A stretch of DNA of 64,000 bases from Motilibacter deserti (GTDB taxonomy: Bacteria; Actinomycetota; Actinomycetes; Motilibacterales; Motilibacteraceae): positions 62,001-126,000 of the forward strand of contig NZ_JAANNP010000006.1 of NCBI RefSeq assembly GCF_011250635.1. Reading direction: 5' to 3'. Shown in pieces: positions 1 through 64,000 of the stretch (its first letter is position 1; every line of letters starts with the position of its first letter). The notes beneath the pieces are model-generated. The model had not been told where the DNA came from and ran no database searches. It saw only the letters and a list, made by a program, of their open reading frames with translations. The position numbers and the translations under genes were made by a program.

Positions 1-1236
1 GTCGCGGAGAACATCTGGCTCGGCCACGAGCCCTCGACGGTCGGCTTCTCCAAGCGCGGCTCCGAGCGGTCCACCGCACGCGAGATGCTCAAGCGGCTCG
101 GCCACCCCGAGATCCCCGTCAACCGTGAGGTCGGCCGGCTGTCGGCCGCGGGCCAGCAGATCGTGAGCATGGCGCGGGCGCTGTCCCACGACGCCAAGCT
201 CATCATCATGGACGAGCCGTCCGCCGTGCTCGACCAGGACGAGGTGGAGAACCTCTTCCGCACCATCCGTGACCTCAGCGCCTCGGGCGTGGCGGTGGTC
301 TACATCTCCCACCGTCTCGAGGAGATCCGCGAGATCGGCGACCGGATCACGGTCATCAAGGACGGCCGCACCGTCGCGGTCAACCTGCCGGCCAAGACGA
401 CGCCGACCGACGACGTGGTCCGCCTCATGACCGGCCGCTCGGTGGAGTACGCCTTCCCGCCGCGCCAGACCGGCACGCCGCTGGCCGAGCGCAAGGAGCT
501 CCTCCGCGTCGAGGGCCTGACGCGCAAGGGCGAGTTCAACAACGTCTCGTTCTCCGTGCGGGCCGGTGAGATCGTCGGCCTCGCGGGGCTCGTGGGCGCC
601 GGGCGCTCGGAGATCCTCGAGACGATCTACGGCGCGCGCGCCCAGGACAGCGGCACGGTCGTCTTCGACGGCAAGACGCTGCGCCCGGGCAACGTCCCGG
701 CGGCGGTGAAGCTCGGTATGGGCCTAGCGCCCGAGGAGCGCAAGAGCCAGGCGCTCTTCCTCGACCACCCCGTGGCGCACAACATCTCCGCGGCGACGCT
801 CAAGCGCTACTCGAAGCTCGGCTGGCTCGACCGCCGGCGTGAGCTCAAGGACGCCGCCGAGCAGTCGACCGCGCTCGAGCTGCGCCCGGCAGGCCCGATG
901 CGCCCCGTGCGCAACCTGTCCGGTGGCAACCAGCAGAAGGCCGTCGTCGGCCGCTGGCTGCTCAAGGGCTGCCGCCTGCTGCTGCTCGACGAGCCCACCC
1001 GAGGCGTCGACATCGGCGCCCGCGCCGAGCTCTACGCTCTGGTCCGCCGTCTCGCCGACTCCGGCGTCGGCGTCCTCCTCGTCTCCAGCGAGGTCCCCGA
1101 GGTCCTGGGCCTCGCGGACCGCGTGCTGGTCATCCGCGAGGGCCACATCGTGCGCGAGGCACCCGCGACCGAGCTCGACGAACACAAGGTGCTCGACCTT
1201 GTCATGGCCGGAACTTTGGAAGGAGCCCTCAAGTGA
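1..1236 (+). CDS. Sugar ABC transporter ATP-binding protein, RbsA/XylG-like (5' truncated)
   Basis: Energises uptake of a monosaccharide or cyclitol across the membrane together with the permease and binding protein that follow. The frame is open from base 1 (VAENIWLGHEP, a stretch normally found after the first Walker A), so the beginning of the first ATPase domain lies outside the window. The first domain shows a signature-like LSAAGQQ and Walker B LIIMDEP. The second has the degenerate P-loop GLVGAGRSE typical of the C-terminal half of RbsA-type proteins, the signature LSGGNQQK and Walker B LLLLDEP. Such proteins are about 500 residues, so roughly 90-100 are missing. Its stop overlaps the GTG of the permease (GTGA at 1233-1236), so the two are translationally coupled. 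The substrate cannot be read from the ATPase. Confidence 0.93.
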   Translation, partial: VAENIWLGHEPSTVGFSKRGSERSTAREMLKRLGHPEIPVNREVGRLSAAGQQIVSMARALSHDAKLIIMDEPSAVLDQDEVENLFRTIRDLSASGVAVVYISHRLEEIREIGDRITVIKDGRTVAVNLPAKTTPTDDVVRLMTGRSVEYAFPPRQTGTPLAERKELLRVEGLTRKGEFNNVSFSVRAGEIVGLAGLVGAGRSEILETIYGARAQDSGTVVFDGKTLRPGNVPAAVKLGMGLAPEERKSQALFLDHPVAHNISAATLKRYSKLGWLDRRRELKDAAEQSTALELRPAGPMRPVRNLSGGNQQKAVVGRWLLKGCRLLLLDEPTRGVDIGARAELYALVRRLADSGVGVLLVSSEVPEVLGLADRVLVIREGHIVREAPATELDEHKVLDLVMAGTLEGALK

Positions 1237-2306
1237 GGGAGCAACTGACCCCCCGCAACGAAGACCTCGGCGCTGCTGCCGGGGCGCCGGTCGCGGACGA
1301 GCACGCCCGCATCGAGCGTGCGGCTGCCGAGTCGACTGCTCCCAAGTCTGCGTTCGCCCGCCTCGCGGACAGCAGCGCCGGGCGCAACAGCGGCCTGGTG
1401 CTCGCGCTCGTGGTCATCTGCGCCATCGGCCTGATCACCAAGGGCGACACCTTCGCGACCACGGACAACGTCTGGACGATCCTGCGCCTCGCCGCGGTCG
1501 GCGGCGTCATCAGCGTCGGCATGACGTTCGTCATCATCGCCGGCGGCATCGACCTCTCGGTGGGCGCCATCGTCGCGCTCGCCTCGGTGTGGGCGACGAC
1601 CACGGGCACCCAGGACATCGGCACCTTCGGCATCATCTTCACCTCCATCGTCGTGGCCACGGCCTGCGGCGTCATCAACGGCGTCCTCATCGCCTACGGC
1701 AAGGTCGTCGCGTTCATCGCGACGCTCGCGGGCCTGGCGACCTACCGTGGTCTGGCCGAGAACCTCTCCGACCGCAAGACGCAGTCGATCGACACTCCGT
1801 CGGGCTTCCTCGACTTCTTCGGCGCCGAGCCCGGCGGCATCCCGGTCCTCGTCATCATGTTCGCCGTCGTGGCGGTGCTCGGCTGGCTGCTGCTGAACCG
1901 CACGACCTTCGGCCGGCGCACGTTCGCGATCGGCGGCAACCCGGAGGCCGCGCGCCTCGCCGGCATCAACGTCAAGCGCCAGACGGTCATGCTCTACGCG
2001 CTGCTCGGGTTCCTCTGCGGCATCGCGACCATCATGATCCTGGCTCGCACCTCCGCCGGCACGAGCACGCACGGCAACCTGTACGAGCTCGACGCCATCG
2101 CTGCCGTCGTCATCGGCGGGACGCTGCTCAGCGGCGGCCGCGGCACCATCGTGGGCACGGTGTTCGGCGTCCTGATCTTCCAGACGCTCAACAACATCTT
2201 CACCCTCAACAACCTCACGACCTCGACGCAGGCCGTGGCGAAGGGCCTCATCATCGTGGCGGCGGTGCTCCTGCAGCAGCGCGTCGCGAAGACGTCCCGC
2301 AGTTAG
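1233..2306 (+). CDS. Sugar ABC transporter permease, RbsC-like
   Basis: Membrane channel subunit of the sugar importer, 357 residues. A hydrophilic, probably cytoplasmic N-terminal tail of about 50 residues precedes a series of hydrophobic segments beginning near residue 53. The family stretches GGIDLSVG (following TFVIIAGG) and NPEAARLAGI are both visible and mark the BPD_transp_2/RbsC family. The GTG start overlaps the stop of the ATPase gene by four bases, the normal arrangement for these importers. The long charged N-terminus is usual in actinobacterial members. The specificity (ribose, xylose, inositol and others all occur in this family) is not determinable. The neighbouring Gfo/Idh/MocA dehydrogenases and sugar isomerase favour a polyol, inositol or aldose. 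Confidence 0.93.
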   Translation: MREQLTPRNEDLGAAAGAPVADEHARIERAAAESTAPKSAFARLADSSAGRNSGLVLALVVICAIGLITKGDTFATTDNVWTILRLAAVGGVISVGMTFVIIAGGIDLSVGAIVALASVWATTTGTQDIGTFGIIFTSIVVATACGVINGVLIAYGKVVAFIATLAGLATYRGLAENLSDRKTQSIDTPSGFLDFFGAEPGGIPVLVIMFAVVAVLGWLLLNRTTFGRRTFAIGGNPEAARLAGINVKRQTVMLYALLGFLCGIATIMILARTSAGTSTHGNLYELDAIAAVVIGGTLLSGGRGTIVGTVFGVLIFQTLNNIFTLNNLTTSTQAVAKGLIIVAAVLLQQRVAKTSRS

Positions 2307-2350
2307 CGCACCACCCGCACCACCCACTCAACGATCCTGCACATCGAAGC

Positions 2351-2364
2351 CCAGGGATCCCTGG
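2351..2364. repeat. 14-bp perfect palindrome between permease and binding-protein genes
   Basis: CCAGGGATCCCTGG lies in the 108-base gap between the permease and binding-protein genes. Such intercistronic hairpins upstream of binding-protein genes often act as RNA-stabilising or processing elements that raise binding-protein expression. That role is inference. It could also simply be a chance palindrome. Confidence 0.4.
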
Positions 2365-2414
2365 ACGCCTTCCAGCACAGCCCATTTCGCGGCTCTCACA
2401 GGAGAGAGAACATC

Positions 2415-3485
2415 ATGAGCAAGGACGAGCAGATCAGCCGTGCCCTCGGGCGTCGCGGCTTCCTCTTCGGGGGCGCCGCGATCGGGGCCGGCGTGGTCCT
2501 CAGCGGCTGCACCAACAGCTCGGAGGAGGACGACGACGTCGCGGCGAACGTCGCGGCTCCCGCGGCCAGCGGCTCCGAGGCGCCCGGCGCCCCGGTCACC
2601 ATCGGCTTCTCGGCGCCCGCTGCCGACCACGGCTGGATGGCGGCCATCACGACCTACGCCCGGGAGCAGGCCGAGGCGTACCCCGAGGTCACGTTCAACG
2701 CCACCGAGGGCACCAACGACGTCAACCTGCAGATCTCGCAGGTCGAGACGCTCATCAACGACAAGGTCGACGTCCTCGTCATCCTCCCGCACGACGGCAA
2801 GGCGCTCACCGAGATCGGCCGCAAGGCGACCCAGGCCGGCATCCCGGTCATCAACCTGGACCGCGAGTTCTCGGACGCGCTGGCCTACCGCCTGTTCATC
2901 GCCGGCAACAACTACGGCATGGGTGTCGCGGCGGGCAACTTCATCGCCGAGCAGATGAAGGCCAAGGGCGTCAGCAACCCGGTCATCGGCGAGATCCCCG
3001 GCATCGACTCGCTCCCGCTGACCCAGGAGCGCAGCCAGGGCTTCAAGGACGCACTGACCGCGGCCGGCCTGAAGCTCGGCCCGCGCGTGCCGGCCGAGTT
3101 CACCGTCGAGTCCGGCGAGCGCGCCGCCTCGAACCTCCTGCAGGCCGCCCCGAAGCTCGACGCCGTGTGGAACCACGACGACGACCAGGGCATCGGTGTG
3201 CTCCAGGCGATCAAGAACGCCGGCCGTGACGAGTTCATCATGGTCGGTGGCGCGGGCTCCGGCACCGCCGTCAAGGACATCGCGGCCGACAACACGGTCC
3301 TCAAGGCCACGGTGACCTACAGCCCCTCGATGTCGGCGTCGGCCATCCGCCTGGCGCGCAACATCGGCCAGGGCAAGGGCATGAGCGACCTGGTCGAGCA
3401 CGAGGTCCCCTCGCGGATCATCCTCACCTCCGAGACGATCACCAAGGAGAACGCGGCCGACTACAAGTTCGGCTTCGCCTCCTGA
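2415..3485 (+). CDS. Sugar-binding lipoprotein of the ABC importer (Peripla_BP_4/RbsB-like)
   Basis: Extracellular solute-binding protein, 356 residues, that captures the sugar and delivers it to the permease. The N-terminus has twin arginines (Arg13-Arg14, RRGFLF), a hydrophobic stretch and a lipobox LSGC with Cys32, so it is probably exported by Tat and lipid-anchored. The mature part starts with an acidic linker (SSEEDDD) and then shows the two-lobe type I periplasmic binding fold (TIGFSAPAADHGW; the lobe 1 repeat ending VDVLVILPHDG; NLDREFSD). The ATG has a good ribosome site (GGAGAG, 2401-2406). Third gene of the importer operon and the last before a strong hairpin. The binding-pocket residues do not reveal the ligand. 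Confidence 0.92.
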   Translation: MSKDEQISRALGRRGFLFGGAAIGAGVVLSGCTNSSEEDDDVAANVAAPAASGSEAPGAPVTIGFSAPAADHGWMAAITTYAREQAEAYPEVTFNATEGTNDVNLQISQVETLINDKVDVLVILPHDGKALTEIGRKATQAGIPVINLDREFSDALAYRLFIAGNNYGMGVAAGNFIAEQMKAKGVSNPVIGEIPGIDSLPLTQERSQGFKDALTAAGLKLGPRVPAEFTVESGERAASNLLQAAPKLDAVWNHDDDQGIGVLQAIKNAGRDEFIMVGGAGSGTAVKDIAADNTVLKATVTYSPSMSASAIRLARNIGQGKGMSDLVEHEVPSRIILTSETITKENAADYKFGFAS

Positions 3486-3506
3486 CCCTTCAGGGCGACG
3501 AGAGCC

Positions 3507-3616
3507 TCGGTGGCTCTCGCCCTCCTGACCGGTAGGCCCTGCGCGGGCCGGGCCAGCACCGGCGCTGGCCCGGCCCCGCAGTCCTCCCGGCTGTCGGTGG
3601 CTCCCGTCCTCCCGAC
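3507..3616 (+). repeat. Pair of 23-bp direct repeats
   Basis: TCGGTGGCTCTCGCCCTCC.. at 3507-3529 recurs at 3594-3616 with three transitions in 23 bases. The copies flank the terminator hairpin downstream of the binding-protein gene. The first copy can also pair with the GAGAGCC just before it. Function unknown. Confidence 0.55.
3545..3576 (+). terminator. Hairpin after ABC importer operon
   Basis: A perfect 13-bp stem (GGGCCGGGCCAGC at 3545-3557 with 3564-3576) and a 6-base loop lie 60 bases after the binding-protein stop. No T-run follows, as is common in high-GC actinobacteria. Likely intrinsic terminator or attenuating hairpin before the Gfo/Idh gene. Confidence 0.6.
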
Positions 3617-3693
3617 AGGCACGACCCCTCGGCAGCGCGCCTGTCGCAGGGCTTCCTCGAACCGCTGAACACAGTGCAAGAACGGACCGGTCA

Positions 3694-4884
3694 GTGACGA
3701 TCGCAGGCAAGCCGACTATCGGCGTCGGCATGGTGGGCTACGCCTTCATGGGGGCGACGCACTCGCACGCGTGGCGCACCGTCCCACGGGTCTTCGACCT
3801 CCCCCTCGTCCCGCGCATGGTGGCCCTCGCCGGGCGCAACGAGGCCAACGCCCGCGCAGCGGCGGACCGGCTCGGGTGGGAGTCGGTCGAGACGGACTGG
3901 CGTGCGCTCGTGGCGCGCGACGACGTTGGGCTGGTCGACATCGTGACCCCCGGCGACAGCCATGCGGAGATCGCGATCGCGGCGCTCGAGGCCGGCAAGC
4001 ACGTCCTCTGCGAGAAGCCGCTCGCCAACACGGTCGCCGAGGCCGAGGCGATGACCGCCGCCGCCGAGCGCGCCGCCGAGCGCGGGGTCCGCGCCATGGT
4101 CGGCTTCAGCTACCGGCGCGTCCCCGCCATCACCTTCGCGCGCGACCTGGTGCAGTCGGGCCGGCTGGGGACGATCCACCACGTGCGCGCCCAGTACCTC
4201 CAGGACTGGATCGTCGACCCCGAGTTCCCGCTGGTGTGGCGCCTGCAGAAGGAGCACGCCGGGTCCGGCTCGCTCGGAGACCTCGGCGCACACATCATCG
4301 ACATGGCGCAGTTCATCACCGGTGACCGCATCACCGGCGTCTCCGGACTGACCGAGACCTTCGTCAAGGAGCGCCCGCTGCCGACCGCGTCCAGCGGGTT
4401 GAGCGCCTCGGGCAGCAGTGAGCGGGGACAGGTCACCGTGGACGACGCCGCGCTGTTCCTGGCCCGGTTCGGGGGCGGGGCCGTGGGCTCGTTCGAAGCG
4501 ACCCGTTTCGCCTCCGGCCGCAAGAACGCCATGCGCATCGAGATCAACGGCTCGGCCGGCAGCATCGCCTTCGACTTCGAGTCGATGAACGAGCTGCAGT
4601 TCCACGACCACTCGATCGACGCGGACAGCGCCGGGTTCCGCCGGATCCTCGTGACCGAGCCGACGCATCCCTACATGGACGCGTGGTGGCCGCCGGGTCA
4701 CATCATCGGCTACGAGCACACCTTCATCCACCAGGCCCGCGACCTGCTGACCGACATCGCCACGTCCCAGGCGCCCGCGCCGTCGTTCGCCGACGGGCTG
4801 CAGGTGCAGCGCGTGCTCGAGGCGGTCGAGCGCAGTGCGTCCGGCGACAGCTCCTGGACCGCGGTGGACGCCGCGGCAGGCTGA
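3694..4884 (+). CDS. Gfo/Idh/MocA family oxidoreductase (first copy)
   Basis: NAD(P)-dependent dehydrogenase of 396 residues acting on a sugar, polyol or inositol-type substrate in the cytoplasm. The N-terminal Rossmann domain shows a GxGxxG-like motif (GVGMVGYAFMG, about residues 10-20). The family signature CEKPLANT follows near residues 105-112; its lysine is part of the catalytic EKP motif. The C-terminal half has the typical beta-sheet dimer domain with GDLGAHIIDMAQF carrying the conserved Asp/His. The start is GTG at 3694. It lies between the importer genes and the ebo-type cluster, so it probably oxidises the imported compound. Inositol dehydrogenase-like activity is possible, but sequence alone does not separate inositol from glucose-type substrates. 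Confidence 0.88.
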   Translation: MTIAGKPTIGVGMVGYAFMGATHSHAWRTVPRVFDLPLVPRMVALAGRNEANARAAADRLGWESVETDWRALVARDDVGLVDIVTPGDSHAEIAIAALEAGKHVLCEKPLANTVAEAEAMTAAAERAAERGVRAMVGFSYRRVPAITFARDLVQSGRLGTIHHVRAQYLQDWIVDPEFPLVWRLQKEHAGSGSLGDLGAHIIDMAQFITGDRITGVSGLTETFVKERPLPTASSGLSASGSSERGQVTVDDAALFLARFGGGAVGSFEATRFASGRKNAMRIEINGSAGSIAFDFESMNELQFHDHSIDADSAGFRRILVTEPTHPYMDAWWPPGHIIGYEHTFIHQARDLLTDIATSQAPAPSFADGLQVQRVLEAVERSASGDSSWTAVDAAAG

Positions 4885-4937
4885 GCTCCGCGCCGGGACG
4901 TGGCTTCGCGCCGCGTCCCGGCGCGGCCCCACCACGC

Positions 4938-4985
4938 GCGCCCCCTCGCCCCGGTTCGGCCTCGGCCCGCGGGACGAGGGGGCGC
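4938..4985 (+). terminator. Hairpin after first Gfo/Idh gene
   Basis: A perfect 11-bp stem (GCGCCCCCTCG 4938-4948 with 4975-4985) encloses a 26-base loop, 54 bases after the Gfo/Idh stop. It probably separates this transcript from the ebo-type operon, whose promoter region begins just after it. Confidence 0.45.
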
Positions 4986-5004
4986 TGTGGTTCGTCCCCG
5001 GGGT

Positions 5005-5020
5005 CGTTGACAACGTTGGC
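5005..5020 (+). promoter_or_regulatory. Candidate -35 box inside a LacI-type palindrome, upstream of the ebo-type operon
   Basis: CGTTGACAACG (5005-5015) is a perfect 11-base palindrome containing a consensus -35 TTGACA (5007-5012). It overlaps a second palindrome CAACGTTG (5011-5018), whose CG centre is typical of LacI/GalR operators. No convincing -10 box follows at 16-19 bases, so promoter assignment is weak. The site lies in the 427-base gap before the cyclase gene. The rest of that gap holds the 4938-4985 hairpin and a short leader reading frame, and nothing else I recognise. Confidence 0.4.
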
Positions 5021-5228
5021 TCCGGCCGGCGCGCTCCCCGTCCACGCCCTTCTCTCGGCTTTTTGGGGCGGCGGCCCGGGCCGAGGAATCGATCGGCGGA
5101 AACAGAACCGAACGACTGCGCGTCACGTAGTCGGCGGCAGAAGATCAGTCGTCGGCAGCGCGGCGCGGCCCAGCACGAGCGGGCAGCACGAGAGCGAGCA
5201 GTGCCAGACAGCAGAAGGGAGCGCCCGA

Positions 5229-5315
5229 ATGACGCTCAACAGCGCTCCAGGCAGAACACGGGGAATCTGTCCGGGAGCTTCGAGGACTACGGCAGTTCCG
5301 AGGAGGACGCGGTGA
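5229..5315 (+). CDS. Possible 28-residue leader peptide overlapping the cyclase start
   Basis: An ATG at 5229 with a good ribosome site (AAGGGAG, seven bases upstream) opens a 28-codon frame. Its TGA (5313-5315) overlaps the GTG start of the cyclase gene (5312-5314). The product (MTLNSAPGRTRG...) is basic and has no recognisable domain. The overlap would couple translation of the cyclase to this leader. It may equally be a chance short frame, because the cyclase has its own AGGAGG site. Confidence 0.35.
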   Translation: MTLNSAPGRTRGICPGASRTTAVPRRTR

Positions 5316-6463
5316 GCACCGGACTATGGCTTGTGGGCGCGCGAGGGTCGGTCGCGACGACTGCGGTCGTCGGCGCCCTTGCGGTGCGGGCAGGCCTGGC
5401 CGCACGCAATGGATTGGTGACGGAGAGCCCTGCCTTCGCCGAGGCCGGGCTGCCCCCGCTCGAGGGGTTCGTCTTCGGCGGCCACGACGTGACGGCCATG
5501 CCGCTGGCGAAGCGGGCCGAGGCGTTGGGCCAGGCCGGGGTCGTCCCGCGCCACCTGCCCGCCGTGCTGGCGGACGAGCTGGACCAGGTGGACGCCCGCA
5601 TCCGGCCCGGCGGCCGGCAGGAGGGCGAGACCCAGGCCGAGCACGCGGCCCGGCTGGCCGCGGACATCCGCTCCTTCGCGCAGGCGAGCGGCGTCGATCG
5701 CGTCGTCGTGGTCAACGTCGCCTCGACGGAGCCCCCGGCCGAGCCGCACCCGGCCCACGCGTCCCTCGACGCGCTCGAGACCGCCCTCGAGCAGGGCGCG
5801 ACCGTGCTGCCGACCAGCTCGCTCTACGCCTACGCGGCGCTGCAGGCCGGGTCCGCCTTCGTCGACTTCACCCCCTCGACCGGCGCGCGGCTCCCCGCTT
5901 TGGACGAGCTGGCCCGCCGTGAGCGCCTCCCCTACGCCGGCAGCGACGGCAAGACCGGTGAGACGCTGGTCAAGTCCACGCTCGCACCGATGTTCCAGAC
6001 CCGCGAGCTGCACGTGCAGTCCTGGGTCGGGATGAACATCCTCGGCGGGGGTGACGGTGCCACCCTGGCCGACCCGCACGCCAGCCTCAGCAAGACCCGC
6101 AGCAAGGGCCGCAGCGTCGCCGAGACCCTGGGCTACGAGGTAGTTGCCCCAGTCCACATCGACAACGTCCCGGACATGGGCGAGTGGAAGACGGCCTGGG
6201 ACCACATCGCGTTCGAGGGCTTCCTCGGCGTCCGCATGACGATGCAGTTCACCTGGCAGGGCTGCGACTCCGCGCTCGCCGCACCGCTCGTCCTCGACCT
6301 CGCCCGGCTGGCCGCGCGGGCCGCGCAGGCGGGGGAGTCCGGCCCGCTGCCGGCGCTCGGGTTCTTCTTCAAGGACCCGGTGGCCTCCAGCGAGCACCGG
6401 CTCGCGACGCAGTACGACGTGCTGGTGGCATGGGCCCGGGACCTGGCCGGGCGGTCGGCGTGA
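5312..6463 (+). CDS. Inositol-3-phosphate-synthase-like sugar phosphate cyclase in an ebo-type cluster
   Basis: 383 residues, similar in plan to myo-inositol-1-phosphate synthases, which turn glucose 6-phosphate into inositol phosphate using NAD. The N-terminus LVGARGSVATT is the nucleotide-binding glycine-rich loop. The conserved catalytic/tetramerisation region is seen near residues 210-250 (GSDGKTGETLVKS, then NILGGGDGATLADP, matching the family's G-N-N-D-G-x-N-L block). The frame is open upstream for about 160 codons. The GTG at 5312 is chosen because it has AGGAGG five bases before it and gives the family N-terminus. Its TGA overlaps the start of eboC (GTGA). In described ebo clusters this slot holds EboD, a 3-dehydroquinate-synthase-like cyclase, so this looks like a replacement by an unrelated cyclase fold. 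Its product need not be myo-inositol phosphate. Confidence 0.85.
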   Translation: MSTGLWLVGARGSVATTAVVGALAVRAGLAARNGLVTESPAFAEAGLPPLEGFVFGGHDVTAMPLAKRAEALGQAGVVPRHLPAVLADELDQVDARIRPGGRQEGETQAEHAARLAADIRSFAQASGVDRVVVVNVASTEPPAEPHPAHASLDALETALEQGATVLPTSSLYAYAALQAGSAFVDFTPSTGARLPALDELARRERLPYAGSDGKTGETLVKSTLAPMFQTRELHVQSWVGMNILGGGDGATLADPHASLSKTRSKGRSVAETLGYEVVAPVHIDNVPDMGEWKTAWDHIAFEGFLGVRMTMQFTWQGCDSALAAPLVLDLARLAARAAQAGESGPLPALGFFFKDPVASSEHRLATQYDVLVAWARDLAGRSA

Positions 6464-7338
6464 CCTCCCTCCGCGACCTCGCGGAGCTGGTCCGGCTGCC
6501 GGCCGCGCTGACGGTGCCGGGCGACTCGGTCGCCGGGGCCGCGGCCGCGGGATGGCCACTGGGCCGCCGCACGGCGGCGCTGCCGGTCGCGTCGGCCTGC
6601 CTCTACTGGGCGGGCATGGCCCTCAACGACTGGTCCGACCGCGAGCTGGACGCGGTCGAGCGGCCCGAGCGGCCGATCCCGTCCGGACGGGTCAGCCCGC
6701 GACAGGCCCTCGCCGTGGCGACCGGGCTCACCGGCCTCGGGCTCGCGGCCGCCGCCTGCGCGGGCCGGCCAGCCCTTCGTGTGGCAGTGCCGCTCGCCGC
6801 GACCGTGTGGGCCTACGACGTGCTGCTCAAGCCCACCCCGGTGGGGCCGCTCGCGATGGGGACGGCGCGCGCCCTCGACGTCCTGCTCGGCGCGAGCGGG
6901 CAGCTGCGTGCCGCCCTCCCGGCCGCGCTGAGCGTCGGCGGTCACACCCTCGCCGTCACCCAGCTGAGCCGTGACGAGGTGAGCGGCGCGAAGTCGGCGG
7001 CCGTACCCGCGGCCGCGCTCGCGTCCACGGCCCTCGTCGCGGTCGCTGCTGTCGCCGGCCCGGTGGCCGGCGACCGACCGCGCACCCGCGCGCTCCACCG
7101 CCTCGCGGCCGCTGCCGCTGCCGGCACCTACGCCGTGACCGTCGGACGGCGCCAGCTCGACGCCGTGCAGGACCCCTCCGCGGCAACGGTCCGCCGTGCG
7201 GTGGGTGCCGGCATCCACGGCATGATGCCGTTGCAGGCGGCGTTCGCGGCGCGCAACGGCTCCGTCGTGGCCGCGATCCCGGTCGCGGCGGTGTTCCCGC
7301 TGGCCCGCGCTCTCTCGAGGAAGGTGTCACCGACATGA
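6460..7338 (+). CDS. eboC: UbiA-type prenyltransferase, EboC-like
   Basis: An integral membrane protein of 292 residues. The first Asp-rich motif of the UbiA family, NDWSDRELD (NDxxDxxxD, about residues 55-63), is intact and binds the Mg-prenyl-diphosphate. It is followed by AVERPERPIPSG, characteristic of the EboC branch. The second Asp-rich motif is weak: only SRDEVSG stands at the expected place, near residue 175. UbiA enzymes transfer a prenyl group to an aromatic or polar acceptor, and one branch uses phosphoribose diphosphate. GTG start overlapping the cyclase stop; its own stop overlaps the eboA ATG (ATGA), so the genes are translationally coupled. Acceptor unknown; the product of the preceding cyclase is an attractive guess. 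Confidence 0.85.
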   Translation: MTSLRDLAELVRLPAALTVPGDSVAGAAAAGWPLGRRTAALPVASACLYWAGMALNDWSDRELDAVERPERPIPSGRVSPRQALAVATGLTGLGLAAAACAGRPALRVAVPLAATVWAYDVLLKPTPVGPLAMGTARALDVLLGASGQLRAALPAALSVGGHTLAVTQLSRDEVSGAKSAAVPAAALASTALVAVAAVAGPVAGDRPRTRALHRLAAAAAAGTYAVTVGRRQLDAVQDPSAATVRRAVGAGIHGMMPLQAAFAARNGSVVAAIPVAAVFPLARALSRKVSPT

Positions 7339-8153
7339 GCAGCCCAGCAAGCGACTCCGCCAGCACCTCCCCGAGCACCACCTACCCGAGCACCACCACT
7401 GCGCCGACCGAGGCCGGCGTGGCCGGCGCGCTCGAGGCCGTCCTCTCCGACCAGCAGGCCGGCTGGCTGGCAGACGCGCGGGCACGCGTCTCGGCGGCCC
7501 CCACGCAGGTGGGCGCGGTCTTCCCCGCCGTCCGGCGCTCCTGCGGCGCGGGCTTGCTCCCGTCGCCCGACGCCACGCTCAGCGGATGGACGGTCGACGA
7601 CGCCGCCCGCGCCCTGCTCCTGGTCGACGTCGCCCGCGCCGGGCTGCCGCCGGACGACCTGGCGCGCGAGGTGCAGGACCTCTACCGCTACGGCGACGCC
7701 GCGGAGCGGCGGGCGGTGCTGCGCGCGCTGCCCCTGCTCGACGCGGTCCTCGGCGACCGCGCGCTGCCGGTGGTGACGGACGCGCTGCGTACCAACGACA
7801 CCCGCATCGTCGGCGCGGCCGTCGGCCCCTACGCGGCGTCGCACCTGGACGCGGACGCGTTCCGGCAGGCCGTCCTCAAGTGCGTCTTCGTCGGAGTCCC
7901 GCTGGCCTCGTTCAGCGGCCTGAGCGAGCGCGCCGACGCGGAGCTGGCCCGGATGCTCGCGGACTTCGCGCACGAGCGGATCGCCGCCGGGCGCGAGGTC
8001 CCCGCGGACATCTGGCTCGTCCTCGACCGGTTCCCGGAGGCGGTCGAGACCGCCGGGCTGCGCGAGGAGCTCTCGTCCCCCGTCCCCGAACGCCGCGCCG
8101 CGGCGCAGCGTGCACTGGCCGGCCACGACGCCGCCGTCGCACAGGAAGGCTGA
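7335..8153 (+). CDS. eboA: EboA domain protein
   Basis: 272 residues, predicted cytoplasmic, all-helical, with no catalytic motif I can recognise. After a Ser/Thr-rich N-terminal tail (about residues 1-25) the protein shows blocks that I associate with the EboA family: LYRYGDAAERRAVLRAL, ALRTNDTRIVGAAVGPYAA and LKCVFVGVPL. The ATG overlaps the eboC stop. EboA belongs to the ebo gene set needed in cyanobacteria to deliver a scytonemin precursor to the periplasm; its individual biochemical role is unknown. The HEAT-like helical look suggests a scaffold, which is inference only. The low-complexity N-terminus is unusual and the true start could be a little further in. Confidence 0.82.
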   Translation: MSSPASDSASTSPSTTYPSTTTAPTEAGVAGALEAVLSDQQAGWLADARARVSAAPTQVGAVFPAVRRSCGAGLLPSPDATLSGWTVDDAARALLLVDVARAGLPPDDLAREVQDLYRYGDAAERRAVLRALPLLDAVLGDRALPVVTDALRTNDTRIVGAAVGPYAASHLDADAFRQAVLKCVFVGVPLASFSGLSERADAELARMLADFAHERIAAGREVPADIWLVLDRFPEAVETAGLREELSSPVPERRAAAQRALAGHDAAVAQEG

Positions 8154-8155
8154 CC

Positions 8156-9022
8156 GTGCGCATCTTCGACCCGCACATCCACATGACCTCGCGCACCACG
8201 GACGACTACGAGGCGATGTACGCCGCCGGCGTCCGTGCCCTCGTCGAGCCGGCGTTCTGGCTGGGGCAGCCGCGCAGCAACGTCGGCTCGTTCGTCGACT
8301 ACTTCGACTCGTTGCTCGGGTGGGAGCCCTTCCGGGCCGCCCAGTTCGGCATCGAGCACTTCTGCACCATCGGGCTCAACCCGAAGGAGGCCAACGACCC
8401 GCGCTGCGTCGAGGTCCTGGACCTGCTGCCGCGGTTCCTGGCCAAGGACCGCGTCGTCGCGGTGGGCGAGCTGGGCTACGACTCGATGACCAAGGAGGAG
8501 GACGAGGCCTTCTCCCGCCAGCTCGAGCTCGCGCTCGAGCACGACCTGCCGGTGCTCGTGCACACGCCGCACCGCGACAAGGCCGCCGGGACGCGGCGCA
8601 CGCTCGACGTCATCAAGGAGGCCGGGGTCCCGGCGGAGCGGGTCATCATCGACCACCTCAACGAGATGACGGTCGCGATGGTGCGCGACGCCGGGTGCTG
8701 GGCCGCGTTCTCGGTCTACCCCGACACGAAGATGGACGAGCACCGGATGGTGCGGATCCTGCAGGAGCACGGGCTCGAGCGCATGCTGGTCAACTCAGCG
8801 GCCGACTGGGGCCGCAGCGACCCGCTCAAGACGCTGAAGACGGGCCGCGCGATGCTCGAGGCCGGCTTCAGCGACGACGACGTCGACCGCGTGCTCTGGC
8901 TCAACCCCGTCGAGTTCTACGCCCAGAGCGGGCGTCTCACGCTCGAGGACGAGAGCATCGAGACCGGCGCCTCGGCGACCTTCCAAGGCAGCTCGGTGCT
9001 GCGCGGAGCGCGGGACAACTAG
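8156..9022 (+). CDS. eboB: TatD-family metal-dependent hydrolase, EboB-like
   Basis: 288 residues, TIM-barrel amidohydrolase fold. The metal ligands of the TatD family are all visible: DPHIH (His7, His9), Glu in VGELGYD (about 104), His in VLVHTPH (about 135), His in IIDHLNE (about 166) and Asp in SAADWG (about 216). So it should be an active two-metal hydrolase. True TatD enzymes are 3'-5' exonucleases, but the ebo paralogue is assumed to act on a small molecule. The GTG at 8156 follows the eboA stop by two bases and gives the conserved N-terminus MRIFDPHIH; the longer open frame upstream is in the shadow of eboA. Fourth gene of the coupled run. Confidence 0.85.
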   Translation: MRIFDPHIHMTSRTTDDYEAMYAAGVRALVEPAFWLGQPRSNVGSFVDYFDSLLGWEPFRAAQFGIEHFCTIGLNPKEANDPRCVEVLDLLPRFLAKDRVVAVGELGYDSMTKEEDEAFSRQLELALEHDLPVLVHTPHRDKAAGTRRTLDVIKEAGVPAERVIIDHLNEMTVAMVRDAGCWAAFSVYPDTKMDEHRMVRILQEHGLERMLVNSAADWGRSDPLKTLKTGRAMLEAGFSDDDVDRVLWLNPVEFYAQSGRLTLEDESIETGASATFQGSSVLRGARDN

Positions 9023-9026
9023 CGCG

Positions 9027-10208
9027 ATGCGATTCCGGCATCCCGATGGGCAGACGGTCCATCTGGCCTACTGCACCAACGTCCATCCGGCCGAGGACCT
9101 CGACGGGGTCCTCCGCCAGCTGGATGCCTACGCCGGGCCGGTGCGCGAGACGCTCGGCACGGACCGGCTCGGCCTCGGGCTCTGGCTGGCCCGCGAGGTG
9201 GCGACGACGCTGCGCGCGGACGACGCTGCCCTCGCCCGGCTTCGCGGCGAGCTGGTTGCGCGTGGGCTCGAGGTCGTCACCCTGAACGGCTTCCCCTACG
9301 CCGGCTTCGGCCAGGAGGTCGTGAAGCTGCGCGTCTACTCCCCGGACTGGTCCGAGCCCGAGCGGCTGCGCTACACCGCCGACCTGGCCTGGCTGCTCGC
9401 GCGGCTGCTTCCCGACGACGTCGCCCGTGGAAGCATCTCCACGCTTCCGCTGGCCTGGCGAGACCCGTGGGACGAGCGGTCCCAGCAGGCGGCCCGTGGC
9501 CAGCTCGACGCCCTGGCCGCCGAGCTCGCCGACGTCGAGGCGGCGACGGGCAAGGTGGTGCGGGTCGCGCTCGAGCCCGAGCCGGGGTGCGTGGTGGAGA
9601 CCGGGGCGCAGGTGAGCGCGTTCCTCGCCGGGCTCGACACCCGCCGGATCGGCCTCTGTCTGGACGCCTGCCACCTGGCCGTCGCGTTCGAGACCGCCGA
9701 GGAGCTGGTCGAGCGGCTCGACGAGCTCGGTATGCCCGTGGTGAAGCTGCAGGCGTCCGCAGCGCTGCACGCCGACGACCCCCGCGACCCGGCGACCCGC
9801 GCGGCGCTCGCGTCGTTCGTCGAGCCGCGCTACCTGCACCAGACGCGGGAGCGCGTCGGGGCCTGGCTCGACGGCCGTGACGACCTCGACGCGGCGCTCG
9901 CCGCGGACGGGTCGGCGGCCGGGCTTGCCGGGGACGCCCCCTGGCGGGTGCACTTCCACGTACCGCTGCACGCCGACCCCGAGCCGCCGCTGCGCTCTAC
10001 CCGCGAGCAGCTGCAGGACACGCTGCGCACGCTGTTCGCCGGCTCGGCCGCCCGCACGGATACGGTCGAGGTCGAGACCTACACCTGGCACGTCCTGCCC
10101 GAGCAGCTGCGCCCCCAAGGGGATGCGGGGCTCGTGGCCGGGATCGCCGCCGAGCTCGCGTGGGCCCGGGACAACCTGCTGGCTCTCGGCCTCCGGGAGC
10201 TGACATGA
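9027..10208 (+). CDS. eboE: EboE, xylose-isomerase-like TIM-barrel metabolite traffic protein
   Basis: 393 residues. The N-terminus HLAYCTNVHPAEDLDG and the segment RLGLGLWLA are typical of EboE proteins. The core is a xylose-isomerase-like (AP_endonuc_2) TIM barrel with probable metal ligands in VALEPEPG (Glu), CLDACHLAV (Asp, His) and PVVKLQAS. The start lies four bases after the eboB stop. In the cyanobacterial ebo cluster EboE is needed for precursor traffic to the periplasm; the substrate and reaction are not known. Isomerisation or epimerisation of a cyclitol or sugar unit would fit the fold and the cyclase upstream, but this is inference. Confidence 0.88.
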   Translation: MRFRHPDGQTVHLAYCTNVHPAEDLDGVLRQLDAYAGPVRETLGTDRLGLGLWLAREVATTLRADDAALARLRGELVARGLEVVTLNGFPYAGFGQEVVKLRVYSPDWSEPERLRYTADLAWLLARLLPDDVARGSISTLPLAWRDPWDERSQQAARGQLDALAAELADVEAATGKVVRVALEPEPGCVVETGAQVSAFLAGLDTRRIGLCLDACHLAVAFETAEELVERLDELGMPVVKLQASAALHADDPRDPATRAALASFVEPRYLHQTRERVGAWLDGRDDLDAALAADGSAAGLAGDAPWRVHFHVPLHADPEPPLRSTREQLQDTLRTLFAGSAARTDTVEVETYTWHVLPEQLRPQGDAGLVAGIAAELAWARDNLLALGLRELT

Positions 10209-10217
10209 GGAGATCGC

Positions 10218-11624
10218 ATGACTGAGGGCCGCAACCCCGTGCTCCTGCTCGACGTCGTGGGCCTGACGCCGAAGCTGCTCGCGCACATGCCCAACCTGCA
10301 GGCCGTCGGGTCCACGGGCTTCACCGCGCCGCTCGGGACGGTGCTGCCGGCGGTGACGTGCTCGGCCCAGTCCACGTTCCTCACCGGCCTCATGCCGCGC
10401 GATCACGGCGTGGTGGGCAACGGCTGGTACTTCCGGGACCTCGGCGAGGTCTTCCTGTGGCGCCAGCACAACAAGCTGGTGCAGGGGGAGAAGGTCTGGG
10501 AGGCCGCACGCCGCGAGGCCGCCGGATCGACGTCGGCCAACGTCTGCTGGTGGTACGCCATGGGCGCGTCGACGGACCTCACCGTCACCCCGCGGCCGGT
10601 CTACCACGCCGACGGGCGCAAGTCGCCCGACTGCTACACCTACCCGCCGCAGCTGCACGACGAGCTGACCGAGGAGCTCGGGACCTTCCCGCTCTTCCAG
10701 TACTGGGGCCCCACCGCCTCGATCGCCTCCTCCCGCTGGATCATCGAGGCCACGCGCCGCATCCTCGCCCGCAACCGCCCCGACCTGACCATGGCCTACG
10801 TGCCGCACCTCGACTACGACCTGCAACGCTTCGGCCCCGACGGGCCCGAGGCCGTCGCGGCGGCGCGCGAGGTCGACGGCGCGTTGAAGCCGCTGCTCGA
10901 CGACGCGCGCGGGCGCGGCATCACGGTCGTCGCGCTGAGCGAGTACGGCATCACCGCCGCCCGCCGCCCGGTGGACGTCAACCGGCTGCTGCGCCGCGAG
11001 GGCCTGCTCAACGTCTACGTGCAGGACGGGTACGAGCTGCTCGACCCCTGGACCTCGCGGGCCTTCGCCGTGGCGGACCACCAGGTCGCCCACGTCTACG
11101 TCGCCGACGAGTCCGACCTGCCGCGGGTGCGCGCGATGCTGGAGAGCCTGCCCGGGGTCGCCGAGGTGCTCGACGAGGCGGGCAAGGCGAAGTACGGCCT
11201 GGACCACGAGCGCTCCGGCGAGCTGGTGCTCGTGGCCGAGCCGGACGCGTGGTTCACCTACTACTACTGGCTCGACGACGACCGGGCGCCGGACTTCGCC
11301 CGCACCGTCGAGATCCACAAGAAGCCCGGCTACGACCCGGCCGAGCTCTTCCTCAACCCGGAGGACAAGCTGGCCAAGGCGAAGGCCGGGGCCGCGCTCG
11401 TCCGCAAGAAGGTCGGCCTGCGCTACTCGATGCAGGTCATCCCGCTGGACCCGTCGCCGGTGAAGGGCAGCCACGGACGGCTGCCCGACAGCGACGCCGA
11501 CGGTCCCGTCCTCGTCTGCTCCGACGCGAGCGTCGGCGTGGACCGGGTGGGGGCCACCGAGGTGAAGGACCTGCTGCTGCGTCTGGCCCGCAACGGCCGA
11601 CCGCGCCCGGCAGCAGCCGGCTGA
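10218..11624 (+). CDS. eboF: EboF-like nucleotide pyrophosphatase/phosphodiesterase (alkaline phosphatase superfamily)
   Basis: 468 residues, no signal peptide, so probably cytoplasmic. The fold marks of the NPP/alkaline phosphatase superfamily are visible: Asp12 in LLLDVVG, the nucleophile Thr in [10 protein letters not shown] (about residue 46), the Asp/His ligands in [12 protein letters not shown] (about 197) and a late His in [10 protein letters not shown] (about 366). The usual SDHG metal motif reads SEYG here (about residue 241), an Asp-to-Glu and His-to-Tyr change that would alter the second metal site. The ATG has a strong AGGAGA site overlapping the end of eboE. Likely hydrolyses a phosphodiester or phosphoanhydride in the ebo product; the substrate is unknown. 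Confidence 0.85.
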
Positions 11625-11686
11625 CCCGTCCCCGGGGCAGCCGGACGTCGACCGTCCGACAACCAACGACGCGAGGAGAACGGCAG

Positions 11687-12697
11687 ATGGCACGACCGAT
11701 CACGCTCTTCACCGGCCAGTGGGCCGACCTGCCCTTCGAGGAGGTCGCCCGCCGGGCGAGCGAGTGGGGCTACGAAGGCCTCGAGATCGCTTGCTGGGGC
11801 GACCACTTCGACGTGCTCAAGGCCGTGGAGGACGACGGCTACGTCGAGGAGAAGAAGGCGCTGCTGGAGAAGTACAACCTCAGCGTCTACGCGATCTCGA
11901 ACCACCTCAACGGCCAGGCCGTCTGCGACAACCCGATCGACGAGCGGCACAAGGGCATCGTCAACCCGCGCGTCTGGGGTGACGGCAACCCCGAGGGTGT
12001 ACGCCAGCGCGCCGCCGAGGAGATGAAGCTGACCGCCCGCGCGGCGGCCAAGCTCGGCGTCAAGACCGTCGTCGGCTTCACCGGCTCCAGCATCTGGCAC
12101 TATGTCGCGATGTTCCCGCCGGTGCCGCCGCACATGATCGAGGCGGGCTACCAGGACTTCGCCGACCGTTGGAACCCGATCCTGGACGTGTTCGACGAGG
12201 TGGGCGTCCGCTTCGCCCACGAGGTGCACCCGAGCGAGATCGCGTACGACTACTGGACGACCGTGCGCACGCTGGAGGCCATCGGCCACCGCGAGGCGTT
12301 CGGGCTCAACTTCGACCCGAGCCACTTCGTGTGGCAGGACCTCGACCCGGTCGGCTTCCTGTGGGACTTCAAGGACCGCATCTACCACGTGGACTGCAAG
12401 GAGTCGGTCAAGCAGTTGAACGGCCGCAACGGCCGGCTCGGCTCGCACCTGCCCTGGGCGGACCCGCGCCGTGGGTGGGACTTCGTGTCCACCGGTCACG
12501 GCGACGTCCCGTGGGAGGCGTGCTTCCGCATGCTGAACGCGATCGGCTACGACGGCCCGATCTCCATCGAGTGGGAGGACGCCGGCATGGACCGCCTGGT
12601 CGGCGGCCCGGACGCCCTCGCGTTCATCCAGAAGCTCGTGCAGATCGAGCCGCCGGCGGCGGCCTTCGACGCCGCCTTCAGCTCCTCCAGCGACTGA
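11687..12697 (+). CDS. Sugar phosphate isomerase/epimerase family protein
   Basis: 336 residues, xylose-isomerase-like TIM barrel (AP_endonuc_2; IolE/YcjR-type). Metal ligands expected for this fold appear in HEVHPSE (about residues 178-184), FDPSHF (about 210) and SIEWEDAG near the end. It follows eboF by 62 bases with its own GAGGAG site, and precedes twin hairpins, so it is probably the last gene of the ebo-type transcript. Proteins of this kind are frequent partners of Gfo/Idh/MocA dehydrogenases in actinobacterial sugar loci. There they interconvert oxidised sugars or inosose derivatives. The specific substrate is not deducible. Confidence 0.87.
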
Positions 12698-12775
12698 ACT
12701 CCGGGCACTGACCCCGGAGGCCGGCCCGGCGACCGGCAGCGACGGCCTGCCCGTCGACCGGCCCGGCCACTGACC

Positions 12776-12842
12776 CTGCGTCGCGGTTGCGACGCAGCGA
12801 CCGGGACGACCGTGCCGGTGCCGCTTCCGCCGGCACCGGCAC
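12776..12842 (+). terminator. Two consecutive hairpins closing the ebo-type operon
   Basis: Hairpin 1: a perfect 9-bp stem (CTGCGTCGC 12776-12784 with 12789-12797) and a GGTT loop. Hairpin 2: a perfect 11-bp stem (GTGCCGGTGCC 12812-12822 with 12832-12842) and a 9-base loop. The first lies about 80 bases after the isomerase stop. A tandem terminator is the simplest reading. Confidence 0.6.
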
Positions 12843-13286
12843 GGCTCCGTCCGACGACCTCAACGAGGAGGTTTTCTGGTGCGTACAACGCGACAGCGAC
12901 CGGTGCGGGCGCCCCGCCGGGCCGAGTGCGGGGCGTGTCCCCGGCTCCGGCGACCGGAGCACCGCCGGCGCCACTGACGGCACGAGCGCCTGCGCGGTCC
13001 GGAGCTCGAGCTTGGCCAGCCCCGACGTCGGCTCGATTCGCCTCACCTGTTCCGCCGACCTCGGCGGCGACCTCAGGGGCCGTGGGCGGCTCCTCCGGCT
13101 TCTCGCAGCGTCTCGAGCTTCTTGGGGGCCCTGTCGGGCGCTGTGGGGGCCCTGCCCGGGACATCGCCGCGCCGCGCTCGCCGCCCCACTCCGCATTTCC
13201 GCGAACCGAAAGACCAGCTGGTCTTCCGGCGATGACCCATGTCCCGGCACTTCGACAACTCCTATGCAGAACTTTCGCAGCAGGGG
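12843..13286. other. Gene-free stretch between isomerase and second Gfo/Idh gene
   Basis: No frame here has a plausible start, ribosome site and protein-like composition. The open frames encode Arg/Pro/Ala-rich strings typical of non-coding high-GC DNA. Apart from the hairpins before it and the promoter-like sequence after it, I see no recognisable element. Confidence 0.6.
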
Positions 13287-13315
13287 TTGAAACTCGTGCA
13301 ACCCGATGCTTTACT
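13287..13315 (+). promoter_or_regulatory. Promoter of the second Gfo/Idh gene (probably leaderless)
   Basis: TTGAAA (13287-13292), a 17-base spacer and TTTACT (13310-13315), followed after seven bases by the ATG at 13323. The spacing implies that transcription starts at or next to the start codon; there is no ribosome site. An imperfect palindrome GTTG...CAAC (13286-13302) overlaps the -35 and could be an operator. Confidence 0.5.
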
Positions 13316-13322
13316 TCGCGGC

Positions 13323-14453
13323 ATGACGGCTACTGTGCGCGTTGGCGTAGTGGGGACCGGCTTCATCGGGGCAGTGCACGTGCGTGCTGCCGCCCGGGCC
13401 GGAGCGACGTCCATCGCAGTCGCGGATGCGACACCTGAGATCGCTGAGGCGGCTGCGCAGCGCATGCGCGCGGACCGCTTCTTCGCCTCCTCCGACGAGC
13501 TGATCGAGAGCGACGAGATCGACGTCGTCCACGTCTGCACGCCGAACCACCTGCACGCACCGCTGGTGGAGAAGGCGCTGGCGGCCGGCAAGCACGTCGT
13601 GTGCGAGAAGCCGCTGGCGATCGACGTCGAGAGCGCCGCCCGGCTGACCGCGCTGGCCGAGGAGGCCGGGGTCGTCAACGCGGTCCCGTTCGTCTACCGC
13701 TACTACCCGACGGTCCGCGACACCCGCGGCCGCATCGCGCGCGGCGACGCCGGCAAGCTGCACCTGTTCCACGGCTCCTACCTGCAGGACTGGCTGGCCC
13801 GGGAGACCGACAACAATTGGCGGGTCAATCCGGCCTTGGGCGGCTCCTCGCGCGCATTCGGCGACATCGGGATCCACTGGTGCGACCTGGTCGAATTCGT
13901 GACCGGACACCGCATCGTGCGGCTGTCTGCGATGACGGCCACCCCGCTGGCCCGCTTCGCTGACGACAAGGGCAACATGGCCCCGGTCACCACCGAGGAC
14001 ATTGCCGCAATTCTTTTCCAGACCGATCTCGGTGCCACCGGGACGCTCGTGGTCAGCCAGGTCTCGCTCGGGCGCAAGAACCGGCTCTGGTTCAACATCG
14101 ACGGCGCCGACGCCTCCTACAGCTTCGACCAGGAGAACCCCGACACCTTGTGGATCGGCGGCCGGGACGCGTCCACGGTGGTGCCGCGCGGCAGCGAGCT
14201 CATGAGCCCGGAGGGGCTGCGCTACGCCTACCTGCCCACCGGCCACCCGCAGGGCTACCAGGACTGCTTCGACGCGCTCATCGCCGACGTCTACGCGGCC
14301 GTGCGGGGCGAGCAGCCCGTCGGAATGCCGACGTTCGCCGACGGGCTGCGCGGTGCACGCCTGACGGAGGCCGTTCTGGCTTCTGCGCGCAGCGGCCAAT
14401 GGGTGGACGTTTCGGACGTTGTGGTACTCCCGAATCAGAAGGCTTTGGTCTAG
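13323..14453 (+). CDS. Gfo/Idh/MocA family oxidoreductase (second copy)
   Basis: 376 residues from the ATG at 13323. N-terminal Rossmann motif GVVGTGFIGAVH, catalytic EKP signature CEKPLAID (about residues 94-101) and C-terminal domain with GDIGIHWCDLVEF. It is clearly a paralogue of the gene at 3694 (both carry SYLQDWL/QYLQDWI and LGRKN/ASGRKN segments), so two related dehydrogenases serve the locus. A longer frame opens upstream, but the -10-like TTTACT seven bases before this ATG and the family N-terminus favour this start. It is followed 99 bases later by the ROK regulator. Probable role: NAD(P)-dependent oxidation of the sugar or cyclitol handled by the locus. Confidence 0.88.
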   Translation: MTATVRVGVVGTGFIGAVHVRAAARAGATSIAVADATPEIAEAAAQRMRADRFFASSDELIESDEIDVVHVCTPNHLHAPLVEKALAAGKHVVCEKPLAIDVESAARLTALAEEAGVVNAVPFVYRYYPTVRDTRGRIARGDAGKLHLFHGSYLQDWLARETDNNWRVNPALGGSSRAFGDIGIHWCDLVEFVTGHRIVRLSAMTATPLARFADDKGNMAPVTTEDIAAILFQTDLGATGTLVVSQVSLGRKNRLWFNIDGADASYSFDQENPDTLWIGGRDASTVVPRGSELMSPEGLRYAYLPTGHPQGYQDCFDALIADVYAAVRGEQPVGMPTFADGLRGARLTEAVLASARSGQWVDVSDVVVLPNQKALV

Positions 14454-14552
14454 ACTCGCCAAAGAGTTGGTGGCACTTCTGTCGGTGCGACCTGCGGCGT
14501 GGTGCACGTTGTCTAGGCCATTGCCCGAACTCAGCGGGTGAAGGGCAAGGGC

Positions 14553-15746
14553 ATGACGCGTATGGGCACAATGCGTCCCGCAACGGACGTCCAGTGCAAG
14601 ATCCTCCGCCTCCTGCGCGACGAGGGGCCCGCCTCCCGGGCGGCCCTCGTCGGGCTGGTCGGAGTGGGCCGGGCACGGCTCGGTGTCGAGCTCGAGGAGC
14701 TGCTGGCGTCGGGGCTCATCGAGGAGAGCGGCCTCAGCGTCTCGCGCGGCGGCCGGCCCTCGCCACAGGTGTCGCTCAACAGCGGCCTGCGGTTCCTGGC
14801 CGTCGACCTCGGGGCGACGTCGATCAGCATCGCGATCGGTGACAGCCGGCTCAACCTGCTGACCTTCCTCGAGGAGCCCTGCGACATCCGCAGTGGTCCC
14901 GACGTGGTCCTGCCCAAGGTCTACGAGCTCGTGGCCAAGGCGCAGAGCACGGTCGCGTGCGACACCATCTCGGGGATCGGCATCGGCGTCCCGGGGCCGG
15001 TCAGCTTCCGCGAGGGCATCCCGGTCAGCCCGCCTCTCATGCCGGGGTGGAACCGCTACCCGCTGCGCGACGAGTTCTCCCGGCGCTTCCGCTGCAGCGT
15101 CACGGTGGACAACGACGTCAACATGATGGCCCAGGGCGAGCGCTGGGGCGGAGTCGCCAAGGGCATGGACGACTTCCTGTTCGTGAAGATCGGGACAGGT
15201 GTCGGGAGCGCCGCGGTCATCCACGGCGACGTCTACCGCGGCGCGGCAGGCTGCGCCGGCGACATCGGCCACATCCGCGCCGGCGAGGGCCACGTCTGCG
15301 CCTGCGGCAACACCGGCTGCCTCGAGACGATGTTCAGCGGTGCGGCGCTCGGCCGGGACGCGATGGCCGCGGCGACCTCGGGCGAGTCACCGGCCCTGGC
15401 CGCTCGGCTGGCCCACAGCCAGACGCTCACGGCGATCGACGTCGGCGAGGCGGCGCAGGAGGGCGATGCGGTCGCGCTGTCGCTGATCAAGACGGGGGGC
15501 CAGCGTCTCGGTACCGTCCTGGCCGAGCTGGTCAACTTCATGAACCCCTCGCTCGTGGTCATCGCCGGCGGCATCTCCCGGCTCGGCCACCCGCTGCTCG
15601 CCGAGATCCGCCAGACTGTCTACCGGCAGTCGATGCCGCTCGCGACCAGCAACCTGCCGATCGTGCTGAGCGAGCTGGGCGAGACCGGCGGGGTCCTCGG
15701 CGGCCTCGTCACGGCGAGTGACTGGATGTTCTCGCCGTCGGCGTGA
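14553..15746 (+). CDS. ROK-family transcriptional regulator
   Basis: 397 residues. A winged helix-turn-helix covers about residues 10-60, followed by a ROK sugar-kinase-like domain beginning at VDLGATSISIAIGD, with IGIGVPGP and the sugar/ATP-site segment TVDNDVNMMAQGE. The zinc motif GHIRAGEG plus CACGNTGC (His and three Cys, about residues 238-255) is intact. Such proteins sense a sugar or sugar phosphate and repress local catabolic genes. ATG 14553 is chosen because AAGGG stands seven bases before it; GTG 14538 is an alternative. No other regulator is encoded in the first 15.7 kb, so it is the natural candidate controller of importer, dehydrogenases and ebo-type genes. Confidence 0.87.
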   Translation: MTRMGTMRPATDVQCKILRLLRDEGPASRAALVGLVGVGRARLGVELEELLASGLIEESGLSVSRGGRPSPQVSLNSGLRFLAVDLGATSISIAIGDSRLNLLTFLEEPCDIRSGPDVVLPKVYELVAKAQSTVACDTISGIGIGVPGPVSFREGIPVSPPLMPGWNRYPLRDEFSRRFRCSVTVDNDVNMMAQGERWGGVAKGMDDFLFVKIGTGVGSAAVIHGDVYRGAAGCAGDIGHIRAGEGHVCACGNTGCLETMFSGAALGRDAMAAATSGESPALAARLAHSQTLTAIDVGEAAQEGDAVALSLIKTGGQRLGTVLAELVNFMNPSLVVIAGGISRLGHPLLAEIRQTVYRQSMPLATSNLPIVLSELGETGGVLGGLVTASDWMFSPSA

Positions 15747-15797
15747 ACGTGCACTAAGTTGCCCGCGCTAACGGGCGGGTGCGACCCATGAAGCCAC

Positions 15798-15829
15798 GAG
15801 GGCGGCGAGCCGACCGGCTCGCCGCCCTC
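15798..15829. terminator. Bidirectional terminator between ROK gene and ppc
   Basis: A perfect 14-bp stem (15798-15811 with 15816-15829, GAGGGCGGCGAGCC) and a GACC loop lie between two convergent genes; TCATCC follows. Very likely serves both. Confidence 0.8.
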
Positions 15830-15904
15830 ATCCGTCTCACCCGATTTTCCGCCTGCCGCCTCCTCGGTCAGCAGGCGTTGACGCTCCTCGCGGACGGGCG
15901 AGCG

Positions 15905-18634
15905 TCAGCCCGTGTTGCGCAAGCCTGCGGCGACACCGTTGACGGTCAGCAGCAGGGCACGGCGCAGCTCGGGGTCGACGTCGTCGCCGGCGGCCCGCAC
16001 CCGGCGCAGCAGGGCGACCTGCAGGTAGGAGATCGGGTCGATGTAGGCGTCGCGCACCTGCAGCGTCCGGGCCAACGACGGGCTCTTGCCCAGCAGTTGC
16101 GTCTCGCCGGTGACACGGAGCACCTGCTCCACCGTCCGGTCGTGCTCCTCGACGATGCGCTCGAAGATCGGCCGCAGCGCCGGGTCGACGAGCGTCTCGA
16201 CGTAGTGCCGGGCGATGCGCAGGTCGGTCTTGGCCAGCGTCATCTCGACGTTGGACAGGAAGTTGCGGAAGAAGTGCCACTCGGCCCACATCCGCTCGAT
16301 CTGCGCGCCGTGACCCGCCTCGAACGCGGCGGCCAGGCCGCTGCCGACGCCGAACCACCCCGGGACGACCTGGCGCGACTGCGTCCACCCGAACACCCAC
16401 GGGATCGCGCGCAGCGCGGAGAGGCCGGCGTCGGAGGAGGGCCGCCGGGACGGGCGGGAGCCGATGTTGAGGTCGCCGAGTGTCTCGACCGGGGTCGACT
16501 GGGAGAAGTACGCGGCGATCTGCGCGTCCCTGGTCAGCGCCCGGTAGGCCTCCTGGGCCTTGCCCGACACCAGGTCCATGACCGGGTCGAACTGCGGCAG
16601 CAGCGAGACCGTCGTCTCGCGCGGCGTCCGGTGCAGGACCGTCGCGGTCAGCGTGGCGGCCAGCGTGAGCTGGAGGTTCTCGCGGGCCAGCGACGGCAGG
16701 AGGTACTTGTCGCTGATGACCTCGCCCTGCTCGGTCAGCTTGATCTCGCCGTCGAGCGTCCCCCATGGCTGGGCGAGGATCGCCTCGTACGTCGGGCCGC
16801 CGCCGCGGCCGACTGTCCCGCCGCGCCCGTGGAAGAGCCGCAGCCGGACGCCATGGCGCATCGCGACGTCGCGCAAGCGGCGCTGCGCGCGGTGGATCTC
16901 CCACTGCGAGCTCGCGATGCCGGCGTCCTTGTTCGAGTCCGAGTAGCCGAGCATGACCTCCTGCACGTCCCCACGCAGCGCGACGAGGCGCCGGTAGGAC
17001 GGGTCGGAGAGCAGGTCCTCGAGGATCTCGTCGGCCGCGCGCAGCTCGTCGACGGTCTCGAGCAGGGGCACGAAGCCGATGTGCGCGACGCCGCCGGCGA
17101 GGTCGACGAGCCCGGCCTCGCGGGCCAGCAGCACGGGCGCGAGCACGTCGTCCGCGCCCCGGGTCATGGAGACGATGTAGGACTCGACGACCTGGGGCCC
17201 GAAGCGCTCGAAGGCCTCGCGGACGGTCGTGAAGACGGCGAACACCCGCTGCCCCGCCGCGTCGAGCGGTGGCGGGGTGGGCGCGAGCGGGCGCCGGCTG
17301 GCGAGCTCCGCGCGCAGCAGCGCGAGCCGGTCCTCGCGCTTGAGGTCGGCGTACGGCGTGGGCGACTCGCCGAGCCGGTCGAAAAGCTGCGCGAGGGTGT
17401 CGTGGTGGGCGTCGGCGTGCTCGCGCACGTCGAGCGTGGCCAGGTGAAGCCCGAACGCCTCGAGGGTGCGCACCAGGCGCTCGAGCCGGCCGTGGGCGAC
17501 GAGCTCGCCCTTGTTCGCGAGCAGCGAGTCGCGCACGACGACGAGGTCGTCGACGAGTTCTGCGGTCGAGGCGTAGTCCCGGCCGGGCTCGTGCGGCGCG
17601 GCGGCCGCGTGCCGGCGCCGCGTGTGCTCGAGCTTGTGCCGGATGCACGTGAGCTTGAGCCGGTAGGGCTCCTGCTGGTTCAGCCGCAGGTAGCGCGGTG
17701 GGACCTCGGGCAGCCGCTCGAGGTCGGCGGCCAGGCTGTCGCGCAGCTCCTGGCTGACGCCGGCGTTGCGCAGGCTGGAGGAGAGCTCGGCGCGCAGCTG
17801 GTCGATCTGCTCGCCCACCGCGTTGAGCGCGTGGTCGTGCTGCAGCAGCAGGACGTCGTACGTCACCCGCGGCGTGACGTTCGGGTTGCCGTCGCGGTCG
17901 CCGCCGATCCACGAGCCGAAGGTGAGCGGCCGGCTCTCCAGCGGCAGGCCGACCTGCGCGCGGTCGAGCTCGGCGACGAGCTCCTCGAGCACGTCCGGGA
18001 CCGCGATGCGGAAGAGCTCGTCGAGGTAGTAGACGGCGTTGCGCGCCTCGTCGAGCACCTCCGGGCGCTCCGAGCGCAGCTCGTCGCTCTGCCACAGCAG
18101 GTCGACCAGCTCGGCGAGCCGGCGTACGGAGCGGGGGTCGGACTGCCAGTCGTCGCGCTCGAGCAGCTCGCCGATGCGACGCAGCTTCGTGAGGACGGTG
18201 CGGCGCGCGGCCTCGGTCGGGTGCGCGGTGAAGACGGGGCGCACGGAGACGTGGCGGACCATCTCGGCGACCTCGTCGCGGGGGACCCGCTCCTCCTCGA
18301 CCGCCTCGACGATCGAGTCGACGGCCTTCTTCAGCCAGCTGCCCTGCTCGCCGCGCAGCCGGCGCAGGTCCCGGGAGCGGTGGACCTGCTCGGCGATGTT
18401 GGCCAGGTGGAAGAACATCGAGAACGCGCGCGCGAGGCGCGCCGCGGTGGGCACGTCGACGTCGGCGAGCAGCCTGGCGGCCGCGTCGCCGTCCTCGCGG
18501 GTCAACCGGCGTACGCGCTCGACCAGGTCGAAGAGCTCCTGGCCCTCCTGGCGGACGATCGTCTCGCCCAGCAGGGTCCCCAGCCTGCGGATGTCGGCAC
18601 GCAGGCCGGCGGGGATGTCGTCGGCGTCGGTCAC
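15905..18634 (-). CDS. ppc: Phosphoenolpyruvate carboxylase
   Basis: Carboxylates PEP to oxaloacetate, refilling the TCA cycle; cytoplasmic, usually a tetramer. 909 residues, the normal bacterial length. Key motifs are present: the catalytic His in [54 protein letters not shown] (catalytic glycine-rich loop) and the conserved C-terminus ending in RNTG. Transcribed divergently from mfd; a TAGGGT sequence at 18698-18703 on the minus strand could be its -10 box. Convergent with the ROK gene, with which it shares a strong hairpin. Nothing unusual was seen. Allosteric control by aspartate and acetyl-CoA is known for the family but cannot be read here. Confidence 0.97.
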
Positions 18635-18809
18635 GGGCTCTCCTCGCGTCGTCCACCCGGGCGGCGGCGGTCGGACGGCGCTGTCCGGTGCGGGTCACCC
18701 TACTTCGGGGGCCATCGCCGCCTCGCCACGAGGCGGATCTGCATCCGATCGGGGTTCGCGCGTGGGCAGGGCGCCGCCCGTGGGAGTGCTGGGGCTGCGT
18801 CCCGCGCCG

Positions 18810-18815
18810 TAGGCT
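18810..18815 (+). promoter_or_regulatory. Possible -10 box for mfd
   Basis: TAGGCT, a common actinobacterial -10 hexamer, lies 60 bases before the mfd start in the 241-base gap shared with divergent ppc. No clear -35 is seen. Confidence 0.35.
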
Positions 18816-18875
18816 GGGATCCACGCCTTTCCGTTATCGGAGGGACGCCGCGTACGTGCCGCTTGAGGAGCGCCC

Positions 18876-21800
18876 GTGACCCTGAGCGGCCTGCTGACCG
18901 CCGTCGCCGCCGACCCTGCCCTGGCCCGTGCCGTCGCCGACGCGCGGGCGGGGGACACCCCGACGCTGGAGATCGCGGCCCCCGGCGCGCTGCGGCCGTT
19001 CGCCGTGGCCGCGCTCGCCGCGCCCGGGCCGCTGGGCGCGGGCCGGACCGTGCTCGCGGTGACGGCGACCGGGCGGGAGGCCGAGGACCTGGTCACCGCG
19101 CTCGGGTCGCTGATCGGCGCCGACAACGTGGCGCACTTCCCCTCGTGGGAGACGCTCCCGCACGAGCGGCTCAGCCCGCGCAGCGACACGGTCGGCGTGC
19201 GCCTGGCGGTGCTCCGCCGGCTGGCGCACCCGTCGGCAGACGACCCCGCCGCCGGCCCGCTCAAGGTCGTGGTCGCGCCGGTGCGCAGCATCCTGCAACC
19301 GCTCGTGCGCGGGCTGGGCGACCTGGAGCCGGTGAGCCTGCGCCCCGGTGACGAGCTGGCGCTGGAGGACGCGGTCGAGCGGCTGGCCGCCGCGGCGTAC
19401 TCCCGCGTCGACATGGTGGAGAAGCGCGGCGAGTTCGCCGTGCGCGGCGGGATCCTCGACGTCTTCCCGCCGACCGAGGAGCACCCGCTGCGGGTGGAGT
19501 ACTGGGGCGACACGGTCGAGGAGGTCCGCTGGTTCAAGGTCGCGGACCAGCGCAGCCTCGAGGTCGCCGAGCACGGGCTGTGGGCGCCGCCGTGCCGCGA
19601 GCTCCTGCTGACGCCGGAGGTCCGGGAGCGGGCCCGGGCGCTGGGGGAGTCGCACCCGAGCCTGCTCGACGTCCTCGGCAAGCTGGCCGAGGGCATCGCG
19701 GTGGAGGGCATGGAGGCGCTGATCCCGGCCCTGGTCGACGACCTCGAGCTGCTGCCGCAGGCGATGCCCGCCGGCTCGTACGTCGTGGTGTGCGACCCCG
19801 AGCGCGTCCGCGCCCGCGCTTCCGACCTGGTGGCGACGAGCCGGGAGTTCCTCGAGGCCTCCTGGGCGACGGCGGCGGTCGGCGGGGAGGCGCCGATCGA
19901 CCTCGACGCGTCGTCCTACCGCGAGCTGGCCGAGGTCCGCGAAGCCACGCTGAGCAGCGGCCGGGCCTGGTGGACGATGTCGCCGTTCGAGACCGACGTC
20001 GAGATCAGCGAAGCGGAGAACGTGCTTCCGGTTTCGGCGAGGGAGGTCGAGGGCTACCGGGGTGATGTCCAGCGCGCGATCGCGGACGCGAAGGGCTGGC
20101 TCGGTGAGGGCTGGCGCGTCGTCTACGTCACCGAGGGCCACGGCCCCGCCGAGCGCACGGTCGAGCGCCTCAGGGAGGCCGGCGTGCCGTCGCGGCTGGA
20201 CGTCGGCCTGCGGCAGGAGCCGTCGCCCGGGGTGGCGGAGGTGACGACCGGCTGCATCGAGCACGGCCTGGTGTCCGCCCAGCTCAAGCTGGCGATCCTC
20301 ACCGAGACCGACGTCAACGGCCAGAAGGCGTCCACCAAGGACATGCGCCGCATGCCGAGCCGGCGGCGCAACCAGGTCGACCCGCTGCAGCTCAAGCCGG
20401 GCGACCCCGTCGTGCACGAGCAGCACGGCGTCGGGCGCTACGTCGAGATGGTGCAGCGCACCGTGCAGGGCGCGACCCGCGAGTACCTCGTCATCGAGTA
20501 CGCCCCCAGCAAGCGCGGCGCCCCCGGCGACCGGCTCTTCGTCCCGACGGACCAGCTCGACCTGGTCACCCGCTACGTCGGCGGCGAGCAGCCGGCCCTG
20601 GACCGGATGGGCGGAGCCGACTGGCAGAAGCGCAAGGGCCGGGCCAAGAAGGCGGTCAAGCAGATCGCGGCCGAGCTCATCAAGCTCTACAGCGCGCGCA
20701 TGGCGACGCAGGGGCACCAGTTCGGCCCCGACACGCCCTGGCAGCGCGAGCTCGAGGACGCGTTCCCCTACAACGAGACGCCGGACCAGCTCTCGACCAT
20801 CGACGAGGTCAAGCGAGACATGGAGCGGCCGGTCCCGATGGACCGCGTCGTGTGCGGCGACGTCGGCTACGGCAAGACCGAGATCGCGGTGCGGGCGGCG
20901 TTCAAGGCCGTGATGGAGGGCAAGCAGGTCGCCGTCCTGGTGCCGACGACGCTGCTCGTGCAGCAGCACTTCTCGACGTTCGCCGAGCGCTACGCCGGCT
21001 TCCCGGTGAACGTGAAGGCGCTGAGCCGCTTCCAGACAGACAAGGAGGCGAAGGCGGTCCAGGAGGGCGTGCGCGACGGCAGCGTGGACGTCGTCATCGG
21101 CACCCACCGGCTCATCATGGGCGACGTCCACTTCAAGGACCTCGGCCTCGTGATCGTGGACGAGGAGCAGCGCTTCGGCGTCGAGCACAAGGAGCGCCTG
21201 AAGCACCTGCGCACGAACGTCGACGTGCTCACCATGTCGGCGACGCCGATCCCGCGCACGCTGGAGATGTCCATCACCGGCATCCGCGAGATGTCGACGA
21301 TCCTCACCCCGCCGGAGGAGCGCCACCCGGTGCTCACCTACGTGGGGGCGTACGACGAGAAGCAGATCTCCGCGGCGATCCGGCGCGAGCTGCTCCGCGA
21401 GGGGCAGGTCTTCTACATCCACAACCGCGTCGAGTCGATCGACCGGGCCGTGGCCCGGCTGCGCGACCTCGTCCCGGAGGCGCGCATCGCGAGCGCGCAC
21501 GGGCAGATGAACGAGCACACCCTCGAGCAGGTCGTGCTCGACTTCTGGGAGCGCCGCGTCGACGTGCTCGTCTGCACGACGATCGTCGAGAGCGGGCTCA
21601 ACATCTCGAACGCCAACACCCTCATCGTCGAGCGCGGCGACACGCTCGGCCTCTCCCAGCTGCACCAGCTGCGCGGCCGCGTCGGCCGCGGGCGCGAGCG
21701 GGCGTACGCGTACTTCCTCTATCCGCCGGAGAAGCCGCTCACCGAGACCGCGCACGACCGGCTCGCGACGATCGCGCAGAACAGCGACCTCGGCGCCGGC

Positions 21801-22448
21801 ATGCGCGTGGCGATGAAGGACCTGGAGATCCGCGGCGCGGGCAACCTGCTCGGCGGCGAGCAGTCCGGCCACATCGCCGACGTCGGCTTCGACCTCTACG
21901 TGCGCCTCGTCGGCGAGGCGGTCGCGGAGTTCAAGGGCGAGGCCGACACCGCGCCGGCCGAGGTCAAGGTCGAGCTGCCGGTCGACGCGCACCTGCCGCA
22001 CGACTACGTCCCGGGGGAGCGGCTGCGGCTGGAGGCCTACCGCAAGCTGGCCGAGGCGGCGGACGACGAGGCCATCGAGGCCGTGCGGGCCGAGCTCACC
22101 GACCGCTACGGCACGCCGCCGGCGCCGGTCGAGAACCTCTTCGCGGTGGCGCGGTTCCGGGCGCACGCCCGCAAGGCCGGCCTCCGGGACGTCGCGCTGC
22201 AGGGCTCGCAGATCCGGTTCGGCCCGGTCGAATTGCGCGAGTCGCAGCAGCTGCGGCTCCAGCGGCTCTACCCTCGCACTCTTGTGAAGCCGGCCACATC
22301 TACGATCCTGGTGCCACGGCCGGCGACCGCTCGGATCGGAGGGACCCCGTTGCGCGACGTCGCCCTGCTCGACTGGTGCCGCGACCTCATCGACGCGGTG
22401 CTGCTGGACGCCCCGGCCCCGGCCGCTGCCGGTGGGAGCGGGCGGTGA
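18876..22448 (+). CDS. mfd: Transcription-repair coupling factor Mfd
   Basis: Displaces stalled RNA polymerase and recruits UvrA to template-strand damage. 1190 residues, full length. In order: a UvrB-homology region (about 1-400); the RNA-polymerase-interacting CarD-like domain beginning [15 protein letters not shown] (about 505); the RecG-like translocase with Walker [10 protein letters not shown] (about 660), DEEQ box (DEEQRFGV, about 761), [12 protein letters not shown] and motif [12 protein letters not shown]; and the C-terminal UvrA-inhibiting domain ([16 protein letters not shown] onwards). GTG start; its stop overlaps the next GTG by four bases. First gene of a conserved actinobacterial series through mazG to ppx. 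Confidence 0.97.
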
Positions 22449-23113
22449 GCCGGCGCGGCCGGGCCGCCGTGGCCGGGGGAGCGGTCCTGCTCGCCGTCGC
22501 GCTCGGCGCCTGCACGCCGTCGGGCGCGGGCTCGGCCGTCGTCGTCGGGGACCAGCGGGTGAGCAACGACGAGGTCCGCACGGTGGCGGACCGGCTCTAC
22601 ACCGCCGACGCCAGCCCGTTCGCCGACGACCGGCCCGCCGCCGTCTCCTACACGCTCAACTACCTGCTCGAGTACGCCCTGCTCGACGAGATCGCGGCCG
22701 CTCAGGACCCGCCGATCACCGTGGACCAGAGCGAGATCGAGGCCGTACGCGGCCAGCTCGTCCGCGCGGGCGGCGCCGAGGGGCTGGGGCAGGCGTTCCT
22801 GGAGCAGGGCGTCGCGCCCGGCACCGAGGACCGCTACCTGCGGTGGTACCTCATCCAGACCAAGCTCGGCGAGCGGCTCGTGCCGGGCGTGCAGGGCGAG
22901 CAGCTCCAGGCCCAGCGCCAGCAGGCCGTGGAGGAGGTGCGCCGCCAGTTCGTCGACCGGGTCGGCGTCGAGGTCAGCCCGCGCTACGGCGACTACGACG
23001 CGTCGGCCGGCGCGCTGAGCCCGCTGGCCAGCGGAGGCCTCGCGACCGGCGCGACCCCCACCCCCGCGGTGGGGGAGCCCGGCGCGGGCACCGAGGGCGC
23101 GGGGGCCGGGTGA
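22445..23113 (+). CDS. SurA N-terminal-like lipoprotein
   Basis: 222 residues. The N-terminus is a lipoprotein signal ([11 protein letters not shown]..., lipobox LGAC, Cys about 24), so the protein is membrane-anchored outside the cytoplasm. The mature part resembles the N-terminal helical domain of SurA/PrsA-type chaperones ([20 protein letters not shown], then helices to about residue 185) and no peptidyl-prolyl isomerase domain follows. It ends in a Gly/Ala/Thr/Pro-rich tail. GTG start overlapping the mfd stop, and a stop overlapping the mazG GTG. A lipoprotein gene also stands in the mfd-mazG-eno neighbourhood of mycobacteria (lpqU), but that one is not evidently the same family. Role in folding of exported proteins is inferred. 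Confidence 0.78.
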
Positions 23114-24030
23114 CGGGGGAGTTCGCCCACGTCACGCTCGTCGTCGCAAGCCCCCGCGTGCCCCCGGGAGCCTTCTCCTGGCCGGCGTGGGAGGCGCTGC
23201 GGTCCGCCGCCGCGGTCGTCGTGGACGCGGGACTGGCGGCGCACGTGCCCGCCCTGCGGGAGGCGGGCGCGCGGGTGGCCGACGACGGCGACGTGCGCCT
23301 CGTCCCGCCGGCGGCCGTCGACGCGCTCGCGGCGCAGCTGATCGACGACGGGGCCGAGGTCACGGTCATCGCCTCCGCGGACCTGCCGGGCGCGCACGTC
23401 CTCGACCTCGTCGCACTCATGGACCGGCTGCGTAGCCCCGGCGGGTGCCCCTGGGACGCGGAGCAGACGCACCAGAGCCTGGTGCAGTACCTCCTCGAGG
23501 AGGCCTACGAGGTCGTCGAGGCCATCGAGGACGACGACCGGGACGCGCTCGTCGAGGAGGTCGGCGACCTGCTGTTGCAGGCGGTCTTCCACGCCCGGCT
23601 CGGCGAGGAGCGGGACGACGCGCCCTGGTCGATCGACGACGCCGCCGACGGCATCGTCACCAAGCTCGTCCGCCGGCATCCGCACGTCTTCGGGCCCGAG
23701 GCCGGGACTGCCGACGTCGCCGCGTCGCACACGGAGAAGACCTGGGACGCGGTGAAGCGCGCCGAGAAGGGCCGCGCGTCCGCGGTGGACGGCGTGCCGA
23801 TGGCCCAGCCGGCCCTCTCGCTCGCTGCCAAGCTGCTCGGCCGGGCGGAGCGCGCCGGGCTGGACGTGCCGGTCGCCGCGGTGGACGCGGACGACCCCGA
23901 CGTGGGCGAGCTGCTGCTCGCGGTCGTGGCGCGGGCCCGCCGCGAGGGCGTGGACGCCGAGGGGGCGCTGCGCACGGCCGCGCGGCGCTACGCCGACCGC
24001 GTACGCACCGTGGAGGGCTCCGCCGGCTGA
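23110..24030 (+). CDS. mazG: MazG-family nucleoside triphosphate pyrophosphohydrolase
   Basis: Hydrolyses (often damaged) NTPs/dNTPs to monophosphates and pyrophosphate. 306 residues: an N-terminal segment of about 105 residues that looks like a degenerate tetrapyrrole-methylase-type domain (VTLVVASPRVP... DLPGAHVLDLV), then the MazG domain starting MDRLRSPGGCPWDAEQTH. The Mg-binding helices carry EEAYEVVEAIEDDDRDALVEEVGDL-type motifs (EExxE about residue 132 and EExxD about 150). A second, more diverged MazG-like half follows (KTWDAVKRAEKG). GTG start overlaps the preceding stop. Part of the conserved mfd-mazG-eno neighbourhood. Confidence 0.92.
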   Translation: MTGEFAHVTLVVASPRVPPGAFSWPAWEALRSAAAVVVDAGLAAHVPALREAGARVADDGDVRLVPPAAVDALAAQLIDDGAEVTVIASADLPGAHVLDLVALMDRLRSPGGCPWDAEQTHQSLVQYLLEEAYEVVEAIEDDDRDALVEEVGDLLLQAVFHARLGEERDDAPWSIDDAADGIVTKLVRRHPHVFGPEAGTADVAASHTEKTWDAVKRAEKGRASAVDGVPMAQPALSLAAKLLGRAERAGLDVPVAAVDADDPDVGELLLAVVARARREGVDAEGALRTAARRYADRVRTVEGSAG

Positions 24031-24179
24031 GCCGCGCCCCGCTCGCGGACCGGCGCCACCGGCTGCGCGCCCCTCCCGGCTCCGGCTACGCGCCCCCGGC
24101 CAGGGCGGCTCCGGTGCGGCCCGTCGCGAGCAGGCAGCCCTCGTGCGAGCCCGAGGCCCGGCTCATTCAGGATTCGGCC

Positions 24180-25844
24180 ATGACCGACGTCGCCACGGGC
24201 TTCCGCACCGCCGCCACCTCCGGGCTGGACGTGCTCCTCACGCACAGCCCCACGCTCGCCACGGTGTCCGGCGACCACCGCTTCGACGACCGCCTCGAGC
24301 GCCTCGACCCCGCGTCGCTCGCCGCCGAGCGGGCCGACCTCGACCTGGCGCTCGCGGCGCTCGACGCCGTCGACCCGGCCCAGCTGTCCGCCGACGACGC
24401 CGTCGACCAGGAGGTCCTGCGGGTCGCGCTGCTCTCGCGCGCCTTCACGCTGGACGAGCTGCGACCCCTGGAGCACGACCCGCTGGAGCCGAACCCGGGC
24501 ACTGCGCTCTACACGCTGCTCGCCCGCGACTTCGCGCCCCTCGGCGACCGGCTGCGGTCCGCCGCGGCCCGGCTGCGCCAGGTGCCCGCGAGCCTCGCAG
24601 CGGCGAGAGACGCGCTGACGGTGGCCCCCCGCGTACATCTCGAGACCGCGGCCGGGCAGTTCGCCGGCACCCGCTCGCTGATCCGCGACGAGCTGGCAGC
24701 AGCGCTGGAGCAGGAGCCGGCGCTCGGCGCAGAGGTCGAGCCGGCCCGGTCCGCCGCGCTCGACGCGCTGGACGAGCACGTGGCGTGGCTGCGGGAGCGG
24801 CTGGCGGCGACGGACGGGTCGGCCGACGGTGACCCGCGGCTCGGCCCCGACCGGTTCTCCCGCAAGCTCGCGCTCTCCCTCGACCTCGGGAAGGACACGG
24901 CCGGCGACGCGGCGGACACGGTCCTCGCGCTCGCCGAGGAGAACCTCGAGCGGGTCGAGGCGCAGATCGCGGAGGCGGCGGCGCGCCTCGGCGGGGGCGT
25001 GCGCGAGGTCCTGGACCGGCTCGCCGCCGAGGGGGCGGTCGACGACTCGACCGTGGTCGGGATGTGCCGCGAGGCGCTCGCCGCGACGACGGCGTTCGTG
25101 CAGGAGGAGCGGCTGATGACCGTGCACGACGACCCGGTCGAGGTGATCGTGATGCCCGAGCTCTACCGCGGGGTCGCCGTCGCCTACTGCGACCCGCCCG
25201 GCCCGCTGGAGGCCGCGCCGCTGCCGACCTACTTCGCGGTCGCCCCGACGCCCGCGGACTGGAGCGCCGAGCGGTCGCGCTCGTTCTACCGCGAGTACAA
25301 CGCGCACATGCTCCATCAGCTGACCATCCACGAGGCCGCTCCGGGGCACGTCCTGCAGCTGGCCTCCTCGCGCCGCTTTCCCGGCTCCACACCGGTGCGC
25401 GCCTGCTTGTGGAACGGCGCCTTCGTCGAGGGGTGGGCGGTCTACGCCGAGGAGCTGATGTCCGACCGCGGCTACCCGGGCGTGGGCGGCCCCGACGGCA
25501 ACGCCGCGCTGCGGATGCAGCAGCTGAAGCTGCAGCTGCGCATGACGATCAACGCGATCCTCGACATCCGCGTGCACACGCGCGGGATGACCGAGCAGGA
25601 GGCGCTGCGGCTGATGGTCGAGCGGGGCCACCAGGAGGAGGGCGAGGCCGTCGGCAAGTGGCGGCGCGCCCTGCTGACCAGCGCCCAGCTCGCGACCTAC
25701 TTCGTCGGGTACGCCGCGGTGCGCGACCTCGTCGCCGACCTGCGCTCCGCGCGCCCCGGGTGGGACGACCGGCGCGTCCACGACGCCGTGCTCGCTCACG
25801 GGTCCCCCGCGCCGCGGCACGTGCGGGCGCTGCTGGGGGTCTGA
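24180..25844 (+). CDS. DUF885 family protein (putative zinc peptidase)
   Basis: 554 residues, no signal peptide. The family has a gluzincin-like motif, here IHEAAPGHVLQL (HExxxGH, about residue 382), which probably binds zinc. A conserved segment AFVEGWAVYAEELM follows. Many members are annotated as uncharacterised M32/M3-like peptidases; no reaction is proven for this branch. The ATG at 24180 is chosen because the family N-terminus begins there; the longer open frame upstream overlaps mazG and the gap. It is inserted between mazG and eno, a position empty in the mycobacterial order, and has no obvious partner here. Confidence 0.85.
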   Translation: MTDVATGFRTAATSGLDVLLTHSPTLATVSGDHRFDDRLERLDPASLAAERADLDLALAALDAVDPAQLSADDAVDQEVLRVALLSRAFTLDELRPLEHDPLEPNPGTALYTLLARDFAPLGDRLRSAAARLRQVPASLAAARDALTVAPRVHLETAAGQFAGTRSLIRDELAAALEQEPALGAEVEPARSAALDALDEHVAWLRERLAATDGSADGDPRLGPDRFSRKLALSLDLGKDTAGDAADTVLALAEENLERVEAQIAEAAARLGGGVREVLDRLAAEGAVDDSTVVGMCREALAATTAFVQEERLMTVHDDPVEVIVMPELYRGVAVAYCDPPGPLEAAPLPTYFAVAPTPADWSAERSRSFYREYNAHMLHQLTIHEAAPGHVLQLASSRRFPGSTPVRACLWNGAFVEGWAVYAEELMSDRGYPGVGGPDGNAALRMQQLKLQLRMTINAILDIRVHTRGMTEQEALRLMVERGHQEEGEAVGKWRRALLTSAQLATYFVGYAAVRDLVADLRSARPGWDDRRVHDAVLAHGSPAPRHVRALLGV

Positions 25845-27245
<1,401 letters not shown>

Positions 27246-27261
27246 CCCGGAGCCTCCGGCC

Positions 27262-27780
27262 GTGCCCGCATCCCCGTCCCGACGCACCCCGCCGCGCGCC
27301 CCTGGGCGCGCGGCGGGGCAGTCGGGGCGTCCGCGGCCGCGCCCGGACGCCCCGCCACGGCGCTCGCGCCCGGCCCATCGCGGGGCCCGGCGCGGCGCCG
27401 GCCTGACCACACGCGCTGCGGTGCTGGCCCTCGTCGTGTGCGCCCTGGCCCTCTCGCTGGCCTACCCGCTGCGCGAGTACCTCGGCCAGCGCTCCGAGAT
27501 CGCTGCCCTGCGTGAGCGGACCGCCCAGCAGGAGGCGCGCGTCGCCGCGCTCGAGGCGGACAAGGCGCGGTGGGACGACCCGAGCTACGTGGTGACGCAG
27601 GCAGAGGAGCGGCTGCACCGCGTGCGTGCCGGCGAGTCGCACTACGTCGTCAAGGAGCCCGACCGCACCATGACGCAGCAGGACACGGTCGAGGCCCCGC
27701 CGACGGCGGCCGACCCCGGGGAGCGGCCGTGGTTCGGCACGCTGTGGGAGTCGGTCGAAGCCGCCGACGCCGCCCACTGA
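27262..27780 (+). CDS. FtsB/DivIC-type septum formation initiator
   Basis: 172 residues, a bitopic membrane protein of the cell-division complex. A basic, Pro/Arg-rich cytoplasmic N-terminus (about 50 residues) is followed by one membrane segment (AAVLALVVCALALSLAY, about 54-71). An extracytoplasmic coiled coil comes next (LRERTAQQEARVAALEADKARWDD) and then the conserved YVVTQAEERLHRVRAGE region of the family. The C-terminus is acidic and disordered-looking. GTG start, 16 bases after eno. Same place as the mycobacterial Rv1024 protein. Works with FtsQ and FtsL at the septum by family knowledge. Confidence 0.87.
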   Translation: MPASPSRRTPPRAPGRAAGQSGRPRPRPDAPPRRSRPAHRGARRGAGLTTRAAVLALVVCALALSLAYPLREYLGQRSEIAALRERTAQQEARVAALEADKARWDDPSYVVTQAEERLHRVRAGESHYVVKEPDRTMTQQDTVEAPPTAADPGERPWFGTLWESVEAADAAH

Positions 27781-27781
27781 C

Positions 27782-28318
27782 GTGACCGCCTCCGACGCCG
27801 GCCCCGGAGCCTCCGGGCCGGACGACATCGACGCCGCGGACATCGCGGCGATCGGGCGGCAGCTGGGCCGTCCGCCGCGCGGCCTCCGTGCGGTCGCCCA
27901 CCGCTGCCCGTGCGGCCAGCCCGACGTCGTCGAGACCGCGCCCCGGCTGCCGGACGGCACGCCGTTCCCGACGTTCTACTACCTCACGTGCCCGCGGGCG
28001 ACCGGCGCCGTCAGCACCCTCGAGTCCGAGGGGCTGATGCGGCAGATGACCGAGCGCCTGAGCGACGACCCCGAGCTCGCCGCCGCCTACTCAGCTGCCC
28101 ACGAGGACTACCTGCGCCGACGCGACGCCGTCGCGCAGGTGCCGGAGATCGCCGCGGTCAGCGCCGGGGGCATGCCCGACCGGGTCAAGTGCCTGCACGT
28201 GCTGGTCGCGCACTCCCTCGCCGCCGGCCGCGGCGTCAACCCGCTCGGCGACGAGGCGCTCGCCGCGCTTCCCGAGTGGTGGGCGGGCGGGCCCTGCGCC
28301 CGCGACACCGCCGACTGA
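27782..28318 (+). CDS. DUF501 domain protein
   Basis: 178 residues, starting with GTG one base after the preceding stop. Conserved features of DUF501: IGRQLGRPPRGLRAVAHRCPCGQP near residues 22-42 (two Cys close together), TPFPTFYYLTCPRATGAVSTLES, and MPDRVKCLHVLVAHSLAAGRGVNPLG near 130-155. The repeated Cys/His positions suggest a metal site. The family is nearly always found between the ftsB-like and ppx genes in actinobacteria (as Rv1025); its function is unknown. Cytoplasmic, no membrane segments. Confidence 0.88.
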   Translation: MTASDAGPGASGPDDIDAADIAAIGRQLGRPPRGLRAVAHRCPCGQPDVVETAPRLPDGTPFPTFYYLTCPRATGAVSTLESEGLMRQMTERLSDDPELAAAYSAAHEDYLRRRDAVAQVPEIAAVSAGGMPDRVKCLHVLVAHSLAAGRGVNPLGDEALAALPEWWAGGPCARDTAD

Positions 28319-28371
28319 CGACGGCCCCGGCGCGCCCCGAAGTCCCCCCACGCTCACGACCAGGACGGCCC

Positions 28372-29307
28372 ATGACCTCCCAGCGCGTCGCAGCGATCGA
28401 CTGCGGCACCAACTCCATCCGCCTGCTCGTGGCCGACGTGGACCCCGAGGCCGGGACGCTGCTCGACCTGGACCGGCGGATGGAGGTCGTCCGCCTCGGA
28501 CAGGGCGTCGACCGCACCGGCCGGCTCGCCCCCGAGGCGCTGGCCCGGACGCTCGACGCCACGGCTCGCTACGCCGAGGCGATCCGAGCCTTCGGCGCCC
28601 AGCAGGTGCGCTTCGTCGCGACGTCCGCCACCCGCGACGCCGAGAACCGCGCCGACTTCGCCAAGGGCGTCCAGGAGGTCCTCGGGGTCGAGCCCGAGGT
28701 CGTGACCGGCGCAGAGGAGGCGGGGCTCAGCTTCGCCGGTGCGACGCGTGAGCTGGCGGCCGACGGCGTGGCCGGGCCCTACCTCGTGGTCGACATCGGC
28801 GGCGGCTCGACCGAGTTCGTCCTCGGTGACGCGACCGGCGTCCGGGCGGCCCGGTCCGTCGACATCGGCTGTGTACGCATGACCGAGCGCCACCTGCACG
28901 ACGACCCCCCGACCGCGGAGCAGGTCGCCGCCGCTCGGGTAGACGTTGAGGCGGCGATCACGGTCGCGGCGCAGGACGTCCCGCTGCACGAGGCGCACAC
29001 CCTCGTCGGCGTCGCGGGGTCCGTCACGACGGTCGCCGCGATGGCCCTCGACCTCGAGGCGTACGACTCCGCGGTGATCCACCGCTCCCGGATCCCCGCC
29101 GACGACGTCCGGGACGTGACGGCCCGGCTGCTGCGGGCGACGCACGCCGAGCGGGCCGCGCTGCCCTTCATGCACCCGGGACGGGTGGACGTCATCGGGG
29201 CCGGGGCACTGGTGCTCGAGGCGATCGTGAACCGGCTCGACGTGACCGACATGGTGGTCAGCGAGCACGACATCCTCGACGGGATCGCCTGGAGCCTCGC
29301 CCGCTGA
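28372..29307 (+). CDS. Exopolyphosphatase / GppA-type phosphatase
   Basis: 311 residues, ASKHA-fold Ppx/GppA protein that hydrolyses polyphosphate or pppGpp; the short actinobacterial type without the C-terminal HD domain. Motifs: AAIDCGTNSIRLLVADV (phosphate-1 loop), FVATSATRDAENR, GAEEAGLSFAGATREL, VVDIGGGSTEFVLG (phosphate-2 loop) and GVAGSVTTVAA. ATG chosen at the family N-terminus; the longer frame upstream is a shadow of the DUF501 gene. It is the last gene of the mfd-ppx series. The mycobacterial equivalent (Rv1026, Ppx2) has reported exopolyphosphatase activity; which substrate is preferred here cannot be told. Confidence 0.92.
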   Translation: MTSQRVAAIDCGTNSIRLLVADVDPEAGTLLDLDRRMEVVRLGQGVDRTGRLAPEALARTLDATARYAEAIRAFGAQQVRFVATSATRDAENRADFAKGVQEVLGVEPEVVTGAEEAGLSFAGATRELAADGVAGPYLVVDIGGGSTEFVLGDATGVRAARSVDIGCVRMTERHLHDDPPTAEQVAAARVDVEAAITVAAQDVPLHEAHTLVGVAGSVTTVAAMALDLEAYDSAVIHRSRIPADDVRDVTARLLRATHAERAALPFMHPGRVDVIGAGALVLEAIVNRLDVTDMVVSEHDILDGIAWSLAR

Positions 29308-29335
29308 CCCGCTGACCCGCTGACCCGCTGACCCG
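29301..29335 (+). repeat. 8-bp tandem repeat spanning the ppx stop codon
   Basis: Four copies of CCGCTGAC followed by a partial CCG. The first copy contains the TGA stop of the Ppx/GppA gene. Since the unit is not a multiple of three, copy-number change would not alter the protein, because the stop is already in copy 1. Confidence 0.85.
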
Positions 29336-29387
29336 AGGGGTCCGCTGAGACCCTGACGAGCTGTCACGAGGCCGCCTGTCAACTGCT

Positions 29388-29417
29388 CGAAGGCCCCGCC
29401 CGCCGACGGGGCCTTCG
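29388..29417 (+). terminator. Terminator after the mfd-ppx series
   Basis: A perfect 11-bp stem (CGAAGGCCCCG 29388-29398 with 29407-29417) and an 8-base loop, 80 bases after the ppx stop. Confidence 0.75.
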
Positions 29418-29894
29418 TCGTACCCGGCTCCTGCGTGAGGCTTCACCGGGGCTGGCCGCGGCCCGACCCGCCGCGAAGACCTGCCCGTTCGTGCAAGGCA
29501 GGTGCCCGCTCAGGAGGCGACGGGCGAGAATCACATCTTTGCAAGTAGCCAATTCTGGCCATTTCTCGACCGGCTAGGGCGGCTCATTCAACTGGCCGCC
29601 AGGAACCGCAATTTCTGATAGACAGGTCCCCGACTCCGGGGAGGGTGTCGTGGCCAGTCCACACGCACATGGTCACGTCCGGACAGCGCCCCGAGGCACA
29701 TATCTCCTGCGGTCGCGTCGACAGGAACGATCTTCGTGCCCGCACACGCTTTCCCCGCACTTCCGTGGCAGCTGCAGCTGGATTCGACAGCGTCGGCGGG
29801 GCCAGCCGGCACCAGGAATGTGGCGCCAGCGTACGGCCTGGTGGGCGCAGCGGCTCCGCTCGACAGCAAGAGATCTTCAAGGAGGAAGAACAAC
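29418..29894. other. Long gene-free leader region before the giant secreted protein
   Basis: No credible gene. Bases about 29525-29620 are noticeably richer in A+T than the surroundings (ATCACATCTTTGCAAG, AATTCTGGCCATTTCTC), as expected for a promoter. TTGCAA at 29540 could be a -35 box, but no convincing -10 is seen. If transcription starts there the mRNA has a leader of about 300 bases. I looked for c-di-GMP and c-di-AMP riboswitch cores and did not find them. The last bases are a strong ribosome site (AAGGAGGAAG) for the gene at 29895. Confidence 0.5.
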
Positions 29895-32800
29895 GTGAGA
29901 CATGGACCGCGACGTCTCGTCGCGTTGTTGTCCACGGCGCTCGTCGCCGCGGTGCCCATGGCCTTGCCGGCGCAGGCGGCCGAAGCGCCGCCCTACACCG
30001 TCGTGACCCCCAGCAGCCCGAACGGATGGCAAGCGGCGAACGTACGCCCCGACGCGTCCGTCGTGATCAGCACGGCACAGCCGCGCGGCGACTCGCCGGA
30101 CAATCTCGGGTCGCTGGAGTTCCGCACGAACACCGTGACCAACGGCCAGGACAAGGCCGACTACGTGAAGTACTGGGGCCAGGTCGCCGGGCGCACCCTG
30201 GGCAATCTCAGCGCGCTGAGCTATGAGTTCTACCGGGCCGCATCAAGCACGACCGCGCAGCACTACGCGCCGGTGCTGCGGCTGGCGTACCAGACGGCCG
30301 GCGGCCAGAGCGGCTATCTGATCTGGGAGAACGTCTACAACGGTGGCAGCACCTCGGCGCCGGTCCCGACGGACCAGTGGCTGACGAAAAACGTGCTCGC
30401 CGGCTACTTCTGGATGCGCGCGTTCGGCCCCGGCCGCACCATCGAGCGCTACGACGTGACCCTCGACCAGTGGGAGAGCGGCGCCGCGTTCGGTGACTCT
30501 CACGTCCTCGGCCCCGACACCCACATCACCGGCATCGAGACCGGCGTCGGATCCGGCTGGGGCGGGACCTTCCGCGGCTACGTCGACAACGTCGACGCGG
30601 GATTCGGCGCGGACTCTGTGTCCGCGAACTTCGAGCCGACCCCGCAGTGCACGACGACCTGCTACGTCGACGCGGTCAACGGCAACGACGCCAACGGCGG
30701 CACGAGCGCTGCGGACGCCAAGAAGACCATCCAGGCAGCGGTCTCGCAGGTCGCAGCGGGCGGCACCGTCATCGTGGCGCAGGGGACCTACGCAGAGTCG
30801 GTGACGGTCGCGAAGGACGGCGTGCGGATCTCCGGCGCAGGCAAGGCTGCGACCGTGATCCAGGGGACGTCGTGCTCCGGCAACGGGATCACCCTGGTGG
30901 GCTCGCGCAACGGGCTGACCGTGGAGGACCTCATGGTCACAGGGTTCGAGAACGGCGTCTACCTCGGCGTCGGCAGTGACACCCAGACGAACGTGACTCT
31001 CGAGGACGCAAGCATCAGCTCCAACTGCCGGCACGGGATCTTCATGCAGGCGGGGACGGTCGGCAACTTGACGGTCAACCGGGTGACCGCCTCGAGCAAC
31101 GGCACGGCCGGCTCCGGAGGGCGCGGCATCTTGGTGATCAACGGCGTCAAGACCAACGTCAGCATCACCGGCGGCACGTTCAGCGGCAACGCCCTCAGCG
31201 GCATCGACATCAGTGACGGCAACGTCTCCGGGCTCACCGTGACGGGCAACACCGTCGAGGACAACGGCGACGCCGGGATCAGCGTGCTCGGCGCGCGCGG
31301 CCCGGGGGCCAATGCGATCAGCGGCAACACCGTGCGGAACAACGGTCGTTTCGGCATCGAGCTGAAGGCGTCGACCGGCACCGGCGTGGAGAGCGGCTCG
31401 GGCAGCCTCGTGGTCTCCGGGAACACTGTCGAGCGCACACTGGCGGCGACGGACGCCCGCGACCACGCCGGAATCGCAGTGGTCCGTCGGTCGCAGAACC
31501 CGGCGTACAACCAGGACCAGCCGTTCGGAGCGGTCGTCGCCGCCAACGTGGTCCGCGGCTTCCTGCGCAGCGCGTCGGGCTCGACGGGTGACGGGTTCGG
31601 CATCGTGGTCGAGGGGCTGAACAACTCGGTCCGCAACAACACGGTATCCAACAACGACGTCGGCGTGCAGGTGCAAGGCGGCAACACCGCGAACACGCAG
31701 GGCACGGCGTACTTCGACCGGGGGGACGCTTCCCTGGGCGGCGCCGTGCTGGTCCGCAACTCGATCACGGGCAACGGGGTCGGGTTCCGCGCGGTCGGCG
31801 CCATCGTCTCGCCGCCCGTGAGCGCCGAGCGCAACTGGTGGGGATCGAACACCGGGCCCGCGCCGACCGGCACCGGCGACAGCGTGGTCGGGCCCGTCGA
31901 CTCCGACCCGTGGCTCTGCAGCGGCCGTGACACCTCTCCGGCCGTCGGCTTCCAGCCGAACGAGCTGACCTCTCCGTGCTCGCCCCCGCCCTTCACCGTG
32001 GTGACCCCGACCAGCCTCGACGGATGGCAGGCCGCCAACGTCCGCGCGGACGCGTCGGTCTCCATCACGAACGCACAGCCGCGCGGGGAGGCCCCGAACA
32101 ACCTGGGCTCGCTGGAGTTCCGTACGAACACGGTCACGAGCGGCCAGGACAAGGCCGACTTCGTGAAGTACTGGGGCGTGGTCCCGGGGCGCACGCTGGG
32201 CAATCTGAGCGCACTGAGCTATGAGTTCTACCGCGCGTCGTCCAGCACCACCGGCCAGCACCACGCTCCCGTCCTCCGGCTCGCCTACAGCACTCCGAGC
32301 GGCGACTCCGGGCTGCTCATCTGGGAGAACGTCTACAACGGCGGCAGTACCGCCACACCCGTGCCGACGGACCAGTGGATCGCCAAGGACGTCCTCAACG
32401 GCAACTTCTGGATGCGGACCTACAACCCCGGCTTCACGGTCGAGCGCTACGACGTGACCCTGGACGAATGGCAGAACGGCGCGGCCTATCCCGGCTCGGA
32501 CCTGCTCGGCCCGGACACCAACATCATCGGGGTCGAGACCGGTGTCGGCTCCGGATGGGGAGGCACCTTCCGCGGCTACGTCGACAACGTGAACGTGCAG
32601 TTCGGCACGGACAGCGAGTCGGCGAACTTCGAGCCGGGACCGGCCTGCACGAGCTTCTGCTACGTCAACGGCGCGACGGGCAACGACGGGAACGGCGGAG
32701 CGAGCCCCGCGGACGCCAAGCGGACGATCCAGGCGGCGGTGACCCAGGTGTCGTCCGGCGGCCAGGTCATCGTGGCGGCAGGTACTTACGCGGCCGGGGC

Positions 32801-35144
32801 GAGCATCGCCAAGGACGGGATCACCATCTCCGGCGCGGGCACGGGCGCGACCGTCGTCCAAGGCTCGTCGTGCGCCGGCAACGGGTTCACCCTGGTCGGG
32901 TCGCGCAACGGGCTCACGATCGAGGACCTGACCGTGACTGGGTTCGACAACGGCGTCTACCTCGGGGTCATCGGTGACACCCAGTCGAACGTGACGGTCG
33001 AGGACGTCAACGCGAGCGCGAACTGCCGGCACGGCATCTTCATGCAGGCCGGCGTCGTCGACAACCTGACGGTCAACCGCGTCACGGCGTCGAACAACGG
33101 CACCACGGCGGGCTCGAACGGCCGCGGTGTGTGGGTCATCAACGGGGTCAAGACCACCGTCAGCGTCACCGAGGGAACGTTCAGCAACAACGGTCTGACC
33201 GGGATCGACTTCGGTGACGGCAACGTCACCGGCCTCACGGTCACCGGCAACACGGTCAACGGCAACGGCGACGCGGGCATCAGCGTCCTGGGCGCGAGGG
33301 GGCCGGGCGCCAACCGCGTCAGCGGCAACACCGTGCGCAACAACGGCCGTTTCGGAATCGAGGTCAAGGCGTCCAACGGCTCGGGCAGCGACAGCGGCTC
33401 CGGCAGCCTCGTGGTGTCCGCCAACGTGGTGGAGCGCACCGTGGCAGCCACCGACGCCCGCGACTCCGCCGGCATCGCGGTGATCCGCCGCTCCCAGAAC
33501 ACGACGTACAACCAGGACCAGCCGGGCGGTGCCGTCGTCGCGGACAACGAGGTGCGGGGCTTCCGGCGCAGTGCGTCGGGCTCGACCGGCGACGGCTTCG
33601 GAATCGTCGTCGAGGGCACCGGCAACACCGTCCGCAACAACGTGCTGGCGAACAACGACGTGGGCTTCCAGGTGCAGGGCGGCAACATCGCCAACACCCA
33701 GGGAACGCCGTTCTTCGATCGCGGTGACGCGGCCACGGGCGGCGCGGTGGCGAACCAGAACTCCGTTTCTGCCAATGGCCTCGGGGTGCGTGCACTCGGC
33801 GCGGTCATCACCGTCCCCGTCAACGCCGAGAGCAACTGGTGGGGGTCCAACACCGGGCCGGCGCCGACCGGCACGGGGGACAGCGTGGTCGGGCTCGTGG
33901 ACTACGACCCCTGGCTGTGCAGCGGCGCGGACACGTCGGCGGCGCCGGGCTTCCAGCCCAACCCGCAGACCTCGCCGTGTGCAGCGCCGGGCTCGACGTA
34001 CACCCCGCAGGACCCGACGCGGGTGCTGGACACCCGCAACGGGACCGGCGCGTCGCAGGCGAAGGTCGGGCCAGGCGGGACGCTGCGGCTGCAGGTGACA
34101 GGCCCGGCCGGCAGCGGATTGGCGCCGGTGGGGAGCACCGCGGTGGTCCTCAACGTGACGGCGACGAACGCGACGGCGGACACATACGTCTCGGTCTACC
34201 CGACGGGCTTCGCAGGTGGGCCAAGCACCTCGAACCTCAACGTCCTGGCGAACTACACGATCCCGAACCTGGTCGTGAGCAAGGTGGCCGCTGACGGCAG
34301 CGTCACGCTCTACAACGACTCCGGCAGCATCGACCTGGTCGCCGACCTGCAGGGGTCCTACAGCAGTGCGCCGACCGGCTCGACGTACACCCCGCAGGAC
34401 CCGCGGCGCCTGCTCGACACCCGCAACGGGACCGGCGCGCCGTCGGCAAAGGTCGGGCCAGGCGGGACCCTTCGGCTGCAGGTGACGGGCCCGCCCGGCA
34501 GCGGACTGGCGCCGGTGGGAAGCACGGCGGTCGTCCTCAACGTGACGGCGACGAACGCGTCGGCCGACACATACGTCTCGGTCTATCCCACGGGGTACGC
34601 CGGCGGGCCCGGCACGTCCAATCTCAACGTGGTCGCGAACTACACGATCCCCAACCTCGTGATCACGAAGGTGGCCGCGGACGGCAGCGTTACGCTCTAC
34701 AACGCGGCCGGCAGCGTCGACCTGATCGCCGACCTGCAGGGGGCCTACACGGCCACGACCGATGCGTCCGCTTACACCCCGCAGGACCCGAGCCGCGTGC
34801 TGGACACCCGCAACGGGACCGGCGCGCCGCAGTCGAAGGTCGGGCCGGGCGGAACTCTGCGCCTGCAGGTGACGGGTCCGCCCGGGAGCGGGCTCGCGCC
34901 GGTGGGCGCCACGGCGGTCGTCCTCAACGTTACGGCGACGAACGCGTCGGCGGACACGTACATCTCGGTCTATCCGACGGGCTATGCCGGCGGCCCGGAC
35001 ACGTCGAACCTGAACGTGCTCGCCGCCCGCACGATCCCCAACCTCGTCATCACCAAGGTCGCCGCTGACGGGAGCGTCACGCTCTACAACGACTCCGGCA
35101 GCATCGACCTGATCGCGGACCTGCAAGGCGCCTACACACAGTAG
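29895..35144 (+). CDS. Giant secreted protein with duplicated beta-helix units and C-terminal repeats
   Basis: 1749 residues. Residues 1-30 are a Sec signal peptide ([23 protein letters not shown]). A unit of about 670 residues occurs twice (about 32-696 and 697-1365). Each unit has a 200-residue beta-rich domain (WQAANVR..., [35 protein letters not shown]), then a CYV(D/N) start and NGNDGNGG segment leading into a right-handed parallel beta-helix (DUF1565/NosD-like; repeated NGNTVxxNGDAGI rungs) ending [17 protein letters not shown]. Three C-terminal repeats of about 129 residues follow ([18 protein letters not shown] ... [10 protein letters not shown]), a domain frequent in secreted actinobacterial proteins. 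GTG start with AAGGAGGAAG. No LPXTG or membrane anchor. Such beta-helices often bind or cut polysaccharide; no catalytic residues could be assigned, so adhesin or structural roles are also possible. Confidence 0.88.
29985..33988 (+). repeat. In-frame tandem duplication of a 2-kb coding unit
   Basis: DNA from about 29985-31984 and 31985-33988 encodes near-identical protein units. Long stretches are shared almost base for base (for example around TGGTGGGGxTCxAACACCGGGCC at about 31838 and 33837). The copies differ by many synonymous changes, so the duplication is old enough to have diverged but remains conserved in length. Confidence 0.85.
33989..35141 (+). repeat. Three tandem repeats of about 387 bp encoding the C-terminal domains
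   Basis: Units begin near 33989, 34378 and 34765, each opening with the codons for YTPQDPxR(V/L)LDTRNGTG. They are highly alike at DNA level (shared ACACCCGCAACGGGACCGGC) and end with a codon block for DL(I/V)ADLQG(A/S)Y. Confidence 0.88.
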
Positions 35145-35162
35145 GACCTCTGCTCCCCAACT

Positions 35163-35190
35163 GGCCCGGGCACTCACGCGTGCCCGGGCC
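35163..35190 (+). terminator. Terminator after the giant secreted-protein gene
   Basis: A perfect 11-bp stem (GGCCCGGGCAC 35163-35173 with 35180-35190) and a 6-base loop, 19 bases after the stop codon. Confidence 0.75.
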
Positions 35191-35306
35191 GGTCGGCTGT
35201 CCGGGTGCCTGCTGATCCTTCTCAGTGGGCCGTGGGATGAGCCGGGCGCCGGCCGGGCAGGAGGAGACCCGTCGCGGACGCGCACCGCGGCGGGAAGGAG
35301 AGCGCC

Positions 35307-35543
35307 ATGACCGTGCCCGACGTCGAGCAGGACGAGCCGGACAAGGACGGCAACACCGCGGCCCCGATCATCCCCGCGCCGACGATCACCGCAGGCGCCG
35401 TCGTGCCGCCGGCCGCCGTGGCGTCAGCGGGGGAGGCCGACGCGCCCACGGAGGACCCCGTCGAGGAGGGCCGCCGCGCGGGCGAGCAGGACCCTGGCGG
35501 GACCGACGGCCCCGTCGGCGGCTTCCGCGCCCCCTCCTCCTGA
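35307..35543 (+). CDS. Small acidic, probably disordered protein
   Basis: 78 residues ([15 protein letters not shown]...), rich in Asp, Glu, Pro, Ala and Gly, with no hydrophobic core or known domain. The ATG has a good site (AAGGAG, about nine bases upstream) and the frame ends just before the uracil glycosylase region. Composition suggests an intrinsically disordered protein; I do not recognise a family. It might be a chance frame, but site and start quality favour a real gene. Confidence 0.5.
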
Positions 35544-35646
35544 GCGTGCGCGTCCTCCGGGTGCGAGCGACCCCCGGGCGCACGGGCCGGGCAGGCCGGC
35601 CCTGAACGCCTCCTCTGGCGTCGACCCGCCCCCGCTGCCGTCGCCG

Positions 35647-36435
35647 GTGCCGCCCGGCAGCGGGTGGCCGGGCGACCTCGCGGACGCGGCGACCCCCGTG
35701 GCACAAGGGGCGGCCGGCGTACGCGCCCTCGCCGGGTCCGCGGGCGGGCTCGCCGAGCTCGACGCCCGCGTCTCGGTCTGCCGCGCCTGCCCGCGGCTCG
35801 TCGAGTGGCGCGAGGACGTCGCCCGGGCCAAGCGCCGGATGTTCGCGACGGAGGCCTACTGGGGCCGCCCGATCGCCGGCTGGGGCGACCCGGAGGCCCG
35901 GCTCCTCATCGTCGGCCTCGCGCCGGCGGCCCACGGCGGCAACCGGACGGGCCGCATCTTCACCGGCGACGCGAGCGGGGACTTCCTCTTCGCCGCGCTG
36001 CACCGGGCCGGGTTCGCCGCGCAGCCCACGAGCACCAGCGCGTACGACGGGCAGCGGCTGCTGCAGGCCCGCATGCTCCCGGCGGTGCGCTGCGCGCCGC
36101 CGGCCAACAAGCCCACGCCCGGCGAGCGCGACACCTGCGCCCCCTGGCTGGACCGCGAGCTCGAGCTGCTCCTCCCGCACGCCCGGGTCGCCCTCGCGCT
36201 CGGCGGCTTCGCCTGGCAGGCCCTGCTGACGGCGCTCTCCCGGCGCGGGCTCGACGTGCCGTCGCCGCGGCCCGCGTTCGGCCACGGGGCAGAGGTCGGG
36301 CTCGGCCCGTTGACCGTCCTGGGCTGCTACCACCCCAGCCAGCAGAACACCTTCACCGGTCGGCTCACCCCCGCGATGGCCGACGACGTGCTGGCCCGCG
36401 CCCGTGAGCTGTCCGGTTTGCAGGGCCCCCTATAA
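35647..36435 (+). CDS. Type-5 (UdgB-like) uracil-DNA glycosylase
   Basis: Removes uracil (and in family 5 also hypoxanthine and other deaminated bases) from DNA. 262 residues with an Fe-S cluster by family: Cys45 and Cys48 in [12 protein letters not shown], Cys149 in [14 protein letters not shown], Cys164 in DTCAPW. Active-site motif 1 is [14 protein letters not shown] (Ala in place of the family 4 Glu, as in UdgB), followed by [11 protein letters not shown]. Motif 2 is [13 protein letters not shown] with the conserved His. GTG start without a clear ribosome site, so the true start is uncertain by a few codons. Its stop lies 71 bases before the NADH dehydrogenase gene. Confidence 0.9.
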
Positions 36436-36492
36436 CAGGTTCATCACGGGGCGGCACTCCCAGGCCGGTTCGGTCGTTGAGACCCGCTCGGG

Positions 36493-36498
36493 TAGCTT
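36493..36498 (+). promoter_or_regulatory. -10 box of the NDH-2 gene (leaderless)
   Basis: TAGCTT followed by exactly seven bases and the ATG at 36506. There is no ribosome site, which supports a leaderless transcript. Confidence 0.5.
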
Positions 36499-36505
36499 GG
36501 TTGGC

Positions 36506-37882
36506 ATGGCTCAGTCGTCCGCGCGCCCCCGGATCGTCATCGTCGGGGGCGGCTACGTCGGGATGTACACCGCGCTCCGTCTGCAGAAGAAGCTGCGACG
36601 TGACGAGGCCGAGGTCATCGTCATCGACTCCCGGTCCTACATGACCTACCAGCCGTTCCTCCCCGAGGCGGCCGCCGGCAACATCGAGCCGCGCCACATC
36701 GTGGTCCCGCTGCGACGGGTGCTCGACGTGTGCAAGGTCGTGACCGGCGAGGTCACGGGCATCGAGCACGCCCGCAAGGTGGTGCACGTCAACCCGCACG
36801 ACGGTGACCCCTACGAGGTCGGCTACGACCACGTCATCGTGGCCCTGGGCTCGGTCCCGCGCATCCTCCCCATCCCCGGCCTCGCCGAGCGCGGCATCGG
36901 GTTCAAGCGGGTCGAGGAGGCGATCTACCTCCGCAACCACATCATCGACCAGCTGGACCTCGCCGAGTCGAGCAGCGACCCCGAGCTGCGCCGCCGCGCG
37001 CTGACCTTCTGCTTCGTCGGCGGCGGCTACGCGGGCATCGAGGCCTTCGCCGAGCTGCAGGACATGGCGAAGTTCGCGACGCGCTACTACGAGACCATCA
37101 AGGCCGAGGACCTGCGCTGGGTCCTCGTCGAGGCCGCCGACCGCATCCTGCCCGAGGTCGGTCCCGAGATGGGCGTCTGGACCCTCGAGTCGCTGCGCAA
37201 GCGCGGCATGGAGATGAAGCTCAAGACGTTCCTCAACTCCTGCGTCGACGGGCACGTCGTGCTGAGCGACGGCACGGAGTTCGACACCAACACCGTGGTC
37301 TGGACCGCCGGCGTCAAGGCCAACCCCGTCCTCGGCTCGAGCGACCTGCCGCTGGACGACCGCGGCCGGCTCAAGTGCACGACCAAGCTGCAGGTCGAGG
37401 GCGTCGAGGGCGCGTGGGGCGCGGGCGACTGCGCCGGCGTCCCGGACCTCACCGGCACCGGCCCCGGCGGGTTCTGCAGCCCGAGCGCCCAGCACGCCGT
37501 GCGCCAGGCGCCCGTGCTGGCCGACAACGTCGTCGCGGCGATCCGCGGGTTCGGCCCGAAGGACTACAAGCACAAGTACGCCGGCTCGGTCGCGGGCCTC
37601 GGCCTGCGCAAGGGCGTGGCCAACGTCTACGGCGTCAAGCTCAAGGGCTGGCCGGCCTGGATGATGCACCGCATCTACCACATGAGCCGGGTGCCCACCT
37701 TCCGCCGCAAGATCGAGGTCCAGGCCGACTGGGCGTCCGCGCTCTTCTTCCGCCGTGAGGTCGTGTCGCTGGGGTCGCTGCAGCGCCCGCGCCACGAGTT
37801 CGAGGAGTTCGCGCCGCTGCCCAAGGTGCAGGAGCAGCCCGAGGCCGCCATCTCCGGCCCGGGCCGCGGCCAGGGCCAGTAG
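36506..37882 (+). CDS. ndh: Type II NADH dehydrogenase (NDH-2) / FAD-dependent oxidoreductase
   Basis: Passes electrons from NADH to quinone without pumping protons; a peripheral membrane flavoprotein. 458 residues. The first dinucleotide fold RIVIVGGGYVGMYTAL binds FAD, the second FCFVGGGYAGIEAFAEL binds NADH, and the late FAD motif GAWGAGDCAGVP is present. The C-terminal segment (LKGWPAWMMHRIYHMSRVPT, FFRREVVSLG) with amphipathic helices for membrane attachment is typical of NDH-2. The internal ATG at 36506 is chosen: a -10 TAGCTT lies seven bases upstream and the family N-terminus follows directly. Followed 16 bases later by the ACT-domain gene. Confidence 0.93.
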   Translation: MAQSSARPRIVIVGGGYVGMYTALRLQKKLRRDEAEVIVIDSRSYMTYQPFLPEAAAGNIEPRHIVVPLRRVLDVCKVVTGEVTGIEHARKVVHVNPHDGDPYEVGYDHVIVALGSVPRILPIPGLAERGIGFKRVEEAIYLRNHIIDQLDLAESSSDPELRRRALTFCFVGGGYAGIEAFAELQDMAKFATRYYETIKAEDLRWVLVEAADRILPEVGPEMGVWTLESLRKRGMEMKLKTFLNSCVDGHVVLSDGTEFDTNTVVWTAGVKANPVLGSSDLPLDDRGRLKCTTKLQVEGVEGAWGAGDCAGVPDLTGTGPGGFCSPSAQHAVRQAPVLADNVVAAIRGFGPKDYKHKYAGSVAGLGLRKGVANVYGVKLKGWPAWMMHRIYHMSRVPTFRRKIEVQADWASALFFRREVVSLGSLQRPRHEFEEFAPLPKVQEQPEAAISGPGRGQGQ

Positions 37883-37898
37883 CAGCAGGGGCGCGCGC

Positions 37899-38417
37899 AT
37901 GGCTCTGCTGGCCGTGACGGTGCTCGGCACCGACCGGCCCGGGATCGTCGCGGAGGTAACGGGCTACCTCTCGCGCCTCGGCGGCAACCTCGAGGACTCG
38001 ACGATGACGCTGCTGCGCGGGCACTTCGCGATGGTGCTCGTCGTCTCCACCGAGCGCGCTCTCTCCGACGTCGAGGCCGCGCTGGCCCCGGTCTCGGCCG
38101 ACGGCTCGCTCGACGTGTCGGTACGGCCCGTCCCGGAGGCCGGGGTCGCGGCGGTCTCGGGGGCGCCGTACCTCCTCTCGGTCCACGGCGGGGACCGCCC
38201 CGGCATCGTCTCCTCGATGCTGGGCGTCGTCGCCGGGGTCGGCGGCAGCGTCACCGACCTCACGACCCGCCTCTCCGGCGACCTCTACGTCCTCGTCGCC
38301 GAGGTCGACCTCCCGACCGGCACCGACGTCGCCGCGCTCCACCGAGCCTTGCGCGTCGCCGCCGAGTCCCTCGACGTCGACGTCTCGCTGCGACCGGTCG
38401 ACACCGACCTGCTCTGA
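37899..38417 (+). CDS. Double-ACT-domain protein (GcvR-like)
   Basis: 172 residues made of two ACT domains, each opening with the small-molecule-binding turn: VTVLGTDRPGIVAEVTGYL (about 5-23) and LSVHGGDRPGIVSSMLGVV (about 90-108). Such stand-alone double ACT proteins bind amino acids; GcvR in enterobacteria binds glycine and controls glycine cleavage. The target here is unknown and no gcv genes are in the window. It probably shares an operon with ndh (16-base gap) and with the deformylase, whose GTG follows its stop by two bases. Confidence 0.85.
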   Translation: MALLAVTVLGTDRPGIVAEVTGYLSRLGGNLEDSTMTLLRGHFAMVLVVSTERALSDVEAALAPVSADGSLDVSVRPVPEAGVAAVSGAPYLLSVHGGDRPGIVSSMLGVVAGVGGSVTDLTTRLSGDLYVLVAEVDLPTGTDVAALHRALRVAAESLDVDVSLRPVDTDLL

Positions 38418-38419
38418 GC

Positions 38420-38956
38420 GTGGACGCCAGCCTGCTGCCCGAGCTCCCCGAGGGCCGGGTCCTCCCCGTCGTACGCGCCCCCGCCCACGTCCTGTCCGGG
38501 CCCGGCGCCGAGGTCGACCCGCTCGACCCGGCCGTCGTGCAGCTGGCGGCCGACCTGCTGGCGACCCAGCGGGTGTCCCCGGGATGCGTAGGGCTCGCCG
38601 CGCCGCAAGTGGGCGTCGGCTGGCGGCTCTTCTCCCTCGACGTCACCGGCCACCCCAAGGCCCGCACGGTCCACGGGCCGGTCGTCCTGGCCAACGCCGA
38701 GGTCGTCGAGGCCTCGCGCTGGGAGAAGGGGCGCGAGGGATGCATGTCCGTTCCCGACCTGACCGGTGACGTACGCCGCGCCGGGCGCGTGCTCGTGTCC
38801 GGCGTGGTGCCGGGCACGGGGGAGCGGCTGGAGGTGCGCACCGACGCGTTCGAGGCCCGTGCGTACCAGCACGAGATCGACCACTGCGCCGGCCTGCTCT
38901 TCCTCGACCGCGTCGCCGGCGCGCACGCGATCCACCAGCGCAAGACCTACCTGTAG
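38420..38956 (+). CDS. def: Peptide deformylase
   Basis: Removes the formyl group from the N-terminal methionine of new proteins; cytoplasmic Fe/Zn enzyme. 178 residues. The three family motifs are present: GCVGLAAPQVG (motif 1, GxGLAAPQ with Val in place of Gly at position 3), REGCMSVP (motif 2, EGCLS variant with Met) and YQHEIDHCAGLLF (motif 3, HExxH metal site). The Leu-to-Met change in motif 2 and the loose motif 1 suggest an accessory rather than the principal deformylase. Start GTG, two bases after the ACT gene stop. Confidence 0.9.
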   Translation: MDASLLPELPEGRVLPVVRAPAHVLSGPGAEVDPLDPAVVQLAADLLATQRVSPGCVGLAAPQVGVGWRLFSLDVTGHPKARTVHGPVVLANAEVVEASRWEKGREGCMSVPDLTGDVRRAGRVLVSGVVPGTGERLEVRTDAFEARAYQHEIDHCAGLLFLDRVAGAHAIHQRKTYL

Positions 38957-39039
38957 TCCCGCAGGCCGGGCTCGGCCTTCCGCGGGCGAGCCGAAGCGTC
39001 CGCGGGCACGGCCCGTCGGCCGTACCCTTTCGCCCGTCC

Positions 39040-39113
39040 GCCCCCGTAGCCCAATCGGCAGAGGCAGCGCTCTTAAAAAGCGCCGAGTGTGGGTTCGAGC
39101 CCCACCGGGGGCA
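39040..39113 (+). tRNA. Class I tRNA with anticodon UAA (isotype uncertain, Leu by anticodon)
   Basis: Full cloverleaf: 7-bp acceptor stem (GCCCCCG with CGGGGGC), D arm with GCC/GGC stem and one extra base in the loop, 5-bp anticodon stem (GCGCT/AGCGC) with loop CTTAAAA, a 5-base variable loop (CGAGT), T arm GTGGG-TTCGAGC-CCCAC and discriminator A. Anticodon at 39074-39076 is TAA (reads UUA, Leu). No CCA is encoded. Bacterial tRNA-Leu normally has a long variable arm, which this lacks; acceptor and T arm look more like actinobacterial tRNA-Lys. Isotype is therefore open. Confidence 0.85.
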
Positions 39114-39235
39114 CACCTTCCGGTGCGGGACGCCGGCTGCGGCAAGTCGTCCCTGCGCGCGGAACTACGCGGAGTCGCCGCGACGTTCTCATCTACGAGG
39201 CTCCGCATGGTGCGGCGCCCACCGGAGGTGTCACA

Positions 39236-40030
39236 GTGGAGAGCAGGAACCCCGTGTTCAACCGGAGCGAGGGCTTCTCGCGCGGGGGCAACGCGACGTT
39301 CCGTGACGTCCCGACCCCCACGCCGGGGTCGCTGGAGGAGATGTACCGCCGTCCGTCGGCGGGGCCGGTTCAGACCGGGCGCATGACCATCGACGACGCC
39401 GTGATGAAGACGCTCGCCTGCTTCGGCGTGCTGCTCGTCGGCGCGGCGTTCGCCTGGTTCGTGGCGCCGGGCCTGGCGTTCGTGGGCATGATCGTCGGCC
39501 TCGTGCTCGGGCTCGTCATCTCGTTCAAGCAGTCGACCAACCCGGCGCTCATCCTCAGCTACGCCGCGGCGGAAGGCCTCTTCGTCGGCGGCATCAGCGC
39601 GGTCTTCAACGACCAGTGGCCCGGCATCGTCAGCCAGGCCGTGATCGGCACGCTGGCCGCGTTCGGCGCCATGCTCGCGCTCTACAAGACCAAGGTGCTC
39701 CGCGCGACGCCGAAGTTCATGAAGGTCCTGACGATCGCGGGGCTGGCGTACTTCGGCGTGGCCCTCGCGTCCCTCGTCGGCGCGCTGTTCGGCGTCGGCG
39801 ACGGCTGGGGCTTCTACGGCATCGGCGGCCTGGGCGTGCTGCTCTGCGTCGCGGGTGTCGCGCTGGCCGCGTTCTTCCTCGTGCTCGACTTCGACTTCGT
39901 CGAGCAGGGCGTGCGCAACGGCCTGCCCGAGCGCTACTCCTGGCTCGCGGCGTTCGGCCTCATGGCCACCGTCGTCTGGCTCTACGTCGAGCTGCTCCGG
40001 CTGCTCGCCATCCTGCGCGGGAACGACTGA
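39236..40030 (+). CDS. Bax inhibitor-1/YccA-type membrane protein
   Basis: 264 residues. A soluble N-terminus of about 60 residues (NPVFNRSEGFSRGG, then TPGSLEEMYRRPSA) is followed by seven hydrophobic segments. The first is MKTLACFGVLLVGAAFAWFV and the last ends LYVELLRLLAILRG. This N-terminal arrangement is characteristic of the actinobacterial YccA-like branch of the BAX inhibitor family, thought to be pH-sensitive calcium leak channels; the role in actinobacteria is unknown. GTG at 39236 is chosen for its GGAGGT site; a longer frame upstream runs into the tRNA. Convergent with the F420 enzyme gene, with repeat arrays between. Confidence 0.85.
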   Translation: MESRNPVFNRSEGFSRGGNATFRDVPTPTPGSLEEMYRRPSAGPVQTGRMTIDDAVMKTLACFGVLLVGAAFAWFVAPGLAFVGMIVGLVLGLVISFKQSTNPALILSYAAAEGLFVGGISAVFNDQWPGIVSQAVIGTLAAFGAMLALYKTKVLRATPKFMKVLTIAGLAYFGVALASLVGALFGVGDGWGFYGIGGLGVLLCVAGVALAAFFLVLDFDFVEQGVRNGLPERYSWLAAFGLMATVVWLYVELLRLLAILRGND

Positions 40031-40091
40031 CGCAGGCCGCGCCGCGCTCGGATGGCGGCTCGGATCGCGCGGCACGCTCGCGGTAGCGGAC

Positions 40092-40123
40092 GGAGGGCCG
40101 GCCCCCAAGGGGGCCGGCCCTCC
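40092..40123 (+). terminator. Terminator after the BAX-inhibitor-like gene
   Basis: A perfect 15-bp stem (GGAGGGCCGGCCCCC 40092-40106 with 40109-40123) and a 2-base loop (effectively 14 bp with a 4-base loop), 61 bases after the stop. Confidence 0.8.
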
Positions 40124-40185
40124 GGCGTTTCCAGGGTCGCGCCGTCGCGTGGGCGGGGCCGGTGCCGGTGCCGGTGCCGAAGTGT

Positions 40186-40270
40186 GCCACTCCTCCGGAC
40201 GCGCCACTGCTCCGGACGCGCCACTGCTCCGGACGCGCCACTCCGCCCGACGCGCCACTCCTCCGGACGC
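40186..40270. repeat. Five tandem copies of a 17-bp repeat
   Basis: Units of GCCACTGCTCCGGACGC run head to tail at 40186, 40203, 40220, 40237 and 40254 without gaps. Units 2 and 3 are identical; units 1 and 5 differ by one base (TCC for TGC) and unit 4 by three. It is preceded by three copies of GGTGCC. Non-coding, between two convergent genes. Confidence 0.9.
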
Positions 40271-40281
40271 CGAGGCTCAGA

Positions 40282-40384
40282 ATGCGGCATCGTGCCGATC
40301 CGCGCCCGTCACGATGCGGCATCGCGCCGATAGAGGCGCGACGATGCGGCATCCTGCCAATCCGGTCCTGCGACGATGCGGCAT
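40282..40384. repeat. Four spaced copies of ATGCGGCAT with conserved flank
   Basis: ATGCGGCAT occurs at 40282, 40314, 40344 and 40376, each followed by a conserved three-base gap and GCC(G/A)A(T/C). The period is 30-32 bp. The spacers between are of similar length but differ in sequence. The core is a near-palindrome. It sits between the 17-bp array and the end of the LLM-family gene. Confidence 0.85.
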
Positions 40385-40407
40385 TCTGCCAACCCGGGGG
40401 CGGGCGG

Positions 40408-41382
40408 TCAGGAGCCGTAGGCCTCGCGCAGCGCGGGGAGCAGCTCGGACTCGGACCAGTCGAGGAAAGCGTCCTGGGAGTCGGCGCCGATCTGCACGAG
40501 CGCCACATCGGTGAACCCGGCTTCCACGAAAGGCTTCACGCCCTCGACGAAGGCGGCGACGTCTGGGCCGCAGGGGATGGACTCGGCCACGTCGTCGGGC
40601 TTGACGAACTGCGACGCGGCCTCGAAAGCCGTCGGCCCCGGCAGCTCGGCGTTGACCTTCCACGTCAGCCCGAACCAGCGGAACTGCTCGTGCGCGCGCT
40701 GGACCGCCGCGTCCTTGTCGCGGTCGAAGCACACCGGCAGCTGGCCGACGCGCGGCTTGCCCCGGCCGCCGGCCGCGTCGAAGTACTCCCCGAGCTCGGG
40801 CTTCGGCTCGGTGGCGATCATGAGGTCGGCGTACGACCCGGCCAGCGTGCACGACTGCTCGCCGGACACCGCGACCCCGATCTTCACCGGCTCGTCGGGC
40901 AGGTCCCAGAGCTTGGCCGACTCCACGTCGTAGTGCTCACCGTGGAAGGTGACGTAGCCGCCGTCGAAGAGCTCACGGATGATCTCGAGCGCCTCCTCGA
41001 ACATCTCGTGGCGCACGTCGACCGGCGGCCAGCCGCCGCCCACGACGTGCTCGTTGAGGTTCTCCCCGGCGCCGAGCCCGAGCGTGAAGCGCCCTTCGCT
41101 CAACAGCGCGAGCGTCGCGGCCTTCTGCGCCACGACGGCCGGGTGGTAGCGGAACAGCGGGCAGGTCACGTACGTCATGAACGGGATGCGCTCGGTGGCC
41201 TGGGCGACCGCGCCGAGCACGGTCCAGGCGTACGGCGAATGCCCCTGCGCGCGCAGCCAGGGGTTGTAGTGGTCGCTGCTCACGAGGAAGTCGTAGCCGA
41301 CCTGCTCGGCGCGTACGGCGTCGCGGACGAGCTGGCGCGGGCCGGCCTGCTCGCCCATGATCGTGTATCCGATTCGAGTCAC
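40408..41382 (-). CDS. LLM-class F420-dependent oxidoreductase (F420-dependent G6PDH-like)
   Basis: 324 residues, bacterial luciferase-like TIM barrel using coenzyme F420. Conserved stretches: MTRIGYTIMGEQAGP at the N-terminus, VSSDHYNPWL, ATERIPFMTYVTCP, GRFTLGLGAGENLNEHVVG and WDLPDEPVKIGVAVSGE, typical of the branch that contains F420-dependent glucose-6-phosphate dehydrogenase. Whether G6P is the substrate is not certain, because this branch includes paralogues of unknown specificity. Upstream on the same strand, after a hairpin, is a PPOX-type F420 enzyme, so two F420 enzymes are side by side. Confidence 0.88.
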   Translation of the reverse strand: MTRIGYTIMGEQAGPRQLVRDAVRAEQVGYDFLVSSDHYNPWLRAQGHSPYAWTVLGAVAQATERIPFMTYVTCPLFRYHPAVVAQKAATLALLSEGRFTLGLGAGENLNEHVVGGGWPPVDVRHEMFEEALEIIRELFDGGYVTFHGEHYDVESAKLWDLPDEPVKIGVAVSGEQSCTLAGSYADLMIATEPKPELGEYFDAAGGRGKPRVGQLPVCFDRDKDAAVQRAHEQFRWFGLTWKVNAELPGPTAFEAASQFVKPDDVAESIPCGPDVAAFVEGVKPFVEAGFTDVALVQIGADSQDAFLDWSESELLPALREAYGS

Positions 41383-41417
41383 AGGCTGCCGCTTGCCCGG
41401 GCTGCCGGGGGCATAAC

Positions 41418-41437
41418 CCCGCGCCGCTCGGCGCGGG
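41418..41437 (-). terminator. Hairpin between the PPOX and LLM genes
   Basis: CCCGCGCCG (41418-41426) pairs perfectly with 41429-41437, just beyond the stop of the minus-strand PPOX gene. Likely ends that transcript. Confidence 0.55.
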
Positions 41438-41442
41438 CTGAG

Positions 41443-41853
41443 TCAGCCGGAGACGTTCGGCCCCGCGCGCTCGATGGCGAACCGGAGGAGGACGCGGCGG
41501 TCACGCTCCATGGCGGCGCGGTAGTCGTCCCAGTCGGGGTGCTCACCGGCGATCCGGCGGTAGTAGTCGACGAGCAGCTCCATCGCCTCGGGCAGCGCGA
41601 CGATCTCCGCGGTGCCCTCGACCTGGACCCAGTCGCCGAAGAAGCGTTCGGTGAAGACGCATGCCGCCACTCGCGGGTCGCGGCGGAGGTTGCGCACCTT
41701 GACCGCAGTCTCCCGCGAGCTCACGATAACGCGGCCCGCGTCGTCCACGCCGACCGTGACCGGGGACAGCTGCGGCCGCCCGTCAGCGCGGAAGGTCGTC
41801 AGGACGGCCCGGGAGTTCGACCGGACGAACTCCCGGGCGCGCTCGGCGTCCAC
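41443..41853 (-). CDS. PPOX-class F420-dependent oxidoreductase (Rv1155-like)
   Basis: 136 residues, split-barrel flavin/F420-binding fold. Recognisable stretches: FVRSNSRAVLTTFRADGRPQLSPVTVGVD at the N-terminus, VSSRETAVKVRNLRRDPRVAACVF in the middle, and the C-terminal RVLLRFAIERA. The Rv1155-type family binds F420; substrates are unknown and may include xenobiotic or heme-related compounds. ATG start. Minus strand, followed by the LLM F420 enzyme. The DUF4287 gene also lies on this strand just upstream (33 bases), so the three may be loosely linked. Confidence 0.88.
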   Translation of the reverse strand: MDAERAREFVRSNSRAVLTTFRADGRPQLSPVTVGVDDAGRVIVSSRETAVKVRNLRRDPRVAACVFTERFFGDWVQVEGTAEIVALPEAMELLVDYYRRIAGEHPDWDDYRAAMERDRRVLLRFAIERAGPNVSG

Positions 41854-41886
41854 TGTCGGTGCTCCGGTGACGTCTGGTCGACGGCG

Positions 41887-42117
41887 TCAGCTGAAGCTGC
41901 GCGACGCCTTCTGCTTCACGTGCTCGTGCACGATGGCCTGCGCGTACGCGTGTGACAGGTCGTGCTCCGTCCGCAGCCAGTCGACCCGCTCCTCCTGGCG
42001 GAGCAGGCTCGGCCCGTCCTCCAGGGCCTGGAACCACTCGGCCATGGGTCGTCCGGTTGCCTGCGGGATCCGCGCGACGAGCTGGGTGTGGGTTTCCTCG
42101 GACGGGCGTAGGGACAT
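41887..42117 (-). CDS. DUF4287 domain protein
   Basis: 76 residues from the ATG at 42117. The sequence TGRPMAEWFQALEDG followed by WLRTEHDLSHAYAQAIVHEH matches the DUF4287 pattern (a short helical domain with a TGK/R-P-xxWF motif and an HGLGHGHANA-like segment, here HDLSHAYAQA). The function of the family is unknown; it is often fused to or near DUF5655. A much longer open frame upstream on this strand is antisense to two + strand genes and is not used. A soluble small protein. Confidence 0.75.
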   Translation of the reverse strand: MSLRPSEETHTQLVARIPQATGRPMAEWFQALEDGPSLLRQEERVDWLRTEHDLSHAYAQAIVHEHVKQKASRSFS

Positions 42118-42214
42118 CGGCGGTGCCTCCGTGGGTTGGCAACGTGTCGCTTCCGAGGTTCCTCCTAGACCGGGGTGGTTCGCAAGTGCCGCGCGGGCTC
42201 GCCACACTGGCGTC

Positions 42215-42571
42215 GTGATCGGCGACGAGGACGGGACGCCCCGGGACGAGCTCGAGCGTGAGGTACGCCGGGTGGCCGACCGGCTGCGCACGCTGGCCGT
42301 GGGCCGGCTGGGCGAGCCGGCTCCGCCGTGGCCTTCGCGTGCCGCCGCGGCGCGGGCCGCCGCCCAGGCACTCGCGGACGCGGCGGCACAGCTGGAGGGC
42401 GAGCCGCGGCGTGAGCTGCCCGGGCTGGCGGACACGGCGAGCGGGGACCTGGTGGCGGTGTGCGGGAGCGACCTGCTCTCCGTCCTCGACGAGCGCGCGG
42501 GGCAGGGCGACGGCGAGCCTGCGGTCGACGCGGCGCTCGGCGCGTTGCGCGACGTGCGGCGGGCGCTGTGA
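42215..42571 (+). CDS. Hypothetical protein conserved-looking in actinobacteria
   Basis: 118 residues from GTG at 42215. The composition is helical and Ala-rich (VRRVADRLRTLAVGRLG, then AAAQALADAAAQLEG), ending with a conserved-looking block PGLADTASGDLVAVCGSDLLSVLD. I have the impression of a common small actinobacterial protein but cannot name a domain. No ribosome site is visible; CACACT six bases before the GTG could be a -10 box of a leaderless transcript. The frame continues open upstream, antisense to minus-strand genes. Followed 76 bases later by the DUF3253 gene. Confidence 0.6.
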   Translation: MIGDEDGTPRDELEREVRRVADRLRTLAVGRLGEPAPPWPSRAAAARAAAQALADAAAQLEGEPRRELPGLADTASGDLVAVCGSDLLSVLDERAGQGDGEPAVDAALGALRDVRRAL

Positions 42572-42647
42572 GCACGCCAGGGCGGGCGCTGGCGCGTGGG
42601 CGCGGACGACGGCGGGCGGGCGCCGTGGTCGCGCCAGGGTGGGCGCG

Positions 42648-42923
42648 GTGAGCACGCACGAGGGCGCGCGGGCGACCGACCGCGAGCTGGAGGACTCGAT
42701 CCGCACGCTGCTCGCGCGGCGCGCGATGGGCGCCACCATCTGCCCGTCGGAGGCGGCACGCGCGGTCGGCGGGAAGGCCTGGCGCGAGCTCATGGAGCCC
42801 GCGCGGGCTGCGGCGCGCCGCCTCGTGGCCGCGGGCGAGGTCGTCATCACCCAGGGGGGCGAGGTCGTCGACCCGGCGGCGGCGAAGGGGCCGATCCGCA
42901 TCCGGCGGACGACCATCGGCTAG
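42648..42923 (+). CDS. DUF3253 domain protein
   Basis: 91 residues from GTG at 42648. A winged-helix-like small domain: IRTLLARRAMGATICPSEAARAVGG, then WRELMEPARAAARRLVAAGEVVITQGGEVVDP, matching DUF3253 (pattern TICPSEVAR...WRxLMxxVR...VxQxG). The fold suggests nucleic-acid binding but no function is known for the family. Its last four bases overlap the stop region of the convergent SGNH hydrolase gene. Confidence 0.8.
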   Translation: MSTHEGARATDRELEDSIRTLLARRAMGATICPSEAARAVGGKAWRELMEPARAAARRLVAAGEVVITQGGEVVDPAAAKGPIRIRRTTIG

Positions 42924-44101
42924 CTGGCCTGCCCGCTCCCCGTCACCGCGTCGCGGCGCTGCAGCGGCGCGACCGGCGCACGTACGTCCAAGGACTGCTC
43001 CTCGTCCGCGAGCGGCGCCGCGCGGTCAACCGGCGCGGGCCCGAGGTCGGGCCCGCGGCCCCGCGCAATGCCCGGCTCGGTCCCCTCCCCGGCGCGGGGC
43101 TCGGTCTCCGTCCCGGCGCCCGGCTCGCTGCCCGCCGGCCCCGGGCGGCGCCGCAGCAGCAGCGCCCACCGCCCGCGCGGCCCGCGCTCGCGCCCGGCCA
43201 CCTGCGTGCCGGTGACCTCCGTGCCCGCAGTGTCGGCCGCCTCCACGGCCGCCTCGGCGACGCTGCGCAGCCCCTCGCCGCGCCGGGCGTCGGGAGTGTC
43301 CTCGCCGACCGGCGCTAGGCCGAGCGCGGCGAGCACGGACGGGAGCAGCGCCTGGCCGGCGGCGCGGTAGCCCGCTGCCGACGGGTGGAAGCGGTCCGGC
43401 CCGAACATCTCCATCGGGTTCGCGGCGAACTCCGGGCCGAGCAGGTCACCGAGCGACACCGTGCGCCCGCCGGCCTCGACCACGCCGATCGTCTGCGCCG
43501 CCGCGAGCTGGCGGGACCAGTGCCGTGCGATCAGGCGCAGCGGCTGGGCGATCGGCTGGATCGTGCCGAGGTCCGGGCAGGTGCCGACCACGACCTCGCA
43601 GCCGGCCTGGCGCAGCCGCCGGACCGCCTCGTCGAGGTGCCGCACCGACGCCGAGGGGCGTACGCGGTGGGTCACGTCGTTCCCGCCGACCATCACGACC
43701 GCGACGTGCGGGCTGGCCTCCAGGGCGCGGGTCACCTGCTGGTCGAGCCCGTCCGAGCGCGCCCCGACCTTCGCCACCCGGGTGAGCCGTACTGGTCTGC
43801 GGGCGGCCGTGGCCACCCCCTCGGCGATGACGCCGCCGGGGGTGTCCTCGGCCCGGTGCACACCGAGGCCCGCGGCGCTCGAGTCGCCGAGCATCACCAT
43901 CGACAGCGGGGCGCCGGCGAAGCGCGCGCCGTAGACCCCGTCGGCGTTCGGCGAGTCGTCGACGGGCTGCCCGATGCGCCGGCGGGCGAGCTTGGCCTGC
44001 GCGGAGAGCAGCGCGTACGTCGTGGCGGACAGCGCGCCGACGCCGGTGCCGCCGTACGCCGCCCCGACCGCGATCCGCCGTGCCGCCGATGCCCGGCTCA
44101 C
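42920..44101 (-). CDS. SGNH/GDSL-type lipase/esterase with long C-terminal tail
   Basis: 393 residues from GTG at 44101 (TTG at 44125 would add eight). A short hydrophobic N-terminal segment (RIAVGAAYGGTGVGALSATTYALL) suggests a membrane anchor or signal. The SGNH blocks are clear: MVMLGDSSAAGLG (catalytic Ser), MVGGNDVTH (block III, Asn) and FGPDRFHPSAAGY (Asp and His). The last 130 residues after about 260 are low-complexity (Arg/Gly/Pro/Glu) and probably disordered. The substrate could be an acylated polysaccharide or lipid. Convergent with DUF3253 (4-bp overlap) and divergent from cbs. Confidence 0.85.
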   Translation of the reverse strand: MSRASAARRIAVGAAYGGTGVGALSATTYALLSAQAKLARRRIGQPVDDSPNADGVYGARFAGAPLSMVMLGDSSAAGLGVHRAEDTPGGVIAEGVATAARRPVRLTRVAKVGARSDGLDQQVTRALEASPHVAVVMVGGNDVTHRVRPSASVRHLDEAVRRLRQAGCEVVVGTCPDLGTIQPIAQPLRLIARHWSRQLAAAQTIGVVEAGGRTVSLGDLLGPEFAANPMEMFGPDRFHPSAAGYRAAGQALLPSVLAALGLAPVGEDTPDARRGEGLRSVAEAAVEAADTAGTEVTGTQVAGRERGPRGRWALLLRRRPGPAGSEPGAGTETEPRAGEGTEPGIARGRGPDLGPAPVDRAAPLADEEQSLDVRAPVAPLQRRDAVTGSGQAS

Positions 44102-44233
44102 GGCTGGCGCTCGGGCGGGGGACAAGGACGGCGGGCGGGCACGGGGCGACCTCCTCGATGCGTACGCAGCCGGAGGCGGTCGTGGGCGCCCGCCGGGCCG
44201 CAGGGGCCTTCACCGTATCCAAGGGCTCGCGCC

Positions 44234-44239
44234 TAGGCT
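44234..44239 (+). promoter_or_regulatory. -10 box of cbs (leaderless)
   Basis: TAGGCT, six bases before the GTG at 44246. There is no ribosome site, so the mRNA probably begins at the start codon. A TTCACC at 44209-44214 is a weak -35 candidate (19-base spacer). Confidence 0.5.
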
Positions 44240-44245
44240 GCCGAC

Positions 44246-45610
44246 GTGGAATACGCCGAGTCCGTCGTCGACCTGATCGGCGGCACACCCCTGGTCCGCC
44301 TGCGCTCCGTCGCGTCGCACGTCCAGCCGCTGGTGCTGGCGAAGGTCGAGTCGTTCAACCCGGGCGGCTCCGTGAAGGACCGCATCGCGACCCGGATGAT
44401 CGAGGCCGCGGAGGCGTCCGGGGAGCTCAAGCCCGGCGGCACGATCGTCGAGCCGACGTCAGGCAACACCGGCGTGGGGTTAGCGATCGTGGCCCAGCAG
44501 CGCGGCTACAAATGCATCTTCGTCTGCCCTGACAAGGTCGCGGAGGACAAGCGCAACGTCCTCAAGGCCTACGGCGCGGAGGTCGTGGTCTGCCCGACGG
44601 CGGTCGACCCGGAGGACCCGCGCTCCTACTACAACGTCAGTGACCGGCTCGCCCGCGAGACCGAGGGCGGTTGGAAGCCGGACCAGTACTCCAACCCCAA
44701 CAACCCCCGGTCGCACTACGAGACCACCGGGCCGGAGCTCTGGGAGCAGACCGAAGGCAGGATCACGCATTTCGTGACTGGTGTCGGCACCGGTGGCACG
44801 ATCTCGGGCATCGGGCGATACCTGAAGGAAGCTTCACAAGGGCGAGTTCAGGTGATCGGCGCGGACCCCGAGGGCTCGGTCTACAGCGGCGGCAGCGGCC
44901 GGCCCTACCTGGTCGAGGGCGTCGGCGAGGACTTCTGGCCCGAGGCGTACGACCGCGAGATCGCCGACGAGATCGTCGCGGTGTCGGACCGGGACTCCTT
45001 CGTGATGACGCGGCGGCTCGCCCGCGAGGAGGGGTTGCTCGTCGGGGGCTCGTGCGGCATGGCGGTCGTCGCGGCGCTGCGGGTCGCCGAGCGACTCGGG
45101 CCTGACGACGTCGTGGTCGTGCTGCTGCCCGACGGCGGGCGCGGCTACCTGTCGAAGATCTTCAACGACGACTGGATGGCGTCCTACGGCTTCCTGGAGA
45201 CCTCGAAGGAGGCCACGGTCGGCGAGGTGCTGCGCGCCAAGTCCGGTGACGTCCCGGCCTTCGTGCACGTGCACCCGACCGAGACCGTCCGCGAGGCGGT
45301 CGACATCTTGCGCGAGTACGCGGTGTCGCAGATGCCGGTCGTGCGCGCCGAGCCGCCGGTGAAGGCCGCCGAGATCGTCGGGTCGGTGTCCGAGGCGGCG
45401 CTGCTCGACGCCCTCTTCGCCGGGCGCGCCCACCTGGCCGACCGGCTCGACCAGCACATGAGCGCGCCGTTGCCGATCCTCGGCGCGGGCGAGCCGGTCA
45501 GCGCCGCGGTCACCGCGCTCGAGCAGGCCGGCGCCGCGGTCGTCATCGCCGACGGCGACCCGGTCGGGGTCATCACCCGCCAGGACATGCTGGGGTACCT
45601 CGCGACCTGA
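44246..45610 (+). CDS. cbs: Cystathionine beta-synthase
   Basis: PLP enzyme joining serine (or O-acetylserine) and homocysteine to cystathionine, the first step of reverse transsulfuration. 454 residues. The PLP-binding lysine is Lys44 in NPGGSVKDR. The substrate loop TSGNTG is at 71-76 and the phosphate loop GVGTGGTISG near 181-190. A tandem pair of CBS domains occupies about 320-454 (AFVHVHPTETVREAVDILREY; MSAPLPILGAGEPVSAAV), absent from plain cysteine synthases and supporting the call. Leu79 is encoded by TTA, a very rare codon in DNA of this composition. The leaderless-type promoter is six bases upstream. cgs lies 1.8 kb downstream. Confidence 0.93.
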   Translation: MEYAESVVDLIGGTPLVRLRSVASHVQPLVLAKVESFNPGGSVKDRIATRMIEAAEASGELKPGGTIVEPTSGNTGVGLAIVAQQRGYKCIFVCPDKVAEDKRNVLKAYGAEVVVCPTAVDPEDPRSYYNVSDRLARETEGGWKPDQYSNPNNPRSHYETTGPELWEQTEGRITHFVTGVGTGGTISGIGRYLKEASQGRVQVIGADPEGSVYSGGSGRPYLVEGVGEDFWPEAYDREIADEIVAVSDRDSFVMTRRLAREEGLLVGGSCGMAVVAALRVAERLGPDDVVVVLLPDGGRGYLSKIFNDDWMASYGFLETSKEATVGEVLRAKSGDVPAFVHVHPTETVREAVDILREYAVSQMPVVRAEPPVKAAEIVGSVSEAALLDALFAGRAHLADRLDQHMSAPLPILGAGEPVSAAVTALEQAGAAVVIADGDPVGVITRQDMLGYLAT

Positions 45611-45638
45611 GCCTCGACCGTCCCACTCTTCTCGCGGC

Positions 45639-45706
45639 GATCATGCACCTGTGGCGAGTTGTCCACAGGCTCTGCGTTGTGGACAACTTGCCACATGTGC
45701 ATGATC
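45639..45706. repeat. Long inverted repeat (29-bp arms) carrying two DnaA-box-like sequences
   Basis: Left arm 45639-45667 begins GATCATGCAC and ends AGTTGTCCACA; right arm 45678-45706 is its reverse complement with only two mismatches in 29; the loop is 10 bases. Each arm contains TTGTCCACA (45659-45667; complement 45678-45686), the high-GC actinobacterial form of the DnaA box. It lies 28 bases after the cbs stop, so it may be a terminator, a mobile small repeat, or a DnaA-binding site. Confidence 0.88.
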
Positions 45707-45798
45707 AGCGATGAGGGGTGGGGGAGGCGTGCAGAAGGGCCGGCGACAAGTGTCGCTGGCCCTTCTGTCGTCACTGTGGAGTCAGCCCTCGCTGAGCG

Positions 45799-46488
45799 TC
45801 AGCCCGCAGCGGGCGCGGACTCCGTCGCCGCGGACGTGTCGAGCCCGACCGGGCAGGACACGCCGGTCCCGCCGAGTCCGCAGTAGCCCCACGGCACCTT
45901 CGCGTCCGAGAGGTACTGCTGGTGGTAGTCCTCGGCGTAGTAGAACTCCCCGGCCGGCGCGAGCTCGGACGTGATCTCGCCGTGGCCGGCGCGGGTGAGC
46001 TCGGCCTGGTAGGCCGCCCGCGACGCCTCGAGCGCCGCACGCTGCTCCTCCGAGGTCCAGTAGACCGCCGAGCGGTACTGCGTGCCGACGTCGTTGCCCT
46101 GGCGGTAGCCCTGGGTCGGGTCGTGCGACTCCCAGAACACCTTCAGCAGCTCGGCATAGGTCACCTTCGTGGGGTCGAAGACGACCTTGACGGCCTCGGT
46201 GTGCCCGGTCATGCCGGTGCACGTCTCCTCGTAGGTCGGGTTCGGGGTGAACCCGCCCTGGTAGCCGACGGCGGTCGTCCAGACGCCGGGAACCTTCCAG
46301 AACGCCCGCTCGGCGCCCCAGAAGCAGCCCATGGCGAAGTACGCGGTCTCGAGGCCGGCCGGGTACGGCCCCTCGATCGGGGTGCCGAGCACGGTGTGCG
46401 TGCCGGCGAGGGAGAACGGCCGTGCCGGCCGGCCGGGGAGGGCCGACTCGGCGGGGACCATCGATGCCTTCATACGTCCGAACACCAT
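45799..46488 (-). CDS. msrA: Peptide-methionine (S)-S-oxide reductase MsrA
   Basis: Repairs oxidised methionine. 229 residues from ATG at 46488, which gives the N-terminus [10 protein letters not shown] typical of actinobacterial MsrA; an ATG 13 codons further up exists but lacks support. The catalytic motif is [15 protein letters not shown] with the nucleophilic Cys. Further conserved parts: [54 protein letters not shown] and the C-terminal AEDYHQQYL. Resolving cysteines are probably those in the tail ([14 protein letters not shown]). Near cbs and cgs, consistent with sulfur amino acid context. Confidence 0.95.
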
Positions 46489-46580
46489 GTCCAGGCAACG
46501 CTGCTGGAGCGTGCGCGATTCCAGCACGCCAGAGCGCCGCTACTGCGGCTGTACCGAGACCAGCGCCTCATCCTTGGCGC

Positions 46581-46886
46581 TCATGCGGCCTCCTCGAGGG
46601 CGGCGGCGAGCCGGTCCAGCTGCCCGGGCGTGCCCGTACGCCGCGAAGCCGCCTCGTCGAGCCCGTCGAGGTAGGCGCCCCGCTCGGTATAGACGGGCAT
46701 CGCCCGCGGGGAGCGGAACCTCTCCCGCCCGCCGATCCGGTAGTCGGCGGAGTAGTCCGGGTCCGCGGCGTCGGACAGGTCGAACCACCGGACCTTGACC
46801 TTTGGGTCGGCCGACGCCGTGAAGACGCGCTCCGGCGGGTGCGGGTGGTCGCGCTCGATGCTCCAGGTGCTGATCTCCACGCTCAC
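46581..46886 (-). CDS. SRPBCC/AHSA1-type protein with apparent internal deletion
   Basis: 101 residues. The N-terminal half has the usual AHSA1 pattern (IERDHPHPPERVFTASADPKVKVRWF, then DYRIGGRERFRSP). The C-terminal end has the usual final strand and helix (VYTERGAYLDGLDE, GTPGQLDRLAAALEE). The central strands, about 50-55 residues in normal 150-residue family members (the segment with ...DIVPDERIVYxYEM...), are missing, so RFRSP runs almost directly into the TERGAYLDGLD strand. The GTG start overlaps the stop of the upstream ArsR gene (46883-46886), the common ArsR-SRPBCC operon. An incomplete barrel would probably not fold as usual; may be a decaying gene kept in frame. Confidence 0.7.
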   Translation of the reverse strand: MSVEISTWSIERDHPHPPERVFTASADPKVKVRWFDLSDAADPDYSADYRIGGRERFRSPRAMPVYTERGAYLDGLDEAASRRTGTPGQLDRLAAALEEAA

Positions 46887-47302
46887 GACGTGCTCGCTCG
46901 CTTCCGGGTCGTACGACGTGCGCTCCGGTCTTCGTCTGTCGTTGCCGCCTGCTCGTCGAGCACCTCGCCGAGCCGCTGGAGCCGGTGCTCCCAGACGCCG
47001 CGCCGCTCCGCCAGACACTGCTCGGCCGACTGCATGGCCTCCTCGTTCAGCCGGCACGTACGCACCCGGCCCGTCTTGCGCGACTCGACCAGCCCGCTCG
47101 CCTCGAGCACCTGCACCTGCTGCAGAGCGGCGGCGAGCGACATCTCCAGTGGCCGCGCCAGCTCGCTCACCGACGCCGGCCCACGGCTGAGCCGGTCGAC
47201 CATGCTGCGCCGGCTCGGGTCGGCCAGGGCGTGGAACGCGCGGTCGAGGACCGCTGGATCGTCAAGCACTCCCTTGCCTGTGCGCGCGAGATCAAAGGTC
47301 AA
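46883..47302 (-). CDS. ArsR-family transcriptional regulator
   Basis: 139 residues, winged helix-turn-helix. The core reads FHALADPSRRSMVDRLSRGPASVSELARPLEMSLAAALQQVQVLEASGLVESRKTGRVRTCRLNEEA. It carries no metal-binding cysteine motif of the ArsR/SmtB sensors, as is usual for the ArsR proteins paired with SRPBCC genes. The C-terminal tail is Arg/Thr/Ser-rich. Start ATG at 47302. It is translationally coupled to the short SRPBCC gene and divergent from cgs (68 bases between the starts), so a shared operator region is likely, but no palindrome stands out there. Confidence 0.87.
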   Translation of the reverse strand: MTFDLARTGKGVLDDPAVLDRAFHALADPSRRSMVDRLSRGPASVSELARPLEMSLAAALQQVQVLEASGLVESRKTGRVRTCRLNEEAMQSAEQCLAERRGVWEHRLQRLGEVLDEQAATTDEDRSARRTTRKRASTS

Positions 47303-47357
47303 GCATCTGCTCGAGCGTCACGGGGCTCCCTCGGGAGCGCCGTAGCAGGAGCGGGGC

Positions 47358-47363
47358 TAGCGT
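47358..47363 (+). promoter_or_regulatory. -10 box of cgs (leaderless)
   Basis: TAGCGT, seven bases before the ATG at 47371. No ribosome site is present. This supports ATG 47371 over the GTG at 47362, which would lie inside the promoter box. Confidence 0.5.
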
Positions 47364-47370
47364 GAGACGC

Positions 47371-48522
47371 ATGACCGACGCGTACGGCTTCGAGACCCTT
47401 GCGATCCACGCCGGGCAGGAGCCCGACCCGCTTACGGGGGCCGTGGTGCCGCCGATCGTCCAGGCGTCCACCTACAAGCAGGACGGCGTCGGCGGGCTGC
47501 GCGGGGGCTATGAGTACTCCCGCTCGGCCAACCCGACCCGGACCGCGCTCGAGGAGTGCCTTGCCGCGCTCGAGGGCGGCCGACGCGCGCTCGCCTTCGC
47601 CAGCGGGCTGGCCGCCGAGGACACCCTGCTGCGCACGGTGCTGTCGCCGGGCGACCACGTGATCGTCCCGAACGACGCCTACGGCGGGACCTACCGGCTC
47701 TTCGCCAAGGTCTGGTCGCGCTGGGGGGTCGAGTACGACCCGGTGGACCTGCGCGACCTGGACGCCGTGCGCGCGGCGGTGCGCCCAGGCTCGACGAAGC
47801 TGGTGTGGATCGAGACCCCGTCGAACCCGCTGCTGTCGATCGCCGACATCGCGGCCATCTCCTCGATCGCGCACGACTCCGCCGCGCTCGTGCTGGTGGA
47901 CAACACCTTCGCCTCGCCCTACCTGCAGCAGCCGCTCGCCCTCGGCGCCGACGTGGTGGTGCATTCGACGACGAAGTACCTCGGCGGCCACTCCGACGTC
48001 GTGGGCGGTGCGCTGGTGGTCAGCGACACCGGGCTGGGCGAGCGGCTCGCCTTCTCGGAGAACGCCGCCGGTGCCGTGCCCGGGCCCTTCGACAGCTGGC
48101 TCGTCCTGCGCGGCGCCAAGACGCTGGCCGTGCGCATGGACCGGCACTGCTCCAACGCCGAGCGCGTCGTCGAGTTCCTGCAGTCCTCGCCGGCCGTCGC
48201 CGAGGTGCTCTATCCCGGGCTGCCCGGCCACGTGGGGCACGAGATCGCGCAGAAGCAGATGCGCGCGTACGGCGGCATGGTGTCGTTCCGGCTCAAGGGC
48301 GGTGAGGAGGCCGCGCTCCGTGTCTGCGAGCGGGCGAAGGTCTTCACCCTGGGCGAGTCGCTCGGGGGCGTCGAGTCGCTCATCGAGCACCCGGGGCGCA
48401 TGACGCACGCGTCGGCGGCCGGCTCCCCGCTCGAGGTCCCCGCCGACCTCGTCCGGTTGTCCGTCGGCATCGAGAGCGTCGACGACCTCGTCGCGGACCT
48501 GGACCAGGCGCTGCGCGGATGA
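47371..48522 (+). CDS. Cystathionine gamma-synthase / gamma-lyase family PLP enzyme
   Basis: 383 residues, Cys/Met metabolism PLP family (MetB/MetC fold). N-terminal YGFETLAIHAGQEPDPLTGAVVPPI, substrate-site YEYSRSANPTR, and the PLP lysine Lys202 in VVVHSTTKYLGGHSDVVGG. The C-terminal FTLGESLGGVESLIEHPGRMTHAS and LVRLSVGIESVDDLVADL are standard. Family members make cystathionine from an activated homoserine and cysteine, or cleave it. The nearby cbs supports a role in transsulfuration and a gamma-lyase function is possible; sequence does not settle the direction. Start fixed at ATG 47371 by the -10 box seven bases upstream. Confidence 0.92.
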   Translation: MTDAYGFETLAIHAGQEPDPLTGAVVPPIVQASTYKQDGVGGLRGGYEYSRSANPTRTALEECLAALEGGRRALAFASGLAAEDTLLRTVLSPGDHVIVPNDAYGGTYRLFAKVWSRWGVEYDPVDLRDLDAVRAAVRPGSTKLVWIETPSNPLLSIADIAAISSIAHDSAALVLVDNTFASPYLQQPLALGADVVVHSTTKYLGGHSDVVGGALVVSDTGLGERLAFSENAAGAVPGPFDSWLVLRGAKTLAVRMDRHCSNAERVVEFLQSSPAVAEVLYPGLPGHVGHEIAQKQMRAYGGMVSFRLKGGEEAALRVCERAKVFTLGESLGGVESLIEHPGRMTHASAAGSPLEVPADLVRLSVGIESVDDLVADLDQALRG

Positions 48523-48604
48523 CCGCCGCCACGCGTTCCCAAACGGTGACCTCCATCGCAGCGGACGGAGCAGTCCGGACGCGGAGCAGGGGCGAAGACT
48601 CTGT

Positions 48605-50194
48605 GTGACAGGCGATAGCGAGCGGGACGGGTTCCGCGGACAACGCGCCCTCGGGGCGTTGTCCGGGCTGCTCGCCGCGCTCCTGTCGCTCGGCACCGCG
48701 GAGCTGGTGGCTGCTCTCCTCGGGCGCACGTCCTCGCCGGTGATCGCCGTCGGGGGCGCGTTCGTCGATCGGACGCCGCGGTGGCTCAAGGAGTTCGCCA
48801 TCCGCACCTTCGGCGAGAACGACAAGGACGTCCTCATCGCCGGCGTCGTCGCGACCGTTCTCGTGCTCGCCCTGCTGGTTGGTGCGCTCGCGGTCCGGCG
48901 CAGGGTCCTGGGCTATGCCTTCATCGCGCTGCTCGCGGCCGTGGCCGCGTCTGCGGCCGTCTCACGGCCGAACGCCGATTGGCAGGACGTGCTCCCCTCG
49001 TTGGTCGGGGGGCTGCTCGGTGGGCTGGCTCTCGGTCTCCTGCTGCACGCCGTGTCGTCGCGGGTGGCTCCGCGCGCCACGACGACGGAAGCAGGAAGCC
49101 AGAAGCCGGAATCCCAGGTGGGGGTGGGACGGCGGCGGTTCCTCGTGGCGGCGGCGGGGGTCGGCGTCGCCGCCGTGAGCACCGAGCTGATCGCACGGGC
49201 GGCTCGCAGCCGGCTCGATGTGGCGGCTTCGCGGGCTGCCGTACGCCTCCCCGTCCCGGCGAGCCCGGCCCCGGCGCTCGCCCCCGGCGCGATGTTGCGG
49301 ACGGCGGGCCTGTCGTCCTTCTACACCGCGAGCCGGGACTTCTACCGGGTGGACACGGCGCTGACGGTGCCCCAGCTCACGACGGAGGACTGGCGGCTGC
49401 GCATCCACGGCGACGTGGAACGGGAGCTGAGCCTCGATTGGCAGCAGCTGCTGGCCAGGCCGATGATCGAGCGCGACATCACGCTCACCTGCGTCTCCAA
49501 CGAGGTGGGCGGGAACCTCGTGGGCACGGCGAGATGGCTCGGCGTCCCGCTGAAGCCGCTGCTCGAGGAGGCCGGCCCCCGCGCCCGAGCCGACCAGATC
49601 GTCAGCCGTTCCGTCGACGGCATGACCATAGGGACTCCGACGGCGGTCGTCATGGACGGGCGGGACGCCATGCTCGCCGTGGCGATGAACGGCGAGCCGC
49701 TCCTGCCGAAGCACGGCTTCCCCGTGCGCATGGTGGTTCCCGGGCTCTACGGCTACGTCTCGGCGACCAAGTGGGTGACGGAGCTGGAGCTCACCAGCTT
49801 CGACGCGTACGACGCCTACTGGGTCAAGCGCGGCTGGGCCGAGCAGGCGCCGATCAAGACCGCCTCACGCATCGACACGCCCCGGCCGTTCTCGAAGAAC
49901 CCACCCGGACGCGTTGCGGTTGCGGGCGTCGCGTGGGCCCAGCACCGTGGAGTCAGCAAGGTCGAGGTCCGGGTGGACGGCGGGCCGTGGCAGCCGGCGC
50001 AGCTGTCCGCCGCGGGAAGCAAGGACCTCTGGCGCCAGTGGGTCTGGGAGTGGGACGCCACCGAGCCCGGCACCCACAAGCTCGAGGTCCGCGCCACCGA
50101 CGCGGACGGTGAGACGCAGCCACAAACACGCGAAGCGCCGTTCCCTGAAGGCTCCCAGGGATGGCACTCGGTGGTCGTCCGGGTCACGGACTGA
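48605..50194 (+). CDS. Membrane-anchored sulfite-oxidase-like molybdopterin protein
   Basis: 529 residues. The first 150 hold four hydrophobic segments ([62 protein letters not shown]; a fourth near 130). An internal [17 protein letters not shown] (about 175) then resembles a twin-arginine segment before the extracytoplasmic domain. The oxidoreductase domain begins about 240 ([24 protein letters not shown]). The molybdenum-ligating cysteine is Cys296 in [12 protein letters not shown], followed by [20 protein letters not shown]-terminal Ig-like dimerisation domain ([24 protein letters not shown]) ends the protein. Electron acceptor and substrate are unknown. Followed by the fasciclin lipoprotein, a pairing seen in other actinobacteria. 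Confidence 0.9.
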
Positions 50195-50316
50195 CCGCAC
50201 CCCGGCGACGCCGGGCAGCAAGAGACACCCACGGCTGCGCCGTGCCCGCTCGCGGGCCGGCGGCCTGCTCAGCCATGCCCTCGCACACCATGCGACACAG
50301 GAACGAAAGGCAGATC

Positions 50317-51033
50317 ATGAACCTCGCGACCCGCAAGCCGCTCGCCGTAGCCGGCGTCCTCGCCGCCCTCACGCTGGGGCTGACCGCGTGCGGCGACGAC
50401 GGCGACGACACGGCGGCCGGCACCACGAGCGACAGTGGCATGACCTCGTCGGCCCCGTCGATGACGCCGTCGATGGCGCCCTCCATGGCTCCCTCGACGG
50501 AGGCCTCCACGGGCAGCGACATGACCGGCACGGACGCCGCGTCCGGCCTCGTGGGGCCGGGCTGTGCCGACTACGCGAAGGCCGTGCCCAGCGGCGCGGG
50601 CTCCGTCGCGGGTATGGCGCAGGACCCCCTGGCGACCGCCGCGTCGAACAACCCGCTGCTCAAGACCCTCGTGTCCGCGGTGTCGGGCAAGCTCAACCCC
50701 AAGGTCGACCTCGTGGACACGCTCAACGGCGACCAGTTCACCGTCTTCGCCCCGGTCGACGCGGCATTCGCGAAGATCGACGCGAAGACGCTCGCGACGC
50801 TGAAGACCGACGACACCCTGCTCACCCAGATCCTGACCTACCACGTGGTCCCCGGCCAGCTGTCGCCCGAGCAGGTCGTCGGGATGCAGACGACCGTGGA
50901 GGGCGGCGACGTGGACGTGACCGGCAGCGGCGACTCGCTGAAGGTCAACGACGCCAACGTCATCTGCGGTGGCGTGAAGACCGCGAACGCGACGGTCTAC
51001 CTCATCGACTCGGTGCTCATGCCGGCGAGCTGA
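50317..51033 (+). CDS. Fasciclin-domain lipoprotein
   Basis: 238 residues. Lipoprotein signal with lipobox LTAC (Cys about 25), then a Ser/Thr/Met/Pro linker ([13 protein letters not shown]) and a single fasciclin (FAS1) domain. The domain runs from about 95 to the end: [28 protein letters not shown] (H1 box), [16 protein letters not shown] (YHVV box) and [15 protein letters not shown] (H2 box). It resembles the mycobacterial MPT70/MPT83 type. ATG at 50317 is chosen for its position before the lipoprotein signal (AAAGG upstream). Probably a surface adhesion or matrix protein. Follows the molybdopterin protein; no sigma factor gene is adjacent. Confidence 0.9.
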
Positions 51034-51050
51034 CCACTGCCGCTTCCGAC

Positions 51051-51088
51051 AGCCCCGGGCCCGTGTGTGCGAACACGGGCCCCGGGCT
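51051..51088. terminator. Bidirectional terminator between fasciclin gene and MFS gene
   Basis: 16-bp arms (51051-51066 with 51073-51088), one mismatch, 6-base loop, between two convergent genes. Confidence 0.7.
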
Positions 51089-51106
51089 GCGGGCACGGGC
51101 CGCCGG

Positions 51107-52309
51107 TCAGCGCGCCCGGGCCGCCGTGACGGAGCGGCGGGTCTCGGGCAGGGTCGTCGCCAGCACCGTGCTGAGCCCGAGGATCACCGCCCCCATGCCG
51201 AACGCCGCGGCGTAGGACACCTCGTCGGCCAGCCAGCCGGCGACGAGCGGCCCGGAGATCGACCCGACGTCGGCGGCCATCTGGTAGGCGGCGACGACGG
51301 TCCCGCCCCGCCCGCGCACCACGTCCCCCACGACGGCGCCGGAGGCGGGGGAGACGAGGCCGAACCCGGCGCCGAAGAACGCCATCGCGAGCAGGAAGCC
51401 GGTCACGGTCTCGTCGAAGGTCAGCAACAGCAGGCTCACGGTGGCCAGCGCCATGCCCAGGGTGAGCGTCAGCCGCCGCCCGCGCTGGTCCGTCAGGCGT
51501 CCGCCGGGCAGCAGCAACGCGGCCTGCACCGCCGCGGAGATCGTGAAGCCGATGCTCGCCACGCCGGTACCCTCGTCCAGGCCCTCCTTGACGAACAGCG
51601 GGATGAGCGAGCTGCGGATGCCGAAGGCCACCCATCCGGTGGCGAGGTTGGAGAAGAGCGCGGTGACGTAGGCACGGTTGCGCATCGCCTCGCCGAGCCC
51701 GGTGCGGTCCTCCTCAGGGGCGGAGCCCTCGGGCCGCTCGCGGAGGTTCGCGTGGCTGAGGTACGCGACCGCGATGCCGCCGGCGACGGCGAGCGTCGCG
51801 GCATAGAAGAAGAACGGTGCGCGCAGCGACCATGCGCTGAACGGTCCCGCGAACGCCGGGCCGCTGATCCCACCGAGGATGAACCCGCCCTGGTAGAGGC
51901 CGGCCGCCCGGCCGCGCAGCTCATCGGGGACGACGCGCAGCAGCAGGCTCATCGACGACACCGTGAACATCGCCGAGCCGACGCCCCCGACGCCACGCAG
52001 CAGGACGAGCTGGGCGTACGACTGGGAGAGGCCGGCGAGCGCGCTCGACACGGCGACGATGCCGACACCGCTGGCCAGGATGGCCCGCTCCCCGAACCGG
52101 TCGACGAGGCGGCCGCCGGACAGCGCGAACGCCAGGCGCGTCAGGGCGAAGGCGCTGATGACGGCGCCCGTCGCCGCGGCGCCGACGCCGAAGCTCTCGG
52201 CGAACAGCGGGATCACCGGGGCCAGCACGCCGAAGCCCAGCGCGACGGCGAACGCCACGGCGGAGAGCACCATCACCTCGGGTGGGAGCCCGCCGAACAG
52301 TCGTCGCAC
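51107..52309 (-). CDS. MFS transporter (12-TM type)
   Basis: 400 residues from GTG at 52309 (M-RRLFGGLPPEVMVLS); a longer frame exists but its extra residues look non-coding. Twelve hydrophobic segments. The MFS motif A region appears as GGRLVDRFGERAIL between segments 2 and 3 and again as GGRLTDQRGRRLTL in the second half. PVIPLFAESFGVGAAATGAVISAF is typical of small-molecule exporters. The substrate is unknown. Divergent from a second MFS gene at 52483; the 173-base gap between them holds a promoter with a palindromic operator that could serve one or both. Confidence 0.87.
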   Translation of the reverse strand: MRRLFGGLPPEVMVLSAVAFAVALGFGVLAPVIPLFAESFGVGAAATGAVISAFALTRLAFALSGGRLVDRFGERAILASGVGIVAVSSALAGLSQSYAQLVLLRGVGGVGSAMFTVSSMSLLLRVVPDELRGRAAGLYQGGFILGGISGPAFAGPFSAWSLRAPFFFYAATLAVAGGIAVAYLSHANLRERPEGSAPEEDRTGLGEAMRNRAYVTALFSNLATGWVAFGIRSSLIPLFVKEGLDEGTGVASIGFTISAAVQAALLLPGGRLTDQRGRRLTLTLGMALATVSLLLLTFDETVTGFLLAMAFFGAGFGLVSPASGAVVGDVVRGRGGTVVAAYQMAADVGSISGPLVAGWLADEVSYAAAFGMGAVILGLSTVLATTLPETRRSVTAARAR

Positions 52310-52386
52310 GGCCGCGACCCTATCCGCGCCCGGGCCTGCCCCGGGCCGCGCCTGCACAGGGCTGCCCGGACGGCCGGGAAAACGCG

Positions 52387-52442
52387 TTGCGAAGCGGAGC
52401 AACCTCCGGTTAAGCTGAGGGTCGAAGTGGAGGCACCTCCAC
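52387..52442 (+). promoter_or_regulatory. Promoter plus palindromic operator before MFS gene
   Basis: TTGCGA (52387-52392), an 18-base spacer and TAAGCT (52411-52416) form a plausible promoter. The predicted transcription start is followed at once by GTGGAGGCACCTCCAC (52427-52442), a perfect 7-bp inverted repeat around CA. The position is ideal for a repressor. No regulator gene is adjacent. Confidence 0.55.
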
Positions 52443-52482
52443 ATCCAACGCGGCTCCGCGCCGTTCGACCGAAGGACCTGCC

Positions 52483-53955
52483 ATGCCGACCTCGCTCCCG
52501 AGTCGTGCCCGCCGCACCGGCCATCGGGCCACGTTCGCGGTCCTCGCCGCCGCCGTCGCCGCGTTCGCGCTCCTGCAGTCGCTGGTCACGCCGGTGCTCG
52601 CGACGATCCAGCACGACCTCGACACCGACCAGGCGACGGTCACGTGGGTGCTGACGGCGTACCTGCTGTCCGCTTCGATCTTCACCCCGATCGTCGGACG
52701 CATCGGTGACGCGGTGGGCAAGGAGCGCATGCTGCTCGCGACCCTGGTCGCGCTCGGCGCCGGCTCGCTGCTGGCGGCACTGGCGACCGACGTGCGGGTC
52801 CTGATCCTCGCGCGCGTCGTCCAGGGGATCGGCGGCGGAGTCCTCCCGCTCGCCTTCGGCATCGTGCGCGACGAGTTCCCGCGCGAGAAGGTCGCGGGGG
52901 CGGTCGGCGTCCTCGCCGCGCTGACCGCGGTCGGCGGCGGGCTGGGCATCGTCCTGGCCGGCCCGATCGTCGACGCCCTCGACTACCACTGGCTCTTCTG
53001 GATCCCGCTGGCGATCGTGGTCCTCGCCGCCATCGCGACGTACGCGCTGGTGCCGCCGTCGCCCGTGCGCACGCCCGGCCGGATCAGCGTGCTCCCGGCC
53101 GCCCTGCTGTCGGCATGGCTCGTCTGCCTTCTCCTCGCGCTCAGCGAGGGCCCGGCGTGGGGATGGGCCTCGGCGCGCGTCCTCGGCCTGCTGGTGGCCG
53201 CCGTGGTGCTGGCGGCGGGCTGGGTGGCGGCCGAGCAGCGCTCCGCGGCGCCGCTGATCGACCTGCAGATGATGCGGCTGCCGGCCGTCTGGACGACGAA
53301 CCTCGTCGCGCTGCTCGTCGGCGTGGGGATGTACGCGACCTTCGGCTTCCTGCCGCAGTTCCTGCAGACGCCGGAGGAGGCCGGCTACGGCTTCGGCTCC
53401 AGCGTGACGGAGTCGGGCCTGATCCTGCTGCCGTGGAGCGCCACCATGTTCGCCGTCGGCCTCGCCTCCGGCCGGCTCGTCGCGGGCTACGGCGCCAAGG
53501 CCGTCGTCCTCGCCGGCACCACGGTGGCCGTCGTGCCGTTCCTGCTGATGGCCTTCGCACACGGGGCGGTGTGGCAGCTCTGCCTGGCCACGGCGGTCCT
53601 CGGCGTGGGGTTCGGCCTCGCGTTCTCCGCCATGTCCAGCCTCATCGTGGACGCGGTGCCTTCCGAGCAGACCGGGGTGGCGAGCGGCATGAACGCCAAC
53701 ATCCGCACGATCGGCGGCTCGATCGGCGCCGCGGTGATGTCGAGCATCGTGACCGCCAACGCGACGCCGGAGGGCCTGCCCACCGAGGCGGGCTACACGT
53801 GGGGTTTCGCCGCGCTCGCCGGCGCCGGCGTCGCCGCGGCCCTCGCCGCCCTGCTGATCCCGCGCGTGCGCCAGACGGCGCACAGCGACGAGCCGGAGCA
53901 CCCGGAGCTCGCCCTCGTGGCCGCTGGCACCGTGGTGGGCGACAAGAGCGAGTGA
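52483..53955 (+). CDS. MFS transporter, DHA2-like (14-TM type)
   Basis: 490 residues, about 14 hydrophobic segments. The drug:H+ antiporter-2 pattern is visible: LVTPVLATIQHDLDTDQATVTWVLTAYLLSASIFTPIVGRIGDAVGKERML (motifs D1 and A in order) and LARVVQGIGGGVLPLAFGIVRDEFPR. Starts at ATG with AAGGA upstream. Probable multidrug or metabolite efflux; the substrate is unknown. The promoter region carries a perfect inverted repeat, so expression is probably controlled by a distant TetR- or MarR-type repressor. Convergent with the M14 peptidase gene, sharing a terminator hairpin. Confidence 0.88.
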   Translation: MPTSLPSRARRTGHRATFAVLAAAVAAFALLQSLVTPVLATIQHDLDTDQATVTWVLTAYLLSASIFTPIVGRIGDAVGKERMLLATLVALGAGSLLAALATDVRVLILARVVQGIGGGVLPLAFGIVRDEFPREKVAGAVGVLAALTAVGGGLGIVLAGPIVDALDYHWLFWIPLAIVVLAAIATYALVPPSPVRTPGRISVLPAALLSAWLVCLLLALSEGPAWGWASARVLGLLVAAVVLAAGWVAAEQRSAAPLIDLQMMRLPAVWTTNLVALLVGVGMYATFGFLPQFLQTPEEAGYGFGSSVTESGLILLPWSATMFAVGLASGRLVAGYGAKAVVLAGTTVAVVPFLLMAFAHGAVWQLCLATAVLGVGFGLAFSAMSSLIVDAVPSEQTGVASGMNANIRTIGGSIGAAVMSSIVTANATPEGLPTEAGYTWGFAALAGAGVAAALAALLIPRVRQTAHSDEPEHPELALVAAGTVVGDKSE

Positions 53956-53961
53956 GCGACC

Positions 53962-53989
53962 GCCGCCGGAGCCGCCTGGCTCCGGCGGC
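53962..53989. terminator. Bidirectional terminator between MFS and M14 genes
   Basis: A perfect 12-bp stem (GCCGCCGGAGCC 53962-53973 with 53978-53989) and a GCCT loop, between convergent genes. Confidence 0.8.
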
Positions 53990-53998
53990 CGGCCGGTC

Positions 53999-55972
53999 TC
54001 AGCTCTCCGCCTCCTCGGCGGCCTCGAGAGCGGCGATGAGCGCGTCGGCCGCACCCACCAGCTCGGCCCGGGCCTCCAGGTCGCGCGCGTCCCCCTTGAC
54101 CTGGTTCTCGGCCCGGGCGACGAACTGGCGCAGGAAGCCGATCGTGCGAATCTCGCTTCCGGTCCGGAACGACGCAAGGGCACGGTCGAGCCGCTCGCGC
54201 AGGTTCGCCCTCGTCCGGTCGCTGATCGTGCCCTCGGCGTGGAACGACTCCAGCAGGGCCTCGATGTCGGGCACGCCGGCGACAGGGCAGTCGCCCAGGT
54301 CGAGCCGCGCGGACTGCCCGCGAGCGATCGTCACCGTCTCGCTCCGGAAGGCCTCACCCGACCAGTCGGTGCAGGACACAGTCCAGGATTCGGGAATCAG
54401 CGTGCTGGAGTACTGGCTCTGTCGCAGCGACGGCAGGACGTGCCACTCGAACGCCCCGTCCGCGGGGACGCGGATCGTCGTCTCGACCTCGACGTCGGAC
54501 TGCAGCACCGCCCCGTCCGCCAGTGGTGAGGAGTCGACCGTGACCTGCTTGCGGATCGTGAGCTCGGCGCCGCGGGGAGCGGTGCCGGTGAGCACCGAGT
54601 GCTTCGCCGGGTCGGCGGCCGCACGCCAGGCGATCAGGAACGCCTTGCGGAGGCTGGACCCGGCGTAGTAGCCCGTCCCGAAGTACTGGTCGACGACGTA
54701 CTCGTACGGCGGGTGGAAGCGGGCGAGCCCCGTGTGCCCCGGCGTCAGCTCCGGGGTGAACCCCAGCGTGCCGTTGACGTAGAGGCCGTGCTCCTCCGCC
54801 ACCCCGCTCGCGACGTAGTAGACCTCGGGCCACGGGCCGGCCGGGAAGCTCAGCGCCGCGCCGAGCTGCTGGGCGAGCCCGTCGTACAGCTCCTCCTCGG
54901 TCGGCACCGGCTCCAGCGGCGAGGACGGGGCTCGCAGCAGGCGGGCGTCGGGAGTGTGGTTGTTGAGCGCGACCATCACCTGGTGCGCGGACATCAGCGC
55001 GCTCATGTTCTGGATCTCGGGCTCGGAGTACGGGTGCGCCCCGTGGTGGTTCTCCGCCCGCACGTTGGCGCTCGACCCCGGCCCGCCCCAGAACGGCCCG
55101 TAGTTGCGGTTGAGGTCGACGCCGAGAGCCTGGTTGGTGGTGCTCGCGCACTCGGCCGCCGTCGGCACCTGGCCGGCCTGCATGCGGCAGTTCTTGCGCT
55201 TCATCTCGTACGCAAGGTCCCGCGACACGTCGAACCCGTCGGGGTTCACGACGGGCACGACGACGAGCCGCGTGCTGTCGAGCAGGCCCGTGATCTCGGG
55301 GTCGGTGCCGTAGCTCTGCACGACGTCCCAGGCGAACTCGAGCGTCAGCTCCAGGGTCGGCCACTCGCGGGCGTGGTGGACTCCCGTCGTGAGGAACACC
55401 GGCTTGCCCGACGCGGCGTGGACCTCGCGGGAGATCTCCAGCCCCAGCACCGGGCGGCCGAGCAGCGAGCGGTTGGGCAGCTCGAAGAGCTTGACGATCG
55501 CGGGGTAGCGGTGGGCGATCTCGCGGATCTCGGCCTCGGCCTCCTCGATCGTGCGGTAGGACACCCGCCCGGTCGGCAGGGGCGACTCGAGGGCGGCGTC
55601 CCGGTCCGCGGCGGCCTGAAGCGCGTCCTCCTCCGCGCGCTGCCGGGCCAGCTGCTCGGCCTGGTCGGTGACGTCGACGACCTGCGCGTCGAGCCCCGTA
55701 GCGGCGAGCGCGCGGCGGTCCTCTCCGCTGCCCAGCAGCACCTCGGCCTCGTCCGGGCCGAACTCCAGCACGTCGAGCCCGAGCCCCAGCAGCCGCTCGC
55801 GCTCGCCGTCGGTGGTGGCGGAGACGCGGGCGATGCTGAGCCCGGCCGATCCGGTCGCGGCGGAGTCCGCGCTCGCGGTGGGCAGGGCGGAGACCGGGAG
55901 GGCCGCGGCCAGCGCGGCGGCCGAGCCCACGGCGAGCAGGCGCGCGCGGGTGCGGAGCCGGGAACGCGTCAT
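53999..55972 (-). CDS. Secreted M14 zinc carboxypeptidase with C-terminal FIMAH-like domain
   Basis: 657 residues from ATG at 55972 (AAGGA eight bases upstream). Signal peptide about 1-35 (RLLAVGSAAALAAALPVSALPTASA). A propeptide-like region follows to about 140. The M14 catalytic domain shows the zinc motif in TTGVHHAREWP (His and Glu, about 196-199), the substrate Arg/Asn region VDLNRNYGPFWGG, the third ligand His in NNHTPD (about 337) and the catalytic Glu in GFTPELTPGHTG (about 405). The C-terminal 90 residues (IEALLESFHAEGTISDRTRANL, then FLRQFVARAENQVKG) resemble the FIMAH helical domain of secreted enzymes. Likely an extracellular peptidase for nutrient supply. Confidence 0.92.
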   Translation of the reverse strand: MTRSRLRTRARLLAVGSAAALAAALPVSALPTASADSAATGSAGLSIARVSATTDGERERLLGLGLDVLEFGPDEAEVLLGSGEDRRALAATGLDAQVVDVTDQAEQLARQRAEEDALQAAADRDAALESPLPTGRVSYRTIEEAEAEIREIAHRYPAIVKLFELPNRSLLGRPVLGLEISREVHAASGKPVFLTTGVHHAREWPTLELTLEFAWDVVQSYGTDPEITGLLDSTRLVVVPVVNPDGFDVSRDLAYEMKRKNCRMQAGQVPTAAECASTTNQALGVDLNRNYGPFWGGPGSSANVRAENHHGAHPYSEPEIQNMSALMSAHQVMVALNNHTPDARLLRAPSSPLEPVPTEEELYDGLAQQLGAALSFPAGPWPEVYYVASGVAEEHGLYVNGTLGFTPELTPGHTGLARFHPPYEYVVDQYFGTGYYAGSSLRKAFLIAWRAAADPAKHSVLTGTAPRGAELTIRKQVTVDSSPLADGAVLQSDVEVETTIRVPADGAFEWHVLPSLRQSQYSSTLIPESWTVSCTDWSGEAFRSETVTIARGQSARLDLGDCPVAGVPDIEALLESFHAEGTISDRTRANLRERLDRALASFRTGSEIRTIGFLRQFVARAENQVKGDARDLEARAELVGAADALIAALEAAEEAES

Positions 55973-56236
55973 CGGAGAATTCCTTGCGCTCGGGAGACGA
56001 GCGGGAACCGGCAGCACAAATGCGCGGTCCCCGCGAATTCCCGCACACTAGGGGCGCGTTCCGGGGCCGGTCAAGACGGTGCAGCCGGGGTGAAATCGGC
56101 GGGCCTGTCCCGGGGAAGGTGAGGCAATGGCGTGTTTCCCCGCGGTGTCCGGGCGGTGAAGGGTATTCGCCCGCCGAATTCGGGTCAGGTGACGGGCGCG
56201 GGTGCGCCCGGCCTCCGACAGGGGTAGGGAAGCGCC

Positions 56237-57016
56237 ATGCCCGAAGGCCACACCCTGCACCGCTACGCCGCCGCGCTCCGTGCGGACCTCGCCGGGCAGC
56301 CGGTGCGCGCCTCGAGCCCGCAGGGCCGCTTCGCCGCAGAGGCCGGGACGCTGGACGGCGCCGTGCTGGAGCGTGCCGAGGCGTACGGCAAGAACCTCCT
56401 GCTCGAGTTCTCGGCCGGTGGCACCGTGCACGTGCACCTCGGCCTGCGCGGGCTCTTCCTGCGCTACGACGACCCGGCGGCCGAGCCGCGCAAGGGGACG
56501 CGGCTGCACCTGGTGGGGGACCGTGCGGCGTACGACCTCATCGCTCCCATGACCTGCGCGCTGCTGGAGCCGGGCGCGGTCGCCCGGCTGCTCGCGACGC
56601 TCGGCCCGGACCCGCTGCGCCCGGAGGCGGACGGCGAGGAGGCCGTACGCCGGCTGCGGGCGCACCCGCGCAGCGTCGGCGCCGCGCTCCTGGACCAGTC
56701 GGTGCTGGCCGGGGTCGGCAACGTCTACCGCGCCGAGGTGCTCTACCGGCACCGGGTCGACCCGCGGGCCCCCGCGCGCGACGTGCCGGCCGCGACGTAC
56801 GCCGCGATGTGGGAGGACCTGCGCGGGCTGATGGCGCGCGGCGTGCGGGTCGGGTCGATTCTCACCGTCGACGAGGCTCCGGACGACACCCCGCCGGAGC
56901 AGGCGCGCTACGTCTACAAGCAGCCGGCGTGCCGGGGCTGCGGCGGCCCGGTGCGCACGTGGACGCTCGACGGCAGGGACTGCTACGCCTGCGACCGGGA
57001 GCAGCTCGCGGACTGA
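56237..57016 (+). CDS. Fpg/Nei-family DNA glycosylase (Nei2-like)
   Basis: Excises oxidised bases and nicks the abasic site. 259 residues. The start PEGHTLHRYAAAL provides the catalytic Pro2 and Glu3; the TLH after PEG is typical of Nei rather than Fpg. The helix-two-turn-helix region contains LDQSVLAGVGNVYRAEVLY (Asn of the H2TH). The zinc finger at the C-terminus is complete (CRGCGG...CYAC, four Cys). ATG with a weak site. Convergent with the VWA gene (36 bases between stops). Confidence 0.93.
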   Translation: MPEGHTLHRYAAALRADLAGQPVRASSPQGRFAAEAGTLDGAVLERAEAYGKNLLLEFSAGGTVHVHLGLRGLFLRYDDPAAEPRKGTRLHLVGDRAAYDLIAPMTCALLEPGAVARLLATLGPDPLRPEADGEEAVRRLRAHPRSVGAALLDQSVLAGVGNVYRAEVLYRHRVDPRAPARDVPAATYAAMWEDLRGLMARGVRVGSILTVDEAPDDTPPEQARYVYKQPACRGCGGPVRTWTLDGRDCYACDREQLAD

Positions 57017-57052
57017 GCCCTGCTCTGCCCGGCCGATGCAGCGCGCTGAGGG

Positions 57053-59011
57053 TCAGGACGCCCGGCGCGCCCCCCGCCCCTTGCGCATCCGAAGGTAGTC
57101 GCTGACGACGTAGGACCCCAGCCGGTCAGCAGACGGCTGAAGCATCCTTCCGCCGTTGCGGCGCACGACCTCGCGGACGAAGGCAACGAGCCGCGGGTCG
57201 TCGTCGAGCAGGAAGACGTTGAGCGCCGCCCCGCGGCGGGTCATGCGGTCGACCTCGGCCACCGTTGCGGTGATGGTCTCGTGCTCCGGCGGCCAGGCGA
57301 AGTAGGGCCGCCCGTCCGGCAGCAGGTGCGCGGTCGGCTCCCCGTCGGTGACGACGAGGACGATCGGCTCGGAGTTGCGGTGCTTGTCGAGGAAGCGGCT
57401 CGCGAGCATCAGCGCGTGCTGCAGGTTCGTGCCCTGCACCATGTCGGCCTCGAGGCCGGCCAGCTCTCCCGGCTGCAGCACCCGGGCGTACGACGAGAAG
57501 CCGATGATCTGCACGGCGTCCTGGGGGTACTGGCCGGTCACCAGCGCGTGCAGCGCCAGCGCGGTCTGCTTGGCCGGCCCCCAGGTGTCGCGCAGCACCA
57601 TGGAGTAGGACAGGTCCACCAGCAGGCACACCGCCGCCGAGGACCGCCGCTCGGTCTCGACGACCTCGAAGTCCTCGACCTCGACGCTGACCCGGCCACC
57701 GCTCGCACCGCCACGGCGTACGGCGTTGCTCAGCGTGCGCACCACGTCGATCGGCTGCTCGTCGCCGAACTCCCACTGCCGGCTGGCGCCGGTCGGCTCC
57801 CCGGCGGCGCCGGCGTCGTGGACGTCGTGCGTCCCGCGGCCGGACGAGGCGAGGTCCTTGAAGACGCGGCGCAGGGCGGTCTGCCCGAGCCGGCGGATCG
57901 CCTTCGGCGTCAGCTCCAGGTGCCCGGCGTGCCGGGAGAGGTAGCCCTGCTGCTCGAGCTCGCGCTCCAGGCGGCGCAGCGCCTCCAGGTCGTCGACGGC
58001 CTTGCGGCCGAGGGCGCGCCGCACGGCCTCCTCGTCGATGTCCTCCAGGCTCGCGCCGGGGTAGTCCTGCGCGAGGGAAGCCTCCAGCTCGTCGAGGTCG
58101 GCGAGCTCCTCGAGCGCGCTCGTCGCCTCGCCCATGCCGAGCGGGCGGTCGCCGTTCATCCGCTGCCGGCCCTGCCAGTCCAGGTCGGGCCGGCGCCCGC
58201 GCAGGTGCCCCTGCAGCTGGGCCATCTGGTTCTGCAGGTCGAGGTCACCGAGCGTCTGCTCCATGAGCGAGGCGAGCTCGGCCCGCTGCTCGCGCGACAT
58301 CGAGTTGAGCATCCGCTCGGCCGCCGCGGCGCGCCGGGCGAGGGCGTCGACGAGCTCCTCGAGGCTCTCCGGCTGCTCGGGGAAGAACTCCCCGTGCTTG
58401 GCCATGAAGTCCTCGAAGTCGGCCGAGGTGTGCTCGCCGCGCGCGTCCTTGGCCAGCATCTCGTTGAGGTCGGACAGCATGTCCTTGACCTGCTGCATGG
58501 CTCCGGAATCCGGGTTCTGCAGAGCCTGCTTCAGCCCACGGAACTGCGAGTCCAGCACCTCCCTGCGCAGCAGGTCCTGGATCTCGTCGTAGGTCTGCCG
58601 GGCCTGCGGCGACCGCCAGTCGTAGTCCGACAGCTCGCGCAGCGCCCGGGACGGCTCGCGGGGCAGGGAGTCGAGCTGGGCTTCGCGGAAGCGTGCTTCG
58701 TCCGACGGGTCGGGGAAGAGCGCCGCACGCTCCTGTCCGAGCGCCTTGTCCAGCAGCCGGCGTACCTCCTCCAGCGTCCCGTCCAGACGCCCGCGCTGTC
58801 GGGCCGCCTTGCGCTGCTGCCGGGTGCGCCGCAGCAGGTCGTCCAGCCCCCGTCGGCCGTCCATGCCACGGCGCATCATGTCGCGCAGGGCGTCCCGCAG
58901 CGACGAGCCCTGCAGGACGTCGTCGCCCAAAGCGTCCAGCGCCCGCCGCACGTCGTACGGCGGGGCCAGCGGGTCGGGCCCGTCCTCGTAGTGGCCGTAG
59001 CGGTAGGGCAT
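57053..59011 (-). CDS. VWA-domain protein paired with MoxR-like ATPase
   Basis: 652 residues. The first two thirds are helical and strongly charged (LRDALRDMMRRGMDGRRGLDDLLRRTRQQRKAARQ, EQRAELASLMEQTLGDLDLQNQMAQ) with no known catalytic motif. The last 190 residues form a von Willebrand A domain with an intact MIDAS: DLSYSM (about 464), the Thr in MVQGTNLQHAL and Asp in VVTDGEP. It follows the AAA ATPase gene by one base, so both are one transcript. The same pair exists in mycobacteria (Rv0958/Rv0959) without an assigned role. By analogy with other MoxR/VWA and Mg-chelatase systems the pair may act as a metal-dependent chaperone or remodeler. Confidence 0.88.
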   Translation of the reverse strand: MPYRYGHYEDGPDPLAPPYDVRRALDALGDDVLQGSSLRDALRDMMRRGMDGRRGLDDLLRRTRQQRKAARQRGRLDGTLEEVRRLLDKALGQERAALFPDPSDEARFREAQLDSLPREPSRALRELSDYDWRSPQARQTYDEIQDLLRREVLDSQFRGLKQALQNPDSGAMQQVKDMLSDLNEMLAKDARGEHTSADFEDFMAKHGEFFPEQPESLEELVDALARRAAAAERMLNSMSREQRAELASLMEQTLGDLDLQNQMAQLQGHLRGRRPDLDWQGRQRMNGDRPLGMGEATSALEELADLDELEASLAQDYPGASLEDIDEEAVRRALGRKAVDDLEALRRLERELEQQGYLSRHAGHLELTPKAIRRLGQTALRRVFKDLASSGRGTHDVHDAGAAGEPTGASRQWEFGDEQPIDVVRTLSNAVRRGGASGGRVSVEVEDFEVVETERRSSAAVCLLVDLSYSMVLRDTWGPAKQTALALHALVTGQYPQDAVQIIGFSSYARVLQPGELAGLEADMVQGTNLQHALMLASRFLDKHRNSEPIVLVVTDGEPTAHLLPDGRPYFAWPPEHETITATVAEVDRMTRRGAALNVFLLDDDPRLVAFVREVVRRNGGRMLQPSADRLGSYVVSDYLRMRKGRGARRAS

Positions 59012-59012
59012 C

Positions 59013-60419
59013 TCAGGCCCCGTAGAGGGTGCGCGTGCCCGGCTCTCCGACGGCTCCGGCGCCCTCTTCCTTGCTGATGCGCCGGTTCAGGAAGAGCCCT
59101 TCCAGGGCGAACTCGAGGGCGCTCGCGGCGTAGGCGGGGGAGTCCACCGCGTCGTCCATGCCGAGCCGCTCCATGATGTGGCCCAGCCCCTGCACGGTGC
59201 CGACCTGCTCGAGCAGGCGCGCGCCGGGCACGAGGTCGCCGCTCTCGACGATCAGCCCTTCGTCGAACCGCTCGAGGAGGGCAGGCAGGTCGCTCGCCGC
59301 GAGCCGCGAGCGGAACGCCTCGACCGTGGCGCGTCGCAGCAGGTGGTGCAGCACCTCGCGCTCGTTGCCCTCCTCGCTCACCTCGAACTCGACCTTGCCG
59401 AGCAGGGTGTCGACGACCGGCGGGACGTCGCAGAACCGCGCAACGGCGGGTGTCTCGCCGGTCAGCGCCGAGCGCCGCAGCGCCGACGACGCGACCGTCT
59501 CTGCGGCCGCGACGGCGAACCGGGCGGACACGCCGCTGCGGGCGTCGACGGACGGGGACTCGCGCACCTGCCGCGTGAAGCGGGCCACGACCTCCAGCAG
59601 GTGGTCGGGGACGTGCGCCGAGAGCACGGCCTCCTGGCGGACGAGGTCGACCTCGTCCTCGAGGCGCAGCGGGTAGTGGGTGCGCACCTCGGCGCCGAAG
59701 CGGTCCTTCAGCGGAGTGATGATCCGCCCGCGGTTGGTGTAGTCCTCGGGGTTGGCGCTCGCGACGAGCAGCAGGTCGAGCGGGAGCCGCAGCTGGTAGC
59801 CGCGGATCTGGATGTCGCGCTCCTCGAGCACGTTGAGCAGCGCGACCTGGATGCGCTCGGCGAGGTCGGGCAGCTCGTTGACCGCGAAGATGCCGCGGTT
59901 CGTGCGCGGGACCAGGCCGTAGTGCACGGTCTCCGGGTCTCCGAGCCGCCGGCCCTCCGCGACCTTGACCGGGTCGATGTCGCCGATGAGGTCGCCGACG
60001 CTGGTGTCCGGGGTCGCGAGCTTCTCGCCGTAGCGCTCGCTGCGGTGGACCCACTCGACCGGGGTGTCCTCGCCGGCCTCGGCGACGAGGCGCTGGGACG
60101 CCGCGGTGATCGGCATGTAGGGGTGCTCGCGGACCTCGGAGCCGGCGATGATCGGCGTCCACTCGTCGAGCAGCTCGACGAGGGTGCGGATGAGCCGGGT
60201 CTTGCCCTGGCCGCGCTCGCCCAGCAGGACGAGGTCGTGCCCGGCGAGCAGCGCCCGCTCGAGCTGGGGGAGGACGGTCTCGTCGAAGCCGACGATGCCG
60301 GGGAATCTGGTCTGGCCGGTGCGCATCCGCGCCAGCAGGTTGTCGCGGACCTCTTCCTTGACGGTCCGGTGGACGTGTCCGGTGGCGCGCAGCGCGCCCA
60401 GTGTTGCCGCTCGGGTCAC
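59013..60419 (-). CDS. MoxR/Mg-chelatase-type AAA+ ATPase
   Basis: 468 residues. Walker A GERGQGKTRL (about 66-75), pore/sensor parts RGIFAVNELPDLAERIQVALLNVLEE (Walker B-like and helix 2), sensor 1 LLVASANPEDYTNRGRI and arginine finger region PLKDRFGAEVRTHYP. The order and the ANPEDY sensor are characteristic of the ChlI/MoxR-like AAA+ family. The C-terminal 150 residues are helical and resemble the Rv0958-type extension. GTG start at 60419; stop one base before the ATG of the VWA gene. Likely hydrolyses ATP to remodel a client together with the VWA partner; the client is unknown. Confidence 0.9.
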   Translation of the reverse strand: MTRAATLGALRATGHVHRTVKEEVRDNLLARMRTGQTRFPGIVGFDETVLPQLERALLAGHDLVLLGERGQGKTRLIRTLVELLDEWTPIIAGSEVREHPYMPITAASQRLVAEAGEDTPVEWVHRSERYGEKLATPDTSVGDLIGDIDPVKVAEGRRLGDPETVHYGLVPRTNRGIFAVNELPDLAERIQVALLNVLEERDIQIRGYQLRLPLDLLLVASANPEDYTNRGRIITPLKDRFGAEVRTHYPLRLEDEVDLVRQEAVLSAHVPDHLLEVVARFTRQVRESPSVDARSGVSARFAVAAAETVASSALRRSALTGETPAVARFCDVPPVVDTLLGKVEFEVSEEGNEREVLHHLLRRATVEAFRSRLAASDLPALLERFDEGLIVESGDLVPGARLLEQVGTVQGLGHIMERLGMDDAVDSPAYAASALEFALEGLFLNRRISKEEGAGAVGEPGTRTLYGA

Positions 60420-60491
60420 GACTCACCGTACGTCCGGGCTGCGCGCCGCCGCGACCGCGGAGCCGTCCGCGCAACGCGTAATCCCGCTGCC

Positions 60492-60538
60492 CCGCCGCGC
60501 CTCCTTCCGCCTCCTCGCGGCAGAAGGAGGCGCGGCGG
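60492..60538 (-). terminator. Terminator after the marR-MFS operon
   Basis: A perfect 16-bp stem (60492-60507 with 60523-60538, CCGCCGCGCCTCCTTC) and a 15-base loop, 23 bases beyond the MFS stop on the minus strand and 72 bases before the start of the ATPase gene. Confidence 0.78.
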
Positions 60539-60561
60539 TTATCAGCTCGGGCGCCTGCCCG

Positions 60562-62136
60562 TCAGTCCAGGGCGAACGCCGGTGGCGCGTCGGCCTGCTC
60601 GCCGTCCTTGCCCCCGCCGGAGCCGCGCAGCGGCAGCTCGCGCAGGAACAGGGCGAGGACGAAGGCGAGCACCGCGACCGGCACGGCGCACAGGAAGACC
60701 GTCTGCAGCGAGTCCACGAAGGCCTCGATGACGGGGCCGTGCACCTCCGGCGGCAGCGCCTTGATGACGTCCGGGCTGCCGGTCAGGTCACCGGCCGGGA
60801 TCGAGCCGGCCGCGCCCGCGGGCAGCTTGTCCGCGAGGTTCGCGCTGAGCCGCGAGGTCAGGACCGCGCCGAGCACCGCGATGCCGAGCGTGCCGCCCAT
60901 GGAGCGGAAGAAGGTCGACGCCGAGGTGGCGACGCCCATCACCCGGAAGTCGACCGCGTTCTGGACGGCGATGATCAGGACCTGCATGACCAGGCCGAGG
61001 CCGGCCCCGACGATGAACATGTACAGCCCGCTGAGCCAGCGCGACGTGTCCGTGCCCAGGGTGGCGAACAGCGCCAGGCCGACGGCCATCAGCGCGGTCC
61101 CGACGATCGGGAAGACCTTGTAGCGGCCCATCGAGGTGATGGCCCGGCCGGAGGCGATCGACGTCACGAGGATGCCCAGCATGAGCGGCAGCATCAGCAG
61201 GCCCGACTGGGTCGGCGTGACGCCGTCGACGACCTGCAGGTAGATCGGGATGTAGATGATCGCGCCGAACATGCCGAAGCCGAGCAGGAAGCCGATCGCG
61301 CTCGTGACCGAGACGATGTCGTTGCGGAAGATGTCGAGCGGCAGGATCGGCTCGCTGGCGCGGGTCTCCCACCACACGAAGGCCACGCCGAGCACGACCG
61401 CGGCGACGAGCAGCACGAGCGAGAGCCCGTCGAACCAGCCGTACTCGGTCCCGGCCCAGGACAGGTAGAGCAGCAGCGCGGACGTGCTCGCGACGAGCAG
61501 CGTCGAGCCGAGGTAGTCGATCTTGTGCTGCTGCTTGTTGACGGGCAGCTTGAGGACGACCGCGACCACGACGAGTGCGACGGCGCCGATCGGCAGGTTG
61601 ATGTAGAAGATCCAGCGCCACGAGGCGTGCTCCGTGAAGAACCCGCCCAGGAGCGGCCCGGCCACGCTCGACAGGCCCCAGACCGCGCCGAACAGGCCCT
61701 GGTAGCGGCCGCGCTCGCGAGGCGGGATGACGTCGCCGATGATCGCGAAGACCAGCGCCATGAGACCGCCGGCGCCGATGCCCTGGATCGCGCGGGTGGC
61801 GATGAGCTGGCCCATGTTCTGCGACAACCCGGCGAGCACCGAGCCCAGCAGGAAGACCAGGATCGCGAACTGGAAGACCGGCTTGCGGCCGTAGAGGTCG
61901 CTGATCTTGCCGTAGAGCGGCGTCGACGCGGTCGAGGTCAGCAGGTACGCCGTAGCGACCCAGGACAGGTGCTCCACCCCGCCGAACTCCCCGACGATGG
62001 TCGGCAGCGCGGTCGAGACGATCGTCTGGTCGAGGGCGGCGAGCAGCATGCCGAGCATGAGCCCGCTCATGACGGCGAGGATCTGGCGGTGGGAGAGGTA
62101 GCTCGGCGCCTCGGGCGTCGGTGGCGCGGTGGTCAT
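60562..62136 (-). CDS. MFS drug efflux transporter, EmrB/QacA-like (14-TM)
   Basis: 524 residues, about 14 hydrophobic segments, DHA2 family. Motifs: [25 protein letters not shown] (D1), [30 protein letters not shown] (motif A), [35 protein letters not shown] (motif B/C region) and [24 protein letters not shown]. The ATG overlaps the marR stop (ATGA, 62133-62136), so the two are translationally coupled and co-regulated. The likely function is export of antibiotics or lipophilic compounds sensed by the MarR protein. The C-terminus is hydrophilic and Gly/Asp-rich. Confidence 0.92.
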
Positions 62137-62609
62137 CGGTTCTCCCCGTTCGGTACGGATGTGGTCGGGCGGGCGAGGTCGTCGGCGAGGCGGGCCAGCA
62201 GCCCGGCGAGCTGCTCGCGGTCGGCGGCGTCCCACGGGGAGAGGGCGGAGCCGAGCACGGCGCGGCGGGCCACACGAGCGCTGTCGATGGCGTCGGCCCC
62301 GGCTGCCGTGACGGCGACGCGGTAGGCGCGCCCGTCGGACGGGTCGCGGTCGCGGGCGACCAGGCCGAGCCGCTCCAGCGCCTGCAGGTGGCGGCTCACG
62401 GTCGAGGCGTCGAGCGCGATCTCGGCGGCCACGTCGCTCGGCCGGGCCGGCCCGCTTCCGGCGACGGCGTTGAGCACTCCCAGGCACGGCCCCTCGACGG
62501 GGGCGTCGCCCCGCGCCACTTTGAGCGCCCGGATCGCGCGGGCCAGCGCGTCGCCGATGACGTCGGCAGCGTCGCCGGAGGCGCTCCGGGAAGCAGTTGG
62601 TTGGGCCAT
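62133..62609 (-). CDS. MarR-family transcriptional regulator
   Basis: 158 residues, winged helix-turn-helix: [48 protein letters not shown] contains the recognition helix and the wing (DPSDGRAY) with the conserved Asp-x-Arg. First gene of a two-gene operon with the efflux transporter. The ATG has no ribosome site; a -10 box ends seven bases before it, so the message is probably leaderless. A 13-base palindrome covers the -35 box and is the expected autoregulatory operator. Ligand unknown. Confidence 0.92.
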
Positions 62610-62615
62610 GCAAGT

Positions 62616-62645
62616 AGATTACGCACGCCTGGTTGCGTCACGCAA
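62616..62645 (-). promoter_or_regulatory. marR promoter with overlapping operator (leaderless)
   Basis: Reading the minus strand: -35 TTGCGT (62645-62640), 18-base spacer, -10 TAATCT (62621-62616), then six bases to the ATG at 62609. The perfect palindrome TTGCGTCACGCAA (62633-62645) covers the -35 box, a standard MarR repression layout. Confidence 0.65.
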
Positions 62646-62700
62646 TTGGTTTTCCGCCGGGCAAGCGCGGGCCGGGAGAGCGCGGGCCGGGACATGCAGA

Positions 62701-62730
62701 AGGGGCGCTCCCCTGACGGGGAGCGCCCCT
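62701..62730 (-). terminator. greA terminator
   Basis: A perfect 13-bp stem (AGGGGCGCTCCCC 62701-62713 with 62718-62730) and a TGAC loop, 19 bases beyond the greA stop on the minus strand. Confidence 0.82.
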
Positions 62731-62749
62731 CCGCGGGGTGTGCGGCGCG

Positions 62750-63241
62750 TCAGCCGGCGTACGGCTTCGCGGCCTTGATGACGACAGGGATCTCGCGGCC
62801 GTTGGGCGCGGTGTAGCTCACCGAGTCCCCGACCTTCGCCCCCGAGATCGCGGTGCCGAGCGGGGACGTGGGGGAGTAGACGTCGATGTCCCCGGAGCTG
62901 CCCTCCCGCAGGCCCAGCAGGAACGTCATCTCGTCGCCGGCGACCTCGGCGGTCACGACCATGCCGGCCGTGACGACGCCGTCCGCGGACGCCGGGGGCT
63001 CCCCGACGCGGGCGTTCTCGAGCAGGGACTGCAGCTGGCGGATGCGCGCCTCCTGCTTGCCCTGCTCCTCCTTGGCCGCGTGGTAGCCGCCGTTCTCCTT
63101 GAGGTCGCCCTCCTCACGAGCGGCCTCGATGCGCTTGACGATCTCGGCGCGAGCCGGGCCACGCAGATGGTCGAGCTCGGCCTGGAGCCGGTCGTGCTGC
63201 TCCTGGGACAGCCAGGTCGCGGTCGCGCTCGTCTCGGTCAC
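62750..63241 (-). CDS. greA: Transcription elongation factor GreA
   Basis: Rescues backtracked RNA polymerase by stimulating transcript cleavage. 163 residues from GTG at 63241, chosen because GGAG lies seven bases upstream and the length equals the usual 164; a GTG eight codons further up lacks a site. The N-terminal coiled coil carries IVKRIEAAREEGDLKENGGYHAAKEEQGKQEARI with the acidic tip residues, and the C-terminal FKBP-like domain shows SPLGTAISGAKVGDSVSYTAPNG. Next to DUF4307, the standard actinobacterial order. Confidence 0.96.
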   Translation of the reverse strand: MTETSATATWLSQEQHDRLQAELDHLRGPARAEIVKRIEAAREEGDLKENGGYHAAKEEQGKQEARIRQLQSLLENARVGEPPASADGVVTAGMVVTAEVAGDEMTFLLGLREGSSGDIDVYSPTSPLGTAISGAKVGDSVSYTAPNGREIPVVIKAAKPYAG

Positions 63242-63316
63242 GCCATCGCTCCAGTCTTCGGTCACGTTCAGCCCCGCACCATCGCGGAGTCTGTGGGTGT
63301 ACGTGGTGAATCGCCG

Positions 63317-63322
63317 ATCCTA
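63317..63322 (-). promoter_or_regulatory. Possible -10 box of greA
   Basis: TAGGAT on the minus strand, about 75 bases before the greA GTG. No clear -35. Confidence 0.35.
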
Positions 63323-63384
63323 CCGGCCCGGCGCGCGCCCCGGCCCCCTTCGAGCGACCGGAGGGGGAAGGCCTGATCCCGCTC

Positions 63385-63410
63385 GTGCCGGGCCCGTGCG
63401 GGCTCGGCAC
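63385..63410 (-). terminator. Hairpin after the DUF4307 gene
   Basis: An 11-bp stem (GTGCCGGGCCC 63385-63395 with 63400-63410, one G-U pair) and a 4-base loop, 29 bases beyond the DUF4307 stop and before greA. Confidence 0.6.
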
Positions 63411-63439
63411 AGCCTGTGTGACGCGTGCCGTGCCGCGGC

Positions 63440-63856
63440 TCAGCGCAGCGAGCAGCGCACCAGCTCGGCGTTCAGCGCCTGCGCGCTCGTCGGCACCGTG
63501 AGCTCCACGACCGTCGTCCCGGCGCCGGCCGGCGCGACCGCCTCGGCCCGCCCGACGGTCGCGAACGACCGGTCCAGCGCGCGCAGCCGGCAGACGGCCT
63601 CGCGGTCGCGCGGCTTGGTGATCTGCACCCGGGTCGCGACGCCCCGCGCGTCCACGGGGTCGTACGACAGCACCCGTGCGCGCACGTCCTCGTCCGTGGC
63701 GCTGAGGCCGGCCCAGGCCAACCACCCGCCGGCCGCGACGGCGAGCGTGGCGACGGCCGCCACCAGGGCGCCGCGCCGGCGGCGCGTCGGCTCGCCGTAG
63801 CGCCCGGCCGGACGCGACGGGGCGTCGTGGCGCGCGGCAGGAGGCGGGACGGACAG
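63440..63856 (-). CDS. DUF4307 membrane protein (probable CTG start)
   Basis: 138 residues if started at CTG 63856, which has GAGGGG six bases upstream. The family core is clear: SRPAGRYGEPTRRRRG, one membrane segment (ALVAAVATLAVAAGGWLAWAGL), then the extracytoplasmic YDPVDARGVATRVQITKPRDREAVCRLRALDRSF and a C-terminal VPTSAQALNAELVRCSLR with a second Cys. The first canonical start (GTG 63763) would lose the conserved RYG segment. The frame is open up to a stop at 63950-63952, yet contains no ATG, GTG or TTG upstream of 63763. Function unknown; the gene sits next to greA throughout actinobacteria. Confidence 0.75.
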   Translation of the reverse strand: MSVPPPAARHDAPSRPAGRYGEPTRRRRGALVAAVATLAVAAGGWLAWAGLSATDEDVRARVLSYDPVDARGVATRVQITKPRDREAVCRLRALDRSFATVGRAEAVAPAGAGTTVVELTVPTSAQALNAELVRCSLR

Positions 63857-64000
63857 CGGGACCCCTCGGGCTGGGCCGCGTACGGGACGGGCGCGGGCGG
63901 GCGGGACGATGATGGACCGGGAGGGCGCCGGAAGACGCGGGGCGCCTCCTCATGTTCCCATAGCGGGCGCGCAGCGCCTGCGTGGCGACGCGCACGGACT
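63857..64000. other. Window end without recognisable gene
   Basis: No supported gene or RNA in the last 144 bases. In related genomes the neighbour here is often a divergent mycothiol-conjugate amidase gene, but its start is not visible, so it would lie beyond the window. Confidence 0.4.

Follow-up and report, generated by a model that had tools for sequence, protein, structure and literature searches.

An ebo-type operon with an archaeal-type MIPS-like cyclase in the place of EboD

We analyzed a window of 64,000 nucleotides. Positions 5312–11624 were occupied by a tight operon on the + strand, encoding a cyclase resembling myo-inositol-1-phosphate synthase (MIPS), EboC, EboA, EboB, EboE, and EboF. 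The following features were identified:

5312..6463, + strand: MIPS-like cyclase of the archaeal (A. fulgidus) type, 383 aa; GTG start, preceded by GAGGAGG; PF07994 177 bits, 8e-52; PF01658 110 bits, 6e-32
6035..6373, + strand: MIPS active-site codons N242 (6035), K261 (6092), K265 (6104), K293 (6188), D319 (6266), and K354 (6371)
6460..7338, + strand: EboC, UbiA-type membrane prenyltransferase of the SCO3242 family; NF045897 396 bits, cut-off 260
7335..7338, + strand: EboC/EboA junction ATGA; site of a TIM-barrel epimerase-like gene in other MIPS clusters, empty here
7335..8153, + strand: EboA; NF035938 172 bits, cut-off 50
8156..9022, + strand: EboB, TatD-type metal-dependent hydrolase; GTG start; TatD_DNase PF01026 2e-17
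9027..10208, + strand: EboE, xylose-isomerase-like TIM barrel; NF035939 433 bits, cut-off 250
10218..11624, + strand: EboF, type I phosphodiesterase/nucleotide pyrophosphatase-like; PF01663 214 bits, 6e-63

All six open reading frames were free of internal stops, with a third-position GC of 91–98%, and the junctions were, in order, two 4-base overlaps and gaps of 2, 4, and 9 bases. The coordinates and family matches confirmed the presence of the six-gene operon described in the original prediction. EboB scored 519 bits against a profile built from homologous clusters. EboC was under the cut-off of the EboC model NF035940 (153 bits, cut-off 250) and was assigned via NF045897 and the cluster profile; homologues of EboA, EboB, EboC, EboE, and EboF were thus present in one operon, as in ebo clusters sensu PMC5133447. 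The MIPS gene adjoined EboC and was followed by A-B-E-F, the arrangement of the MIPS-type ebo cluster, a class defined in this analysis from 43 clusters.

To judge from its sequence, the window cyclase belongs to the archaeal type of MIPS and has its catalytic site intact. Both Pfam domains and the catalytic Lys, Asp, and Asn residues of the myo-inositol-1-phosphate synthase family were present, and the best PDB match was A. fulgidus MIPS (1u1i, 244 bits). Residues N242, K261, K265, K293, D319, and K354 aligned to N255, K274, K278, K306, D332, and K367 of the A. fulgidus enzyme, among which N255, K278, and K367 are the positions mutated to Ala in structures 3qw2, 3qvw, and 3qvx. None of the six varied among the MIPS of actinobacteria (42), planctomycetes (73), and haloarchaea (3). 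Beside the active site, the Asp or Asn of other MIPS (A. fulgidus D259) is replaced in actinobacterial ebo MIPS by an invariant Gly (G246 in the window enzyme), so that the product may be other than plain myo-inositol phosphate. A phylogeny of the cyclase against housekeeping Ino1, suggested with the original prediction, grouped the window MIPS with 41 further ebo MIPS from actinobacteria in a single clade (SH-aLRT 98), apart from the mycothiol type. The structure model of the window MIPS was weak in its second half (pLDDT 43–64, residues 211–320) and was excluded from fold searches.

EboD, the cyclase of the 3-dehydroquinate-synthase (DHQS) type, was encoded neither in the cluster nor elsewhere in the 98.7%-complete genome, where none of the PF01761 matches exceeded the cut-off of the EboD model NF004852. 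These matches were AroB (TIGR01357 354 bits, cut-off 305; NF004852 only 181 bits, cut-off 333) and a glycerol-1-phosphate-dehydrogenase-like gene. The original prediction had named an EboD elsewhere in the genome as evidence against it; the search for one came back empty. Tabulation of EboD against MIPS, also proposed there, gave MIPS as the cluster cyclase in 16 of the 18 other actinobacterial EboE-positive genomes, with EboD in one and a degenerate cluster in one. Gemmatirosa, three haloarchaea, and two planctomycetes likewise had ebo-type clusters with MIPS; EboD occupied the cyclase slot in proteobacterial and Deinococcus clusters. The Pseudomonadota survey contained EboE in just 3 of 349 genomes, too few to count. 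This comparison agrees with the predicted position of a MIPS-type cyclase in EboD's place, and shows the MIPS version to be the usual one in the sampled actinobacteria, with occurrences in archaea and further bacterial phyla.

Genes of the 132 EboE-positive Planctomycetota were mostly unlinked. MIPS alone was present in 79 of these genomes, a second DHQS alone in 38, both in 8, and neither in 7; among the apparent both-cyclase genomes, the MIPS was of the mycothiol type in two and of the Bacteroides type in another two, leaving four true overlaps. The number of genomes with neither cyclase type was also given as eight. MIPS and a second DHQS seldom coexisted, with a p-value inflated by shared ancestry, and on independent pairs only, the exclusion test in Planctomycetota was not significant (0 same/4–5 opposite, p about 0.06–0.125). 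MIPS was nonetheless found in 28 of 67 Planctomycetota lacking EboE.

The window MIPS scored 36 bits with the mycothiol-type Ino1 model TIGR03450 (curated cut-off 638), and a separate mycothiol-type ino1 was found on contig C177 (TIGR03450 319 bits over a 162-aa contig-edge fragment). The concern that the MIPS-like gene is merely the housekeeping ino1, voiced with the original prediction, was checked and proved unfounded: adjacency of that gene to ebo by chance was ruled out by the separate ino1 and by the cluster MIPS being one conserved clade. It is likewise very improbable that the cluster MIPS is a second ino1 for general inositol (mycothiol, phosphatidylinositol), with an accidental place in the operon. 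Actinobacteria need MIPS activity, and in two genomes, G318 (incomplete, 82%) and G268 (complete), the cluster MIPS is the sole one, which speaks for such a role; against it, of the 17 genomes in which the cluster is of the MIPS type, 15, including that of the window, encode another MIPS elsewhere, which is mostly of the mycothiol type. Moreover, the cluster MIPS, as a single clade, always adjoins EboC, and MIPS and a second DHQS nearly exclude each other even in Planctomycetota, with their mostly unlinked genes.

The usual actinobacterial ebo cluster contains a seventh gene, located between EboC and EboA, for a TIM-barrel epimerase-like protein. This gene accompanied MIPS in 43 of 43 clusters and was found in none of the 13 EboD clusters. 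In the window, the EboC/EboA junction was empty; the gene was located on another contig (C234:91312-92139, genome G000, 351 bits). Three further genomes of the family have likewise retained it away from the cluster. A TIM-barrel gene downstream of the operon (11735–12697) was considered as the missing seventh gene and rejected, scoring 36 bits with the TIM profile against 351 bits on C234. A neighbourhood search in EboE-positive planctomycetes revealed no TIM gene within about 8 kb of MIPS. The AlphaFold model of the TIM protein (L054 homologue, pLDDT 94) was nearest to D-tagatose/ketose 3-epimerase-like structures, with Z of 31.4 to 3wqo and 29.0 to UlaE; common fold and sequence profile point to a ketose 3-epimerase-like protein.

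Such a protein could act on a ketose phosphate ahead of the cyclase, as expected if the MIPS-like enzyme were a neofunctionalised cyclase, forming another ring size or acting on another hexose or heptose phosphate made by the TIM protein. The invariant Gly is consistent with this explanation, and a precedent within the family is Ari2 (PDB 6k96), named five-membered cyclitol phosphate synthase, which indicates that MIPS-family members are capable of other cyclisations. We regard neofunctionalisation as unlikely: all checked catalytic Lys, Asp, and Asn residues were kept, the closest relative of known structure is a true MIPS, and Ari2 belongs to the other, mycothiol-type side of the MIPS tree, on a long branch. 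The window MIPS scored 47 bits with Ari2, against 244 with A. fulgidus MIPS, and neither similarity nor the tree supported an Ari2-like five-membered cyclase in the window.

Analysis of EboC separated the two versions further. The tree of 64 rows had 2 changes of cyclase label versus a shuffled mean of 13.6; EboC of the sole EboD-type actinobacterium grouped with Deinococcus and proteobacteria, and EboC of MIPS-type planctomycetes grouped apart from that of EboD-type planctomycetes. The EboC lineage largely tracks cyclase type, across phyla too, a hint that the acceptor may differ. For the MIPS-linked prenyltransferase NCBI already has a model, NF045897, “SCO3242 family prenyltransferase”, which includes the window EboC. 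Relatives of EboC farnesylate quinoline acids in vitro, with no pointer to cyclitols (PMC9235831). Of the non-homologous replacement originally predicted, MIPS in the EboD slot is retained; the unrooted trees do not give its direction, and the MIPS version may be older than the EboD version. A one-gene swap is contradicted by the constant TIM partner and the mostly separate EboC lineage.

The same final cyclitol lipid may still result from both versions if MIPS and the TIM-barrel epimerase together equal EboD alone, one step being replaced by two. Genes C, A, B, E, and F are common to both, and the TIM gene tracks MIPS in haloarchaea as in Actinomycetota and Gemmatimonadota and is missing from EboD clusters. 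In addition, the EboE tree had 15–17 changes of cyclase type, suggesting swaps without loss of the pathway. The acceptor difference hinted at by EboC argues for distinct products, as do the carbon counts, which would not match for an EboD acting on a C7 sugar, the substrate proposed in PMC5133447. A shared lipid is therefore a serious possibility, though not the one that we expect.

Our preferred reading, which we consider probable, is that the window encodes a MIPS-type version of ebo, in which inositol-phosphate cyclisation leads to a prenylated cyclitol carrier or helper lipid. The substrate of the cyclase would be glucose 6-phosphate or a closely related hexose phosphate, which it would cyclise with NAD to an inositol phosphate, and the TIM barrel would adjust stereochemistry or oxidation state before or after cyclisation. 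EboC would prenylate the cyclitol in the membrane, and the head group or phosphate may be trimmed or modified by EboF, EboB, and EboE. The resulting prenylated cyclitol would assist or carry a metabolite while bound to the membrane, as proposed for cyanobacteria.

By established chemistry, DHQ-synthase-type enzymes release a cyclitol without phosphate, and MIPS keeps the phosphate; the cyclitol phosphate unit originally predicted for the ebo product was accordingly not confirmed. Nor was the predicted preservation of the chemical role, as the EboC split is compatible with differing products. The head group of the MIPS version is probably an inositol-type relative of the EboD-cluster head group, not demonstrably the same molecule.

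The comparisons point to two ancient ebo versions, EboD and MIPS. A broader proposal, which we hold at somewhat less than even confidence, is that the EboD version and the MIPS-plus-epimerase version are both ancient and cross-domain, and that the latter (haloarchaea, planctomycetes, Gemmatimonadota, Streptomyces) builds a never-isolated inositol-based prenylated carrier lipid and includes genes long assigned to the S. coelicolor CDA antibiotic cluster. The ebo cluster is found in many phyla and algal plastids, and export of the scytonemin monomer depends on it (PMC6282210). The MIPS version narrows ebo chemistry to a family of known reaction and readily available substrate, versus EboD with a guessed substrate, and its occurrence in genetically tractable Streptomyces could open the product to direct identification.

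The eboA-F clusters of cyanobacteria, Bacteroidetes, and eustigmatophyte plastids (PMC5133447, PMC6282210) likewise include an NAD-dependent sugar phosphate cyclase; theirs is EboD (PF01761), whereas that of the window is MIPS (PF07994/PF01658). The MIPS version also differs in its order, MIPS-C-(TIM)-A-B-E-F, in the extra TIM-barrel gene (unlinked in the window), and in an EboC of the SCO3242 family. The original prediction knew of no description of this variant, and none was found in the open-licence literature covered. A cyclitol product for ebo was already proposed in 2016 (PMC5133447).

A. fulgidus MIPS (1u1i) and mycothiol-type Ino1 (1gr0) are of the same family as the window MIPS and have the same catalytic residues; the window enzyme is nearer the archaeal form (only ~49 bits to the mycothiol type) and differs from both by its location in an ebo operon. 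Haloarchaeal plasmid clusters of Natronococcus, Halobaculum, and Halocatena contained adjoining genes for MIPS, an EboC-family UbiA protein, a TatD hydrolase, an EboF-like phosphodiesterase, and TIM barrels. In these three clusters no EboA and no EboE above the cut-off were found; two TIM-barrel epimerase-like genes were present instead. The MIPS version ties this haloarchaeal cluster to the ebo pathway. In S. coelicolor, SCO3242, which names the family of the window EboC, and SCO3243, annotated as myo-inositol phosphate synthase, are counted in the CDA cluster and treated there as ebo genes in neither case (PMC3610822). On these annotations, the MIPS version suggests that part of the CDA region does something else.

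The six genes of the predicted ebo operon were all found in their expected places, with an inositol-phosphate-synthase-type cyclase (MIPS) where described clusters carry EboD, the DHQ-synthase-type (DHQS) cyclase. From MIPS to EboF, the start codons were GTG, GTG, ATG, GTG, ATG, and ATG, and the junctions measured −4, −4, 2, 4, and 9 bases (negative values are overlaps). Family scores against profile models were far above chance:

85–4884: upstream RbsB-like sugar ABC transporter and levoglucosan-dehydrogenase-like oxidoreductase
5312–11624, + strand: ebo operon, comprising the six genes below
MIPS: PF07994, 177 bits; PF01658, 110 bits
EboC prenyltransferase: NF045897, 396 bits (cut-off 260)
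EboA: domain, 172 bits (cut-off 50)
EboB: TatD_DNase; 519 bits with a profile built from other clusters
EboE: 433 bits (cut-off 250)
EboF: PF01663, 214 bits
11735–15746: downstream IolE-like TIM barrel, IolG-like oxidoreductase, and ROK-type regulator

The flanking genes probably form a separate sugar catabolism locus. No match to EboB was found among Ebo-named models. Window EboC scored 153 bits with the NCBI EboC model, under its cut-off of 250; its home is a sister model named after Streptomyces coelicolor SCO3242.

The window genome (4.99 Mb, 98.7% complete) encoded a second MIPS on a different contig, a mycothiol-type fragment ended by the contig edge (TIGR03450, 319 bits); thus, the cluster MIPS is not the housekeeping ino1. 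Counting that of the window, 17 genomes had a MIPS-type cluster, and 15 of them encoded a further MIPS outside it. Neither of the two PF01761 matches in the genome was an EboD, so the other circumstance named as fatal to the original prediction did not arise either. One was AroB (TIGR01357, 354 bits, cut-off 305), scoring only 181 bits with NF004852, a model that captures EboD of three real ebo clusters at 552–563 bits (cut-off 333); the other was weak and glycerol-1-phosphate-dehydrogenase-like. The glycerol-1-phosphate-dehydrogenase-like gene of the window genome, unusual for a bacterium, lies at a contig end (G000:C165:71-565, locus L004).

The closest solved relative of the window MIPS was that of Archaeoglobus fulgidus (244 bits), with N242, K261, K265, K293, D319, and K354 aligned to N255, K274, K278, K306, D332, and K367, respectively. 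The deposited variants 3qw2, 3qvw, and 3qvx carry Ala at three of these six positions; the four lysines are catalytic in A. fulgidus. All six residues were invariant in 42 actinobacterial ebo MIPS, 3 of haloarchaea, and 73 of planctomycetes that have EboE. The actinobacterial ebo MIPS formed a single clade (SH-aLRT 98; 146 MIPS, quick search with one program) distinguished by one site beside the active-site Asn: Gly in 42/42 (G246 in the window, position 6047) versus mostly Asp or Asn in archaeal and planctomycete MIPS (D259 in A. fulgidus).

A search of 396 Actinomycetota genomes revealed EboE in 18 besides the window's, at 19 loci, 16 of which were MIPS-type. One locus was EboD-type and lacked EboA (genome G381), one was degenerate (G279), and one was a cyclase-less second cluster (G128, locus L027) 200 kb from a complete MIPS-type cluster. 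This cluster and one with no neighbouring cyclase in a Methylococcaceae genome in which no MIPS was seen (L079) had the order EboC-TIM-A-B-E-F or TIM-EboC-A-B-E-F. An independent named-genome set, which overlaps the survey in at least one species (identical EboC in L040 and L072), added 27 MIPS-type loci, all in Actinomycetota, and 9 EboD-type loci, all in Pseudomonadota. Solitary EboE homologues were seen on a Streptomyces sp. NBC_01244 plasmid (L386) and in Catellatospora and Rhizocola (L088–L096); one sits in a type II polyketide cluster, and they were possibly recruited into natural-product pathways.

MIPS clusters carried a further gene, the seventh, in the interval from EboC to EboA. Its product, a TIM barrel resembling xylose isomerase and roughly 276 residues long, bears the annotation "sugar phosphate isomerase/epimerase" in one Streptomyces plasmid. 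The gene was present in 43/43 MIPS loci versus 0/13 EboD loci (Fisher p 5e-13, uncorrected for kinship). The metal-site-like residues E155, E157, D186, H189, H224, and E253 were invariant, and a relative's AlphaFold model (pLDDT 94) was nearest to D-tagatose/ketose 3-epimerase-like structures (3wqo: Z 31.4, rmsd 2.0, 253 aligned), the Z scores of UlaE, YcjR, and others being only a few units away. The window operon lacked this gene, the EboC stop and EboA start overlapping as ATGA; a solitary 351-bit match was retained on another contig (C234), as expected of a needed partner. In three other genomes of the family the gene was likewise present, and no ebo gene lay within 1.5 kb of it. A 2016 survey described actinobacterial fusions of EboA to such a protein, drawing no link to a cyclase (PMC5133447).

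The EboC tree required only two cyclase-type changes for 64 sequences, against a shuffled mean of 13.6. The EboD-type actinobacterium clustered with Deinococcus and proteobacteria, and MIPS-type and EboD-type planctomycetes fell on opposite sides; two gammaproteobacterial EboD-type sequences lay on the MIPS side, and several branches were long, making details unsafe. The EboF and EboB trees required three changes each; all three trees are unrooted and do not give the order of age of the two versions. These patterns indicate, at the sequence level, that the versions differ by a module of cyclase, TIM barrel, and prenyltransferase lineage. The two versions may yield products with different head groups. 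EboD-type clusters were also read in Azospirillum, Deinococcus, and Roseivivax.

According to the published survey, ebo genes are unclustered in Planctomycetota and EboD is missing in two of three species (PMC5133447). Convincing EboE was found in 132/199 Planctomycetota genomes versus 19/396 in Actinomycetota and 3/349 in Pseudomonadota; EboE may be nearly a core trait of Planctomycetota. A DHQS adjoined EboE in 5/30 planctomycete loci; therefore, the second DHQS there can be EboD. The EboE-bearing genomes comprised 79 with MIPS only, 38 with a second DHQS only, 8 with both, and 7 with neither (Fisher p 3e-18), and the 67 genomes without EboE showed no such pattern (p 0.13), both values ignoring kinship. 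Typing of the MIPS sequences changed the counts to 69, 42, 4, and 8, plus 7 untyped. MIPS changed at least 15 times on the EboE tree; among differing independent pairs, the second DHQS was opposite in 4–5 and the same in 0 (p ~0.06–0.125), or 5 and 0 with other phyla added (median p 0.06). The exclusion is thus strong as a description, while the phylogenetically corrected test is only suggestive.

Gemmatirosa kalamazoonensis had EboE, EboB, EboF, EboC, MIPS, and the TIM gene inside about 7 kb. The haloarchaea Natronococcus, Halobaculum, and Halocatena carried MIPS, EboF-like (phosphodiesterase), EboB-like (TatD hydrolase), EboC (UbiA; NF035940, 178 bits in Halobaculum), and two TIM genes, on plasmids (L388, L389, L390); neither EboA nor full EboE was found in these clusters. 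Two planctomycetes without convincing EboE, G501 and G578, had this arrangement at loci L419 and L420, which read MIPS-EboB-TIM-EboC(-TIM-EboF); G578 is on a short contig, and in G501 a stop breaks the MIPS frame (L420). EboC adjoined MIPS in two further planctomycetes (G472, G584).

MIPS enzymes convert glucose 6-phosphate to inositol phosphate and retain the phosphate, which DHQ-synthase-type cyclases expel; UbiA enzymes transfer prenyl groups to acceptors within the membrane, and PF01663 enzymes hydrolyse phosphate esters. By this chemistry, the cluster MIPS would form inositol phosphate from glucose 6-phosphate with the phosphate kept, EboC (UbiA-type) would prenylate an acceptor in the membrane, and EboF (PF01663) would hydrolyse a phosphate ester. 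Our best guess, based on these families, is that the product would be a prenylated cyclitol, synthesised in the membrane. Gene content, the conserved catalytic site, and the co-occurrence and exclusion patterns are direct observations, and the chemistry is taken from the families. A complication is that relatives of EboC from Flavobacteria can farnesylate, in vitro, quinoline acids (PMC9235831).

Searches of open-licence papers gave no account of a MIPS-type ebo cluster, and the word "inositol" was absent from the main text of the ebo papers checked. The genes themselves have long been known, since NCBI curators keep a separate model for the actinobacterial prenyltransferase, and a published gene list of the S. 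coelicolor CDA cluster (PMC3610822) includes SCO3242 ("putative transferase") as well as SCO3243 ("myo-inositol phosphate synthase"). New here are the second cyclase type, its partner TIM gene, and the reach of both; the chief value of the MIPS-type version is that the unknown ebo product becomes approachable. Its cyclase, as represented by the window MIPS, is distant from both the mycothiol-type Ino1 of Mycobacterium tuberculosis (49 bits) and Ari2, a five-membered cyclitol synthase (47 bits).
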